Assembly (NCBI RefSeq): GCF_003112435.1
Contig: NZ_BDOQ01000006.1
Span: 186,001-250,000 of the forward strand
Source of the DNA: Novimethylophilus kurashikiensis
GTDB lineage: Bacteria > Pseudomonadota > Gammaproteobacteria > Burkholderiales > Methylophilaceae
DNA: 64,000 nucleotides
Reading direction: 5' to 3'
Shown: piece by piece, positions 1 to 64,000 of the stretch
Layout of the letters: every line of letters starts with the position of its first letter
Numbering within the stretch: the first letter of the stretch is position 1
Made by a program: the position numbers and the translations under genes
The notes under the pieces: generated by a model
Database searches by the model: none
What the model was told of the DNA's origin: nothing
Seen by the model: only the letters and a program-made list of their open reading frames with translations

Positions 1-1643
1 AAAGCAACGATCCGCAGAACACCATCGCTTCGGCCAAGCGCTTCATGGGACGCGGCTTGCACGACATCGCCGACGTCATCCATCTGCCGTACCGATTCGT
101 CGATTCGCCGGGCATGTTGCAGATCAAGACTGCCGCCGGGCCCAAGAGCCCCGTCGAAGTCGCGGCGGAAATCCTCAAGGTGCTCAAGGCTCGCGCCGAA
201 AAATCCCTGGGTGGCGAATTGACTGGGGCCGTGATCACGGTGCCCGCTTATTTTGATGATGCCCAGCGCCAAGCCACCAAGGACGCAGCCCGCCTCGCCG
301 GCCTGAATGTGCTGCGTCTGCTCAACGAGCCCACTGCAGCCGCCGTCGCCTACGGGCTGGATAACGGTTCTGAAGGCGTCTATGTGGTCTATGACCTGGG
401 TGGCGGGACGTTTGACGTATCGGTACTCAAGCTTTCCAAGGGCGTATTCGAAGTACTGGCTACCAATGGCGATTCCGCCTTGGGCGGCGACGATTTCGAC
501 CAGCGCATTTATTGCTGGATGCTGGAACAGGCCAAGCTACCGCCGCTCTCGCCGGAAGACAACAGCCTGTTGCTTACTAAGGCGCGCGAAGCCAAGGAAT
601 GGCTAAGCGAGCACGCCGAAGCCAACATTACGTGCGTGCTGAGAAGCGGCGACATCATCAACCTGACATTGACGACCCAGATTTTCCACGCACTGACGCA
701 AACCCTGGTTGCCAAAACCATGGCTCCGGTGAGAAAAGCACTGCGAGACGCCAAACTAGGCGTGGAAGATGTGCAAGGCGTGGTGATGGTGGGCGGCGCG
801 ACGCGCATGCCGCAAATCCAGCACGCTGTGGCGGAGTTTTTCGGCCAGGAGCCGCTCACCAACCTCGATCCGGACAAGGTCGTCGCTCTCGGCGCCGCCA
901 TCCAGGCTAACGTGCTGGCGGGCAACCGTAGCGAGGACGACTTGCTGCTGCTGGACGTGGTGCCGCTGTCGCTAGGCTTGGAAACCATGGGCGGCCTCGT
1001 CGAGAAAATCATTCCGCGCAACTCGACAATTCCCGTCGCCCGCGCGCAGGATTTCACCACCTACAAGGACGGCCAGACCGCTATGGGCATCCACGTGGTG
1101 CAAGGCGAACGCGAAATGGTGTCCGACTGCCGTTCGCTGGCGCGCTTCGAATTGCGCGGCATTCCGCCGATGGCCGCAGGAGCGGCGCGCATTCGCGTTA
1201 CCTTCCAGGTCGATGCCGACGGGCTGCTCTCGGTTTCGGCGCAGGAACAAACCAGCGGCGTGGAAGCTCACATCACGGTGAAGCCGTCTTATGGACTGTC
1301 GGAAAGCGAAATCGCCGACATGCTGCAAGCGTCGTTCTCGCATGCCGGTGAAGACAAACAAGCCCGCGCCCTGCGCGAAGCCCAGGTAGAAGCCGAGCGC
1401 CTGATCGTAGCGATCAATGCCGCCTTGGAAAAGGACGGCGATAAATTCCTGAGTGCGGAAGAGCGCAAGGCGCTCGAAAATCAGATCGCTGCTTTGCGCG
1501 AAACATCGCAGGGTGCCGATGCGACCGCGATCAGCCGCGAAATGGAAGCCCTTAATAAAGCCACTGAGCCGTTTGCCGCCCGCCGCATGGACGCCAGCGT
1601 GCAACAAGCCCTGACCGGCCACAAACTGGAAGAACTCAACTGA
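1..1643 (+). CDS. hscA: Fe-S cluster chaperone HscA, 5' end cut by window
   Basis: HscA is the Hsp70-type chaperone that, with HscB, helps pass a [2Fe-2S] cluster from IscU to target proteins in the cytoplasm. Reading is open from base 3 (residues [16 protein letters not shown]), so the start lies before the window. About 546 residues are visible, against about 616 for the family, so some 70 N-terminal residues are missing. The nucleotide-binding domain shows [13 protein letters not shown] (bases 390-430) and [10 protein letters not shown] (about 790-820). The substrate-binding domain begins near [15 protein letters not shown]. fdx follows with a one-base overlap (TGATG), as in ISC operons. 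DnaK is the main alternative, but the ferredoxin neighbour and the sequence favour HscA. Confidence 0.95.
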
Positions 1644-1984
1644 TGCCGAAAATCATCGTATTGCCCCACGTCGAGATTTGCCCGGAAGGCGCCGTGATCG
1701 AAGCACAGTCGGGTGCTTCCGTCTGCGACACTCTGCTCGACAACGATATCGACATCGAACACGCATGCGACAAGGTTTGCGCCTGCACAACCTGCCATGT
1801 CATCGTGCGCGAAGGCTACAATAGCCTGCCGGCACCTGAGGAAAACGAAGAAGACCTATTGGATAAGGCCTGGGGACTGGAGCCGAATTCGCGTTTATCG
1901 TGCCAGGCCATCGTGCAGAACACGGATTTGGTCGTCGAAATCCCCAAGTACAGCATCAACATGGCCAAGGAAGGCAAGCACTAG
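1643..1984 (+). CDS. fdx: ISC-type [2Fe-2S] ferredoxin
   Basis: This 113-residue adrenodoxin-like ferredoxin supplies electrons for Fe-S cluster assembly. The cluster ligands are visible as ACDKVCACTTC (Cys-X5-Cys-X2-Cys, plus the extra cysteine typical of ISC ferredoxins) and a fourth ligand in RLSCQAI. The ATG overlaps the hscA stop by one base, so the two are translationally coupled. The iscX gene that often ends such operons is not present. Only 54 bases separate fdx from the convergent sensor kinase gene, and I see no strong terminator there. Confidence 0.95.
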   Translation: MPKIIVLPHVEICPEGAVIEAQSGASVCDTLLDNDIDIEHACDKVCACTTCHVIVREGYNSLPAPEENEEDLLDKAWGLEPNSRLSCQAIVQNTDLVVEIPKYSINMAKEGKH

Positions 1985-2038
1985 GGCGCGAGGCAGTGCC
2001 CCTAGCCTAACCCAGGCACCTGCCCACGCCCAAAAGCC

Positions 2039-5000
2039 TTATTGCTGGTCCAGCGTAGTCCGATCGAGATATTGCTCGACAAAGTTCAGAATGGCTTTGG
2101 ATTGATACTCACGCGCTAGTTGATGCAACTTATCGGCAAACGGCCGATAGCGCTCATCAAGTTCCACCAGCGCAGTTGCGTGCTGACGAATATCTCGCAT
2201 ATTTCCCCGTAGCGCCAATGCATGCAGGATCTTGATTTCCTGCTGCGGCGGCGCTTCGAGACGGCCGCTTTCTTCGTAGCGGACAGGAACCACCTCAACA
2301 TCGTTAGCCCATTCGATATTCAACAATGCGCCCATTTGCGCAAGCAGTTGATCGATGATCACCGGTTTGGCCAGAAACGCATTCATACCGGCCTCAAAGC
2401 ACTTTTTCTCATCCGAACTCGACACACTCGCTGAAATGGCAATGACAGCAACATCCTGCATCCCCGGCATTTGCCTGAGGCGTCGGGTAGCCTCCAATCC
2501 GTCCATTTCAGGCATGAGCACATCCATCAGAATAATAGGCGGACGGACGGCTTCTGCCTGCTTCAACGCATCGACACCGTTTTCAGCCTCGACTATTCCA
2601 AACCCCAGGGGAATCAACATGTCTCTAATGAGTTTTCGATTCTCCGCGAGGTCGTCCACGACCAATATCGTCTTGCGTTCACCCTTGTATCCAGTCACGA
2701 CCTGACGGGAAACGCCGGTAACAGGCATGGTGCCTTCTTCCGGCACCGCAATCTCAAAGCTGAATCGGCTGCCTTCGCCCAAGCGGCTCTCGACCTGAAT
2801 TTCCCCACCCATTAGACGCACGAACTGTTGACTAATGGCCAGACCCAGACCGGTTCCACCCATGCGTTGCCGGGCTTCCCCCGCTTGCTCGAAAGGCAGG
2901 AAAATAGTTCGCTGCCCCTCCTCCGCAATACCTCTGCCTGTATCCTCTACCTCAAACCTCAAGCGGCCTTCCGTGGTATGTCCAACACGGAGCAGCACTC
3001 GTCCGCGATCGGTAAACTTGATCGCATTGTCCAGAAGGTTCAGCAGCACTTGTCGCAGGCGTCGCTCGTCGGCATGGATCATCCGGGGCAAGTCGGGTGA
3101 GGTTTCGCAGACGAAATCCAGTTTTTTCTGGGCGGCCTTGATCCCCACCATTTCACTGAGGACTTGCAGGAACTTGTCAAAGAAAATGTCGTTGGGATAA
3201 AGCTCCAGCTTGTTGGCGTCGATCTTGGCCAGGTCGAGGATATCGTTGATCAGCGTCAGTAAATGCTCCCCGCTTTTCAGGATGATGTTCAATCCTGTGG
3301 TTTGCGACTCGGTGAGGTTCTTGTCGCGCAACAATATCTGCGCATAGCCGAGAATGCCGTTCAACGGCGTTCTCAATTCATGGCTCATCTTGGCGAGGAA
3401 ATCGCTACGCAAGCGGGCAAGACGCTCGGCCTCAGCCAACGCCGCCTCTCGTACCGCCTCCGTGCTCTTGAATTCGCTGATATTGCGGGTCACGCCCACA
3501 GTGCCCAGCAAAGTGCCGTCCTCATCCTGCACAGGGGCATAATAGATTTCCATCCACACGGGGGCAGTCTCGTTTGCCAGCATTTGCAGACGCTCCACGA
3601 TTTTCCGCTGGCGAGTGATCATCACTTCGGCCTCGTCGGCGCGGAAGAGCGCCGCTTGTTCAGCCGGCCACAAAACCTCGTCAGTCTTGCCCAGCATCTC
3701 GTCGACCGAATGTCCGCATGCGTCGGCACTCGCCTGGTTCACCGCCAGGTAACGCCCCTGCGTATCCTTGAGCCATGCCCCCACAGGCAGGGTGTCAAAC
3801 AGCTCCCGCACGTAACGGGTTTGCTGCCGCAGCTCGGCGGTACGGTCATGAACGCGTTGTTCCAGGGTCTCGAACGATTGTTGCAGTTCGGAGAGCATGG
3901 CGTTGAAGGCCTGGGCCAAGGCTCTCACTTCGTCTTCTGCCTGAATAACGATGGGTTGCAGTCCCGCCGTGGTACCGCGATGATCGAGATAGCGGCTCTC
4001 GTCCATCCGTTCCTTCTGTGTGATTTTGTTCACGGCCGCGGTCAAGTGAACGATGGGGTCGATCAGGCGCTTCACCCATAACGTTCCTACCGCCACACTC
4101 AACAACAGGATTCCGATGGCCATGGCCAGAATTGCAGCGACCGTCTGCCGGATGTTCTGCAATGTACTATCGCGGGGAGACGCCAGCGCCAGCGTCAAGC
4201 GAGGTTGGCGCTCGAATTGCCAGGGCAGCATGGCCACGTAGTAGGATTTTTCGCCGGCGGTGACAACGTGTCTCTGTCCATGCACCATCCGTCCATCTGC
4301 TTGTACCTGCCGAAGCATTTCGTCGGAAATCAGCCTAAGGCCAGGAAGCTCTAGAGGATGACGGCCATCCGGCGAGAACATGGCCGGGATACTGCCGGTT
4401 TTCCTTGCGACTTCGTCCAGTGCCGCTCGTCCGATGGATTTGCGAAAGACAACCACCGCAACAGTAACCGCCTGACTCCCTGGTTCCAGCTCGCGACGAA
4501 GCTTAGTGGGCCGGCCGGCAATCGACATATCCGAAAAGAAATGCACGATGGGGTTGTGCTCGGCGTCGGTCATGACATTTTCCACAATCCCCTGGATGGG
4601 CACCGTCACTTCAAGTACGGTCTCATCAGGCACGGGAAAATTAAAAGAAACCATCGGCTGCGCCAGCGCCGGCAGAGTCGTCGGTATATCTGGCATTCGG
4701 CCATGCTTCCATGACGGCCAGTTCTGGAAGGGCATATCGCCATCCGCATTGGCTGTGGCCGTGGTCCAGACTTCGCGATGGTTGTCCTGCCGGGTCATCA
4801 TCCCGACTTCCGTTTCCGAAACGTAGTAACTCAGCTTGTCGCGGGTATACACGGCAATACTGCTGAATCCCCCCGTATGCAAGGCGAGTTGCAACCGATT
4901 CAGCGAAACCGTCTTGCGGTAGGCAAGTGTCCTCGCCATTTCACTAAATCCGGACGCAGCGACAGATGTATCGAGATTGAATTCCAGCGTCAACAGCTCG

Positions 5001-5272
5001 GATAGCTGATTGAGGAGTGCCGCGTCGCCCACGGTGACCAAGGCCACCGACCTGAGCCGCGTCGTCATCGTTTGCAGATCGCTTTGCCATGCCTGCAAGG
5101 CATTGTCGAGATTGGCGAAGGCGGATTCCTGATTTTGCCGGTTGGTAAAATACGAGGCCAGCAACGCATCCAGCAAAGTGGTCAGCACCAGCACGACCAC
5201 CAGGACCAGCAAAATCCTCTGCTTGATGCCGTACCGTATCAGCTTGCCCCAGAAAAGTCGCACCTCGTTCAT
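2039..5272 (-). CDS. hybrid sensor histidine kinase with large periplasmic domain
   Basis: This 1077-residue inner-membrane kinase passes phosphate from a histidine to its own receiver. In order it has a membrane helix (about residues 19-41), a periplasmic sensor region (about 42-375), a second helix (about 378-400) and a HAMP domain. A PAS domain follows (about 485-600), then HisKA with SHELRTPLNGILGY (His near 630), an HATPase with GTGLGLAISQQF, and a REC domain (about 870-990, KTILVVDD, acceptor Asp in LMDVLMPEMDG). A helical tail of roughly 85-100 residues follows REC. It has no Hpt-type histidine motif and no recognised output domain. The ATG overlaps the stop of the solute-binding protein gene by four bases (ATGA), so kinase and binding protein are coupled. 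No partner regulator lies nearby. The ligand is unknown. Confidence 0.92.
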   Translation of the reverse strand: MNEVRLFWGKLIRYGIKQRILLVLVVVLVLTTLLDALLASYFTNRQNQESAFANLDNALQAWQSDLQTMTTRLRSVALVTVGDAALLNQLSELLTLEFNLDTSVAASGFSEMARTLAYRKTVSLNRLQLALHTGGFSSIAVYTRDKLSYYVSETEVGMMTRQDNHREVWTTATANADGDMPFQNWPSWKHGRMPDIPTTLPALAQPMVSFNFPVPDETVLEVTVPIQGIVENVMTDAEHNPIVHFFSDMSIAGRPTKLRRELEPGSQAVTVAVVVFRKSIGRAALDEVARKTGSIPAMFSPDGRHPLELPGLRLISDEMLRQVQADGRMVHGQRHVVTAGEKSYYVAMLPWQFERQPRLTLALASPRDSTLQNIRQTVAAILAMAIGILLLSVAVGTLWVKRLIDPIVHLTAAVNKITQKERMDESRYLDHRGTTAGLQPIVIQAEDEVRALAQAFNAMLSELQQSFETLEQRVHDRTAELRQQTRYVRELFDTLPVGAWLKDTQGRYLAVNQASADACGHSVDEMLGKTDEVLWPAEQAALFRADEAEVMITRQRKIVERLQMLANETAPVWMEIYYAPVQDEDGTLLGTVGVTRNISEFKSTEAVREAALAEAERLARLRSDFLAKMSHELRTPLNGILGYAQILLRDKNLTESQTTGLNIILKSGEHLLTLINDILDLAKIDANKLELYPNDIFFDKFLQVLSEMVGIKAAQKKLDFVCETSPDLPRMIHADERRLRQVLLNLLDNAIKFTDRGRVLLRVGHTTEGRLRFEVEDTGRGIAEEGQRTIFLPFEQAGEARQRMGGTGLGLAISQQFVRLMGGEIQVESRLGEGSRFSFEIAVPEEGTMPVTGVSRQVVTGYKGERKTILVVDDLAENRKLIRDMLIPLGFGIVEAENGVDALKQAEAVRPPIILMDVLMPEMDGLEATRRLRQMPGMQDVAVIAISASVSSSDEKKCFEAGMNAFLAKPVIIDQLLAQMGALLNIEWANDVEVVPVRYEESGRLEAPPQQEIKILHALALRGNMRDIRQHATALVELDERYRPFADKLHQLAREYQSKAILNFVEQYLDRTTLDQQ

Positions 5273-6600
5273 TGGCGACTCTGCGAATTGGGGTCGCGGG
5301 CAATAATATCTGCATCGATGTCATCGGCAGCCTTGCCCAGTGCGGCCTCAACGTTATTACCGGCGATAATATCGCTCATCGCCTTCGAAAAAGACTTGCT
5401 GATCGTGCTATAACCGGGAACGGCAGGACGAGGCACGCCATGCCCATGCAGCAATTGCTGTGCGTACACATTGAGAGGGGCGTCTCGACCATATAAGGGA
5501 GACTCCGCCAAGGCGGATTTACGCGCTGGGACCGCTCCATTTGCGTTGGTCATGCGCAGCACTTCTTGTGGAGTCATGAGATAGGCCAGGAACGCCCAGG
5601 CGCCTTCCGGGGCGTCGCACGTACTGGTAATGGCCCAACTCAAGGAACCCATCCCGGTTTTGATGCCATGGCCGAAATCGGGAAGCGGCAATAATATCAA
5701 ATCGTCTCCCAACGCCTTGCGGTAGCCTGGATATTTCCAGTGTCCGGTCCATGAAAGCGCGGTACGCCTTTTCTCGAAATCATCGTTGCGTTTGAAAATC
5801 GGCTGAGTCCACCCCTGCTTGAACCAGTATTGAAAGCGCTTCATTGCTGCGATCGATTGCGGGCCGTCAAGCACGCCGTGCGCCGTACGATAGCTTTTGC
5901 GATCGATCAAATCGCCGCCGAATCCCTGAAGTATGGGGGAATAGGCATAAGCATAGAATTCGCTCATCCCCGCATACACCGTCATGCTGAGTGGGTAATC
6001 CACGCCTTTTACCGATGAGAGCTTAACCAGGATGTGCTCGAACTCTGACAAACTCCAGGGTGCATCGACAGTCGGTATCCTAACCCCAGCCATCTCCAGG
6101 TAGCGTTTGTTCGCCCATAGCCCTAACCCCGAATCGAATTGCCCCAAGGTGTACAGCCGGCCGTCGTAGGTTCCCTGGGCGATAATCGAAGGCAGCAGGT
6201 CGTTTCTCAAATCGCGGGAAACAAACTTGTCGAGAGGCTGCAGATAGCCCGGCCACGCGAAGTCGGCCACATACGGACCGTCGACTTCCAGCAAACACGG
6301 TAGCCCTCCGGTCAGGGCCACGCTTTTTACCCAGTCGGCATAATTTCGGTAATTGGATGAGAATAATTCGATTTTGTAGCGATGCTGAAGACGATTGAAA
6401 TTATCCGTGGAGGCTTTAAGCACACCCGCTTCATCGGTATTGAGCGCTGCGCGCGTCCAGACAGGTATAGTTTTTGGTGAACGGGCATCACTTTTGGAGA
6501 CTGGCTCGGCTATCGCTAACGCAGCCCATACCGGCAGAAGTACGAAAAACCACGCAGCTAAGCGCCACAATCCCCTAAAAGGAGTAAATGAGCGCTGCAT
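5269..6600 (-). CDS. periplasmic solute-binding protein, family 1 type
   Basis: This 443-residue protein has an N-terminal signal sequence (hydrophobic FVLLPVWAALAIA, likely cut before EPVSK near residue 31). The body resembles ABC-type extracellular sugar-binding proteins of family 1: VWTRAALNTDEAGVLKA at the N-terminus, a hinge region with GRLYTLGQFDSGLGLWANK, and EGAWAFLAYLMTPQEVL near the C-terminus. No permease or ATPase gene is nearby. The start lies 26 bases inside the receptor gene upstream, and the stop overlaps the kinase start by four bases. This context suggests it serves as the ligand-sensing partner of the kinase rather than for transport (inference). The substrate may be a carbohydrate but cannot be read from the sequence. 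Confidence 0.88.
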   Translation of the reverse strand: MQRSFTPFRGLWRLAAWFFVLLPVWAALAIAEPVSKSDARSPKTIPVWTRAALNTDEAGVLKASTDNFNRLQHRYKIELFSSNYRNYADWVKSVALTGGLPCLLEVDGPYVADFAWPGYLQPLDKFVSRDLRNDLLPSIIAQGTYDGRLYTLGQFDSGLGLWANKRYLEMAGVRIPTVDAPWSLSEFEHILVKLSSVKGVDYPLSMTVYAGMSEFYAYAYSPILQGFGGDLIDRKSYRTAHGVLDGPQSIAAMKRFQYWFKQGWTQPIFKRNDDFEKRRTALSWTGHWKYPGYRKALGDDLILLPLPDFGHGIKTGMGSLSWAITSTCDAPEGAWAFLAYLMTPQEVLRMTNANGAVPARKSALAESPLYGRDAPLNVYAQQLLHGHGVPRPAVPGYSTISKSFSKAMSDIIAGNNVEAALGKAADDIDADIIARDPNSQSRQ

Positions 6601-9101
6601 TAATGGTACGTCCGTTGATAGAGCGGGCCGTCGTAGCCCCAGTTGATGGCACCCCGGCTCCAGCGTTGGGTATCTCGGTAATGCCTATCCGGTTGAAGAG
6701 ATTATTGCCGGAAAGCGATAGCGACCAGCCTTTCTCCAGCACATAGTTCAGAAAGCCGTTCACCTGCACGTACCCAGGATTATCCAGGCCATAGCCAACA
6801 GAGGGGAACTTCGATAAGCCAATGAAGTTAAGACCGAAGTCGAGCTTTCCAATGTGATAGGCCGGGGTCAACTGGTACATAAATCGTGGATTGATCTGAT
6901 AGCCGACACTCTGCGGATTCTTATCGGCTCGTGTCACTGTGCCATGTGTATAGGTGAGCCCACCAAACAGGTGGAACCCATGTAGATTGTAGCTACCTTC
7001 AAGTTCCAGTCCGTCCGCCTCGTACTCACTACTGGTGAACCGATTAACAATCGACGTAATGTCCTGGTCGGTCACTGAAGTTGTGGCATGAAACAATGTA
7101 GCGAATAAACTCGCACGACTGCTTCGCCATTTGATGCCACCCTCAACCTGTTTTACGGAATTAACTGCAACCTCTTTGGCGATACTGCCGTCCGCATGGA
7201 TTCCACCACCGAAAAGCACTCGTTCGGCATTCGCACGCCCGCCTCGGCTGATACGGCCGAAAACAGCCAAATCCGGGTTAAGCAGATAGTTTGCACCGAA
7301 TGAATAGGACAAGTAGCGGACGGTATAGTCAACCGGCCTTTTACTTGCCGGGTCGACGATAGGCACCTTTTGTTCGGGTGGTTCGATCACGCCGTCGCCA
7401 TTGACATCCATGATCTTCGTCCCGGTCGATCCCGCGTAGGAGCCTGAGGCACTGGCAACGTCATAGCGCAAACTGCCGTCCAAGTTAATCGGCCCTTGTT
7501 GCCACCCCAATGCGAGATAAGGCGCGTCGGTGTCGTATTTCAGCTTGTAAGAGTGAACACAACAGTTCTTCCAGGCCGGCTCCCCATAGGCAACTAATCC
7601 CTTCTGGGTGACGACCTGGCCCAGGGAATTGACGACATCTAGCAGCGCCGCATTCTTACCCTTGACCTCGAGCAGATAAGTGTTCCAATGCCAATCCTGG
7701 TTGATCATCTGCTGGGATTTGAAATAGCCTAGGGTGACATTGGTGTCGCCATAGTTGCCGCTGTTGAAACGCTTAGTCAGCTTCAAGTCGTTGGCGAAGT
7801 TACCGAGATCATCGAGTGTCACATTGAATAAATGCGTACGCACCGCGAGACCGTTTCCGTTCAAGGAAGCAGGGTCGGTAATCACCTGGCCTGCGCGTGG
7901 ACCGGTGGCATATCTCAACGTAGCACCCGGTCCCCCGATCGAAGTCGCCAGCGCAGATGCAGTATTCACCTCGGCCGGGTAAGGCCCCACGAAACGGCCG
8001 GAAGTCGAGGCGATGCGAAATTTGTCCTCGATCTTCCAGTCCTTTGCCAGATCGAATGCCGCTTCGATCCCGAATGCCTTGCTGTTTGAATAGTAACCGT
8101 CTGCAATATCCGTACTGACCGCCTGTCCATTTCGATTTACCGAAATATCGTGGCGGAAATATTTGGACTGCATGGCGCCGTCCAGCACATCGAAACTGGG
8201 CAGCGATGAAAAATGCGCAGCAGAAGTCGTGCCCGAGACCCTGATCGGCACAGGCAGATAGACCGGGGCACGGTCGTTCAGCAGTTTGAAATTGAGACGG
8301 ACGTAGCCGGAATCGAATTCGCGGGTGATGTTGCCTTTGATCTGCCCCCCGTCTTCAGCTTGATACCCCACCGTGCGGGGACCTTCACCAAACCGGTAGA
8401 ATCCGCCGACATGGAACCGCCAGCCGTCGTCGAGCGGCTTGCCGTAATCGAAATCCATCCGGGTATGGTCGTAATCCAGGCCCCGAGTCAGCCGGACTCT
8501 TCCCCCGGCTTCCTCCCCCGTCTTGCTGATGAAGTTGAATACGCCGCCGGGGGGCGTTGCTGGCAAACGTCGCAGCAGAACCGCCGCGGATGACTTCGAG
8601 GCGATCAAGATTGTAATCGGCCCGAACGAAGGTATCCGCAGTGCCGAAATCGATGTCGCCGAAATCCAGCACGGGCAGCCCGTCTTCCTGATATTGCATG
8701 AGTTTGGCCCCACCGCTCAGCGGCAAACCGCGGGCGGTCGCATTGGCATTGCCTTCGCCACCGGACGATTGCACCAGTAACCCAGGGACGTTATTGAGGA
8801 TTTCTGCTGCGTTGCCAGGGACTGATTGTTCTATCTGATCCTGCGTGAGGATACTGGCAGCCACGCTGGAACGCATGCTTGTCAGGGGATTCGCAGTCGC
8901 GGTCACGACGACAGTATCTAGGTTGACCGGAGAAATCGGCGAGCGAGCTACGGTAGGGCCTTCTTCCTGGCTTATTCCGGCCTTTTCATTTACTGTTTCC
9001 GTCGCTTCGGCATCCTGGGCAAGCACAGCGAAAGGCTGCAGTATCGATATCGCAGCCACAAGAAACGACAGGCGATTTTCCTGATGCAATTGGTTCAGCA
9101 T
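6575..9101 (-). pseudogene. TonB-dependent outer-membrane receptor, split by a one-base frameshift
   Basis: This gene encodes a TonB-dependent receptor of about 840 residues in two frames. The first part starts at the ATG at 9101, behind a GGGGAGGGGAG ribosome site. It has a signal peptide (LSFLVAAISILQPFAVLAQ) and most of the plug (VEQSVPGNAAEILNNVPGLL, DRLEVIRGGSAATFASNAP). Reading then shifts at a run of six C (plus strand G, 8549-8554). The second frame resumes with PGGVFNFISKTGEEAGG and runs through a full barrel to the terminal aromatic, IYSF. Five C would restore one frame. The rest of the barrel is intact, so this may be a sequencing error, a phase-variable tract or a very recent mutation. 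An EF-hand-like loop (DVNGDGVIEPPE) lies at 7373-7408. The 3' end overlaps the binding-protein gene by 26 bases. Confidence 0.85.
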
Positions 9102-9412
9102 ACTCCCCTCCCCCTTGCCGCGACAAACATTCATTAACCGCATTCTTGGATTTATTATAGGAATAATCTTAGCACTGTTTATGGTTATACCGTCATCATA
9201 GCACTAGCAAAGCTGAGGATTTAATGACTTTATCACCAATACTTTCTGATAGTTACATACTTACATGCATGAAGAATGGCTTAGATTGACAGGGAACAGA
9301 TGCCAAGCAACAGGCGGGAGACGGGAGCGTTTAAGCGTTGCTATGTTGCCCAAAAAAACTCGTGAACCGAGCCTTTTTGCAGGACAGTCGCGATAATTAG
9401 AGATGGGAAAAT
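9102..9412. other. intergenic region upstream of the receptor gene
   Basis: No coding region is visible here. The part next to the receptor start is AT-rich and holds a TATAAT-like -10 on the minus strand (plus strand ATTATA, 9156-9161), with no convincing -35. Nothing matching a Fur box was seen. Near 9350-9380 a short hairpin (CTCG, loop, CGAG) flanked by T-runs on both strands may end transcription of the KTSC gene. Confidence 0.4.
9349..9381 (-). terminator. weak hairpin with T-runs after the KTSC gene
   Basis: On the minus strand GGCTCGGTTCACGAG is followed by seven T. The stem is short (four or five pairs), so this is a weak candidate. The other strand also ends in a T-run, so it could act both ways. 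Confidence 0.35.
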
Positions 9413-9679
9413 TCAGTTGTCGAACAGATCGTCCAGCGGATTCTTGCCAGGTTTAGACGCAGCGGTTGTAGTCACTCGCGCCGAGGCATACGATTCTTCG
9501 ATATTGTCGCGGTAATAACTCCAGGCAGAACTAGAATAGCGCAATTGGCGCCAGGTTTCTTCCCCCACACCGCGATATTGCAGGGTCACGCCATCGTCAA
9601 GCTGCACTTGCAACAACCGAGCCTTGGCATCGTAGCCTGCCGCCCGCAGCTTTCAGGCATTCAATTTGACCATGTCCAT
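9413..9679 (-). pseudogene. KTSC-domain protein with in-frame UGA at codon 9
   Basis: Read from the ATG at 9679, four bases after the diguanylate cyclase stop, the product is MDMVKLNA, then UGA, then KLRAAGYDAKARLLQVQL and so on for about 80 residues. This matches the layout of small KTSC-domain proteins, whose opening strand (residues like VSSSN) runs straight into LxxxGYDxxxxxLxVxF. The stop falls at the position that is usually Ser or Thr. The only near-cognate start after it is a TTG at 9616, which would remove the first strand and leave 67 residues. I therefore call it a recent pseudogene. A sequencing error is possible. Selenocysteine is unlikely, since the residue is not a known redox position. 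Confidence 0.6.
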
Positions 9680-9683
9680 CAAT

Positions 9684-11678
9684 TCATTTTCCGTTCATGG
9701 TGGGGTGCCCTACCACCTGCCTGAACGTGCACACACGGTTGCGGCCTGCGTTTTTGGCAAGATAGAGCGCCTGGTCTGCCTGGTTCAGCAATGTATCCAC
9801 GCTCGCACCTTTGCCCTCCAGTGTGACCACACCCATGGATACGGTAAAACTTAGAGTCTTATCCCCCGGCAAAGTGACGCGGGTATCAGCTAAAGCTCGA
9901 CGCAGGCGTTCAGCAGCATCTTCGGCGGCATCGCTTCCGGTTTCCGGTAACAACACAGCAAACTCCTCACCGCCAATGCGCCCGATCACATCGAGGTCGC
10001 GTAGTGTCGTCTTGCAGATATTGGCCAGATGTTGCAGCACCAAGTCGCCTATCTTGTGACCGTAGGTATCGTTGATGAGCTTGAAGTGGTCGACATCCAG
10101 CATGAAGATTGACAAAAGGCCGCCGTAGCGCTGCACACGCGCCAGTTCATTTTCTGCCTGCTCAAGGAAATAGCGGCGGTTTGCAAGCCCGGTGAGGTAA
10201 TCCGAATAGGCACGGCGCTCCAGCTCTTCATAAGCATAACGGTTCTCGATGGCGATGCTGGCAACATTGGCAGCAAAACCGATGCGCTCGATATCCTGCG
10301 CATCCGGGCTCTGGGGGTGCGGGTGATAGACTGCAAACGTACCCAATACCTTGCCACGCGAGGAAACAATGGGCTCGGACCAGCAAGCGCGCAATCCGGC
10401 CGATTGCGCCAATTGGGCATAAGGCTTCCAGTAGTCGTGAGTCTGGATATCTTCCACGATCACCCGCTGGCCCAAGTACGCCGCTGTTCCGCACGAACCT
10501 ACGCCCATGCCGATCTCCACCCCATCGATAGCATGGTTGTAGAAGTCGGGTAGATGCGGTGCCGCACCGCAAAACAGGTGCTGGCCTTCCTTATCCAGCA
10601 GCAGGATACTGCAAAGGGCTGTGGGATCTTCCGATTCAATTTGCTCGACAATAGCTGCAAGAATGACAGGCAGCGCAACGCCCTTGGCAACCATTTGCAA
10701 GATGGCATCCTGGGCACGCTTGCGCTGATCCTGTTTCCAGCGTTCGGTAATATCGGTGAAATTAACCAGCCGCAAGGGGCCTACCCACGAGATCCTAACC
10801 ACAACTCGCCGTTTGCTGCCGTCCTTGCACGTGATATCGGCTTCAAGTTCGGGCGGGATAGTGCCGGTTTGATGGGCCAGCAACGCGCTGTTGACCCAGG
10901 GTTTGATGATCTTATATCGGTAGTTCTCGTCTGGATATGCCAGTCGATACCAGGTTTCGGTATCGGGCAGGTCTTCCAGCGTATAGCCAAACAGGTGGGT
11001 AAACTGCCGGTTGATGTATTCGACATTGCCATCGCTGTTAGACCAGCCAATGGCGACCGGGGATGATTCCAGAATATCCTCGAGCTCGATACGCCTCTCG
11101 CTATGGACGTTGACTTCATATTCAAGCGCTGCCTGGCGAATCTTGGCCAGCCCACTTTGCGCCAGCATATTCGCCATTTCCACCATGACCTGCATGAGGG
11201 CCTCGGCGCGCACTTTTTCCACGACAGGAATAGCAGCAATGGCCGCCAGATAGGACTCCTCGTCGTAGCCGAACTGACGTGCCTGGTTGCGGAAAAACTC
11301 GAGATCGGGAGGTGCATGAAAAATCTGCCCGAGAAACAAGGTCGCCAGTTGCCGGCCTTCAATCAAAATCGGCGTCGCGTAGTCCATCAGCCCATTGCGG
11401 CAAATCCCTCCGCTGATCTGTCCCTGGCAAAGATCGCGCATGATATCGAGGTTGCTCTCACGGCAACGCTCTGCCGAAGCCGGCTGCATGCGGTGAAACA
11501 ATTCGCATGCATTCTTCCCGCTCGACATTGCCAGCAAGGTCCCGTCGGCATCGACCAACCCATTGGGAATTCCTGTCGTTTCATAAAACCGCTCCAGCAA
11601 TCGCTTGAACGCAGGAATGTCTACCAACTCTTCAAAGCGGTATGAGGCAATAATGGGTTGCGTGGCAAAACTGGGCAT
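9684..11678 (-). CDS. diguanylate cyclase with PocR, PAS and GAF sensor domains
   Basis: This 664-residue, apparently cytoplasmic protein makes cyclic di-GMP. Domains in order: a PocR-type ligand-binding domain (about 15-165) with several cysteines (CELF, ERCRES, RDLCQG, GGICRNG), a PAS domain (about 190-310), a GAF domain (about 330-480) and GGDEF (about 495-655). The active-site motif is GRIGGEEFAVLLPE. RDLD five residues before it is an intact product-inhibition I-site, so the enzyme should be active and feedback-controlled. PocR domains bind small metabolites in known regulators; the ligand here is unknown. The gene is the first of the run leading to the receptor and kinase, and a plausible promoter lies at 11768-11801. 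Confidence 0.9.
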   Translation of the reverse strand: MPSFATQPIIASYRFEELVDIPAFKRLLERFYETTGIPNGLVDADGTLLAMSSGKNACELFHRMQPASAERCRESNLDIMRDLCQGQISGGICRNGLMDYATPILIEGRQLATLFLGQIFHAPPDLEFFRNQARQFGYDEESYLAAIAAIPVVEKVRAEALMQVMVEMANMLAQSGLAKIRQAALEYEVNVHSERRIELEDILESSPVAIGWSNSDGNVEYINRQFTHLFGYTLEDLPDTETWYRLAYPDENYRYKIIKPWVNSALLAHQTGTIPPELEADITCKDGSKRRVVVRISWVGPLRLVNFTDITERWKQDQRKRAQDAILQMVAKGVALPVILAAIVEQIESEDPTALCSILLLDKEGQHLFCGAAPHLPDFYNHAIDGVEIGMGVGSCGTAAYLGQRVIVEDIQTHDYWKPYAQLAQSAGLRACWSEPIVSSRGKVLGTFAVYHPHPQSPDAQDIERIGFAANVASIAIENRYAYEELERRAYSDYLTGLANRRYFLEQAENELARVQRYGGLLSIFMLDVDHFKLINDTYGHKIGDLVLQHLANICKTTLRDLDVIGRIGGEEFAVLLPETGSDAAEDAAERLRRALADTRVTLPGDKTLSFTVSMGVVTLEGKGASVDTLLNQADQALYLAKNAGRNRVCTFRQVVGHPTMNGK

Positions 11679-11767
11679 GACGATAGGTCTATCTCAATGT
11701 TTTTGATTTGTTATTTTTTGAGGAAAGTATGATTCCGCGATAGTTTCATTATTGTTATTAGAACTCC

Positions 11768-11801
11768 ATTATATGTTAATTGCACGTAGGATTTGACCTA
11801 C
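11768..11801 (-). promoter_or_regulatory. candidate promoter of the PocR cyclase gene with overlapping inverted repeat
   Basis: On the minus strand a TATAAT -10 (plus 11768-11773) lies 17 bases from a poor -35, TCAAAT (11791-11796). The -35 is the exact loop of an inverted repeat, GTAGG-6-CCTAC (11786-11801). A protein bound to this repeat would block or replace -35 contacts. The -10 is good and the -35 weak, which would suit an activated promoter. Confidence 0.4.
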
Positions 11802-11880
11802 ACCCCATGCAATTTCGGCACCAAACCGACGTCTTATATGGATCGCTTTTACCCGATCCCGCGACAAACCGAGGTCAACA

Positions 11881-11905
11881 AAAAAGGCCCTTGCGGGCCT
11901 TTGGG
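11881..11905 (-). terminator. rho-independent terminator of the GGDEF-EAL gene
   Basis: On the minus strand AAAGGCCCGCAAGGGCC is followed by TTTTTTG, about 25 bases after the stop of the GGDEF-EAL gene. It separates that gene from the PocR cyclase transcript. Confidence 0.8.
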
Positions 11906-11928
11906 GGTTGTCACTACTCAAGCGGGAA

Positions 11929-14514
11929 TCAGTTTAGATTCGCGCCGGTATGGAGTTTCTGAGACGGACGGCTGATATGGTAACCCTGGGCGTAATCGAT
12001 GCCCAATTCGCTCACCGCTGCCAGGATGTCCGCATCCTCGACGAACTCCGCGATGGTCTTGACTTTCAGTTCCTTGGCCAGCGTCACGATACTCTTGATG
12101 AATGCCAGGTAAACCTCGTCCTGCAGCATGTTGCGGATAAATTCGCCCTCGATCTTGATGTAATCGACGGGGAAACGCTTGATGTACTGGAAGGATGAAT
12201 AGCCGGAACCGAAGTCGTCGATGGCAAAGCTGAAGCCTTGCATCTTGATGTCCAGAACGAATTTCTCCAGCAGACTGAGGTTGCTTACGGTCTCGCGCTC
12301 GGTGATCTCGAACACGATACGTTCCGGCGCGATATCGAACTCCTTGGCCAAGCGCTGCACGCGCCCCACGAATTCGCCGACGATCAAGGCCTTGGGCGAC
12401 AGGTTGACGAACAGCATGCCCTGGTAATTCTGCTCACGCATCTGTTCGAAAGCCTTCTCGATCAGCTGGTAATCCATCTTGTGCACGATGCCCATGCTCT
12501 CGGCTTCTTCGATAAAGTCGTTGGCGACGATGAGGCGGTCATCCATCTGGATACGCATGAGCAGTTCGTGGATGCCAATCTCGCCGTTTGCGGCGTTACA
12601 AATGGGCTGGAAGAACGGCACGATGCGGCGCTGGTCCAGCGCATTCTGCACCATGAGGATTTTTTCGCCGGCCTGACGGAACACCTCGGCCATCTCGTCC
12701 TCGTTGGGGATGGCGATGGCGTTTTTGCCAGAGCGCTTGGCCTTGTACATCATGTTGTCGGCGACCAGGAACAAATCCTTGGGGTCCTCGCCGTGCTGGG
12801 GGTAGACAGCGATGCCGACCGAAGTCGTGGTCTTGACGCGCAAACCGTCCGGCGTCGGCATCACATAGGCCTCCAGCCTTTCCACGATGCGCTGGGCGAT
12901 CATGTGTGCCTGGGTATCGTTGGCCTCGGGCAGAATGATGCAGAACTCATCGCCGCCGTACCGTGTCAACAGATCGCCGTCGCGCACCACGCTATGTAGG
13001 ATGTCCGAGAAGGCTTGCAGGAACAGATCGCCAAATTGGTGGCCGAAGCGGTCGTTGATGGTCTTGAAGTTATCCAGGTCGAGCATCATCACAGCGAAAT
13101 GCTGGTTATGTCGCTTGGATCGCCCTACCTCATAACCCAACAGTTCCCAGAACATGCGCTGGTTGTAGATATTGGTCAGCGGGTCGCGGGTGGCGTAATA
13201 CTCCAGGTCCTTGGTGTATTTGTAGATCGCCTTAACCGAGCCCACCAGGTTGAGCAGCGTGGTAAGAATGCTACCGATGACCATGCTGCGCACTTCATCC
13301 TGGGCCATGGTCGACTGCACGCCGATGCCGACGATGCCGCCGATACGCGGGGTATCCAGCACCAGCGACTTGGTTTGCAGTTCCAGCTCATGCTCGCTCA
13401 GGTCGGCCAGCATGCTCTTCTGGTCGGCGATGTTGTGCACCACGTTGAGCAGCACGCTACCGTGCAGCATGGGGTTGCCTTCCAGATGCTTGTGCAGGAA
13501 GTGCTCGAATACCTCGCGGGTCTTGTCGGACGGCGTATTGCGCCAGAACACCTCGCACTCGTAGGCTTCTTCCTCGATGCGGAAAATCGTCACCAGCGCA
13601 TAAGCGTCGATGATGGGCGTAATTTCGATGAGGAGGGAGCAGATGAATTCGCGCCAATCTTTCACCACATTGGAGGTGATGATGAATTTTTCCAGCAGGC
13701 GGATTTCGAATTCGAGCACATTCTTGTCCACCGCCACCTGGCGGATTTTCTCGACCAGTTCGTGTACGTGGCCGAAGGTCTCGTTGAACTCCTCGAAACC
13801 GAAATTAACGCTATCGATATCCAGCTGATGGAAATCCTTGACCGAGTTGATCGTTCCCACCTTGTGACGGAAGCGGTCGGCAGAAACCTTGATACGACCT
13901 GCCGCAAAGGCAGAAATGGCGGTTGCGATCAACAGTACCAGCGTTCCCAGCAGCAAGAACAGACCAACGTAATAAATTCGCACCTTGGGCGTGACCGGCT
14001 CCAGTCGATAGTGCGAGGCGATCACCCCCAGCACATCTCCCTCGCGCGCTTCGGCATGGCACCGCAAGCAATTCGACTGCGCCTTGACCGGATAAGCGAA
14101 GCGGATACCTTGTTCATCCTCGCTGATCACCTTTTTCCCGCTCGACATCGCCTGCAAAACTTCGGCTGACGCAGGTGGCAGATTTACGACGCCGTATCGA
14201 TTGGCAAGCCCGGCGCTACGATAAACATCCAGTCGGGTGATATTGGAAAAGGCATTCTTGGTCGTCTCGGACAAGGCCTGGACCTGGGCATGCGTCGCTC
14301 CGGTTTCCAGCGAGCGGGTCAGGATGCCGTAGTTCTGCCAGGAGATTTCCTGGGCGGTTTCCCGCGCGTTCTCGCCGAACAGTTTTTCATACAACAAGGA
14401 AGAAGCGAGCGTGGCACCGAGGAACACCATGGCGGCAATGCCGACAGTCGCGGCAAAAACATAGCCCCGCATGGTGGTAAGAAGAAGAATCGCTTTGTGG
14501 TAGATCTGTTGCAT
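11929..14514 (-). CDS. c-type haem sensor GGDEF-EAL protein
   Basis: This 861-residue membrane protein carries both c-di-GMP synthesis and breakdown domains. It has a membrane helix (about 17-38), a periplasmic DUF3365/Tll0287-like domain with one haem-binding CLRCH motif (near residue 150), and a second helix (about 185-210). A linker of about 220 residues of unknown fold follows, then GGDEF (about 440-600) and EAL (about 615-850). The cyclase motif is TRYGGDEFCIILPE with an RDGD I-site. The EAL domain keeps its metal and catalytic acids (HELLMRI in place of EALLR, NLSPKAL, EITERE, DDFGSGYS, KIEGEF), so both halves may be active. The haem suggests redox or gas sensing. The gene stands alone, with its own terminator. 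Confidence 0.9.
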   Translation of the reverse strand: MQQIYHKAILLLTTMRGYVFAATVGIAAMVFLGATLASSLLYEKLFGENARETAQEISWQNYGILTRSLETGATHAQVQALSETTKNAFSNITRLDVYRSAGLANRYGVVNLPPASAEVLQAMSSGKKVISEDEQGIRFAYPVKAQSNCLRCHAEAREGDVLGVIASHYRLEPVTPKVRIYYVGLFLLLGTLVLLIATAISAFAAGRIKVSADRFRHKVGTINSVKDFHQLDIDSVNFGFEEFNETFGHVHELVEKIRQVAVDKNVLEFEIRLLEKFIITSNVVKDWREFICSLLIEITPIIDAYALVTIFRIEEEAYECEVFWRNTPSDKTREVFEHFLHKHLEGNPMLHGSVLLNVVHNIADQKSMLADLSEHELELQTKSLVLDTPRIGGIVGIGVQSTMAQDEVRSMVIGSILTTLLNLVGSVKAIYKYTKDLEYYATRDPLTNIYNQRMFWELLGYEVGRSKRHNQHFAVMMLDLDNFKTINDRFGHQFGDLFLQAFSDILHSVVRDGDLLTRYGGDEFCIILPEANDTQAHMIAQRIVERLEAYVMPTPDGLRVKTTTSVGIAVYPQHGEDPKDLFLVADNMMYKAKRSGKNAIAIPNEDEMAEVFRQAGEKILMVQNALDQRRIVPFFQPICNAANGEIGIHELLMRIQMDDRLIVANDFIEEAESMGIVHKMDYQLIEKAFEQMREQNYQGMLFVNLSPKALIVGEFVGRVQRLAKEFDIAPERIVFEITERETVSNLSLLEKFVLDIKMQGFSFAIDDFGSGYSSFQYIKRFPVDYIKIEGEFIRNMLQDEVYLAFIKSIVTLAKELKVKTIAEFVEDADILAAVSELGIDYAQGYHISRPSQKLHTGANLN

Positions 14515-14746
14515 GAGTCGTTCGAGCTATTGTTAATTATTCGTGTGTTGCTTGTTCTTAATGTTGTGCTGCGGGTTAGGCATTATAGGCTCAAAACAGG
14601 ACGGTGATATCTTTGAGTACCCCCACATCAGGATTTCCTGACCAGCCATTTCCCTACAATTTAGACAAAGGCGGCGGGCTAGGAGCATGGGGCAAATCGG
14701 GCAACGCTAGACGACCGAATAATAGTCCGCGTTACCCGGGAAGAGA

Positions 14747-14872
14747 TTATTGAAATAACGCCATGGCCTTCTTGAAGGTCTGGTACACCCCCCAGCCCAG
14801 CGGAATCAGCACATAGGCCCAGAACAATACCAGCAGGATGGGATGGCTTTCCGATTTGTTCGTCGTTTCCAT
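14747..14872 (-). CDS. MFS transporter small subunit
   Basis: This 41-residue, single-helix membrane protein begins METTNKSESHPILLVLF and ends KKAMALFQ. The ATG at 14872 has a GGGAG ribosome site eight bases upstream, and the gene starts 12 bases after the MFS carrier stop. Tiny proteins with this pattern (one helix containing IPLGWGV, then QTFKKALALF-like) are known beside OFA-family oxalate/formate-type carriers as the MFS transporter small subunit. It is easily missed because it is so short. Its role is unproven; it probably associates with the carrier encoded just upstream. Confidence 0.75.
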   Translation of the reverse strand: METTNKSESHPILLVLFWAYVLIPLGWGVYQTFKKAMALFQ

Positions 14873-14884
14873 GTCGTACTCCCG

Positions 14885-16258
14885 TTAACCGTTGAGTGAG
14901 TCGTCGTCGACCTGATCGTGCCGCATGTAGTGCTTTTCATGCACTTCGCGCATCAGCAGGTTGCACACGAATCCTGTCGCCAGCAGGCAGGCCATGATGT
15001 ACAGGGTTGTCGTGTAGGCATCGGCCTTGGCAACGCCATGGGCGACCTGATATTCGCGAATGTAGTTCACCAGCACCGGCCCCAGCACACCCGCCGTAGA
15101 CCACGCCGTCAGTAGTCGCCCATGGATGCCGCCAACGTACTTCGTGCCGAAGATATCGGCGAGATAAGCGGGAATGGTGGAAAAGCCGCCGCCGTACATG
15201 CTCAGGATGACCGCTGCCGCCGCGATGAACAGCAGGATATTTCCCTCGCTGCTGAAGTTTGGGAGCATGGAATAAAGAAATGTCCCCAGCGCAAAGAACA
15301 GGAAGTAAGTGTTTTTGCGGCCGAAGAAATCCGATGCCGACGACCAGACGAAACGCCCACCCATATTAAACAGGCTCAGCAAGCCCACAAAGCCTGCCGC
15401 AGCCTCTGGTGTAATGCGGCCCTTGAACATCTCCTGGATCATCACTGAGGCTTGCCCCAATATCCCGATACCAGCCGTGACGTTAAGGCACAGGATGAGC
15501 CAGAGCAGATAGAACTGTGGCGTCTTGAGCGCCTGATCGATGTGCACGTGGCGCTTGGTCACCATCTTTTTCTCTTCCGTAGGCGGCGTCCAGCCTGCGG
15601 GCTTCCAATCGGGAGGAGGAATCCGGATGGCCAGCGAGCCGATGACCATGGAGGTGAAATACAACACACCCATGACTGCGAAGGTTTCCATCACACCAGT
15701 GCTGGTGTCGCTATGGAAATGCTTCATGAGCATCACGCTCAAGGGTGCACCCACCATGGCGCCGCCGCCGAAACCCATGATCGCCATGCCAGTCGCCATG
15801 CCGCGCCTGTCGGGGAACCACTTGATAAGTGTAGAAACCGGCGAGACATAGCCCAGGCCCAACCCACATCCGCCAATGACACCGTAACCGAGATAGAGCA
15901 GCCAGATCTGGTGCAGCTTGATGCCGATGGCCGAGAGGATGAAGCCCCCGCCGAAGCAGCAAGCGGCCGTGAACATGGTGCGGCGCGGACCGACCTTTTC
16001 CAGCCATTTGCCGCCGAATGCCGCGGAGAGTCCCAGGAAAACGATGGCTAGGCTGTAGATCCAGCCAATCGTCGTGAGTTTCCAATCTTCAGGAAGAGAT
16101 TCCTTGACGCCGAGGATGCGCGTCAACGGTTCGTTGAACACGCTGAACGCATACGCTTGCCCGATACACAAGTGCACGGCCAATGCGGCCGGGGGAATCA
16201 GCCAGCGGTTGTAACCGTGGCTGGCCGTTATTCTTTCCTTCGAGAAAAAACCCGACAT
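14885..16258 (-). CDS. OFA-family MFS transporter
   Basis: This 457-residue carrier has about 12 membrane helices and belongs to the oxalate/formate antiporter (OFA) branch of the major facilitator superfamily. Supporting features are the opening GYNRWLIPPAALAVHLCIGQAYAFSVF (split in two helices), the loop WFPDRRGMATGMAIMGFGGG after helix 4, and a cytoplasmic linker rich in Lys and Pro. A CAGGAGGAGAG ribosome site precedes the ATG. Family members carry organic acids such as oxalate, formate or pyruvate; the substrate here is not known. It shares an operon with the small subunit and is divergent from phoB. Confidence 0.88.
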   Translation of the reverse strand: MSGFFSKERITASHGYNRWLIPPAALAVHLCIGQAYAFSVFNEPLTRILGVKESLPEDWKLTTIGWIYSLAIVFLGLSAAFGGKWLEKVGPRRTMFTAACCFGGGFILSAIGIKLHQIWLLYLGYGVIGGCGLGLGYVSPVSTLIKWFPDRRGMATGMAIMGFGGGAMVGAPLSVMLMKHFHSDTSTGVMETFAVMGVLYFTSMVIGSLAIRIPPPDWKPAGWTPPTEEKKMVTKRHVHIDQALKTPQFYLLWLILCLNVTAGIGILGQASVMIQEMFKGRITPEAAAGFVGLLSLFNMGGRFVWSSASDFFGRKNTYFLFFALGTFLYSMLPNFSSEGNILLFIAAAAVILSMYGGGFSTIPAYLADIFGTKYVGGIHGRLLTAWSTAGVLGPVLVNYIREYQVAHGVAKADAYTTTLYIMACLLATGFVCNLLMREVHEKHYMRHDQVDDDSLNG

Positions 16259-16375
16259 GCTCTCCTCCTGATTATTTATTTAAGAAACTTTATCCTGCCG
16301 TTAAGCCACTGCTCCGAAATGAAAAACGTTGGTGAATAGTCGTATAAAACAGTCGAGTTAGCAATCGTTTCCGCG

Positions 16376-16404
16376 CTGTCATGAATATGTCATATTAGCG
16401 TCAT
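16376..16404 (+). promoter_or_regulatory. Pho box upstream of phoB, three repeats
   Basis: Three 7-base repeats, CTGTCAT, ATGTCAT and GCGTCAT, are spaced exactly 11 bases apart (16376, 16387, 16398). This matches the PhoB site consensus of CTGTCAT repeats with 4-base AT-rich spacers. It ends 36 bases before the phoB start, so it should give autoactivation when phosphate is low. Confidence 0.85.
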
Positions 16405-16440
16405 AAAGTGTGCGCAACTCATCGCAAGGAAAACACCGCA

Positions 16441-17127
16441 ATGCCTGCCAACATCTTGGTAGTTGAAGACGAACCGGCCATTCAGGAACTGCTGACGCTC
16501 AACCTGCAGCAAGCCGGGCACAACCCGCTTCGCGCCATGAGCGTCGAACAAGCTCAGCAACTGATGCGCGAGACCCTTCCCGATTTGATCATTCTCGACT
16601 GGATGCTACCCGGCATGAGCGGCATCGAATTCGCACGCCGCCTCAAGAGCGAGGATTACACCAAGGCCATTCCCATCATCATGCTCACCGCCAAGAGCGA
16701 AGAAGCCGACAAGGTGCGCGGCCTGGAAGTGGGTGCGGACGACTATGTGACCAAACCGTTCAGCCCGCGCGAGCTCCTGGCTCGCGTCAAGGCCGTGCTG
16801 CGCCGCCGCGCGCCGCAAATGACAGACGATCCGATCGAAGTCGGCGGCCTGCGCGTGGATCCGGTGACACATCGGGTGACCGGCAACGGCATCGTGATCG
16901 ACCTCGGCCCGACCGAATTCCGCCTGCTGCATTTCCTCATGTCCAACCCGGAGCGCGTGCACTCCCGCGCCAACGTGCTGGACAAGGTCTGGGGCGATCG
17001 CGTTTATGTTGAAGACCGCACCGTGGATGTCCACATCCGCCGCTTGCGCAAGGCACTCGAAGCCAGCCAGCACGAAGAAATGATTCAGACAGTGCGCGGC
17101 GTGGGCTACCGGTTTTCCGCGCACTAG
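16441..17127 (+). CDS. phoB: phosphate regulon response regulator PhoB
   Basis: This 228-residue OmpR-type regulator turns on phosphate-starvation genes. The receiver domain shows VVEDEPAIQELL, the acceptor Asp in LIILDWMLPGMSG and the conserved Lys in DDYVTKPFSPREL. The winged-helix DNA-binding domain ends with YVEDRTVDVHIRRLRKAL and the VRGVGYRF motif. I chose the ATG at 16441, with AAGGAAA upstream, over an upstream in-frame ATG at 16408, because the protein then begins at the usual PhoB N-terminus (MPANILVVED). It sits behind a three-repeat Pho box, and phoR follows 36 bases later. Confidence 0.95.
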   Translation: MPANILVVEDEPAIQELLTLNLQQAGHNPLRAMSVEQAQQLMRETLPDLIILDWMLPGMSGIEFARRLKSEDYTKAIPIIMLTAKSEEADKVRGLEVGADDYVTKPFSPRELLARVKAVLRRRAPQMTDDPIEVGGLRVDPVTHRVTGNGIVIDLGPTEFRLLHFLMSNPERVHSRANVLDKVWGDRVYVEDRTVDVHIRRLRKALEASQHEEMIQTVRGVGYRFSAH

Positions 17128-17163
17128 CCGATAATACCCAGCCTCATCCCAACGGTTTAATAC

Positions 17164-18477
17164 GTGCAAGATTTCGTTTGGCGGACCACCTGGCCGCTTT
17201 TACCGGCGGCTTTTCTTTGTCTGCTGCTGTGGCCCATGGCCGGCGGCGGCACCGCCCTTTTCACTTTTTGCCTGTGCGTTGCGGCGCTGCTTGCGTTGCA
17301 TTTGTACAATTTCCGCAAGCTCGTCGCCTGGCTGAAAAAACCGGAATTGCCCTTGGTGCCGGAAGGCAACGGATTGTGGGACGACGTATTCGCCACGCTG
17401 TATCAGGTGTTGCGACAGCATTCCCGTAGCGAAACGCGACTGATCTCGGCCCTGGAACGCCTGCAACTCGCTGCCGGCGCCTTGCCTGATGGCGTGGTGG
17501 TATTGAACGAGACCGACCAGATCGAGTGGTGCAATCCTTCGGCCAGCAAGCAGCTCGGCCTCAGCATGGAGCACGACGCGGGGCAGCCGATCAGTTACCT
17601 GGTGCGCCAGACCGAGTTCATCGCCTACCTCAACGAGCGCAACTACTCCGAGCCGCTGCATCTCAAATCGAGCCGCAATTCCGATATCTCGCTCGAATTG
17701 CAGTTGGTCCCTTTTGGCGAAAATCAAAAACTGCTGATCTGCCGCGACATCACGCATTTGGAAAAAATCGAAACCATGCGACGCGACTTCATCGCCAACG
17801 TCTCGCATGAGCTTCGTACCCCGTTGACGGTCGTCGGCGGCTTCCTGGAAACGCTCAAGGATATCGAAGGCGCAGTGCCAGAAAACCTGCGCCACTACTT
17901 CGACCTGATGGAAGACCAGACCGGCCGCATGCGCAACCTGGTAGAAGACCTGCTGATGCTGTCGCAGCTGGAAAGCAGCCAGAACCTGTTGCAGGAAACC
18001 GAAGTCGATGTCCCCGGCCTCATCGCCACCGTGCAGAACGAGGGCCAGAATCTAAGCGGCAATCGTCACAAAGTCTATATCGAGTCCATGGACGAAACCC
18101 TGCACTTGCGCGGCAACCGCGACGAATTGCATAGCGCTTTCGGCAACCTCGTCAACAACGCCATCCGCTATACCCCGGAGGGCGGCGAAATCCGCATTCG
18201 CTGGCAACTGCGCGGCAAGGAAGCCGTGTTCAGCGTGCAGGACACCGGCATCGGCATCGAGCAGCATCACATCCCCCGCCTGACCGAACGCTTTTACCGC
18301 GTGGACCGCAGCCGTTCGCGCGAGACCGGCGGCACGGGTTTGGGGCTCTCCATCGTCAAGCACATCCTCACCCGCCACGATGCGCGCCTGGAAATCCAGA
18401 GCGAGCTGGGCAAAGGCAGCACGTTCAGTGCCGTCTTTGCGCCGAATTTCGTGGTGATCCAATCAAAAGCGGAATAA
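17164..18477 (+). CDS. phoR: phosphate regulon sensor kinase PhoR
   Basis: This 437-residue membrane histidine kinase phosphorylates PhoB when phosphate is scarce. It starts at GTG (17164). Two N-terminal membrane helices (about 7-27 and 30-48) are joined by a very short periplasmic turn, as in other PhoR proteins, so it probably senses through the Pst complex. A PAS domain follows (about 95-200), then HisKA with NVSHELRTPLTVVGG (His about 217) and an HATPase with DTGIGIEQ and GTGLGLSIVKHIL. No pst or phoU gene is in the window after it. Confidence 0.93.
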   Translation: MQDFVWRTTWPLLPAAFLCLLLWPMAGGGTALFTFCLCVAALLALHLYNFRKLVAWLKKPELPLVPEGNGLWDDVFATLYQVLRQHSRSETRLISALERLQLAAGALPDGVVVLNETDQIEWCNPSASKQLGLSMEHDAGQPISYLVRQTEFIAYLNERNYSEPLHLKSSRNSDISLELQLVPFGENQKLLICRDITHLEKIETMRRDFIANVSHELRTPLTVVGGFLETLKDIEGAVPENLRHYFDLMEDQTGRMRNLVEDLLMLSQLESSQNLLQETEVDVPGLIATVQNEGQNLSGNRHKVYIESMDETLHLRGNRDELHSAFGNLVNNAIRYTPEGGEIRIRWQLRGKEAVFSVQDTGIGIEQHHIPRLTERFYRVDRSRSRETGGTGLGLSIVKHILTRHDARLEIQSELGKGSTFSAVFAPNFVVIQSKAE

Positions 18478-18491
18478 AGCAGTAGAAGTAA

Positions 18492-19232
18492 TCAGAACGG
18501 CAGGAACAGCGCCGTCGCGAAGCTCAGCGCGATACGTGAGATCGTCCGCTGGGACTTTTCGGAAAGCGTCATGGCATAAAGGTCGGTGCGTCCGATGATC
18601 TTGCCGAATTCGCGCTCGAAACTGAGGTTGTGGCCGCTGTCGTTCAGCTCGTTGGTAAGCAGGTAAAGCTGGCCCTGGCTATCGCGGGCGTTGGAGAGCT
18701 TCCACGCCGCGATCTCGACGTTGCGTGCTGCATTGTAGATGCTTTGGGGATCGAGACTATCGGTATAGAAAAACTCCTCCTTGCCGCCGTGCGCCTTGAT
18801 CAGCATGGTTTCCAACCCCACGATGAAAGGCAGCACGCGGTCGCCCTGGTATTCGGGCTGAAAAGCCAGCTGAATCGCCTCGGTGCCCTGAACGTTGTTG
18901 ATCTTCGGGAATCGCCAACCCTGGCCGCCTTCGAACACCCAATCCACCATTTCCTCCGCTGTGCCGGAAGTGCTCTTGCGCAGTTCGCGCGGATTGCGCT
19001 TGTAGAGCTTGGTCATGAGGAGGCGCAGGCTTTGGGTGTTTTCCCGCATTTGCACGTCGGCCATGCGGTCGAGGTCGGATTTGCCGAACTGGCTTAGAGA
19101 GCTACGATCTTGCTGCTCTGGGACGGACTTTTTGATGGGAGGGGCAGAACTGGCACATCCAGCAAGCCATAACAAGGAAAAAACCAGCGCTGTCGCAAGA
19201 CATGCTCTTTTTTCCTGCTGTGCCATGCACAC
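18492..19232 (-). CDS. uncharacterised outer-membrane-type lipoprotein
   Basis: This protein of about 246 residues has a lipoprotein signal (ATALVFSLLWLAGC, lipidated Cys near 26). I do not recognise a named domain. The mature part is mostly soluble, with a segment on growth in repeats of charged residues (RLLMTKLYKRNPRELRKST) and a hydrophobic C-terminal stretch (ISRIALSFATALFLPF) that could insert in a membrane. It is the last gene of the murJ-ribF-ileS-lspA block, 15 bases after lspA, whose enzyme would process it. The start may instead be the second Met, at 19226. It is convergent with phoR, only 14 bases away. Confidence 0.75.
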   Translation of the reverse strand: MCMAQQEKRACLATALVFSLLWLAGCASSAPPIKKSVPEQQDRSSLSQFGKSDLDRMADVQMRENTQSLRLLMTKLYKRNPRELRKSTSGTAEEMVDWVFEGGQGWRFPKINNVQGTEAIQLAFQPEYQGDRVLPFIVGLETMLIKAHGGKEEFFYTDSLDPQSIYNAARNVEIAAWKLSNARDSQGQLYLLTNELNDSGHNLSFEREFGKIIGRTDLYAMTLSEKSQRTISRIALSFATALFLPF

Positions 19233-19247
19233 CCCCTACGCTGCAAA

Positions 19248-19706
19248 TTATCGATCAGGCTTCTTCAGGCCGTCCCACAACAGCAATCCCACACCCGCGC
19301 AAATTGCGGAATCGGCCACATTAAAGGCGGGCCAATAATAGTCATGATAGTGAAAATAGAGAAAATCGACCACGTGTCCCAGCATGACGCGGTCCCACAG
19401 GTTGCCCAGCGCGCCGCCCAGTACTAGGCTCAGCGCGAAGCAGAACAAGGTATTTTCCGGGTGTTTCTTGAGCAGCCGCAGGATGATGCCGGAGGCGATC
19501 AAGGCGAACAGGCTGAAGAATACACGCTGCCAGCCGCCGGCACTGGCAAGAAAACTGAACGCAGCGCCTTCGTTGTAGAACAGCACGAGGTCGAAGAACG
19601 AAGTCACAGTGCGGTGTTCACCGAAAGCGAACGCTGACTGCACCCACACCTTGGTGACTTGGTCGAGCACGATGACCAGCGCACTCAACGCCAGCCAGCG
19701 CCTCAC
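19248..19706 (-). CDS. lspA: lipoprotein signal peptidase (signal peptidase II)
   Basis: LspA is an inner-membrane aspartyl protease that removes signal peptides from prolipoproteins after lipid is attached. The 152-residue length and four membrane helices fit the family. The catalytic aspartates are in GGALGNLWDRV and in FNVADSAICAGV, and the N-terminal IVLDQVTKVWV motif is present. It follows ileS as in most proteobacteria, but here a palindromic repeat fills the 87-base gap between the two genes. Confidence 0.96.
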   Translation of the reverse strand: MRRWLALSALVIVLDQVTKVWVQSAFAFGEHRTVTSFFDLVLFYNEGAAFSFLASAGGWQRVFFSLFALIASGIILRLLKKHPENTLFCFALSLVLGGALGNLWDRVMLGHVVDFLYFHYHDYYWPAFNVADSAICAGVGLLLWDGLKKPDR

Positions 19707-19718
19707 GCTACCACCCCC

Positions 19719-19788
19719 GTAGCGCAGGCGGTCTCGCCTGCATTACCCAAAGCAACCAGAGCGATGCAGGCCATGCCGCCTGCGCTAT
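19719..19788. repeat. palindromic repeat (REP-like) between ileS and lspA
   Basis: Two inverted arms of about 25 bases, 19719-19743 (GTAGCGCAGGCGGTCTCGCC and on) and 19763-19788, share the core TAGCGCAGGCGG..GCCTGCAT. An element with the same arms lies at 35612-35697, so this is a dispersed repeat. The transcript of this gap would fold into a strong hairpin. Confidence 0.75.
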
Positions 19789-19793
19789 GAGAA

Positions 19794-22604
19794 TCACGCA
19801 TGGCTGCGCGGCTCGCCTTCACCGTAGAGGTTGCTCACGCAACGACCGCAAATATGCGGATGGGCTGCATCGGCGCCGACATCGAAGCGGTAGTGCCAGC
19901 AACGCTCGCATTTGGCCTGGGCACTGGGCGCAGCCACGACGCTGACGCCGTCGACGGAAGTGGCGACGGCATCGGTCTCCTTGCCTGCATGCAGACGGGC
20001 CTGCGAGGTGATGAAGGCAAAGCGGAGGTCGTTGCCGAAGCTTTGCAACTGCGCCAGCGAATCGCCTTCGGCATACACATCGACCTCGGCCTGCAATGAA
20101 GAACCGATCTTGCCTTCCTGACGCAATTGCTCCAGCAGCTTGAGCACATCGCCGCGCAGCTTGCGCAAAGTGCTCCAGCGCGCGACTAATTCGCTGACAT
20201 CGCCGAATGTCGGCAATTCATACCAGGTATGCAGCAACACGCTGTCTGCCGGATTACCCGAGAGCAGTTCCCACACCTCATCGGCTGTAAACGACAGCAC
20301 CGGCGCGAAGAGTTGCGTCAACGCATGGGTGATGTGCCATAAGGCGCTCTGAGCAGCCCGGCGTGCCTTGGAATCAGCCCCGGCTGTATAGAGGCGATCC
20401 TTGAGGATATCGAGATAGAAGCCGCCCAGTTCCTCGGAACAGAAGTTATGCAGTTCCTGCACGACGAGATGGAATTCGTAGCTGTCGTAGTTCTTGCGGG
20501 CGCGCTCCTGCAATTCGCCCGTCAGTACCAGGGCATAGCGGTCGATATCCAGCCATTGATCGGCAGGCAGCAAATCCTTGCTCGCATCGAAATCGGCCAG
20601 ATTCGCCAACAGGAAGCGCAAGGTGTTACGGATACGACGATAGCTGTCCACCGAACGCTTGAGGATTTCGTCGGAAATCGTGAGCTCGCCGGAGTAATCC
20701 GTCGAAGCAACCCATAAGCGCAGGATATCGGCGCCGAAGGTATCCATGACTTTTTGCGGCGCTATGACGTTGCCCTTGGACTTACTCATCTTGTGCCCGG
20801 CGCCGTCCACCACGAAACCGTGGGTCAGCAATGCATCGTAAGGTGCACGTTGATCGATGGCACAGCCCGTCAGGAGCGAGCTCTGGAACCAGCCGCGATG
20901 CTGGTCGGAGCCTTCCAGGTACAAATCTGCAGGACTTTGCAATTCTTCACGGCGCTTCAATACGGCAGCATGCGTGGCCCCGGAATCGAACCAAACATCC
21001 AGGGTATCTGTGACTTTCTTGTACTGGTCAGCATTCTGCGGCGCATGCTGGGCCAGGAAAGCCGCACCATCCAGCGAGAACCAGGCCTCGATGCCCTGCT
21101 GCTCGACTTGCAGCGCAACCTTTTCCAGCAGCTCCAGCGTTTGCGGATGGGGCTCACCCGTTTCCTTGTGCACGAACAGCGGCATCGGTACGCCCCAATT
21201 GCGTTGGCGCGAGACGCACCAGTCGGGGCGGTTCTTGATCATGGCTTCCAGACGCGCACGGCCCCAGGACGGGAAAAACTGCGTATCGTCGACGGCCTTG
21301 TTGGCGATGTCACGCAAGGTCTTGCCGGACGTACCCTGCTGGTTCATGCCAATGAACCACTGATGTGTTGCCCGGAAAATCACCGGCGTCTTGTGGCGCC
21401 AGCAATGCGGATAGCTGTGGTTGAGGCGGGCCGAAGCCATGAGGACGCCGTTGTTTTGCAGCGTCTCGATCACGACCTTGTTGGCATCCCAAATACTCAT
21501 ACCGGCAAACAACTCGACCTTGCTGTAGAACTTGCCGTCGTCGCCGACCGGATTATCTACCGGCAGGTTGTAGCGCATCCCGACCGCATAGTCTTCCAGA
21601 CCGTGTGCCGGAGCAGTATGCACCAGGCCGGTACCGGCATCGGTGGTGACATGGTCCCCGCAAATGATGGGCACCTGGCGGCTGTAGAACGGGTGTTGCA
21701 GCTTGAGGTATTCCAGCGCCGAACCTTGGCAGGAGGCGACGACGTGCGTAGCCGTTTCGGCATAACGCGTCAATGTGGCTTCGGCCAAGTCATGCGCCAG
21801 GATAAGCAAACCGCGGCTGGTTTGGATAAGGTCATAGGTGAACTCAGGGTGAACGGAAACTGCCTGGTTGGCTGGTAAGGTCCATGGCGTCGTCGTCCAG
21901 ATCAGCGCATAGGCATCACCCTCGATATTCACGCCGAACGCCTTGCTCAATGCCGCGTTGTCCACCACCTTGAAACTGACGTCGATGGCAGGCGAATTCT
22001 TGTCCTCGTATTCCACCTCGGCCTCGGCCAATGCGGAGCCGCAGTCCACGCACCAGTGCACGGGCTTGGAGCCTTGATACAAATAGCCGTTTTTATAGAT
22101 CTCTCCCAAGGCGCGCATGATGTCGGCCTCGGTCTTGAAATCCATGGTGAGGTAGGGATGATCCCAGTCGCCCAGCACGCCCAGGCGGATGAAATCCTTC
22201 TTCTGGCGCTCGATCTGTTCCTTGGCGTATTCGCGGCATAGCTCGCGGAACTTGGCCGGTGCGATCTCCTTGCCGTGCAGTTTTTCCACCATCAGCTCGA
22301 TGGGCAGGCCGTGGCAATCCCAACCGGGCACATAAGGCGCATCGAAACCGCTCAAGGTCTTCGCCTTGACGATGATGTCCTTGAGAATCTTATTGACCGC
22401 ATGACCGATGTGAATATCGCCGTTGGCGTAAGGTGGGCCGTCGTGCAGGATGAACTTCTTGGCGCCCTTGCGTGCCTCGCGGATCTTCTCGTAGAGCTTT
22501 TTCTCCTGCCAGGCCTTGAGCCAGTTGGGCTCGCGCTTGGCGAGGTCGCCGCGCATGGGGAACGGGGTATCGGGAAGATTCAGCGTATTTTTGTAATCGG
22601 TCAT
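19794..22604 (-). CDS. ileS: isoleucyl-tRNA synthetase
   Basis: This 936-residue class I synthetase charges tRNA-Ile and edits valine. It shows the HIGH motif ([14 protein letters not shown]), the editing domain in the middle, and the KMSKS loop ([12 protein letters not shown]). A C-terminal zinc-binding region has CERCWHYR and CGRC. Length matches the eubacterial type. The ATG overlaps the ribF stop by four bases, placing it in the murJ-ribF-ileS-lspA operon. Confidence 0.97.
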
Positions 22605-23524
22605 ATCGGTTCGTTCAAAAAATATTGGCGAGCAGCCTGCTCGTCCAGCGCAATCTGGCGCTTCAACGTCTCGAGATCGGGAAATTTTTCCTCGTCGCGG
22701 ATTTTCTGCAAAAACTTGACTTGCACATGATGACCGTAAAGGTCGCCTTCGAAGTCGAAAAGATGGACTTCCAGCGTCGGCTTGCCGTTGTTCTTCACCG
22801 TCGGCCGGAATCCCAGGCTGGCAACACCGGGCAAGTCCTTGTTTTCCAAGCCCGCTAATTTTACCGCATAGATGCCGGTCAACGGCGGTTTGTCGTGATG
22901 CATTTGCACGTTGGCAGTGGGGTACCCAAGTTGGCGGCCCACCTTGTCGCCGTGCACCACATGCCCGCTGATGCTGTAATCGCGGCCCAGCAGGCGCTTG
23001 GCCTGCGCCAAATCGCCCGTCGCAAGTGCCTGGCGGACTGCCGTACTGGAAACGCGCACGCCTTCGATCTCAACATCCGGAAGGTTTTCTACCTGACATC
23101 CCGCATCGCGCAGGCTTTGCACGTTACCCATACGATGGGCACCGAAACGAAAATCTTCACCGACGAGAATCAACCGTGCATCCAGCGACTTGCGCAGGAT
23201 GTCCTCGATGAAGTTATCCGCGCTCATGGCAGCAAAATCACCATCGAACTGACACACGATGGCGCGTTCAACGCCGTACTTGGCGAATAACTCCAGTTTT
23301 TCGCGCATCGAGGCCAATCGTACCGGCGCGGCTTCCGGCTTGAAGAATTCGCGCGGATGCGGCTCGAACGTCAGGACGCTGCTCATCATGCCCAGCGCCT
23401 TAGCAGTCTTGGTCAACTGCTTGAGAATGGCCTGGTGCCCGATGTGCACGCCGTCGAAGTTGCCGATGGCGAGCGCACATGGCACTTCCGCATGTTCGGG
23501 AAAATGTCTGAGGATTTGCATCAT
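22601..23524 (-). CDS. ribF: bifunctional riboflavin kinase / FAD synthetase
   Basis: RibF makes FMN from riboflavin and then FAD. The 307-residue protein has the N-terminal adenylyltransferase domain ([12 protein letters not shown], about 20-32, and SSTAVRQAL near 160) and the C-terminal flavokinase domain ([12 protein letters not shown] and [11 protein letters not shown]). It overlaps murJ upstream and ileS downstream by four bases each, so the three genes are translationally coupled. Two adjacent ATG codons could serve as start. Confidence 0.96.
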
Positions 23525-25059
23525 GCTGAAACGCGCTTCGTGAAATCTCGCGGCCGGAAACCAAGCAGGCCCAATGCGGCGAAGTAGCTGCCGGCCCCGG
23601 CCAGGACCAAGATGCTCAGTCGCACCAGCTTTTCGTGAACCGCATAATGCAGCCAGGCTTCGCTCGGCCCGGAAAGATACGCCAGTGTCGCAGCCATGAC
23701 AGCCAGCGCTGTCGCCAGCTTAAGCACAAAGGGCAGCCAGCCTGGCTGCGGATGATAGATGTTGTGCCGGCGCAAGTTGTAGTAAAGCAGGCCCGCATTG
23801 AGGCAAGCGCCCAGCCCGATGGCAAGCGCGAGGCCCGCGTGTTTCAACTGCCAGATGAACGCTAGGTTCATCAATTGCGTGGCGCCCAAAGTAAACACGG
23901 CAATTTTCACCGGCGTCTTGATGTTCTGGCGGGCATAAAAACCAGGGGCCAGCACCTTCACCACAATCAACCCTAGCAACCCGGCGCTATAAGCGACCAG
24001 CGCCTGACAGGTCATCCATACATCCTGCTCGTTGAATTGGCCGTACTTGAACAAACTCGTGACCAAGGGCACTGCGAGCACGGCAAAGGCTACGGCAGCG
24101 GGCGCAGCCAGCATAAAGGTCAGGCGCAGGCCCCAATCCAGCAGTTTGGAATATTCCTGATGCGATGCATCGGCGTACGTCTTGGAGAGACTGGGTAACA
24201 AGATAGTCCCCAACGCCACGCCTAGCACACCGGTGGGAAACTCCATCAGGCGGTCGGCGTAATACAACCAAGACACGCTGCCGGTTTGCAGGAAGGACGC
24301 AAAAATCGTGTTGATCAGCAGGGATATCTGCGCAATGGAAACGCCGAACATGGCAGGGCCCATGAGCTTGACGATGCGCCACACGCCTTCGTCGCCCCAA
24401 TCCAGGCTGAATCGTGGACGGAAACCCAGCTTGATCAGATACGGCACCTGGAAAAACAGTTGCAGGATGCCGCCGATGAATACCGCCCAAGCCAGCGCCA
24501 TGATGGGCGGATTGAAGTACGGCACCAAAAACAGGGAGAACAGAATGAAGGTGATATTGAGCAGCGTCGGCGTGAAGGCGGGAATGGAAAAGCGCCCATA
24601 AGTGTTCAGCACCGCGCCCGCCAACGAGGCCAAGGAGATGAACAAGATGTAGGGAAACGTGACCCGCAACAGCTGGATAGTGAGTTGGAACGTATCCGGG
24701 CTGGCCTTGAAGCCAGGGGCGCTGAGGTAAACCACCCAGGGGGCTGCGAGTATTCCCAGCACGGTGACGCCGAACAGCACCAGACTGAGCAGGCTGGCGA
24801 CGTGATTCACCAGATGCTGCGTAGCTTCCTGCCCGCGCCGCTCCTTGTATTCGGCCAGCACCGGCACGAAGGCCTGCGAAAATGCGCCCTCCGCGAACAT
24901 GCGGCGCAGCAGGTTGGGAATCTTGAAAGCGATGAAAAAAGCGTCGGTCGCGGCCCCTGCACCGAAGACGCGCGCCACCAAGGTGTCGCGGACGAATCCC
25001 AGGATGCGGGAGAGGAAAGTCATGCTGCCGACAGCGGCCAGCGCACGGAGTAGATTCAT
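23521..25059 (-). CDS. murJ: lipid II flippase MurJ
   Basis: MurJ moves lipid II across the inner membrane for peptidoglycan synthesis. The 512-residue protein has about 14 membrane helices. It starts [22 protein letters not shown], the usual MurJ opening, followed by [21 protein letters not shown] with the conserved basic residues. It is the first gene of the ribF-ileS-lspA operon and is divergent from rpsT, with 128 bases between them, the same order as in many proteobacteria. Confidence 0.95.
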
Positions 25060-25119
25060 GCAGGAAACTGACGTTATTTTCGTGCGCCGAATTCTACCAT
25101 GCGCGCCACCGATTCATCC

Positions 25120-25148
25120 TTGCAAAAAACCGCGCAGCTCTGTATTAT
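25120..25148 (+). promoter_or_regulatory. sigma-70 promoter of rpsT
   Basis: TTGCAA (25120-25125) and TATTAT (25143-25148) are separated by 17 bases, a near-consensus sigma-70 promoter about 40 bases before the rpsT start. The ribosome site AGGAG is at 25178-25182. Confidence 0.8.
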
Positions 25149-25187
25149 TTCGCGTTTCGAAATTCTGCTCATTCTTCAGGAGTTTTA

Positions 25188-25451
25188 ATGGCTAACAGCG
25201 CACAGGCAAGAAAGCGTGCTCGTCAGGCGGTAAAGCAACGCGCCCACAACGCGAGCTTGCGCTCCGAGCTGCGTACCGCAATCAAGAAAGTGGCTAAGGC
25301 AGTTCTGGCTGGCGACAAAGCCGCTGCTCAAACCGTTTTCAATGAATCGCAAAGCGTGATCGATCGTATCGCGGACAAGCAGATCATCCACAAGAACAAG
25401 GCCGCACGCCACAAGAGCCGTCTGGCTGCTGCTGTTAAGGCCATGGCCTAA
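25188..25451 (+). CDS. rpsT: 30S ribosomal protein S20
   Basis: S20 is a small basic protein that binds the 5' domain of 16S rRNA early in 30S assembly. The 87-residue sequence begins [18 protein letters not shown], matching the family, and is rich in Ala, Lys and Arg throughout. It is a single-gene unit with a strong promoter upstream and a terminator 23 bases downstream. Confidence 0.97.
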
Positions 25452-25473
25452 GACTTAGCGTTTTTGCTGGATT

Positions 25474-25512
25474 AAAAAGGCCGGTCGGGGAAACCTGACC
25501 GGCTTTTTGTTT
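25474..25512 (+). terminator. rho-independent terminator of rpsT
   Basis: AAAGGCCGGTCGGGG, a short loop and CCTGACCGGC are followed by TTTTTGTTTT. The stem is GC-rich and the T-run clear. Confidence 0.9.
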
Positions 25513-25604
25513 TGGCTTGCGAATTGAGTTGTAAGCGGGAAATTCAAAGGTTGAAAGCCATTTTGCCGGAATGACTCCGACTAAAGGACTTTCGATTTAC
25601 TGCA

Positions 25605-26735
25605 TTAATCCTCGATACCGATGCGCTTGCGAGCCGCCATTGCAGCGGCATGCACTTCGGCTGCGTCTGCACCGATCACGGTGAAGTGACCCATCTTGCG
25701 ACCGGGGCGCGCTTCATGCTTACCGTAAAGATGCAGCTTGAGGTCACGCTGCTCGAACAACACATTCCAAGCCGGCGCATGGCCGTTTGGCCAGACGTCG
25801 CCCAGCAGATTGACCATGACCGCCGGGCTGTGCAGGCGCGCATCGCCTAAAGGCAAGCCGCACACCGCACGCACTTGCTGCTCGAACTGGTTGGTCACGC
25901 AGGCATCGATGGTGTAATGGCCCGAGTTATGCGGGCGCGGTGCCATTTCGTTGACGTAGAGCTGGCCGCCGCACACGAAAAACTCGACGCCCAGCGTTCC
26001 CACATACCCCAGCCTCTCTGCCACGCCGCGCGCCAGTGCTTGCGCCTGGTCGCGTACTTCGGCACTGCCGCGCGCAGGGGCAATAGTCACATCCAGAATC
26101 CCGTTGCGGTGCTGGTTTTCCACGGTGGGAAAAGGCACGACGTTGCCGGCAGCATCTCTCGCCAGAACAACGGAAACCTCGTAATCCAGCGATAGCATTT
26201 TCTCCAGCACGCACTGCTCGCCCTTGAAGGCACGGAAAGCAGCAAGCGCTTCTTCCGCCGACTTCACACGAGCCTGACCCTTGCCGTCATAACCGAATCG
26301 CGCCACCTTGAGGATGCCGGGATAAAGGCCGCTATCCGTCGAAGGAATGTCCGCTTCGGTATTGATTTCTGCGTAAGGCGCGTGAGGAAAGCTGTTGTCG
26401 CGCAGGAAATTCTTTTCGCTCACACGGTGCTGGCAGATCGCCACGGCAGATGCCGTGGGATGCACCGGAACCGATTTAGCCAAGGTTTCCAGCGTAGCGG
26501 CCGGAACGTTCTCGAATTCCGTGGTTACAGCGGCGCAGGTCTGCGCCATTTCATTCAGCGCGGCCGCATCGTCATAAGCGGCGCACAAATGCTTGTCGGC
26601 GATCATGCCTGCTGGACTGTTCTTATCCGGATCGAGCACCACGACCTTGTAGCCCATCTCATGCGCGGCAATTACAAAAAATCGCGCCAGCTGGCCGCCG
26701 CCGAGCATCCCCAGTGTTGCGGGTGGCAGAATCAT
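25605..26735 (-). CDS. purK: 5-(carboxyamino)imidazole ribonucleotide synthase
   Basis: PurK is an ATP-grasp ligase that carboxylates AIR to N5-CAIR in purine synthesis. The 376-residue protein begins with the binding motif [22 protein letters not shown]. It shows [20 protein letters not shown] and [19 protein letters not shown], the family signature near the metal-binding site. It overlaps purE by four bases. PurE acts on its product. Confidence 0.96.
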
Positions 26736-27232
26736 GCATCCCTCCGTAAAGTCATGTTGAGCACCTTCTCGGTTTGCGCCTGGCGGAATGCAGCAAGCTT
26801 GTCAGCCAAGGTATTGTCGGTGGTCGCCAGCAGTGCAACGGCAAACAGGCCCGCATTGGCTGCCCCAGCCTCGCCGATCGCAAACGTAGCGACGGGAATC
26901 CCCTTGGGCATTTGCACGATGGAGAGCAAGGAATCCTGCCCTTGCAGGTGACGAGACGGCACTGGAACACCTAATACGGGCAGCGTGGTCTTGGCGGCCA
27001 CCATACCTGGCAAATGCGCAGCACCGCCGGCACCTGCGATGATGGCGCGGAAGCCGCGCTCGCGGGCTTGCTCGGCGAATTCGAACATCAGGTCGGGAGT
27101 ACGATGGGCAGAGACGACACCGGCTTCATAAGGCACACCGAAATCGTCAAGCATGGCCGCAGCAGCTTGCATGACGGGCCAGTCGCTGTCGGAGCCCATG
27201 ATGATGGCGACCAGAGGTTGTTGGTTGGTCAT
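26732..27232 (-). CDS. purE: N5-carboxyaminoimidazole ribonucleotide mutase
   Basis: PurE converts N5-CAIR to CAIR. The 166-residue protein shows [14 protein letters not shown] and the SAHRTPD motif, plus [15 protein letters not shown], all active-site elements. I placed the start at the ATG at 27232 ([10 protein letters not shown]), because the AAGGAA ribosome site lies just before it. An upstream TTG at 27247 would include that site in the coding region. It leads a two-gene operon with purK. Confidence 0.96.
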
Positions 27233-27327
27233 ATTGTTTCCTTTCAATGCGGCCGAATTGTAACGCAGAAGGCCTAGCCTTCCGGTGAGAAAGCAGGCGA
27301 ACCGCCCGCCCGATCATCCGCTGCGTT

Positions 27328-29476
<2,149 letters not shown>

Positions 29477-29488
29477 TTATCCCCAAAC

Positions 29489-29519
29489 AAAAAAGCCTCG
29501 CCAACACGGCGAGGCTTTT
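29489..29519 (-). terminator. terminator or attenuator between rpmA and obgE
   Basis: On the minus strand AAAAGCCTCGCC, a loop of five and GGCGAGGCTTTTTT form a ten-pair hairpin with a T-run. It would end or reduce ribosomal-protein transcription before obgE. Confidence 0.8.
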
Positions 29520-29540
29520 CCAGTACGGAGCAACCCGAAA

Positions 29541-29798
29541 TTAAACCGGGATGATGCTAACCGTCTTGCGTTGCAGCGCGCCCTTGACGCTGAAAGCCAC
29601 CTTGCCGTCAACCTTGGCGAACAGGGTGTGATCCTTGCCGATACCGACGTTCTCGCCCGGGTGCATTTGGGTGCCGCGCTGACGAACGATGATGCTGCCG
29701 GCGGAAATCACTTGGTCGCCGAAAGCCTTGACGCCGAGTCGTTGTGCTTGTGAGTCGCGGCCGTTACGGGAACTACCGCCTGCTTTTTTGTGTGCCAT
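29541..29798 (-). CDS. rpmA: 50S ribosomal protein L27
   Basis: L27 sits near the peptidyl transferase centre of the large subunit. The 85-residue protein starts [20 protein letters not shown], the standard opening, with no N-terminal extension of the Firmicute type. It lies 34 bases after rplU in the same operon. Confidence 0.97.
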
Positions 29799-29832
29799 TG
29801 CTTAACTCCTTAACTGATCCAGTTTTAACAGA

Positions 29833-30147
29833 TTACTTTGCAGCGATCTGTTGAATCTGGATTTCGGTGTAATCTTGACGATGACCTTGCGTCTTGCGGT
29901 AGTGCTTACGACGGCGCATCTTGAAGATCATGACCTTATCGTGACGGCCGTGGGAAACCACGGTTGCCTTCACAGAAGCGCCAGCAACCACAGGTGCGCC
30001 AACGGTCACGTTGTCGCCGTCTGCAACCATCAGCACTTGATCGATCACGACATCGCTGCCGACTTCACCAGCCAGCTTTTCAACCTTGAGTTTTTCACCA
30101 GGGGTTACGCGATATTGCTTACCACCGGTTTTGATGACTGCATACAT
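29833..30147 (-). CDS. rplU: 50S ribosomal protein L21
   Basis: L21 binds 23S rRNA. The 104-residue form starts [18 protein letters not shown] and ends with the basic [16 protein letters not shown] segment typical of the family. The ATG at 30147 was chosen because the family begins MYAVI; an upstream in-frame ATG at 30171 adds eight unrelated residues. It opens the rplU-rpmA-obgE-proB block behind a good promoter. Confidence 0.97.
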
Positions 30148-30187
30148 GTTGAGCCTCGTTGCTTTATGCATCTAAAAAGAATCCGGA

Positions 30188-30217
30188 ATTATACAGATAG
30201 AAAAGTCGAAAGGTCAA
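30188..30217 (-). promoter_or_regulatory. sigma-70 promoter of rplU
   Basis: On the minus strand TTGACC (30217-30212) and a perfect TATAAT (30193-30188) are 18 bases apart, about 40 bases before the rplU ATG. This strong sequence is expected for ribosomal-protein genes. Confidence 0.85.
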
Positions 30218-30277
30218 CCCGAATCGCACTCTATCCCTATGATAGAATTCCCTTGTTTGCATTCATAAAAATCAACC

Positions 30278-31246
30278 GTGTCGCTCGACTTTATCCAGGC
30301 CAGCATCGCCGACGAGATGCTTCTCGTAGATGCCGAAATTCGTCGCCAACTCCACTCCGAAGTCGTTCTCATCAACCAGGTAGCGGAATATATCGTCAAC
30401 AGCGGCGGGAAACGCATGCGGCCGGCCCTGGTGCTGCTCTCCGGAGGCGCGTTCGGCAGTATCTCTGCGCACCACCACCGGCTCGCAGCCGTCATCGAGT
30501 TCATCCATACCGCCACTTTGCTGCATGACGATGTGGTCGACGGCTCCAGCATGCGACGCGGGCAGGAAACGGCAAACAACCTGTTCGGCAATGCTGCCAG
30601 CGTCCTGGTTGGCGACTTCATCTATTCCCGCGCGTTCCAGATGATGGTCGGCGTGGAGAACATGCGTGTGATGCAAGTGTTGGCCGATGCCACCAACATC
30701 ATCGCCGAGGGCGAGGTGCTGCAACTCCTCAATTGCCACGATGCAGACATTACCGACGAGGCCTACCTCAAGGTCATCCACTACAAGACCGCTAAACTGT
30801 TCGAAGCCGCGACCCGGCTCGGCGCCATCCTGTGCCAGGCATCCTCTAATGACGAGGAAGCCATGGCGCGTTACGGCATGCACCTGGGTACAGCCTTCCA
30901 ACTCATCGACGACGTCCTCGATTTCTCCGGCGAAGCTGCAGAAATCGGCAAGAACCTGGGCGACGATCTCGCCGAAGGCAAGCCCACCCTGCCGCTGCTT
31001 TATGCGATGCGAAATGGAACTCCGACCCAGGCCAAACTGATCCGCGATGCGATCGAACAAGGCGGTTTGGACCACCTGGACGCAGTCGCAGCCGCCGTTC
31101 ATGAGACTGGCGCGCTCGACCATGTCCGCAATCTCGCGCAGCTTGAATCGCACGCCGCCTGCGCCGCGATTTCGCATTTACCTGTTTCAAATTACCACCA
31201 AGCTCTGGTAGAATTAGCGTCTTTCGCAGTTACACGTAGTTATTAA
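30278..31246 (+). CDS. ispB: octaprenyl diphosphate synthase
   Basis: IspB makes the polyprenyl side chain of ubiquinone from farnesyl diphosphate and isopentenyl diphosphate. The 322-residue protein has both aspartate-rich motifs: LLHDDVVDGSSMRRG and LIDDVLDFSG. It starts at GTG (30278). It is divergent from rplU, the usual arrangement. The chain length (eight or another number) cannot be read with certainty. Confidence 0.95.
   Translation: MSLDFIQASIADEMLLVDAEIRRQLHSEVVLINQVAEYIVNSGGKRMRPALVLLSGGAFGSISAHHHRLAAVIEFIHTATLLHDDVVDGSSMRRGQETANNLFGNAASVLVGDFIYSRAFQMMVGVENMRVMQVLADATNIIAEGEVLQLLNCHDADITDEAYLKVIHYKTAKLFEAATRLGAILCQASSNDEEAMARYGMHLGTAFQLIDDVLDFSGEAAEIGKNLGDDLAEGKPTLPLLYAMRNGTPTQAKLIRDAIEQGGLDHLDAVAAAVHETGALDHVRNLAQLESHAACAAISHLPVSNYHQALVELASFAVTRSY
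31185..31214 (+). promoter_or_regulatory. possible promoter of tRNA-Pro inside ispB
   Basis: TTTCAA (31185) and TAGAAT (31209-31214) are 18 bases apart, 40 bases before the tRNA. The match is partial; readthrough from ispB is also possible. Confidence 0.35.
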
Positions 31247-31253
31247 CTGCTTT

Positions 31254-31330
31254 CGGGGTGTAGCTTAGCCTGGTAGAGCGCTACGTTCGGGACGTAGAGG
31301 CCGGAGGTTCGAATCCTCTCACCCCGACCA
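31254..31330 (+). tRNA. tRNA-Pro (CGG)
   Basis: The acceptor stem CGGGGTG pairs with CACCCCG, and the T loop GGTTCGAATCC is present. The anticodon stem-loop CTACG-TTCGGGA-CGTAG gives anticodon CGG, and the CCA end is encoded. The gene is 77 bases long. Confidence 0.97.
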
Positions 31331-31334
31331 ATTT

Positions 31335-31371
31335 CAAAAAAGGCGTCCAATCGGACGCCTTTTTTATTTTC
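31335..31371 (+). terminator. terminator of tRNA-Pro
   Basis: AAAAAAGGCGTCC-AATC-GGACGCC is followed by TTTTTTATTTT directly after the tRNA. The stem is nearly the same as that of the hairpin at 31514-31549. Confidence 0.9.
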
Positions 31372-31513
31372 CGCATTTACTCCACATCACTCATTTGCAG
31401 CATATTCCAGCGACTGGTAGCCCTAGCCACATCGACTGCAAGCCATTTCAGCAAGGACTCGCAATTTGTTGAAATCTGGGAGATTCTGCAGAAACACGAG
31501 AAACCAGTCTGAA

Positions 31514-31549
31514 AAATAAAAAAGCGTCCGACCGGACGCTTTTTTATTT
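31514..31549 (-). terminator. terminator of tRNA-Ser
   Basis: On the minus strand, AAAAAAGCGTCCG-GT-CGGACGC is followed by TTTTTTATTTT a few bases after the tRNA-Ser 3' end. It is symmetrical and could also stop transcription from the other side. The 140 bases between this hairpin and the one at 31335 hold no gene I can support. Confidence 0.88.
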
Positions 31550-31552
31550 AAC

Positions 31553-31646
31553 TGGCGGAGACGGAGGGATTCGAACCCTCGATACAGGTTTAAGCCCGTA
31601 TGCTTCCTTAGCAGGGAAGTGCCTTCGACCTCTCGGCCACGTCTCC
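31553..31646 (-). tRNA. tRNA-Ser (GCT)
   Basis: The acceptor stem GGAGACG pairs with CGTCTCC, a long variable arm is present as in class II tRNAs, and the T loop is GGTTCGAATCC. The anticodon loop CTGCTAA gives GCT. The CCA end is encoded. The gene is 94 bases long. Confidence 0.96.
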
Positions 31647-31700
31647 AAACAGGACGCGCAGGATAACGGTTTATCCTGCAAAAAGCAATCTTTTTCGAGA

Positions 31701-32933
31701 TCAGGCGGCGGCCTGATCCAGCTCGAATGCCTTGTGCAGAACGCGTACCGCCAACTCCATGTACTTCTCGTCGACAACGACGGAAATCTTGATTTCGGAC
31801 GTGGAAATCATCTGGATATTGATGCCTTCCTCGGCAAGCGTGCGGAACATCTGGCTAGCAATCCCCACATGGGAACGCATGCCCACACCGACCACGGAAA
31901 TCTTGGCGATCTTGTCGTCGCCGTTGATTTCACGTGCGCCGATATGGCCTTGCACCTTGTCCTTAAGAATGCTGAGCGTCTTGTTGAGCTCATTCTTGTG
32001 CACGGTGAAGGTAAAGTCCGTGGTGCCGTCTGCGCCCACGTTCTGGATGATCATGTCCACGTCGATATTGGCATCGGCCACCGGACCCAGGATCTGGTAG
32101 GCAATACCGGGACGATCGGGCACGCCCAGCACGGTGATCTTGGCTTCGTCGCGGTTGAATGCAATGCCGGAGATGATGGGTTGTTCCATATTGTCGCTTT
32201 CCTCGAATGTAATCAGCGTGCCGTCGCCTTCTTCCTCGAAGCTGGAGAGCACGCGCAACTTGACCTTGTATTTGCCGGCGAATTCGACCGAGCGGATTTG
32301 CAGCACCTTTGAGCCCTGGCTCGCCAACTCCAGCATTTCCTCGAAGGTAATGGTGCTCAGGCGTCGCGCCTCGGGCACGATACGCGGGTCGGTCGTGTAG
32401 ACGCCGTCCACGTCGGTGTAGATCTGACATTCGTCAGCCTTGAGCGCCGCAGCCAACGCCACGCCGGTGGTATCGGAGCCACCACGACCGAGCGTGGTGA
32501 TGTTGCCAGCCTCGTCCACCCCCTGAAAACCGGCGACGACCACCACATAACCAGCGTTCAGATCGGCGCGGATACGCTCTTCGTCGATGCTGAGAATGCG
32601 CGCTTTGGTGAAGGCGTCGTCTGTCAAAATACGAACTTGAGAACCGGTGTAGCTGCGCGCCTTGACACCCAAGTCCATCAGCGCCATCGAAGTCAACGCA
32701 ATGGTGACTTGCTCGCCGGTCGAGACCATTTGATCCAATTCGCGCGGATCGGGCTCCGGCATGATTTCCCTGGCCAGGCCGATCAATCGATTGGTTTCGC
32801 CGGACATCGCGGATACGACCACCACGACCTGATGCCCCAGTGCCTTGTAGCGCGCTACGCGGCGGGCGACATTGCGAATACGTTCCGGAGAGCCGACGGA
32901 CGTGCCGCCGTATTTTTGTACGATGAGTGCCAT
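31701..32933 (-). CDS. lysC: aspartate kinase
   Basis: LysC phosphorylates aspartate, the entry step to lysine, threonine and methionine. The 410-residue protein has the kinase domain with IVQKYGGTSVGSPERI and GRGGSDTTGVALAAAL. Two ACT domains follow (about 265-410), which are likely to give feedback control by lysine and threonine. It lies 42 bases after alaS. No lysine riboswitch fits in that gap. Confidence 0.96.
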   Translation of the reverse strand: MALIVQKYGGTSVGSPERIRNVARRVARYKALGHQVVVVVSAMSGETNRLIGLAREIMPEPDPRELDQMVSTGEQVTIALTSMALMDLGVKARSYTGSQVRILTDDAFTKARILSIDEERIRADLNAGYVVVVAGFQGVDEAGNITTLGRGGSDTTGVALAAALKADECQIYTDVDGVYTTDPRIVPEARRLSTITFEEMLELASQGSKVLQIRSVEFAGKYKVKLRVLSSFEEEGDGTLITFEESDNMEQPIISGIAFNRDEAKITVLGVPDRPGIAYQILGPVADANIDVDMIIQNVGADGTTDFTFTVHKNELNKTLSILKDKVQGHIGAREINGDDKIAKISVVGVGMRSHVGIASQMFRTLAEEGINIQMISTSEIKISVVVDEKYMELAVRVLHKAFELDQAAA

Positions 32934-32975
32934 AGTTGAGTTATGAGTCTAAATTCTTAATTCGCGAGTTAAGGG

Positions 32976-35600
32976 TTAAGCCAATTTCTCTTGAACCCAG
33001 CCGGTAACACCGGCCAAAGCTTGCGGCAGCTTGGCGGGTTCGGTTCCGCCCGCCATCGCCATATCCGGCTTGCCGCCGCCTTTGCCGCCCACTTGCTGGG
33101 CGACAAAATTCACCAATTCGCCGGCCTTGATCTTACCGATCTGGTCGGCCGTCACCCCTGCTGCCAGGCTCACCTTGCCATCGTTCACACTAGCCAGCAC
33201 GATAGCAGCGGACTTGAGCTTGTCCTTGAGCTTGTCCATGGTCTCGCGCAGCGCTGTTGCATCTGCGCCTTCCAGAGTTGCAGCAAGCACCTTGATACCG
33301 TTGATTTCCTGCGCCTGCGCTGCCAAATCGTCGCCTTGGCTTGCCGCCAGCTTGGATTTGAGACGGGTCAGCTCTTTTTCCAATGCCTTCACGTTATCCA
33401 TGATCTGGACAATCTTGGCAGGAACTTCATGTGCCGGCGCCTTGAGTTCGCCAGCAGCCTGAGCAATCAGCGCCTGTTGCGACTGAACCAGCTTGAGCGC
33501 GCCCTCACCGGTAACGGCCTCGATACGACGTACGCCTGCAGCCACACCGGATTCGGCCACGATCTTGAAGAAACCAATGTCGCCGGTGCGGCTGACATGC
33601 GTACCGCCGCACAATTCGCGAGTGGAGCCGATATCCAACACGCGCACTTCATCGCCGTACTTTTCGCCGAACAACATCATCGCGCCAGTTTTCTGCGCCT
33701 CGTCAATCGGCATGACGCGCGCTTGAGTAGCTTCATTCGCCAGAATCTCGGCATTGACGATCTGCTCGACCTTGCGCAGTTCCTCGTCCGTCATCGGTGC
33801 GTTGTGCACGAAGTCGAAACGGGTCTTGTCGGGGTCGACCAAAGACCCCTTCTGCTGCACGTGTTCGCCCAGCACTTCGCGCAACGCCTTGTGCATGAGG
33901 TGGGTGGCAGAGTGATTGCGCATAGTTGCAGCGCGGGATTGAATATTGACGCGTGCAGCGATCGCATCGCCAACCTTGAGCACACCAGTCTTCAGCACGC
34001 CGTGATGCCCGAACACGGTTGCCTGGATTTTCAACGTGTCTTCCACGGCAAAAATGCCGTTGCCGCCACGCAGTTCGCCATTGTCGCCGACCTGGCCCCC
34101 GGATTCGGCATAGAACGGGGTATCGTCCAGCACGACTACGCCCATATCACCTTCGTTAAGTTCGTTGACCGCAGCACCGTCCTTGTAGAGTGCCAGCACC
34201 TTAGCCTGCGTCTCCAGCTTTTCATAGCCGTGGAATGTCGTGGCCTGGCCGTCGTATTCCAGGTTGGTCGCCATCTTGAACTTGCCTGCGGCGCGCGCTT
34301 GCTCCTTCTGTCGGGCCATCGCGGCGTCGAAGGCTGCGCTATCCACCGTGACGTTACGCTCGCGGCAAATATCAGCAGTAAGGTCGAGCGGGAATCCGTA
34401 AGTATCGTGCAGCTTGAAGGCGGTCTCGCCGTTAAAAATGGTCACCCCGGACTTCGCCATCTCGGCCAACTCTGCTTCCAGGATCGCCATGCCGTGCTCG
34501 ATGGTTTCGAAGAAACGGTCTTCTTCCTGCTTGAGCACTTCCATCACGCGCTGCTGGTTTTCCTTCAGTTCCGGATAAGCTTCGCCCATCTCGGCCACGA
34601 GGTCGGGCACCATCTTATGGAAGAAGGCAGCTCGCGCACCCAGCTTGTAGCCGTGGCGGATGGCGCGGCGAATAATGCGGCGCAGCACATAACCGCGGCC
34701 TTCATTGCCGGGAATCACGCCGTCCGCAATGAGGAAAGAACAAGCACGGATATGGTCGGCCAAAACCTTCAATGAAGGGCTGTCCAGATCAGACGTCTTG
34801 GTTTCTCGCGCGGCAGCCTTGATGAGGTTCTGGAACAGGTCGATCTCGTAGTTGGCATGCACACCTTGCAGCACGGCGGCAATACGCTCCAGTCCCATGC
34901 CGGTGTCGACCGAAGGCTTGGGCAGCGGATGCATCACGCCGGCCTCGTCGCGGTTGAACTGCATGAACACGTTGTTCCAGATTTCGATGAAGCGGTCGCC
35001 GTCTTCGTCGGGGCTGCCCGGAGGCCCGCCGGGAATGTGCGCGCCGTGATCGTAGAAGATTTCCGTGCACGGGCCGCAGGGGCCGGTGTCGCCCATCATC
35101 CAGAAGTTATCGGAAGCGTAGCGTGCGCCCTTGTTGTCGCCGATGCGTACAATTTTCTCTGCAGGTACGCCGACTTCCTTGTGCCAGATATCGTAAGCCT
35201 CATCGTCCTCGGCATAGACCGTGACCATGAGCTTTTCCGCAGGGATCTTGAACACGACGGTGAGCAGTTCCCAGGCGTAATGAATGGCGTCGCGCTTGAA
35301 GTAATCGCCGAAGCTGAAGTTACCCAGCATCTCGAAGAAGGTGTGATGGCGCGCGGTATAACCGACGTTTTCCAGGTCGTTGTGCTTGCCGCCAGCACGG
35401 ACGCATTTCTGCGAAGTCGTGGCACGGGTGTAGGGACGCTTGTCGAAACCCAGGAACACGTCCTTGAACTGGTTCATCCCGGCATTGGTAAACAGCAGGG
35501 TCGGATCGCCGTGCGGCACCAATGAGCTGGATGGAACGATGGCATGGCCTTTGGAGGCGAAGAAATCGAGGAAAGCCTGACGTATCTGTTTGCTGTTCAT
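32976..35600 (-). CDS. alaS: alanyl-tRNA synthetase
   Basis: AlaS is a class II synthetase for tRNA-Ala with its own editing of serine and glycine. The 874-residue protein has the catalytic domain ([32 protein letters not shown]), the editing domain ([28 protein letters not shown]) and the C-terminal DHHA1 domain (about 740-874). The ATG at 35600 ([14 protein letters not shown]) fits the family; the frame stays open upstream without a match. A palindromic repeat fills most of the gap to recX. Confidence 0.97.
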
Positions 35601-35611
35601 GTGTGCTTTAT

Positions 35612-35697
35612 GTAGCGCAGGCGGCCTCGCCTGCATCATTCTTCCATTCGCCTCTCGTCGAGAAGCTTTATGTCGCAGGCGAGGCCGCCCGCGCTAC
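35612..35697. repeat. palindromic repeat (REP-like) between recX and alaS
   Basis: Arms at 35612-35636 (GTAGCGCAGGCGGCCTCGCC then TGCAT) and 35671-35697 are inverted copies, with about 35 bases between them. The outer end of the second arm includes the recX stop codon. The same arms occur at 19719-19788. Confidence 0.8.
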
Positions 35698-36149
35698 AGT
35701 TCATCCGGGTCGCTCTTGAGTACCCGCTTGATTGTATCGAAGCCGAATCCGCGTCCTTGCAGGAACCGGGCTTGCTTGGCCCACTCCTCGCGGCTTCTCG
35801 GCGCTTCGCCGAACTTCTTTTGCCAGACCGCACGCGCGGTCTCAAGTTCATCTTGCACCATCATCGCAACAGCTTTTTCGGTCAACGAATCGCTGATGCC
35901 TTTTTGCCGCAGTTCGTGGGCCACTTTCAGGCTGCCGTAGCGGCCTTTCCGGCTTTGCACGACTTGCTCTGAAAATCGCTCGTCGGATAACCAGCCGCGC
36001 TTTTGGAAATCGTCGAGGACGGCTGCAATTTCATCTTCGTCCTCAGTATAGGCTGCCAACTTGCGGGCCAACTCCTGCCGCGAATGCTCGCGCCGGGCCA
36101 AGTAGCCAAGCGCGCGTTCCCGCAGCGAAGGGCCGGAATTACTCGTCAC
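35694..36149 (-). CDS. recX: RecA regulator RecX
   Basis: RecX binds RecA filaments and damps their activity. The 151-residue protein is mostly helical, with the three-repeat fold of the family: [20 protein letters not shown], then [17 protein letters not shown], and [15 protein letters not shown]. It overlaps recA by 11 bases, so the two are made together. The stop codon lies within the palindromic repeat at 35612-35697. Confidence 0.93.
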
Positions 36150-37179
36150 CGGCCTCTGGCATGACCGTCTTCACGACGGCATCTGCACCGCCCACCTTGG
36201 CATGCGCACGAATCTTGTCTTCAATCTCGCGGGCAACTTCCGGATGTTCCTTCAGGTACTCGCGAGCATTGTCCTTGCCCTGACCGATCTTCTCGCCCTT
36301 GTAGCTGTACCAGGCGCCAGATTTTTCCACCAGCTTGAGGTTCACGCCGATCTCGATGATCTCGCCCTCGCGGGAAATGCCTTCGCCGTAGAGAATGTCG
36401 AATTCCGCTTGCTTGAACGGCGGCGCCACCTTGTTCTTGACGACCTTCACTCGGGTTTCGGAACCCACCACTTCGTCGCCCTTCTTGATGGAGCCGGTAC
36501 GGCGAATGTCCATGCGCACCGAGGCGTAGAACTTGAGCGCGTTACCGCCGGTCGTGGTTTCGGGGTTGCCGAACATCACGCCGATCTTCATACGAATCTG
36601 GTTGATGAAGATTACCAGCGTATTGGTCCGCTTGATGTTGGCAGTGAGCTTGCGCAAGGCTTGCGACATCAAACGGGCTTGCAGGCCCATGTGGGAATCG
36701 CCCATTTCGCCTTCGATTTCTGCCTTGGGGGTCAGCGCGGCGACGGAGTCGACCACGACCACATCGACAGAACCCGAGCGCACCAGCATGTCAGCGATTT
36801 CGAGCGCCTGTTCGCCGGTATCCGGCTGGGAAATCAGCAGGTCGGCAACGTTGACACCGAGCTTTTGTGCGTACTGAGGATCGAGCGCGTGTTCCGCATC
36901 GATGAACGCTGCCACGCCACCGAGTTTTTGCATCTCGGCAATGACTTGCAGGGTGAGGGTGGTTTTACCGGAGGATTCCGGACCGTAGATTTCGATGATG
37001 CGGCCGCGCGGCAAGCCGCCGATGCCGAGGGCCAGGTCGAGACCGAGCGAGCCGGTGGACACAGCCTGGATATCGCCGGCGACGTCGGTGTCGCCCATGC
37101 GCATGATGGAGCCCTTGCCGAACTGCTTCTCGATCTGAGAAAGAGCAGCAGCTAATGCTTTGCTTTTGTTCTCGTCCAT
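36139..37179 (-). CDS. recA: recombinase RecA
   Basis: RecA carries out strand exchange and triggers LexA cleavage in the SOS response. The 346-residue protein has Walker [11 protein letters not shown], Walker [11 protein letters not shown] and the loop motif [20 protein letters not shown]. The ATG at 37179 ([15 protein letters not shown]) matches the family start; the longer frame upstream does not. I see no clear LexA box (CTG-N10-CAG) in the 87 bases before it. Confidence 0.97.
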
Positions 37180-37266
37180 GCTTATGTATCCCAACCCGTT
37201 AAAAAGCTTCAATTATTTCATAAATCACGGGTGAAGGTAAGCACGGACGAGCGTGCAATAGGGCTA

Positions 37267-38871
37267 TCAGCTGGTTTTGAATCGTCCTACCAAGGCCTCC
37301 AGTTCCTGTGCCCGCGACGAGATGCGATGTGTCCCGTGCGAAGCTTCTTCGGCATCCTTGGCTGTCTTGCCAGAGATATCGACGATCTGGCGAATGCCCG
37401 TATCGACCTGGGCTACAAGCCGGGTCTGCTCCTTTGCCGCGCCAGTAATCTGCACATTCATGCGGGCGATATTGCCCACAGCGCTGCGTACGCTTTGCAA
37501 GGAGGAATCGATCTCGCAAGCTTGATCGACCGTAGACTGACTGCGAGCATTGATCGCCTGGATGGTTTCGACGGCTTCCTGCATGCCGCGATGGAGTTTC
37601 TCGATGATCGCCTCGATCGTCGCCGTGCTCTTCTCCGTTTCGCTGGCCAGCTTTCGCACCTCGTCCGCCACCACGGCAAATCCGCGACCAGCCTCCCCTG
37701 CTCGCGCTGCCTCGATAGCGGCATTCAAGGCCAGCAGATTGGTTTGCGCCGCGATATCGCGGATCACCGTCAAAGCCGAGGCGATACTCGTGGAATCCCG
37801 ACCGACGGTAGAAATAACCGAAACGCCTTTATCCACGAGATCGGCCAGGCTACGGATTTCCGTCACGGCTACTTCGAGCACCGCCAGTGCTTGCATAACC
37901 TGCCCGTCGGTTTGCTGTGCAGCCGCTTCAGCCGCTTCGGCATTGGCATTGACGTCGGTTGCGGCCTTCGACACATCCTCGACCGCAGCTCGAATCCGTT
38001 CGCTTTCCTCATGCTGGCGTCCGGCACTCTCATGCACTTCGGACATGAACCGGGTCAACGCCCCGCTCTCGCTGTGAACATCCCGGGTGGCTTGATTGAC
38101 TTGCCCTACCATGCCGGCGATTTTTTCCAGGAAGGTATTCAACGCGGCAGAAGCCTCCGCCAGCTCGTCTTCGCCGCGCACCTTCAAACGCCGCGACAAA
38201 TCGGCCTCGCCGCGGCTCAAGTCGACCAGGGCCCGGTTCAACTGAACGACCGGCGCCAGCACGCTGCGCATCAGGAAGAGCGACAAGCCGATGACGAAAG
38301 CCAGTCCAATCACCATGCCAACAACAGCCAGACGCACCGCCTGACTGACTTTCTGATCGCTGCTCTCGGCCGTTTTCTTTGCCACGGCAATACTGGTAGT
38401 CACCAACGCATCGAGCGCTTGCTGCAAGTCGGCTTCGGCAGCATCCATCACGTGATCGGCAGGAATCTCCTGACGGGGCTGGGTGGCGAGTCTGGCCGAG
38501 GCCAACTGTTGCCACTTGGTCAAAGCCACTTTGACTTGCTTGAGATGCTGTTTCACCTCGTCGTCGTGCGCTACATCCGCGATTCCATCCAAGGCCTTGC
38601 GCACTTCCAGCAAGCGCTCGTCCAGCCCCTTCTTGAGCGTCTCGCCGGTTTCCTCATCGGTAAACTGCAAACGGCTCTGCAAGTAATCGCGGCTGTTACG
38701 GAAACGGTCCCAGGCGGTTCGGGAATAATTGACAGTGGCAATCGGCGTGGAAGAAACACCTTTAGTCACTTGCCCCAGCGACTCAACCTGATAGATGGCG
38801 TAAAGCCCTTGGGCAACGCCCAGCAGGAGCAAAACGGACACCGCCAGCAAAATACGGAACTTGATTGTCAT
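37267..38871 (-). CDS. methyl-accepting chemotaxis protein
   Basis: This 534-residue transmembrane chemoreceptor has an N-terminal helix (about 7-27) and a helical periplasmic domain of the four-helix-bundle type (about 30-185). A second helix (about 190-212), a HAMP domain (about 213-265) and the signalling domain follow. The hairpin tip has [19 protein letters not shown] and [15 protein letters not shown], the CheA/CheW contact. No pentapeptide methylation tether (NWETF type) is at the C-terminus. It starts 12 bases after the dihaem peroxidase gene, so the two share a transcript. The ligand is unknown. Confidence 0.93.
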
Positions 38872-38883
38872 GATAGCGCTCGC

Positions 38884-39909
38884 TTACTGGGGAACGGGGA
38901 GATTGGGCATGGCAATAGCAGCGCTATCGCTGGAGAGCGTTTTCATGAACTCCACCAGATCCTTGACGTCCTCATTGGTCAACGGCACGGGCTGCATCAA
39001 GGGCGATCGACTCGGCCGCGGCGCTCCGCCCTGGATATAGTGTTGAACGACGACATCCAGTGTGGTTAGGCTACCGTCATGTCCATAGGGCGAACGATGT
39101 GCCACTTCGCGCAGGGTCGGCGTTTTCATGGCATACAAGTCTTCCTGCTTACCGGTGATTTCGAAACGACCCTTGTCCAAGTCGTCAGCCGTACCGATGT
39201 CGTGAAATTTCTCGTCGGTGAAATTCCAACCGCTATGGCACAGGTTGCATCGCGCCTTACCGTTAAACAACACGAAACCACGTTTGGCAGAGGTCGAAAT
39301 CGCGGAATCGTTACCTTCTACCCAGCGGTCGAACGGGGTCGTACCAGAGACCAGGGTGCGCTCGTACGTGCCGATAGCCTTGAGAATGTTGTTCTCGGTA
39401 ATGCCTTCGCCGGGAAACGCCGTATTGAAGGCCTTGCGGTAATCGCCCACGGCGCTCAGCCGCTTCACCACGTCCCCCAACTTGATATCCATTTCGGCCT
39501 TCGATTCGATCGGCCCCTTGGCCTGCTCTTCAAGGCTCGAGGCTCGCCCATCCCAGAACATGTGGGAAGCCCAGGCACGGTTCAATACGGTGGGCGACTG
39601 ACGTCGCAAAGGCGCGCCGGCTGCGCCAATCGCCTTGGCAAATGGGACTTCCCACCCGAACGAGGGGTTATGGCAGCTTGCGCAGTTGAGGTTCTGGTCG
39701 CGCGAAAAGCGAGGATCGAAAAACAGCATCTTGCCCAACGCTGCTTTTTCAGGGGTGTAGGGATTTTGAACCGGGAAAGGAATGCTCGAGGGACGTTTAT
39801 ACAGGGCCTTGGTTTTATCCAGTTCGTCCGCCTGAATCCATCCGGCATGAACGGCCAGCAATAAAACACCGCCGGCGAGAATACGTCGCCAATGGGAATA
39901 TCTCCTCAT
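38884..39909 (-). CDS. dihaem cytochrome c peroxidase family protein
   Basis: This 341-residue periplasmic protein of the CcpA/MauG family has a signal peptide (LAGGVLLLAVHAGWIQA) and two haem-binding motifs, CASCH (near residue 78) and CNLCH (near 224). The tail segment KTPTLREVAHRSPYGHDGS supplies the usual haem ligand and calcium-site region. Known members reduce hydrogen peroxide with electrons from cytochrome c; some, like MauG, oxidise other proteins. It is the first gene of a two-gene unit with the chemoreceptor. Confidence 0.9.
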   Translation of the reverse strand: MRRYSHWRRILAGGVLLLAVHAGWIQADELDKTKALYKRPSSIPFPVQNPYTPEKAALGKMLFFDPRFSRDQNLNCASCHNPSFGWEVPFAKAIGAAGAPLRRQSPTVLNRAWASHMFWDGRASSLEEQAKGPIESKAEMDIKLGDVVKRLSAVGDYRKAFNTAFPGEGITENNILKAIGTYERTLVSGTTPFDRWVEGNDSAISTSAKRGFVLFNGKARCNLCHSGWNFTDEKFHDIGTADDLDKGRFEITGKQEDLYAMKTPTLREVAHRSPYGHDGSLTTLDVVVQHYIQGGAPRPSRSPLMQPVPLTNEDVKDLVEFMKTLSSDSAAIAMPNLPVPQ

Positions 39910-39964
39910 TGCGAATCTCCTTTTTATTGTTTCTTGTGATTATTGAATGCTTTTATAGCAAGAG

Positions 39965-39970
39965 ATTATA
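39965..39970 (-). promoter_or_regulatory. candidate -10 element of the peroxidase gene
   Basis: A perfect TATAAT lies on the minus strand about 55 bases before the peroxidase ATG, in an AT-rich gap of 178 bases. No good -35 is seen at 16-18 bases, so an activator may be needed. Confidence 0.35.
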
Positions 39971-40087
39971 GGCAAGAAACGACAGGAAATTCTTTAAGCA
40001 GACCTCAATTACTCCTTACATTACCTAGAAGAATTCATGATTCTTTCGTAAGGAAATCCCGACCGGTTTAGGATTGGGTCGAGATAT

Positions 40088-40576
40088 TTACCTCAATACA
40101 GCCAACAGTCGCTCAAGCGCGACCAAGGCGGATTGGTACCGCACTTCGCGCCGGGAGCCGTCAAAACGATGACATTCCGACAACATCTCGCCATCTTCCA
40201 CGGCCCAGGCAAGCCAAACGGTTCCTACAGGTTTTTCCGGCGTGCCGCCATCAGGACCGGCGATTCCGCTCACGGCAATGGATACTTGCGCCTGGCTATT
40301 GCGCAACGCGCCTTGCGCCATTTGGAGCACCACTTCTCTACTCACAGCCCCATGCGCATCCAGGGTCTCGGACTGAACGCCAAGCATGTCTATCTTCGAC
40401 GCATTGCTGTAGGTTACGAAACCACGATCGAACCAGGCCGAGCTACCAGGCACGGCGGTTATCGCCTCGGCAATGCCGCCGCCGGTGCAGGACTCGGCCA
40501 AAGCCAGCATCCAGCCCCGCTGCTTAAGCGACGCCCCAACCTCGGCCGCCAGCGCAATCAGTGCATCGTCAGCCAT
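40088..40576 (-). CDS. pncC: nicotinamide-nucleotide amidohydrolase (CinA C-terminal domain)
   Basis: This 162-residue stand-alone CinA C-domain protein deamidates NMN to NaMN in the pyridine nucleotide cycle. Motifs: ALAESCTGGGIAEAITAVPG at the N-terminus, VSREVVLQMAQGAL, and VSGIAGPDGGTPEKPVGTVW. The N-terminal molybdopterin-binding-like half of full CinA is absent, as usual in betaproteobacteria. It overlaps pgpA by 19 bases. Confidence 0.93.
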   Translation of the reverse strand: MADDALIALAAEVGASLKQRGWMLALAESCTGGGIAEAITAVPGSSAWFDRGFVTYSNASKIDMLGVQSETLDAHGAVSREVVLQMAQGALRNSQAQVSIAVSGIAGPDGGTPEKPVGTVWLAWAVEDGEMLSECHRFDGSRREVRYQSALVALERLLAVLR

Positions 40577-41043
40577 ACCAACCCTCTTAACGCGATCAAG
40601 GCATAAACCGCCGCCAGCAGATCGTCCAGCATGACGCCGAAACCGCCATGAACGCTACGGTCGAACCAGCGGATGGGAAACGGCTTCCAGATATCGAACA
40701 GGCGGAACAGCAAGAATGCCGCAGCCATCCAGCCCCAACCCGCTGGGGTAAATGCCAGGATCAACAGCATGGCGACGATTTCGTCCCAGACGATGCCGCC
40801 GTAGTCGTGGATACCCAACGCCTTCCCTGTCACGCCGCAAATACGGATACCCGCCAGGAACATCGCCGCCACCAGCGCCAGATAAGCCAGCCAGGGCAAA
40901 GGCGCCAGCACCAGGTACAAGGGGATTGCCACCAGCGTCCCCCAAGTGCCCGGGGCCACTTTCGCCAATCCGGCACCGAAACCGAAAGCGAGGAAATGCG
41001 CAGGGTTGGACAGAACGAAGCGCCAATCAGGCGAAGTGGTCAT
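40558..41043 (-). CDS. pgpA: phosphatidylglycerophosphatase A
   Basis: PgpA removes phosphate from phosphatidylglycerophosphate to give phosphatidylglycerol in the inner membrane. The 161-residue form shows [18 protein letters not shown] and the metal-binding [13 protein letters not shown]. The ATG at 41043 (MTTSPDWRF) was chosen because it overlaps the thiL stop by 17 bases and matches the family; the upstream extension lies inside thiL. Confidence 0.94.
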
Positions 41044-41983
41044 AGCCGGTTCTTTCGATAGAGAGAGGATTACCCGATGCGTCCAGCACGAGCGCTGAGT
41101 CACCAGGAACAATACAGCCCACACGGCTCAACCCGAGACCCAATTGCGTCGCGATAGCGGAAATCGCCTCGCGCTGTCCTGCCGGCGCAGTAAAACATAA
41201 CTCGTAATCGTCGCCGCCGGCCAACACGCACTGCTTGATCTGGGAAGAGCCAATCTTCGGTACTAGCGCAGCATGTGCCGGCAAGGCGTCAAACTCGATG
41301 TTGGCGCCAACACGGGAACGCTCCAGAATGTGCCCCAGATCGGCCAGGAAACCGTCGGAGATATCAATAGCGGCATGCGCAATACCGCGCAACGCAAGCC
41401 CGAGCTCTACTCTGGGCCACGGCTGCTCTAATGCTTGTACGCATTGTTGAAGCGCATCGTTTTCCAAAGAGGCACGGCTCTGCAATGCGGCTAATCCCAG
41501 CGCGGGGCCACCCAAGGTGCCAGATACCCAAACATCGTCGCCGACCTCGGCTCGATCTCGCCGCAACGCCTGCCCCCGCGGGACTTCACCGAAAATCGTG
41601 ACGCTCAAGTTCAGCGGTCCCCGCGTGGTATCGCCGCCGATGAGCTCGACGCCGTATTGATTCGCGCATTGAAAAAAACCTTCGGCGAAAGCACCTAGCC
41701 AGATTTCGTCGATCTCCGGCAAAGCCAACGACAATGTGGCCCATTTCGGTTGCGCCCCCATGGCCGCGAGGTCAGAGACATTGACCGCCAAAGTTTTCCA
41801 ACCGAGTTTCCGGGGATCGACATCAGGAAAAAAATGCGTGCCGGCCACCAGCATGTCGGTAGACACCGCCAGTTCCATACCAGGTGACACGGCGAACAAG
41901 GCTGCATCGTCCCCCACCCCAAGCGTAGCCGAAGGCGCCGGACGGGTAAAAAAGCGTTCGATAAGACTGAACTCGGGCGTCAT
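41027..41983 (-). CDS. thiL: thiamine-monophosphate kinase
   Basis: ThiL phosphorylates thiamine monophosphate to the active cofactor. The 318-residue protein has the family motifs GVGDDAALF near the N-terminus, [11 protein letters not shown], and [15 protein letters not shown] in the middle. Order thiL-pgpA-pncC is usual for betaproteobacteria. It lies 17 bases after mog. Confidence 0.95.
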
Positions 41984-42000
41984 GCGATCAAAGTCATGAA

Positions 42001-42591
42001 TCAGGCTTGCGGCTTTTGCGCGGATTTCGGACGGAAGGCCTTGACCATCGCTTCATTGGTTTCGATGTACGGTGCACCGATCAAATCCAGGCAGTAAGGC
42101 ACAGCGGCAAAAATACCCTGGACGACCGTCTTGCCGTCTGCATCCTTGAGGCCTTCCAGCGTTTCCTTGATGGATTTGGGTTGGCCGGGCAGGTTAATGA
42201 TGAGGGATTGCTTGCGGATCACCGCGACCTGCCTGGAAAGAATCGCGGTCGGCACGAAATGCAGACCGATCTGTCGCATCTGCTCTCCGAATCCCGGCAT
42301 TTCCTTGTCGCCCACCGCCAGGGTGGCCTCGGGCGTCACATCCCGTAGCGCCGGTCCGGTACCGCCAGTCGTCAGCACGAGGTCGCAGCCTTCGTGATCG
42401 ACCAAATCCCTCAGCGTGGATTCGATCTCATCCTGTTCATCGGGGATGATGCGTGCGACTTCTTGCCATGGCGTTGCGAGCGCGGCGTTTAGCCAATCGC
42501 GCAAGGCCGGAATGCCCAAGTCCTGGTAGACACCGCTCGACGCGCGGTCGCTGATGCTGACCAGTCCGATGGTGATGGATTCTTTCGTCAT
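42001..42591 (-). CDS. mog: molybdopterin adenylyltransferase
   Basis: Mog adenylylates molybdopterin before molybdenum insertion. The 196-residue protein has the [18 protein letters not shown] start and the [16 protein letters not shown] motif of the MoaB/Mog family. [21 protein letters not shown] and [10 protein letters not shown] favour Mog over MoaB. It leads the mog-thiL-pgpA-pncC run and is divergent from the PDZ lipoprotein gene. Confidence 0.93.
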
Positions 42592-42681
42592 TTTGCTTGT
42601 CTCAAATGGGGCTACGTCAAAAATACGCCTACCGAATTGCTTTTCATCATATCACCGCCGTTATTCCCGAAAGGAGTCGCC

Positions 42682-43419
42682 ATGCGACTGTTGCCGCTGC
42701 TGCTCGTGCTGCTGACCGTGGGGTGTGCCACGACCAAAACCCCGATGGAAGCGCCGCCCGCGCAAGCCAATCTGTATGCAAAGTTCTACCGGGCCTACGT
42801 TAAGACGCCGCCGAACCGCACGGGCATGCCGCCGCGCATCTACCGCGGACAAGATCAGGAATCCGATTACCGGCGCTTGCTGGAGGATGGCTACGACATC
42901 CTGGGCTACTCCTCGTTCGTCGGCGGTGACGTCCCCTCCGACCAGGCGCTGGAGCAAGCCAAAACACTCAATGCCGATATCGTGCTGGTGTATAGCCAGC
43001 ATGCCAATATCAAGCCCGTGGGGTTGCCGAGCAAACCCAAATCGAAATCAGCGCCCACCAGCGAAGACGATGGGCGAAACGGCCGACTGATTACAGCCCA
43101 GGCACCGCAATACGAATACTTTGCTTCTTATTGGACGCGACTCCCCCCGCCTATCCTGGGCTTGCACGTTAAGGAGCCGGCCGCCAATGAGGCTGTTGCA
43201 GGATTGCCGGTAGTGGCAGTCATCAAGAATTCGCCGGCGGCTGAGGCAGAAATACAGGCAGGGGATACGCTGCTGCGCATCGGCGACACCGACATGCGCA
43301 ATGTGGATGCGTTAACGCGTGCTACCCGACGTTATGCCGGCCAGCAGGTCGAGGTGGTATTCGCCCACGAGGCCGACACCCGGCACAAGACCATCGTCCT
43401 CAACACCAAGAGCGATTAG
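42682..43419 (+). CDS. lipoprotein with C-terminal PDZ domain
   Basis: This 245-residue protein has a lipoprotein signal (MRLLPLLLVLLTVGC). The middle part contains DADI-type segments (QAKTLNADIVLVYSQHANIK) that look like a small alpha-beta domain. The last 75 or so residues form a PDZ domain (PVVAVIKNSPAAEAEIQAGD, LLRIGDTDMRNVDAL). No protease domain is present, so it is probably a scaffold or adaptor in the envelope (inference). The ATG at 42682 has an AAGGAG ribosome site. It is convergent with darP, whose end it overlaps by four bases. Confidence 0.8.
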   Translation: MRLLPLLLVLLTVGCATTKTPMEAPPAQANLYAKFYRAYVKTPPNRTGMPPRIYRGQDQESDYRRLLEDGYDILGYSSFVGGDVPSDQALEQAKTLNADIVLVYSQHANIKPVGLPSKPKSKSAPTSEDDGRNGRLITAQAPQYEYFASYWTRLPPPILGLHVKEPAANEAVAGLPVVAVIKNSPAAEAEIQAGDTLLRIGDTDMRNVDALTRATRRYAGQQVEVVFAHEADTRHKTIVLNTKSD

Positions 43420-43910
43420 TCCGAAACGCCCTCGCGCAGCAGCTTGAACAGTTCGCGGCTGCTCTTGGGCGGCTTGCCGGCCGAGTGTTCCTTGCGGCTA
43501 TTGCGAATGAGAGTACGCAGATGCTGAATGTCGAACGCGGGGTATTGCGAAATGAACTCGGCGAGGGCAGCGTCGTCTTCCAGCAGCCGCTTTCGCCAGT
43601 TTTCCAGGCGATGCAGCATGGCAGTTTCGGCAGCGTGGTTACCGTTCCACTCTTCCAGCTTGGCGCGGATTGGATCGGCATCCACGCCACGCATCAGCTT
43701 GCCGATGTATTGCAACTGACGACGACGACCGCCGTGGGCAGTGATACGCTTGGCTTCCAGGACGGCTTCGTGCAGCGCCTCCGGCAGTTCAAGCTGCTTG
43801 AGTTTATCCTTGGGCAGTTCCACCAGCACTTCGCCGATGTCCTGCAATGCTTCCATGCGCCGCTTGAGCTCGCTCTTGCTCGGCGCTTCTTGGTGATCGT
43901 TATCTTCCAT
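43416..43910 (-). CDS. darP: ribosome biogenesis factor DarP (YjgA)
   Basis: DarP (formerly YjgA, DUF615) associates with late 50S precursors and supports peptidyl transferase maturation. The 164-residue, highly charged helical protein begins with SKSELKRRMEALQDIGEVLV and contains QYIGKLMRGVDADPIRAKLE, both characteristic. It is divergent from pmbA, its common neighbour in proteobacteria. Confidence 0.92.
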   Translation of the reverse strand: MEDNDHQEAPSKSELKRRMEALQDIGEVLVELPKDKLKQLELPEALHEAVLEAKRITAHGGRRRQLQYIGKLMRGVDADPIRAKLEEWNGNHAAETAMLHRLENWRKRLLEDDAALAEFISQYPAFDIQHLRTLIRNSRKEHSAGKPPKSSRELFKLLREGVSD

Positions 43911-43949
43911 GGTCGGGTATCATAGCAGTTTTTGCCGGCAAGCTTTTTC

Positions 43950-45290
43950 ATGCACGACACGCGATTCAGTTACACGCTCGATCAACTCAAGGAAATGACG
44001 CAGGACGTCTTGCGGCAGGCCAAGGCCGCAGGCGCGAGTGCGGCAGAGGCCGAAATCAGCCTGAGCTTCGGCCAGAACGTCAGCGTGCGCCTCGACGAAG
44101 TCGAAACCATCGAATACAACCGCGACAAAGGCTTATCGGTCAGCGTCTACTTCGGCCAGCGCCGCGGCCACGCCAGCACTTCCGACCTTAGCCCGCAAGC
44201 CTTGAGCGATACAGTCCGTGCCGCTTGCAGCATTGCACGCCATACGGCACAAGACCCCTTCTGTGGCCTGGCCGAGCAAGACCTGCTGGCGAAGGAAATC
44301 CCCGATCTTGACCTATATCATCCTTGGGTGATTTCCGTGGACGAGGCCATTGCCATGGCAAAAGCCTGCGAATCGACGGCTATGTCGATCGATTCACGCA
44401 TCAACAATTCTGAAGGCGCCAACGTTTCTACCAACGAAGGCCTATTCGCCTACGCCAACAGTCTGGGTTTTTGCGGCGGCTATCCGACTTCTCGCCACGC
44501 CCTTAGTTGTTCGGTCATCGCCGAGCAAGGCGATATGATGCAGCGCGATTACTGGTACACCACGGCTCGTGCGTCCACCGACATGGACACGGCCGAAGCC
44601 GTCGGCCGTAAGGCGGCAGAACGTACCGTACGTCGCCTTGGTGCGCGCCAACTGGATACGCGCCAGGTGCCGGTCCTGTTCGAACCTAGCCTCGCTTCCG
44701 GCCTGATCTCCAATTTCATCGGCGCGATTTCGGGTGGCAATCTTTACCGCAAATCGTCCTTCCTGCTCGACTCGCTCGGGCAGCAAGTATTCTCCCCCAT
44801 CGTCAACATCAGCGAACGCCCGCTTCTGCCCAAAGGACTCGCTAGCAGCCCCTTCGACCATGAAGGCGTGGCGACGCAAGACCGCGAACTGATCAGCAAT
44901 GGCGTGCTGCAAGGCTATGTGCTCTCAAGCTACTCTGCACGCAAGCTGGGGTTGAAGACTACTGGCAATGCTGGCGGCAGCCACAACTTGATCGTAAAAA
45001 GCGGCGAGCACGATTTCAACGGATTGCTGAAACTGATGGAGACCGGCTTGGTCGTGACGGAACTGCTCGGCCACGGCACCAATCTTGTGACGGGCGATTA
45101 TTCTCGCGGCGCAGCGGGCTTCTGGGTCGAGAACGGCGAGATTCAGTTCCCGGTGGAAGAAATCACTATCGCCAGCAACCTTAAGGATATGTTCCGCGGC
45201 ATCGTGGCTGTAGGTAACGACGTGCTGATCCAGGGTTCGCGTCAGTGCGGCTCTATCCTGGTGGATCGCATGACGATTGCCGGGGAGTAA
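43950..45290 (+). CDS. pmbA: TldE/PmbA metalloprotease
   Basis: PmbA (TldE) partners TldD in a heterodimeric protease that matures microcins and breaks down some antitoxins. The 446-residue protein has the family core VSVRLDEVETIEYNRDKGL and the C-terminal GTNLVTGDYSRGAAGFWVE with GDVLIQGS-like end (VGNDVLIQGSRQCGSILVD). It lacks the HExxxH zinc motif, as expected for TldE. No tldD is in the window. The ATG at 43950 (MHDTRFSYTL) was chosen over one six codons upstream. Confidence 0.94.
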   Translation: MHDTRFSYTLDQLKEMTQDVLRQAKAAGASAAEAEISLSFGQNVSVRLDEVETIEYNRDKGLSVSVYFGQRRGHASTSDLSPQALSDTVRAACSIARHTAQDPFCGLAEQDLLAKEIPDLDLYHPWVISVDEAIAMAKACESTAMSIDSRINNSEGANVSTNEGLFAYANSLGFCGGYPTSRHALSCSVIAEQGDMMQRDYWYTTARASTDMDTAEAVGRKAAERTVRRLGARQLDTRQVPVLFEPSLASGLISNFIGAISGGNLYRKSSFLLDSLGQQVFSPIVNISERPLLPKGLASSPFDHEGVATQDRELISNGVLQGYVLSSYSARKLGLKTTGNAGGSHNLIVKSGEHDFNGLLKLMETGLVVTELLGHGTNLVTGDYSRGAAGFWVENGEIQFPVEEITIASNLKDMFRGIVAVGNDVLIQGSRQCGSILVDRMTIAGE

Positions 45291-45324
45291 TTGACTCAGC
45301 CACTGAAATCACCACGTGTATAAC

Positions 45325-45359
45325 AAACAAAAAGCCCCGCAAATGCGGGGCTTTTTGTT
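45325..45359. terminator. bidirectional terminator between pmbA and mlaA
   Basis: AACAAAAAGCCCCGC, AAAT, GCGGGGCTTTTTGTT is symmetrical with T-runs on both strands, between two convergent genes. Confidence 0.9.
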
Positions 45360-45377
45360 ACATCTGGCAAAGACAGC

Positions 45378-46127
45378 TTACTTGGCTTCAGCAGCCTGGC
45401 TGTCTGCTGCGTCATCCGCATCGGCATCCGCGTCCGTCGTCTTCTCGACGTTTCCATCATGAATCTGGTTGGCACGGCGTTGCAGATAAGCATCGCGCAT
45501 GAACACATAAGGGTCGAGCGCTGCATCGTCGAGCAGGTCGCTACCCGGCAGGTATTGCGAGCGCTTGTCGATGAACTTGGTCCCCAGCATGATGTTGCGC
45601 GGCTGCGGATCAGCGTAGTAGATCGGATCGAAGAACGCCGTATCGACCAACAGGCCGCCGGTATCGCGAACCGTGCTTGGGCCAAGCAAAGGCAGCACCA
45701 GGTAGGCGCTATCGCCCCAGCCCCAGGTCGCCAGGGTTTGGCCGAAGTCTTCGTTATGTTTCTGGATGCCGTCCTTGGAAGCCCAGTCAAAAACGCCGCC
45801 GATACCGAAGGTCGTGTTGATCGCAACGCGACCGGCATCGTCCATGGCTTGGCTCAGCTTGAACTGGAGCAGGTCGTTGACCACGGTCACGACATCGCCC
45901 AGGTTGGAGAAGAAGTTGCTGACGCCGGTGCGCAACGGGCTCGGCACGACAGCTTTATAGGCACCGGCAACAGGGCGTAGCGCAGCCTTGTCGACAGTGT
46001 CGTTGAATTTGTAAATACCGCGGTTCAGGCCTTCTAGCGGGTCCTTGTTTGCTTGGCTGGCACAGCCGCCCAACAGACTTGCGGCAGCGAGACCAGCGAC
46101 AGCGGTCTTGATTAATTTGGTGTGCAT
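45378..46127 (-). CDS. mlaA: outer-membrane lipoprotein MlaA (VacJ)
   Basis: MlaA removes misplaced phospholipid from the outer leaflet of the outer membrane and passes it to the Mla system. The 249-residue form has a lipobox (SLLGGC), then DPLEGLNRGIYKFNDTVDKA and GWGDSAYLVLPLLGPSTVRD, both signature motifs. The C-terminal tail is acidic (DADADADDAADSQAAEA). The ATG at 46127 (MHTKLIKTAVAG) gives a normal signal peptide. No other mla gene is nearby. Confidence 0.94.
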   Translation of the reverse strand: MHTKLIKTAVAGLAAASLLGGCASQANKDPLEGLNRGIYKFNDTVDKAALRPVAGAYKAVVPSPLRTGVSNFFSNLGDVVTVVNDLLQFKLSQAMDDAGRVAINTTFGIGGVFDWASKDGIQKHNEDFGQTLATWGWGDSAYLVLPLLGPSTVRDTGGLLVDTAFFDPIYYADPQPRNIMLGTKFIDKRSQYLPGSDLLDDAALDPYVFMRDAYLQRRANQIHDGNVEKTTDADADADDAADSQAAEAK

Positions 46128-46319
46128 TCTGGATTCCGTTTTTCTGTCGAAATTCACGGCTTTAATACCCCTACAATAGCCGTCGTGTAACTTTAAAGTA
46201 CGCCCGGAAGCTTTGTCCAGCCATTAAATCGCTTCCCTGACGCATGCTAGAATTGCGTTGCATAAATGTAACACAATCCGGCCTATTGCCGCCTCTCACT
46301 TACCGCTTGGAAGCCAACC

Positions 46320-47321
46320 ATGACCGGCATCACCATCACCCAGTTCATCATCGAAGAGCAGCGCCAGGCCAAGGGCGCCACCGGCGAATTCACCCTGCTG
46401 CTCAACGATATCGTCACCGCTTGCAAGAAAATCTCGCTGGCCGTGAACAAAGGCGCGCTGCTGGGCACCATGGGCAGCCTGGAGTCGGAAAACGTCCAAG
46501 GTGAGGTGCAAAAGCAGCTAGATGTCATCACCAACGACATTTTCATTTCGTCTCTGGAATGGTCTGGCCACCTGGCCGGCATGGCGTCAGAGGAAATGGA
46601 AGAACCCTATGAGATTCCGGCACGCTATCCGCGCGGCAAATATCTGATCCTGTTCGATCCGCTGGACGGCTCATCCAACGTCAATGTGAATATTTCCGTC
46701 GGCACGATTTTCTCCATCCTGCGTGCACCGGAAGGCGTTACGCATCCCAAGGTAGAAGACTTCATGCAGCCCGGCACCCAACAGGTTTGCGCGGGCTATG
46801 CGCTGTACGGCTCGTCGACGATGCTAGTGCTTACCACAGGACGCGGCGTCAACGGCTTTACGCTGGATCGCGAGGTTGGCGAGTTCTACCTCACCCATCC
46901 CAATATGACGATTCCAGCCGACACGCACGAATTCGCCGTCAACACGTCCAACCAGCGCCATTGGGAAGCACCGGTGCAGCGCTACGTCGAAGAATGCTTG
47001 AAAGGCAAGGAAGGCCCACGCGGACGGGATTTCAACATGCGCTGGGTGGCCTCCATGGTGGCCGAAGTGCACCGTATCTTGATCCGTGGCGGTTTGTTCA
47101 TGTATCCGCTCGACAGCAACCTCAAGGAAAAAGGAGGCAAGCTGCGCATCATGTACGAAGCCAACCCCATGAGCATGATCGTGGAACAAGCTGGCGGCGC
47201 TTCATCCACGGGGCGCGAACGCATCCTCGACATTCAGCCGAGCAGCCTGCATCAGCGCGTACCGGTGATTTTGGGGTCCAGGAACGAGGTCGAACGCCTC
47301 GTCGCGTATCACAAAGCGTGA
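46320..47321 (+). CDS. fbp: fructose-1,6-bisphosphatase, class I
   Basis: This enzyme hydrolyses fructose-1,6-bisphosphate in gluconeogenesis and in the Calvin cycle. The 333-residue protein has the metal-binding motif [19 protein letters not shown] and [18 protein letters not shown] near the C-terminal substrate site. With prkB at 56069 it suggests carbon fixation by the Calvin cycle, though fbp is also present in heterotrophs. Its 3' end overlaps convergent phrB by 13 bases. Confidence 0.96.
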
Positions 47322-48757
47322 GCCGAACCGCTGGCGCTCTTGTAGAGTGCCAGCGTTTTTTCGCGCATGACGGCGTGATCGACGACGGGAACGGGGTAAG
47401 TTTTACCTAACTCGATACCTGCTTCCATCAGCCGCATAGGTGGTACTTTCCACGGCGTATGGATTTCAGCCCCGTGCAAAGCCGCCAGTTCCGGCACGTA
47501 ACGGCGGATGAACTTGCCGTCCGGGTCGAACTTCTCCGACTGCGTCACCGGATTAAAAATACGAAACCAGGGCTGGCCGTCGCAGCCGGTAGAAGCCGAC
47601 CATTGCCAACCGCCGTTATTGGCAGCCAAGTCGAAATCAATCAGTTTTCGAGCGAAATAATCCTCACCTCGGCGCCAATCCACCAGCAAATCCTTCACCA
47701 GAAAACTCGCTGCAATCATGCGCAAGCGGTTGTGCATATAGCCGGTTTGATTCAATTGACGCATCGCTGCATCGACGATAGGAAAACCAGTTCGCCCCTC
47801 GCACCAAGCCACAAAATGCTCTTCGTCACCCGGATACGCCAAGCCATCGAATTCATGGCGATACGCCCGCCCCTCGGCAAGCTGGGGATGGAAATGCAGC
47901 AACATGAAGTAAAACTCGCGCCAGATGAGCTCGCTCAGCCACACCTCAGCCCCCCGCCCCCCCATATACCAGGCTTGGCTCGCCGCAGCGCGGATCGACA
48001 GCGTGCCAAAGCGCAGATGCACCGACAGGTAGGAAGGTCCCTTCTTGGCCGGGTAATCCCGTGCATCGTGGTAATGGTCCATGCGTTCCTGAAAATTCTC
48101 GAACAGCTTGTCCGCTCCCGACATGCCCGTCGGCATCAGTTGCAGCAAGTTGGTACGCAGGAAACCCAGCGACTCCAGCGAAGGCATGGGCGAGACCGTT
48201 GCCGGTGCGGCCAGCGAGGAAACATGCTCGTCGATGGTATGCGGTCCAAGATCAGCTTCGCTCACGCGTTTCAACCAGGCGTTTTTGTAGGGTGTGAATA
48301 CTCCGTAAGGCTTGCCCTGGGCAGTGAGGATTTCGTCGCGCTCGAAAATGACCTGATCCTTGAAGGTCTCGAAATCGACATTTTCGCGACCTAGCAGATC
48401 GGCAACGATCTGGTCGCGCTTGGTCGCGGCAGGCTCATAATCGCGATTGGCATAGACCGCCTGAACGCCCAGCTTTGCGGCCAAGGCCGGAATCTCGACT
48501 TGCGCACTGCCGTGCAGAACGATCAAATCTCCGCCGCGATCGCGCAGTGCTTCTTTGAGCTCGCGCACGCTTTCCCAGATGAATTCGACACGTCGGTCGG
48601 CCTTGTCATTGAGATGATGGAGAATGTCGGTATCGAATACGAAAGCGCAGTAAACGTGCTGTGCGTCGATCAACGCCTGGGAGAGTGCAGCATGGTCGTA
48701 ATCACGCAAGTCACGGCGGAACCATACCAGGGCGCGGTCGTAGCGCTTAGCCGACAT
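47309..48757 (-). CDS. phrB: deoxyribodipyrimidine photolyase
   Basis: Photolyase repairs UV-induced cyclobutane pyrimidine dimers with light energy and FAD. The 482-residue form begins [20 protein letters not shown] (antenna domain), and the FAD domain has [20 protein letters not shown] and [14 protein letters not shown]. The conserved tryptophans are visible. The ATG at 48757 overlaps the rlmH stop by 11 bases; an earlier in-frame ATG at 48790 is possible. Confidence 0.94.
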
Positions 48758-49223
48758 CGCCGCGGTGATAGGGGTGATTGTTGATGACACTCCAGGCGCG
48801 GTAGAGCTGTTCTGCCAGCATCACGCGCACCATGCCGTGCGGCAAGGTGAGCGGCGATAGGCTCCAAGTCCAATCGGCGCGTTCCTTGACTGAAGCATGC
48901 AAGCCGTCGGCACCTCCGATGACGAGCGCTACGTCGCGGCCGTTGGCGAGCCAGGCCTTGAACTTATCCGCAAGCTTGAGCGTCGTGGGCGATTGCCCGT
49001 GTTCATCGAGCGCCACCAGATAGTCGCGCCCGACCGCTTCGAGAATGCGCAAAGCCTCAGCCTCGCGCACCTGCTCTCCGCCTTTACCGGCGGCCCGTTT
49101 ATCGGGCTTGATTTCGATAAGTTCGATAGTCGCTTCGCGCGGCATGCGCTTGGCGTACTCCGCATAGCCCTCGGCCACCCAAGCGGGCATTTTGTGGCCG
49201 ACGGCAATGATGTGCAGTTTCAT
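48747..49223 (-). CDS. rlmH: 23S rRNA (pseudouridine-1915-N3) methyltransferase RlmH
   Basis: RlmH methylates pseudouridine 1915 in helix 69 of 23S rRNA on assembled ribosomes. The 158-residue SPOUT protein starts MKLHIIAVGHKMPAWVAEG and has the knot motif LVIGGADGL followed by LSPLTLPHGMVRVMLAEQLY. The ATG at 49223 fits the family; the upstream open stretch lies in rsfS. It lies 13 bases after rsfS. Confidence 0.95.
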   Translation of the reverse strand: MKLHIIAVGHKMPAWVAEGYAEYAKRMPREATIELIEIKPDKRAAGKGGEQVREAEALRILEAVGRDYLVALDEHGQSPTTLKLADKFKAWLANGRDVALVIGGADGLHASVKERADWTWSLSPLTLPHGMVRVMLAEQLYRAWSVINNHPYHRGDVG

Positions 49224-49236
49224 GCAGCAGGAGAAA

Positions 49237-49593
49237 TCAACCAGCGGCCTTGGCGTTATGACGACGGCTTTCCGCCGCGCCCCACAGTTGCTCAAGGTTG
49301 TAGTAGTCTCGCGTGGCGGGCAACATGATGTGGACGACGATATCACCCAGGTCCACCAGCACCCACTCGCCTTCCCGCTCGCCCTCGACGCCGTTAATGT
49401 CGGCACCTTTTTCCTTGAGCTTTTTCTGTACGTTATCGGCCAAGGCCTTGGTCTGACGATTGGAACTACCGCTGGCGATGATCATGCAGGAGGTGAGCGA
49501 AGTCATCTCCGACACATCGATTACGTTGATATCGGTGGCCTTGACGTCCTCCAGGGCATCGACGACGGCAGCTTTCATTTCTTCAAGGTTCAT
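49237..49593 (-). CDS. rsfS: ribosome silencing factor RsfS
   Basis: RsfS binds L14 and keeps the 50S subunit from joining 30S when nutrients are short. The 118-residue protein shows VVDALEDVKATDINVIDVSE, SCMIIASGSSNRQTKALADN and EGEWVLVDLGDIVVHIM, the family core. The ATG overlaps nadD by four bases, the usual order. Confidence 0.95.
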   Translation of the reverse strand: MNLEEMKAAVVDALEDVKATDINVIDVSEMTSLTSCMIIASGSSNRQTKALADNVQKKLKEKGADINGVEGEREGEWVLVDLGDIVVHIMLPATRDYYNLEQLWGAAESRRHNAKAAG

Positions 49594-50240
49594 TCAGTTC
49601 CTGACATATAAAGTTGGTGTTCAAAAATATAGCCGAGCACGGATTCTGGCAACAAATAGCGCGGGGTATGACCGGCAGCAAATCCTGCTCGAATGGCGCT
49701 CGACGAAATATCCAGCGCGGTAATTTCGCACTGCAAAATCTTACCGGCGGGGTTTTCGCCGGTATGTGGGCTATGGCGCAACTGCCACTGTGCCTTGAGT
49801 TCCGGCGACATGATTCCGGGATCAAGCGCCACGCCTGGACGGCAAGCCACGGCAATATGCGTCAGATCGAACAAGGTCAACCAACGATGCCATCGGTCCA
49901 ATCCAAGAAAAGCATCTGCTCCCAACAGCAGGAACAGCGGCACGTCCTCACCCAATTCCTGGCGAAGGCTCGCCAATGTGTCCACCATGTACGACGGCCC
50001 ATCGCGCCGGATTTCCCGATCGTCGAACACGAACAAGGGATTATCGGCAATGGCATGCTGGACCATGTTAGCCCGATGTTCGACTACAGACCGAGGCACC
50101 TCACGATGCGGCGGGCGGGCCGAGGGAATGAAGCGCACTTCTCCCAGCGACAGCTGTTCGCACAGCTCCTGAGCCATACGCAAGTGGCCGAAATGGATGG
50201 GGTCGAACGTACCCCCGAGAATGCCGACCGCCTGCACCAA
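49590..50240 (-). CDS. nadD: nicotinate-nucleotide adenylyltransferase
   Basis: NadD makes deamido-NAD from nicotinate mononucleotide and ATP. The 216-residue protein has GILGGTFDPIHFGHLRMAQE near the start and the C-terminal ISSSAIRAGFAAG motif for nucleotide binding. No ATG is available: it starts at TTG (50240) or the next codon, GTG. It follows proA by 13 bases. Confidence 0.94.
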   Translation of the reverse strand: MVQAVGILGGTFDPIHFGHLRMAQELCEQLSLGEVRFIPSARPPHREVPRSVVEHRANMVQHAIADNPLFVFDDREIRRDGPSYMVDTLASLRQELGEDVPLFLLLGADAFLGLDRWHRWLTLFDLTHIAVACRPGVALDPGIMSPELKAQWQLRHSPHTGENPAGKILQCEITALDISSSAIRAGFAAGHTPRYLLPESVLGYIFEHQLYMSGTE

Positions 50241-50253
50241 GTCGCCCTACGGC

Positions 50254-51519
50254 TTAGCCTCGCACGTGCCCGTCGCCGAGCACCACGTATTTCTGCGAGG
50301 TCAGCCCTTCCAGCCCCACCGGGCCGCGTGCGTGGATTTTGTCAGTGGAAATGCCGATTTCGGCGCCCAGACCGTATTCGAAACCATCTGCAAACCGTGT
50401 CGAAGCATTCACCATCACCGAACTCGAATCCACCTCGCGCAGAAAGCGCCGCGCCTTGGTGTAGTTCTCGGTCACGATGGCTTCGGTGTGCTGCGAGGAA
50501 TACTTGTTGATGTGTTCGATGGCCTCATCCAGCCCATCGACGACCTTGCACGAAATAATCGCTGCTAAATATTCAGTGTAGTAGTCTTCTTCGGTCGCAG
50601 CTTTGGCTTGCGGCACGAGCTTCTGCGTTTCCGCACAGCCGCGGATTTCGATTCCCTTGGAAGTCAGCATCGCAGCCAGTTTGGGCAACATCGCCGAAGC
50701 GACAGAGCGCGCAACCAGCAGGGATTCCGCTGTATTGCAGGTCCCCAGGCGCTGCGTCTTGGCGTTTTCCAGGATACGCAACGCCTTGGCTTCGTCGGCA
50801 TCGTCGTCGACATACACATGGCAGTTGCCGTCCAGATGCTTGATGACGGGAATGCGCGCTTCGCTGGAAATACGCTCGATCAGCCCCTTGCCGCCGCGCG
50901 GCACGATGACGTCCACGTATTCTTTCATCGTGATCAGTTCGCCGACTGCGGCACGGTCGGTGGTCTCGACCACTTGCACCGCAGCCTCGGGCAAGCCTGC
51001 CGTCCGCAGGCCTTCCTTGACCAGCGCCGCCAAGGCCTGATTGCAATGAATCGCCTCGGAACCGCCGCGCAAAACACAGGCATTACCGGACTTGATGCAA
51101 AGCCCAGCGGCATCCACGGTCACATTGGGACGCGCTTCGTAGATGATGCCGATCACGCCAAGCGGCACGCGCATCTTGCCGATCTGGATGCCGGAAGGAC
51201 GATATTTGAGATCGGTAATTTCGCCGATGGGGTCGGCCAGCGTAGCAATCTGCTCCAACCCTTCCGCCATGGTGGCAATGGATTTTTCCGACAGCGCCAA
51301 ACGATCCAGCATGGCGGCATCCATCCCGGCAGCCCGGGCGGCGTCCATGTCCTTGCGGTTGGCAGCCAGCAGCGCTTCCTTGTCGCGGCGGATACCAGCC
51401 GCAATCGCCAGCAATGCCTGATTGCGGGCGTTGGTATCGGCGCGCGCCATGAGTCGGGAGGCGGCACGCGCTTCCACGCCCAGCTGCTGCATGTATTCCT
51501 TGATATTGATCATATTCAT
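50254..51519 (-). CDS. proA: glutamate-5-semialdehyde dehydrogenase
   Basis: ProA reduces glutamyl-5-phosphate in proline synthesis. The 421-residue protein has [33 protein letters not shown] and the catalytic-cysteine region [13 protein letters not shown]. It is separate from proB (27328). The start lies just three bases from the left end of the MITE-like element at 51522-51790, so its leader and perhaps its promoter are inside that element. Confidence 0.95.
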
Positions 51520-51521
51520 GT

Positions 51522-51790
51522 AGAGCCTATCTCAGTAGGAAACGAACGTGCGCTGGTCCTGCATTGCGCGCAGGGCTAGGCGCGAGCTGCGATGTTTGGT
51601 CATTCCAAATAAGCGGCGAGCAACACCGCCATGTGTGCAATGCAGGGCCAGCCCGTAGGGTTTGAACACAAAAGGGCATGTGCGGCGTTGCACCGCTTGC
51701 GAATGGAACAACCATTCGTTGCACGTTGCGCCTTGCATCCATCCCTTTTGTGTTCAAACGCATCTTTCGTTTCCTACGGAGCTAGGCTCT
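51522..51790. mobile_element. MITE-like palindromic element between proA and holA
   Basis: Terminal inverted repeats of 25 bases (51522-51546 and 51766-51790, core GTAGGAAACGAA, two mismatches) enclose two large hairpins. The first has arms 51553-51572 and 51632-51651 (17 of 20 match). The second has arms at 51661-51675 and 51743-51758 (TTTGAACACAAAAGGG, exact inverse) and an inner GAATGG-AACAA-CCATTC tip. No protein is encoded. The right end includes the holA stop and the left end stops three bases before proA. It looks like a non-autonomous element, but no flanking target duplication was seen. Confidence 0.65.
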
Positions 51791-52805
51791 TGCTCCTTGC
51801 CGGCTGCGCTCTTGCCAGGCCCAGGCACAGCCTGGACAGTTCCAGCCACGACTCGCCTTGCGCCAGGCCCTTGTTAATCTTGTCGATCTCCGCCATTTTC
51901 AAGAGGGCGGCTTGCAAACGTTTCAACGATAGGCGCCCCAGCGCTTGTCGCATGAGGTTCTGGCGGTCGCCCCAAATTTTGGCCTGGCCGAATGCCGCGG
52001 TCAGGTCCATGCCTTGCGACTGCGCCGTCTTCACCTTGAGCGCCGCACGCAAGAGCCAGATGATGACCCCGAGCAAGGCCACAGGTTCCACGCCCTCGGC
52101 TTTCAAGCCCTCCAGCACGCGGGCCGTACGTGGCGCATCACCCGCCAGCATCGCGTCGCCGAGCTGGAAAGCATCGAATCGCGAGACGTTGAGCACGGCG
52201 TCGCGGATATGTTCCAGGCTCAATCGCCCCGGCGGATACAGCAAGCCCAGCTTACGGATTTCCTGATGGGCCGCGAGCAGGTTGCCTTCAACCTGGTTGG
52301 CGATGAACTCCAGCGCCTCGCTATCGGCCTGCTGCTGTTGTGCCGCAAGGCGGCGTCCGATCCATGCAGGGAGTTTCTCGGTTTCCACCGGCCAGATCTG
52401 AACCATTGCGCCGGTGTCTTCCAACACCTTGAACCACGCTCCCTGGTCGCGCTTTTCGATACGCGGCAGGGTAATCAGCGTCACCGTATCCGGGGGCAAG
52501 TCTCCAGCGTACTCCTGCAAGGCCTTGCTGCCATCCACGCCCGGCTTGCCCGAGGGAATATTGACCTCGACGAGACGCAAGCTGGAAAACAATGACAGGC
52601 TTTGGCTACTGGCGCGCAGCCGCTGCCAGTTGAAGCCGCGCTCGACGTTGTAAACCTCGCGCTCGCTGTAGCCGCGCTGGCGTGCCGCAACGCGAATAGC
52701 GTCTACCGCTTCGGTCACGCCTAACGGCTCGTCGCCCGACACCACGTAAAGCGGACGCAAGCCGCCTTCGAGATGCTGCGCAAGCTGTTCGGCAGCAACT
52801 TTCAT
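51774..52805 (-). CDS. holA: DNA polymerase III delta subunit
   Basis: HolA is the delta subunit of the clamp loader, which opens the beta ring. The 343-residue protein begins KVAAEQLAQHLEGGLRPLYV, contains GDEPLGVTEAVDAIR and the mid-domain EFIANQVEGNLLAAHQEIRK. Its ATG overlaps the lptE stop (TAATG). The last codons (SLAP, stop) lie in the right terminal repeat of the palindromic element, so the insertion may have set the present C-terminus. Confidence 0.94.
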   Translation of the reverse strand: MKVAAEQLAQHLEGGLRPLYVVSGDEPLGVTEAVDAIRVAARQRGYSEREVYNVERGFNWQRLRASSQSLSLFSSLRLVEVNIPSGKPGVDGSKALQEYAGDLPPDTVTLITLPRIEKRDQGAWFKVLEDTGAMVQIWPVETEKLPAWIGRRLAAQQQQADSEALEFIANQVEGNLLAAHQEIRKLGLLYPPGRLSLEHIRDAVLNVSRFDAFQLGDAMLAGDAPRTARVLEGLKAEGVEPVALLGVIIWLLRAALKVKTAQSQGMDLTAAFGQAKIWGDRQNLMRQALGRLSLKRLQAALLKMAEIDKINKGLAQGESWLELSRLCLGLARAQPARSKSLAP

Positions 52806-53311
52806 TACTGGGCGGGCGCCGCTTGTTTGCTCAAGCTGCCCACCCGGCGCAGGATTTCGCGTACTGCTTCGGCGCGCATGTCGCTGACCAGACGCTGCTC
52901 CTCAGCATCCTTCGCGAGAACCTGCGTATCGTCATACGAAAAATCGCGACGCTGCTCCACCGTTTGCGGAGGGCCCCAGTTTTCCGTGGGCGAATTCCTC
53001 ACGCGGAAGGTGGCGTTGTAAATCAATTCGTATTCACGCACGCGACCTTTGCCCGACAAGGACATAATGCGTTTTTCGTAGCGGTCGCCCATCAGTTCCA
53101 AAGCAGCCTGGGCATCCTCAGTGCTTTCCACCACCTTGACCCCGCCACCAGCCAACTGACGTTTGATGTCGCGCTGCATGGCCGGTGTGCCGCCTTGCAC
53201 GTAGATGGCATCGAACGGCAGCGACTCCATCTTGCGCAGATGAAAGCCGCAGGCCGTCGTCAGCACCAGCAGTGCCGGGACCAGCAGACGTTTGAACACA
53301 GAAAGTTGCAT
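52805..53311 (-). CDS. lptE: LPS assembly lipoprotein LptE
   Basis: LptE forms the outer-membrane plug-and-barrel translocon with LptD that puts lipopolysaccharide on the surface. The 168-residue protein has a lipoprotein signal (LLVPALLVLTTAC) followed by GFHLRKMESLPFDAIYVQGG, typical of the family. It lies between leuS and holA, with which it shares its ends, the conserved order. Confidence 0.93.
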   Translation of the reverse strand: MQLSVFKRLLVPALLVLTTACGFHLRKMESLPFDAIYVQGGTPAMQRDIKRQLAGGGVKVVESTEDAQAALELMGDRYEKRIMSLSGKGRVREYELIYNATFRVRNSPTENWGPPQTVEQRRDFSYDDTQVLAKDAEEQRLVSDMRAEAVREILRRVGSLSKQAAPAQ

Positions 53312-53314
53312 GAG

Positions 53315-55945
<2,631 letters not shown>

Positions 55946-56068
55946 TTAAAAGAGTTAAATTATACCCGCGGGCGATTGGTTGATGGGAAAGCCTACCGTA
56001 TAATCCGAAAAATTCGCGTTACCAGTAGTCAATTTCCACCTTTCGGCAAGACAACCTCAGGATCCCGC

Positions 56069-56947
56069 ATGTCTAAACAACATCCTGTCATCGCAGTTAC
56101 AGGCTCCTCCGGTGCCGGCACGACCACCGTCAAGCGTGCGTTCGAGCACATCTTCCGCCGCGAGGAGATCAACGCCGCCTTTATCGAGGGCGACAGCTTC
56201 TACAGCCACACCCGCGCCGAATTCCGCGCCGCGGTCGAAACCGCCGATAAAGCCGGCAAACCCGCGCCCAGCCACTTCGGCCCACAGGTCAACCATTTCG
56301 ACAAGCTGGAAGAATGCTTCCGCAGCTACGGCGAAACCGGCACATGCCAGCGCCGCTATTACATTCGAGACCGCCAAAGCGCTGCCGAGTATTCAACTCC
56401 TGAGCGCACCTTGAAAGTCGGCGAGTTCACGCAATGGGAGACTATTCCCGCGGGTTCGGACCTGCTGTTTTATGAAGGGCTGCATGGCGGTGTGGTGACC
56501 GATACCGTCAACGTGGCCCAGTATGCCGATCTGCTTGTGGGTGTCGTACCGGTCGTCAACCTGGAATGGATTCAGAAGATCCACCGCGATTGCAAGGAAC
56601 GCGGCTATTCGCCGGAAGCGGTGACGCACACCATCATGCGCCGCATGCGCGACTACGTGGACTATATGACGCCACAGTTTTCGCGCACGCACATCAATTT
56701 CCAGCGCATCGCCACAGTCGACACCTCCAATCCGTTCATCGCACGCGAAATCCCCACGGCGGACGAGAGCTTCATCGTCATTCGCTTCAACGATCCAAAA
56801 CTGGCGGATTTCGACAACCTGCTCGCCTTGCTTAAGGATTCTTTCATGTCTCGGCCCAACACCATCGTGGTGCCCGGCGGCAAGATGGGCATGGCGATGG
56901 AGTTAATCCTGACCCCGATGATCAACGAGTTGCTCGAACGACGCTAA
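56069..56947 (+). CDS. prkB: phosphoribulokinase, class I
   Basis: Phosphoribulokinase makes ribulose-1,5-bisphosphate, the CO2 acceptor of Rubisco, and is diagnostic of the Calvin cycle. The 292-residue bacterial form has the P-loop VTGSSGAGTTTVKRAF and NAAFIEGDSFYSHTRAEF. It lacks the paired redox cysteines of the plant enzyme. The ATG at 56069 (MSKQHPVIAV) fits the family. No Rubisco gene is in the window, so the rest of the cycle must be encoded elsewhere. Confidence 0.95.
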   Translation: MSKQHPVIAVTGSSGAGTTTVKRAFEHIFRREEINAAFIEGDSFYSHTRAEFRAAVETADKAGKPAPSHFGPQVNHFDKLEECFRSYGETGTCQRRYYIRDRQSAAEYSTPERTLKVGEFTQWETIPAGSDLLFYEGLHGGVVTDTVNVAQYADLLVGVVPVVNLEWIQKIHRDCKERGYSPEAVTHTIMRRMRDYVDYMTPQFSRTHINFQRIATVDTSNPFIAREIPTADESFIVIRFNDPKLADFDNLLALLKDSFMSRPNTIVVPGGKMGMAMELILTPMINELLERR

Positions 56948-56959
56948 GCCTCGAGACGC

Positions 56960-56994
56960 AATAAAAAAGCCCGCGATTGCGGGCTTTTTTATTG
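56960..56994. terminator. bidirectional terminator after prkB
   Basis: AATAAAAAAGCCCGC, GATT, GCGGGCTTTTTTATT is symmetrical, between convergent prkB and the membrane-protein gene. Confidence 0.9.
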
Positions 56995-57008
56995 CATGCA
57001 AGCCTGGT

Positions 57009-57725
57009 TCAAGCCACGGCTTCCTGCGCAAAGATATCCTTGTAGCTCACATACAGCGAAGCCGTCAGGGTCGGGATCATCACCAGCAACCCTAGGCCCA
57101 GCGGAATAGCGGCCAGGATGAACAGCACCATGGAAATCAATCCGTAAAGGGTAAAAGCCCCAAGGTTGTTCAAACACGCATTGAAACTGAGCTTCATGGC
57201 TTCTACAGCGCTCATGCCGTGAAAAATCACCAGCGTCGGCGCAAACCAGTAGGCCATCACCAGCGGAATCAGCAGCGCCAATGCCAGCAAGGCAGCGAGT
57301 AACATGCCGCCGCTCGCCTCAGGTGTTTCGTGCTGGTTCGCCATATCGTGCAAACCTTCGCTCATGACGGTGCCGCCGGTCGTGACGAACACCAATCCGG
57401 CGACCACGATGATACCCACCAGGTACAAACCACCGACGGTAATGAGTTGCGAGGTATTTTGCTTGAAGCCGGCGAACAGATGGTTGATTTCCAGTTCCTC
57501 GCCGCTTTCCAGCGCCTGGCATCCCAACATGAAGCCCGCCATGAATACCGGCGCCAACAAGTTGAGAATGATGGGACCGACGGGCGGCACCAGCGAGAGC
57601 ACCATGCCCAGCAGCAGGTAGACGAAAAACAGGGTGATCCAGATCACCGGGTTCATGCGAAACAGGTCGAAACCGCCGCGTATCCATTGCCAGCCGTGCG
57701 AGGCCGTCACTTTTTTTACTTCCAT
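57009..57725 (-). CDS. BPSS1780 family membrane protein
   Basis: This protein of about 238 residues has five or six membrane helices and a conserved opening, KKVTASHGWQWIRGGFDLFR. It matches the betaproteobacterial BPSS1780-type membrane family, of unknown function. Helices include PVIWITLFFVYLLLGMVLSL and LITVGGLYLVGIIVVAGLVF. The second Met (57725) is the likely start; the first is at 57740. It overlaps nothing and is the last gene of the LOG-DUF2782-thrB run. Confidence 0.75.
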   Translation of the reverse strand: MEVKKVTASHGWQWIRGGFDLFRMNPVIWITLFFVYLLLGMVLSLVPPVGPIILNLLAPVFMAGFMLGCQALESGEELEINHLFAGFKQNTSQLITVGGLYLVGIIVVAGLVFVTTGGTVMSEGLHDMANQHETPEASGGMLLAALLALALLIPLVMAYWFAPTLVIFHGMSAVEAMKLSFNACLNNLGAFTLYGLISMVLFILAAIPLGLGLLVMIPTLTASLYVSYKDIFAQEAVA

Positions 57726-57741
57726 GATTTTTCCGTTCAAA

Positions 57742-58692
57742 TCAGCCCCATACGCGAGCGATGGCAGCTTGGTCGTTGATTCTGGATTCTAGCACCCGGC
57801 GGAAATGGCCGGGGTCTTTGGCGTGGGTCATTTCGCCGGGTTGCGGGAAATGGAAATCGTACAACCGCGACAGCCAGAACCTGAGCGCCCCGGCACGCAG
57901 CAATGCAGGCCATGCCATGCGTTCAGCTTCCGACAACGGCCGCACTCGCTGATAAGCCGCAAGCATGGCTTGCAGCCTGGCTTCGTCCAACGAACCATCG
58001 GCGTGCACGCACCAATCGTTGACGGTAATCGCGAGGTCGTAGGCCAGTACGTCGTTGCAGGCATAGTAGAAATCGATGGCACCGCCCAGGGTATCGCCGT
58101 CGAACAATACGTTGTCCCTAAACAGGTCGGCATGAATCACACCGCGCGGGAGATCAAGATCCTTGAAGCGAGCCTGGAAGGTCAGTTCCTCCACCAGCAA
58201 CTCACGTTCGTCGGCATTCAACATCGGGAGGACGGCCTGCGCCGTCACGTTCCACCAGTGCGGGCCACGGGGATTATCCATGTGCGCCGGAAAACTTTGC
58301 CCCGCTAGATGCATACGTGCAAGGAAAGCGCCCACTTCGGCGCAATGTACCGGCTGGGGCTCTTCCAACGACGCGCCGCGCAAGCAGCTTACCAATGCGG
58401 CCGGCTTGCCGTTGAGCATATCCACGAACGCTCCGCCGTTGCTCGCCACTGGCTGCGGGCAAGGAATGCCGTGCTGTGCCAGGTGCGCCATCAAGTCGAG
58501 GAAATACGGCAACTCTTCCAGCGTGTTCTTTTCGAACAGCGTCAGCACATAGCGACCGCTTTCGGTCGTGACGAAGTAATTGGTGTTGGTGATGCCCGAA
58601 GCAATACCCTTGAGGTCGAGCAACGCGCCCAGGGCATAGTTCTGCAGCCAACCCCGCAGTTGCTCAGGGGTTACGGTAGTAAAAACTGACAT
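57742..58692 (-). CDS. thrB: homoserine kinase, aminoglycoside-phosphotransferase type
   Basis: This form of ThrB phosphorylates homoserine in threonine synthesis and is not related to the GHMP-type enzyme of E. coli. The 316-residue protein begins FTTVTPEQLRGWLQNYALG and has the catalytic loop RGVIHADLFRDNVLFDGD and the metal motif GAIDFYYACNDVLAYDLAI. The order polA/DUF2782/thrB is a known betaproteobacterial arrangement, which supports the call. Confidence 0.93.
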   Translation of the reverse strand: MSVFTTVTPEQLRGWLQNYALGALLDLKGIASGITNTNYFVTTESGRYVLTLFEKNTLEELPYFLDLMAHLAQHGIPCPQPVASNGGAFVDMLNGKPAALVSCLRGASLEEPQPVHCAEVGAFLARMHLAGQSFPAHMDNPRGPHWWNVTAQAVLPMLNADERELLVEELTFQARFKDLDLPRGVIHADLFRDNVLFDGDTLGGAIDFYYACNDVLAYDLAITVNDWCVHADGSLDEARLQAMLAAYQRVRPLSEAERMAWPALLRAGALRFWLSRLYDFHFPQPGEMTHAKDPGHFRRVLESRINDQAAIARVWG

Positions 58693-58758
58693 GAATGGAA
58701 GACGAGAATATTCAATCGCCGAGCCGCATTATCGCGACCCGGCGAGAAGAAGTGATGG

Positions 58759-59115
58759 CTAGAATCGGAACAACACCCATTGAGGAACAGACACACGCTC
58801 GCCGGGACCGTCCATGCGTGCCCAACCGCCGTCCACGCTTTCCTTGACGAGGTAGTACGGCACGCCGTGCGACGGCGTGACTTTCTGCATGTACAACTGA
58901 CCGTTGATGCGATATTCCTCGATGGTGTCTTCACCGCGCTTGATAATGGTCACTTGCGGCTCGGTATTGGCATCCGGTTCGAAGCCTGCGGGCGGAGGCG
59001 GCGGCTCCGGCACTGGTTCAAGTGCAGGCGGCTTGGCATCCGCAGCAGCGGCCATCAGCGGCGTAGCGAGTGCTAGCACAGCCAGCATCGAACGAAAACG
59101 GGTTAGGTAACGCAT
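58759..59115 (-). CDS. DUF2782 domain-containing protein
   Basis: This 118-residue exported protein has a signal peptide (SMLAVLALATPLMAAAA) and a proline-rich linker (EPVPEPPPPPAGFEP). The DUF2782 domain follows (VTIIKRGEDTIEEYRINGQL, then YYLVKESVDGGW). The family is small, periplasmic and of unknown function. It commonly lies between polA and thrB, as here. Confidence 0.88.
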   Translation of the reverse strand: MRYLTRFRSMLAVLALATPLMAAAADAKPPALEPVPEPPPPPAGFEPDANTEPQVTIIKRGEDTIEEYRINGQLYMQKVTPSHGVPYYLVKESVDGGWARMDGPGERVSVPQWVLFRF

Positions 59116-59207
59116 ATCGACCTCGTCGGTAAGTCCTGATTATTTGTTTGATTCTAGCAGAAAGCGAAATATCCCGCGGCGCGCATCAAGGAATAGCTGC
59201 GCCGGAT

Positions 59208-59936
59208 TTACAGGTTGAGCTGGATTTCGCGCTCGCTGGCCGAAGGTTCGAACCCGCGCGACTCGTAATGCTTGAAGATGGCCTCGACCACGTGCTTGGG
59301 CTCGTCGATAACCTGGATCAACCCCATGTCCGAGGGGTCGATCATTTTTTCTTCCACCATGGCGTTGCGGAACCAATCCAGCATGCCGCGCCAGAACGGC
59401 TCATGCACGAGAATGATGGGGATCTTGCGCGTCTTGCCGGTTTGAATCAGGGTAAGCGCCTCCATCAGTTCATCCATGGTGCCGAAACCGCCGGGCAGCA
59501 CGACGTAGGCCGAGGCGAACTTGACGAACATGACCTTGCGCGCAAAAAAGTGCTGAAAGGTCTGGCTGATGTCTTGATAAGGATTGGTGTGCTGCTCGTG
59601 CGGCAGCTGGATATTGAGGCCGACGCTGGGCGACTTACCGCCGAATGCCCCTTTGTTGCCGGCTTCCATGATGCCGGGGCCGCCCCCGGTAATCACGCTG
59701 AATCCTGCATCGGACAACTCGCGTGCAATTTCCTCAGCCAGTTTGTAGTAAGGGCTATCGGCCTTAATGCGGGCGCTGCCGAAGATGGATACCGCAGGGC
59801 TGATGTTTTTCAGGCGCTCTGTGGCATCGACGAATTCTGCCATAATCTCGAACACGCGCCAGGATTCGCGCGCCGAGGTTTCGCGGGCCAAGACTTCTGC
59901 ATCCGTGGTTTTTGGCAGCTTATCTTCGGCTGACAT
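59208..59936 (-). CDS. LOG family nucleotide-processing protein
   Basis: This 242-residue Rossmann-fold protein of the TIGR00730/LOG family has the two signature motifs GGGPGIMEAGNKGAFGG and PGGFGTMDELMEALTL. Family members cleave nucleoside 5'-monophosphates to free bases; plant relatives make active cytokinins. Which nucleotide it uses here is unknown. Its start is only 19 bases from the divergent polA start. Confidence 0.9.
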   Translation of the reverse strand: MSAEDKLPKTTDAEVLARETSARESWRVFEIMAEFVDATERLKNISPAVSIFGSARIKADSPYYKLAEEIARELSDAGFSVITGGGPGIMEAGNKGAFGGKSPSVGLNIQLPHEQHTNPYQDISQTFQHFFARKVMFVKFASAYVVLPGGFGTMDELMEALTLIQTGKTRKIPIILVHEPFWRGMLDWFRNAMVEEKMIDPSDMGLIQVIDEPKHVVEAIFKHYESRGFEPSASEREIQLNL

Positions 59937-59955
59937 TTTGAGGCCTCATTCCTAA

Positions 59956-62679
59956 ATGAAAACATTATTGCTGGTAGACGGTTCGTCCTATCTTTACCGC
60001 GCATTTCACGCCCTGCCCGACCTGCGCAACAAACATAACGAGCCGACGGGCGCCATCTACGGTGTGCTGAATATGCTGCGGCGCCTGCACAAGGACTATC
60101 CGGCCGATTATAGCGCCTGCGTGTTCGACGCCAAAGGCAAAACCTTCCGCGACGACCTCTACCCGGAATACAAGGCCCATCGTCCGCCCATGCCAGACGA
60201 CTTGTCGCGCCAGATTCCGCCGTTGCTGGAAGCGATCACGGCCATGGGCTGGCCGTTGCTCATGGTCGACGGCGTCGAAGCCGACGACGTGATTGCCACT
60301 CTGGCTTGCCAAGCCCGCGCTCAAGGCCTCCGCACCGTCATTTCCACCGGCGACAAGGACCTCGCCCAACTGGTCAATTGCGACGTCACCCTAGTCAACA
60401 CCATGACCAACGAAGTGCTGGACGAAGCCGGAGTGATCGGCAAATTCGGCTTGCCTCCTAACCTGATCGTGGATTACCTGACGCTGGTGGGCGACGCGGT
60501 GGATAACGTACCCGGCGTGGAAAAATGCGGCCCCAAGACCGCCGTGAAATGGCTCTCCCAGCATGGCACGCTGGACAATCTGGTCGAGAATGCCCATCAG
60601 ATCACCGGTGTAGTCGGCGAGAATCTGCGCAAGGCGCTGGACTGGCTGCCGATGGGGCGCCAGTTGATTACCGTCAAATGTGACGTCGAACTACCCGTCA
60701 CCATAGATGGGCTAACCCATCCCGAACCCGATCGCACCAAGCTCGCCGAGTTGTTCGAGCGTTTCGAATTCAAGACCTGGCTGCGGGAATTGGGCAATGC
60801 CGGAGAAACACCAGCGGCGCCCCCACCTATTGCAGAATCGGGCCAGATGGGTCTTTTTGCAGAGAGCCAAGCTGCACGCGAGTACGAAACCATCCTCACC
60901 GAGGCCGAACTAGAACGCTGGCTGGAGAAACTGCAGCAAGCCTCGCTGATCTGCTTCGACACCGAAACAACAAGCCTGGAACGCATGGACGCCGCACTGG
61001 TCGGCATGTCGTTCGCCGTGTGCTGCCACGAAGCCGCTTACCTGCCCCTTGCCCATCGCTATGCCGGCGCTCCGCAGCAGCTGGATTTCGATACCACGCT
61101 TGCCCGCATCAAGCCGCTGCTGGAAAACCCGAACGTACTCAAGGTGGGCCAAAATCTTAAGTACGACAAGCATGTGCTCGCCAACCATGGTATTCAACTG
61201 AACGGCATCGCTCACGACACTCTGTTGCAATCCTACGTTCTGGAAAGTCATCGCACCCACGACATGGACTCCTTGGCGATGCGCCATCTGGGCGTCAAGA
61301 CCATCACGTTTGAAGAAGTCGCGGGCAAGGGGGCCAAGCAGGTCGGCTTCGATCAAGTCGCCATCGAGCAGGCCGGCGAATATGCAGCCGAGGACGCCGA
61401 TGTCACCATGCAACTGCACGAGGCGCTCTATCCGCAAATTGCGGCCGATAAAAAACTCGAACACGTGTACCGCACCATCGAGATGCCACTCCTGGATATC
61501 CTCTACGATATCGAGCGTTACGGCGTACTGATCGATACCAAGATGCTACAGGCCCAGAGCCACGAACTGGGTCAGAAGCTGATCGAACTCGAACAAAAGG
61601 CCCACGCCCTGGCCGGTCAGCCGTTCAACCTGGGATCGCCCAAGCAGTTGCAGAAAATCCTGTTCGGCAAGCTCGGCATCAAGCCGCTCAAGAAAACGCC
61701 GTCCGGCGCGCCTTCCACCGATGAGGACGTGCTGCAGGAACTAGCGCTCGACCATCCGCTCCCCAAGGTGCTATTGGAATATCGCGGCTTGTCCAAGCTC
61801 AAGTCGACTTACACGGACAAGCTGCCCAAGATGGTGGATAGCAAAACCGGGCGCGTGCACACCAATTACAGCCAGGCAGTGGCCGTGACCGGGCGTCTCG
61901 CCAGCTCCGACCCCAATCTGCAGAACATCCCCGTCCGTACCGCAGAAGGTCGCCGCATCCGCGAAGCCTTCATCGCACCGCCCGGACACAGCATTATCTC
62001 GGCCGACTATTCGCAGATCGAACTCCGTATCATGGCGCATTTGTCGCAGGATGCCGGTTTGCTCAAGGCCTTTGCCGAGCGCCAGGATATTCACCGCGCC
62101 ACTGCCGCGGAAATCTTCGGGGTGGAGCCCGAAGCTGTCAGCAACGAACAGCGTCGCTATGCCAAGGTCATCAACTTCGGCCTCATCTACGGCATGAGCG
62201 CGTTCGGCCTGGCACAGAACCTCAATATCGAACGTAGTGCCGCGCAGAGCTACATCGACCGCTATTTCGCACGCTATCCTGGGGTCGCCGATTACATGCA
62301 GCGCACCCGCACCGAAGCCAAGATGAACGGCTACGTCGAAACGCTGTTCGGCCGCCGCCTGTGGGTGCCGGAGATCAACAGCCCCAACGGCATGCGCCGC
62401 CAGGGTGCCGAACGCGCCGCCATCAACGCCCCAATGCAAGGCACTGCCGCCGACCTCATCAAGTTGGCCATGATTGCCGTGCACGGCTGGCTCAAGTCGC
62501 AGAACATCGGCACGCGCATCGTCATGCAGGTGCATGACGAATTGGTGCTCGAAGTACCGGCTGGCGAACTCGAATTAATCCGCCAAGAACTCCCGCGGTT
62601 GATGAACGGCGTCGCCAAGCTGGACGTGCCTCTCGAGGTTGAACTGGGGGTTGGCCCCAACTGGGAAAGCGCCCACTGA
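59956..62679 (+). CDS. polA: DNA polymerase I
   Basis: PolA fills gaps and removes RNA primers. The 907-residue protein has the 5'-3' exonuclease domain (about 1-290, LLLVDGSSYLYRAFHAL), an intact 3'-5' proofreading domain (about 310-500, CFDTETTSLERMDAALVGM) and the polymerase domain. The last shows SADYSQIELRIMAHLS, RRYAKVINFGLIYGMSAFG and QVHDELVLEVP. All three activities appear preserved. Confidence 0.97.
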   Translation: MKTLLLVDGSSYLYRAFHALPDLRNKHNEPTGAIYGVLNMLRRLHKDYPADYSACVFDAKGKTFRDDLYPEYKAHRPPMPDDLSRQIPPLLEAITAMGWPLLMVDGVEADDVIATLACQARAQGLRTVISTGDKDLAQLVNCDVTLVNTMTNEVLDEAGVIGKFGLPPNLIVDYLTLVGDAVDNVPGVEKCGPKTAVKWLSQHGTLDNLVENAHQITGVVGENLRKALDWLPMGRQLITVKCDVELPVTIDGLTHPEPDRTKLAELFERFEFKTWLRELGNAGETPAAPPPIAESGQMGLFAESQAAREYETILTEAELERWLEKLQQASLICFDTETTSLERMDAALVGMSFAVCCHEAAYLPLAHRYAGAPQQLDFDTTLARIKPLLENPNVLKVGQNLKYDKHVLANHGIQLNGIAHDTLLQSYVLESHRTHDMDSLAMRHLGVKTITFEEVAGKGAKQVGFDQVAIEQAGEYAAEDADVTMQLHEALYPQIAADKKLEHVYRTIEMPLLDILYDIERYGVLIDTKMLQAQSHELGQKLIELEQKAHALAGQPFNLGSPKQLQKILFGKLGIKPLKKTPSGAPSTDEDVLQELALDHPLPKVLLEYRGLSKLKSTYTDKLPKMVDSKTGRVHTNYSQAVAVTGRLASSDPNLQNIPVRTAEGRRIREAFIAPPGHSIISADYSQIELRIMAHLSQDAGLLKAFAERQDIHRATAAEIFGVEPEAVSNEQRRYAKVINFGLIYGMSAFGLAQNLNIERSAAQSYIDRYFARYPGVADYMQRTRTEAKMNGYVETLFGRRLWVPEINSPNGMRRQGAERAAINAPMQGTAADLIKLAMIAVHGWLKSQNIGTRIVMQVHDELVLEVPAGELELIRQELPRLMNGVAKLDVPLEVELGVGPNWESAH

Positions 62680-62901
62680 CCCATCTACTCCCAAAGTACT
62701 ATCGACAAACCATTTGCCGTTCTGTCTAATGCAAAAGAAGGTCGCATCAGCACCTTCTAATCATTCCTAATAAGAACTACTCACGAGAGGAGCCGTGTGG
62801 ATTTGCCACGCCGGCCATCCATTCGGTTCCCCTGTCAGGTAGCAATAAAACGACAAGATACGACAGTAATGCAATGGCAACGGCCAGGGGAGATCGATAT
62901 C

Positions 62902-64000
62902 GTGAGGAACAATCAACCGGTCACGAATAATGAATACGTATTGCGAGATGAAGCAGCCATCATCTCGCGCACCAATCACAAAGGCGTCATCACCGAATGC
63001 AACGACGAGTTCGTCGAGATTTCCGGCTATACCCTCGACGAATTAATCGGGCAAGCGCATAACCTGATCCGCCATCCCGACATTCCGCCTGCGGCATTCA
63101 AGGATTTGTGGGAGACATTAAAACGGGGCCGCCCCTGGGTCGGCATCGTCAAGAATCGTCGCAAGAACGGCGATTTCTATTGGGTCAAGGCGACGGTCGC
63201 ACCTCTGCCCGACGGCAGCGGTTACTCATCGGTTCGCATCAAACCTACACGCGATGAAATCCAGCAAGCCGAGGCGCTTTATCGCCGCATCAACAACGGC
63301 GAGAACATCCGGCTCAAGGAAGGCACCGTGGTGAAAACCGGGTTTGCTGCCGTGGCTGACTATTTCAATAGAGTATCTATCGCAAACGGCATCCTGGCTT
63401 CCGCGCTGCTGGCGAGCTTGTTCTTTATCGCGCTTCCGGCTATCGCTCTCTTCTTCCCGACAGCGCAGCTTGCGCTATGGACAACGTCGCTACTGGGCTG
63501 CGTCACGGTGGCTGTTAGCGCCCGACTTAACATCAAAAGCTTGGGGCAACGACTTAGGGTTGCGGAAGACGCGGTGACCTCGATTGCTACCGGCGACTTG
63601 ATCAAACCGCTGCCGCCCGCCGGCAACGATGAAATCAGCAACCTGATCGTCAAGGTCGCCATCATGCGAAATGCGCTGCATGAGTTGATTGCGGCTGTGC
63701 GACAAAACGTGGAAGCGTTGTATCGCTCTTCCTCGCATCTCACCCATTCTGCCGACGATACCGCTCAAGTCTCTATCGAGCAGTCTTCGGCTGCAGCAGG
63801 CATGGCGGCGGCGATTGAACAACTATCGGAATCGGTAGACGTAGTGGAAGGCAATTCCCGAAGAGCGCTAGCAATCACCCAGGACTCAGCTGCTCGTTCA
63901 AAGCAAGGCGGGGACATTATTCTCGCGGCCAGTCAAGAAATGCAGAACATTGCAGCTGCCGTCAAATCCACTGCGGAAACCATAAGCGGCCTAAAAGACA
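62902..64000 (+). CDS. Aer-like PAS-containing chemoreceptor, 3' end outside window
   Basis: Reading is open from a GTG at 62902 to the window end, with no stop. The product begins MRNNQPVTNNEYVLRDEAA, the usual opening of Aer-type energy-taxis receptors, followed by a PAS domain with GVITECNDEFVEISGYTLDEL, IRHPDIPPAAFKDLW and KNGDFYWVKA. Two hydrophobic helices (about residues 160-200) and a HAMP-like region then lead into a methyl-accepting coiled coil. Aer proteins bind FAD and sense redox state. GGGGAG lies eight bases before the GTG; an in-frame ATG at 62869 is the alternative. At least 366 residues are visible. Confidence 0.88.
   Translation, partial: MRNNQPVTNNEYVLRDEAAIISRTNHKGVITECNDEFVEISGYTLDELIGQAHNLIRHPDIPPAAFKDLWETLKRGRPWVGIVKNRRKNGDFYWVKATVAPLPDGSGYSSVRIKPTRDEIQQAEALYRRINNGENIRLKEGTVVKTGFAAVADYFNRVSIANGILASALLASLFFIALPAIALFFPTAQLALWTTSLLGCVTVAVSARLNIKSLGQRLRVAEDAVTSIATGDLIKPLPPAGNDEISNLIVKVAIMRNALHELIAAVRQNVEALYRSSSHLTHSADDTAQVSIEQSSAAAGMAAAIEQLSESVDVVEGNSRRALAITQDSAARSKQGGDIILAASQEMQNIAAAVKSTAETISGLKD

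Follow-up and report, generated by a model that had tools for sequence, protein, structure and literature searches.

Only a few kinases under the control of a binding protein are known, and such systems are hard to predict. A locus of Novimethylophilus kurashikiensis, in which a TonB-dependent receptor, a solute-binding protein (SBP) and a hybrid kinase are encoded in succession, raises the question of whether the three serve sugar import or the sensing of a sugar across the cell envelope. The window analysed, a stretch of 64,000 nucleotides, contains the three genes on its minus strand, read in the order receptor (from 9101), SBP (5269-6600, 443 aa) and kinase (2039-5272, 1077 aa). This order had been proposed in a first-pass annotation of the same DNA and is borne out by the Pfam-confirmed identities of all three products. 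The overlap lengths that it reported, 26 and 4 bases, are also exact, with the SBP and receptor genes sharing 6575-6600 and the kinase and SBP genes sharing 5269-5272 (ATGA), whereas its treatment of the receptor as one frame from 9101 does not stand, plug and barrel lying in two frames. Gene calls and Pfam searches of the window agree with the further claim that the trio has no gene for a permease or ATPase next to it. A cognate MalF/MalG-type permease, by which a subunit of an ABC sugar importer would be recognised, has been found neither beside the SBP gene nor anywhere in the genome, where the MalF profile gives only three weak places that are read, by gene order and sequence, as molybdate-, sulfate- and phosphate-type (mod-, cys- and pst-like) operons. 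The reading favoured here, at a probability of about 0.68, is that the trio constitutes an SBP-dependent sensory module, and not an importer, with a receptor of its own supplying it from across the outer membrane.

The SBP itself is an ordinary family 1 protein, for which reason the idea of a fusion or of a novel SBP type was dropped. It matches the family profiles at 75.2 and 64.1 bits against cut-offs of 27 and 26 (PF13416, E=9.5e-21; PF01547, E=2.9e-17), matches 22 binding-protein sequences in the PDB and carries an apparent Sec signal peptide without a lipobox. Among 100 near relatives of the organism no close homologue was detected, only weak paralogues of 22-23% identity. At class level, a homologue at E<1e-20 is found in 19 of 369 genomes (its own included), the copies in other genomes being 29-48% identical and mostly adjoining MalF/MalG/MalK-like genes. 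Scanning genomes with only the SBP sequence as query gave zero matches, while an alignment-based scan of 84,980 species, which depends on exact peptide patterns and is bound to have overlooked some members, yielded 176 relatives. The best 80 were taken, and all of their loci were annotated with MalF, MalG and MalK profiles together with the window receptor and kinase. In the top five by score among these best 80 of 176 (L048-L052), the gene immediately downstream of the SBP encodes a kinase, and there is no permease. In nearly all of the other 75, the SBP gene is followed by MalF and usually by MalG as well; in a few cases the contig ends or, in L067, no permease is seen.

Phylogenetic analysis places the SBPs of the window and of L048-L051 in one clade, with support of 99 in a quick tree (83 rows) and 100/99 in a careful tree (40 rows), and the permease-linked SBPs are at most 50% identical to that of the window. 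The window SBP therefore groups with kinase-linked proteins; tight clustering with transport-only ones, which the first-pass annotation had named as speaking against its proposal, is not seen. The careful tree puts the SBP of L052 outside the clade, next to SBPs with permease neighbours from Rhizobacter, Polaromonas and Derxia, a weakly supported position, and a single clade of all six kinase-linked SBPs is not rejected (p-AU 0.245). With its SBP so placed and its kinase bearing a different ectodomain, L052 was set apart from the relatives of the trio. Positions that are near-invariant in the permease-linked SBPs are replaced in the kinase-linked clade (among them R58, P83, E84, N88, K207, N209, D272 and P398, window numbering), and these substitutions may concern contact with the permease or a changed ligand. 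Judged by its sequence relationships, the window SBP descends from a transport SBP family.

A search of genomes for the adjacent trio, as the first-pass annotation had proposed, found that the arrangement is not unique to this strain. Receptor, SBP and kinase are also present, none with an adjoining permease, in an Azoarcus MAG (L048) and a Pseudomonadota MAG (L049), in both of which the genes are co-directional with the receptor upstream, and in a named strain, Pseudoduganella namucuonensis (L051), where the upstream receptor is on the opposite strand (divergent). The fourth locus, L050, has the SBP and kinase without a receptor; it and L052 both belong to one Anaerolineales MAG (Chloroflexota). 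To our knowledge, Chloroflexota do not possess a TonB outer membrane. The clade is therefore shared by five loci only and the receptor is found in four only, the window included, with SBP-kinase adjacency of the clade type in a further four genomes, which span two phyla. In the window and in L048-L051 alike, the SBP gene is a constant neighbour of a gene for a transmembrane kinase that has a domain outside the cytoplasm.

The receptor gene requires closer description, as its two Pfam domains, Plug and the TonB_dep_Rec barrel, are both present yet do not share an open frame in the window. The 5' part (8556-9101, minus strand) encodes a signal peptide and the plug (PF07715, E=3.7e-14; 58% identical to the L048 plug), starting with an ATG at 9101 in a frame that is open to a stop at 8385 (ORF 8385-9143). 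The 3' part (6575-8548, minus strand) encodes the beta-barrel (PF00593, E=5.6e-23) in the other frame (ORF 6575-8713). The two frames meet at a stretch of six consecutive C on the minus strand (8549-8554), one base above what the conserved SNAPGG motif needs, and L048 is in frame there. As sequenced, the receptor thus stops after 238 residues, about 1.8 kb ahead of the SBP start, so that the 26-base coupling is valid only if the break stems from an error in sequencing or can be bypassed. The gene is either recently broken or affected by such an error; the frameshift was left unmended, and plug and barrel were therefore used as separate queries throughout. In L048, L049 and L051 the receptor is encoded in one uninterrupted frame; their barrels are 61, 28 and 43% identical to that of the window, the L049 receptor being a distant one (28-32%), and no barrel paralogue was found in the organism's own genome. 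In each of the three co-directional loci the receptor gene runs into the SBP gene, the shared stretch measuring 26 nt (window), about 11 nt (L048) and 4 nt (L049), a recurrence which argues that the overlap in the window is more than chance.

The third gene encodes a hybrid histidine kinase, as indicated by Pfam domains (HAMP, PAS, HisKA, HATPase_c and Response_reg), transmembrane (TM) prediction and an alignment in which the H, N and G boxes are conserved. A first TM helix (residues ~20-38) is followed by an ectodomain (residues 42-375; 4148-5149, minus strand), a second TM helix (~378-396), HAMP, PAS, HisKA, HATPase_c, a receiver domain (residues 869-978; 2339-2668, minus strand; PF00072, E=1.1e-23) with its aspartate in ILMDVLMPEMDG, and a C-terminal tail. 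The last ~90 residues of this tail match no Pfam family, Hpt included, and no dedicated response regulator gene adjoins the kinase. Five Hpt domains are encoded elsewhere in the genome, which makes a phosphorelay possible.

Each of the clade's five kinases has two TM helices ~358 residues apart, and the ectodomain is common to all of them, at 32-50% identity. None of the five homologues gave a meaningful Pfam match for it, even with E up to 1, and no PDB sequence matches it. Scans by exact peptide pattern found the ectodomain in 0 of 398-399 other genomes of the order, in the class as one marginal 78-residue match among 369 genomes, and on no plasmid, from which the system appears rare and patchy, although a scan of this kind misses members. 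An AlphaFold model built from the five sequences was poor (mean pLDDT 56), and Foldseek comparison of this model with the PDB gave nothing with E<0.001. In a VIA fold comparison of the same low-confidence model, the top 15 rows (Z 6.3-8.3) were mostly dCache or CHASE4 sensor domains, a hint only that the ectodomain may be dCache/CHASE4-like.

Two exceptions are informative on how SBP and kinase are inherited. Kinase cores are 57-73% identical among the window, L048, L049 and L051. The L050 locus has a clade SBP and the shared ectodomain (32-36%), yet its kinase core is only 32-35% identical and lacks PAS and receiver, a separate receiver gene coming next. The L052 kinase shows the reverse, with a core of the same type (58-62%) and a different ectodomain (15-17%, with a dCache match). 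The SBP clade thus tracks the ectodomain and not the core, a co-inheritance that rests on these two exceptions and not on a statistic. Since neighbourhood, SBP phylogeny and ectodomain agree, with L050 and L052 as the exceptions, the SBP-kinase pair offers a good test of when adjacency means interaction, and an uncharacterised ectodomain family gains a candidate protein ligand.

In the proposed mechanism, the TonB receptor would admit a scarce sugar into the periplasm (to judge by relatives, sucrose or another glucosyl disaccharide like it is the likeliest), and the soluble SBP, whose family is established, would bind it there. The SBP, either loaded or through a change of shape, would then dock on the kinase ectodomain, a contact that we infer from the co-inheritance of SBP clade and ectodomain. 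Docking is predicted to alter autophosphorylation and phosphotransfer to the attached receiver, for which the domains are present. Passage through the receptor and the direction of the signal are likewise putative. The SBP may have been recruited from a MalEFGK-type sugar importer whose permeases were lost, a direction of change that clade and neighbourhood would accommodate. A bolder version can be entertained only tentatively: an envelope-spanning relay dedicated to sensing, in which a trace sugar, imported at the expense of TonB energy, is read through an SBP that never transports and an ectodomain of a new family, and which moves between phyla, sheds its receptor in hosts lacking an outer membrane and can take a different kinase core. 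The locus raises the question of whether bacteria run a TonB receptor in order to detect a sugar rather than to eat it.

Among other explanations, the one to be taken most seriously, though we consider it unlikely, is that the kinase senses a ligand of its own while receptor and SBP scavenge a sugar for a facilitator, so that SBP and kinase would be related in function without touching. The best fold matches of the ectodomain, mostly to dCache/CHASE4-like sensor domains, are in keeping with this, as dCache domains often bind ligands themselves, and MFS-type genes are present in the genome (one in L151). There is also a precedent in Pseudomonas aeruginosa, where SBPs encoded near the kinases AgtS and AruS showed no binding to them (PMC11113362), which also counsels caution over the favoured reading, as adjacent SBP and kinase genes need not be linked in function. 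Such independence would not account for an SBP clade that follows the ectodomain rather than the core, nor for the SBP-kinase adjacency kept in four other genomes of two phyla.

Less probable still is that the SBP works with an ABC importer whose other genes lie elsewhere, its co-transcription with the kinase being incidental. What the cognate MalF profile recovers in the genome is limited to permeases of the molybdate, sulfate and phosphate types, permeases are absent beside every member of the clade, and the residues kept in permease-linked relatives have been lost in the clade; these observations are set against the facts that the other members of the SBP family are mostly importer subunits and that separately encoded subunits do exist, such as the CuaABC ATPase (PMC10384115). 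We give marginally less credence again to a decaying locus, with the receptor a pseudogene and the SBP and kinase either relics or working without it. The one-base frameshift within the C run would suit decay, as would the absence of the kinase ectodomain from every other sampled genome in the order, but one miscounted base in a homopolymer of this 32-contig draft would give the same picture. Moreover, apart from that base the barrel is open over 658 codons and 61% identical to the L048 barrel over 658 aa, and SBP and kinase are intact, with the H, N and G boxes in place.

With regard to known systems, the sensory module favoured here had been likened above all to ChiS, but closer parallels are found in CuaD-CuaS-CuaR (PMC10384115) and in XylFII-LytS, TorT-TorS and LuxP-LuxQ (PMC6321045). 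In Ruminiclostridium cellulolyticum, a second, high-affinity SBP is encoded with the kinase CuaS and a regulator, and the principle has been shown experimentally: as is proposed for the trio, a family 1 sugar SBP dedicated to the sensor lies in the kinase's operon, apart from the SBP of the importer, and it binds the kinase (PMC10384115). Unlike the trio, the Cua system is Gram-positive, has no outer-membrane receptor, uses a separate response regulator and has an importer operon next door. XylFII-LytS (Clostridium), LuxP-LuxQ (Vibrio) and TorT-TorS, for which structures of the complexes exist (PMC6321045), resemble the proposed trio in that a periplasmic or extracellular binding protein controls the kinase via its ectodomain. 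Their ectodomains are unrelated by sequence to that of the window, which has no PDB match, and no receptor gene belongs to the set. Their binding proteins are members of other families (PBP type I). The Vibrio pair of ChiS and a chitooligosaccharide-binding protein is comparable as an SBP-controlled membrane hybrid kinase responding to an oligosaccharide. We know of no TonB receptor in the ChiS operon. ChiS itself binds DNA (PMC8092284), and its controlling binding protein also serves uptake (PMC8449061). The MalEFGK-type importers among the scanned loci (L053-L127) have SBPs of the same family, 40-50% identical, and in L083 and L089 a related TonB receptor; unlike the trio, they have MalF, MalG and often MalK after the SBP, and no kinase directly behind it. 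SBP-dependent sensor kinases are thus already known, and what is added here is a receptor in the same set; no description of a receptor, SBP and kinase trio was found in the open-access papers searched.

As for the ligand, a sucrose-like disaccharide is the leading candidate, at somewhat below even odds, on the basis of receptor and SBP relatives in sucrose operons and a sucrose cluster in the organism's own genome; this context comes from the loci of relatives and from another contig, not from the trio locus itself. In the sux locus of Xanthomonas campestris, the sucrose TonB receptor SuxA is needed for a rapid response at low sucrose (PMC1790865). Relatives of the window receptor occur in comparable operons of LacI, sucrose phosphorylase and MFS genes (44-45% identical, in three Pseudoalteromonas plasmids and Saccharobesus), a likeness of gene context alone, and sux differs from the trio in signalling through a LacI repressor after cytoplasmic uptake, without an SBP or kinase. 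Another close receptor relative, in Sphingomonas taxi, sits in a polysaccharide gene cluster. On the side of the SBP, permease-linked relatives adjoin a sucrose phosphorylase that is over the curated cut-off (L083), GH32 genes (L054 and L116), a GH100 gene (L053) and sucrose-phosphate-synthase-like and PfkB genes (L058). On contig C3 of the organism's own genome, genes for PfkB, a sucrose-phosphate synthase/phosphatase (over the cut-off), a GH13 enzyme that looks like an amylosucrase, though with no curated match, and MscS stand in a row.

A second pair of a solute-binding protein (SBP) and a membrane sensor is encoded in the N. kurashikiensis genome (L150:4780-8690; contig C13, ~212.8-216.7 kb), where a PotD-like protein of the SBP_bac_8 family, a second SBP of this genome besides that of the trio, is followed after 2 nt by the gene of a membrane protein with a dCache-type ectodomain and HAMP, PAS, GGDEF and EAL domains. 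No permease gene was seen beside this pair, the layout of which is similar to the NspS-MbaA arrangement of Vibrio. As the L150 SBP precedes a membrane sensor gene, both SBP_bac_8 proteins of the genome adjoin transmembrane sensors. Immediately upstream of the trio, Pfam domains identify two c-di-GMP proteins on the minus strand of the window, a PocR-PAS-GAF-GGDEF protein (9684-11678) and a GGDEF-EAL protein (11929-14514), and a connection of these to the output of the trio kinase is possible.

The Anaerolineales MAG that carries L050 holds another SBP-kinase pair (L052:9842-14229), in which the kinase has a core of the window type and a dCache-like ectodomain, and the SBP falls outside the kinase-linked clade; this pair is perhaps an independent recruitment. 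Distant SBP relatives (~27-34%) occur at three loci within one family of the class (L041, L042 and L043), with neither permeases nor a kinase directly adjoining. Their neighbors are conserved secreted-looking and HDOD-like proteins. Could these represent a further non-transport use of the SBP family?

Elsewhere in the N. kurashikiensis genome, consecutive genes for a PfkB kinase, a sucrose-phosphate synthase/phosphatase, a GH13 amylosucrase-like enzyme and an MscS channel (L151:1787-7743; contig C3, ~341.8-347.7 kb) constitute a cluster for sucrose, a compatible solute, with the channel perhaps serving as the cluster's own release valve. In the window, long open frames overlap on opposite strands at 37231-39069 (plus), the product of which is without a Pfam match, and 37267-38871 (minus), and either may be coding.
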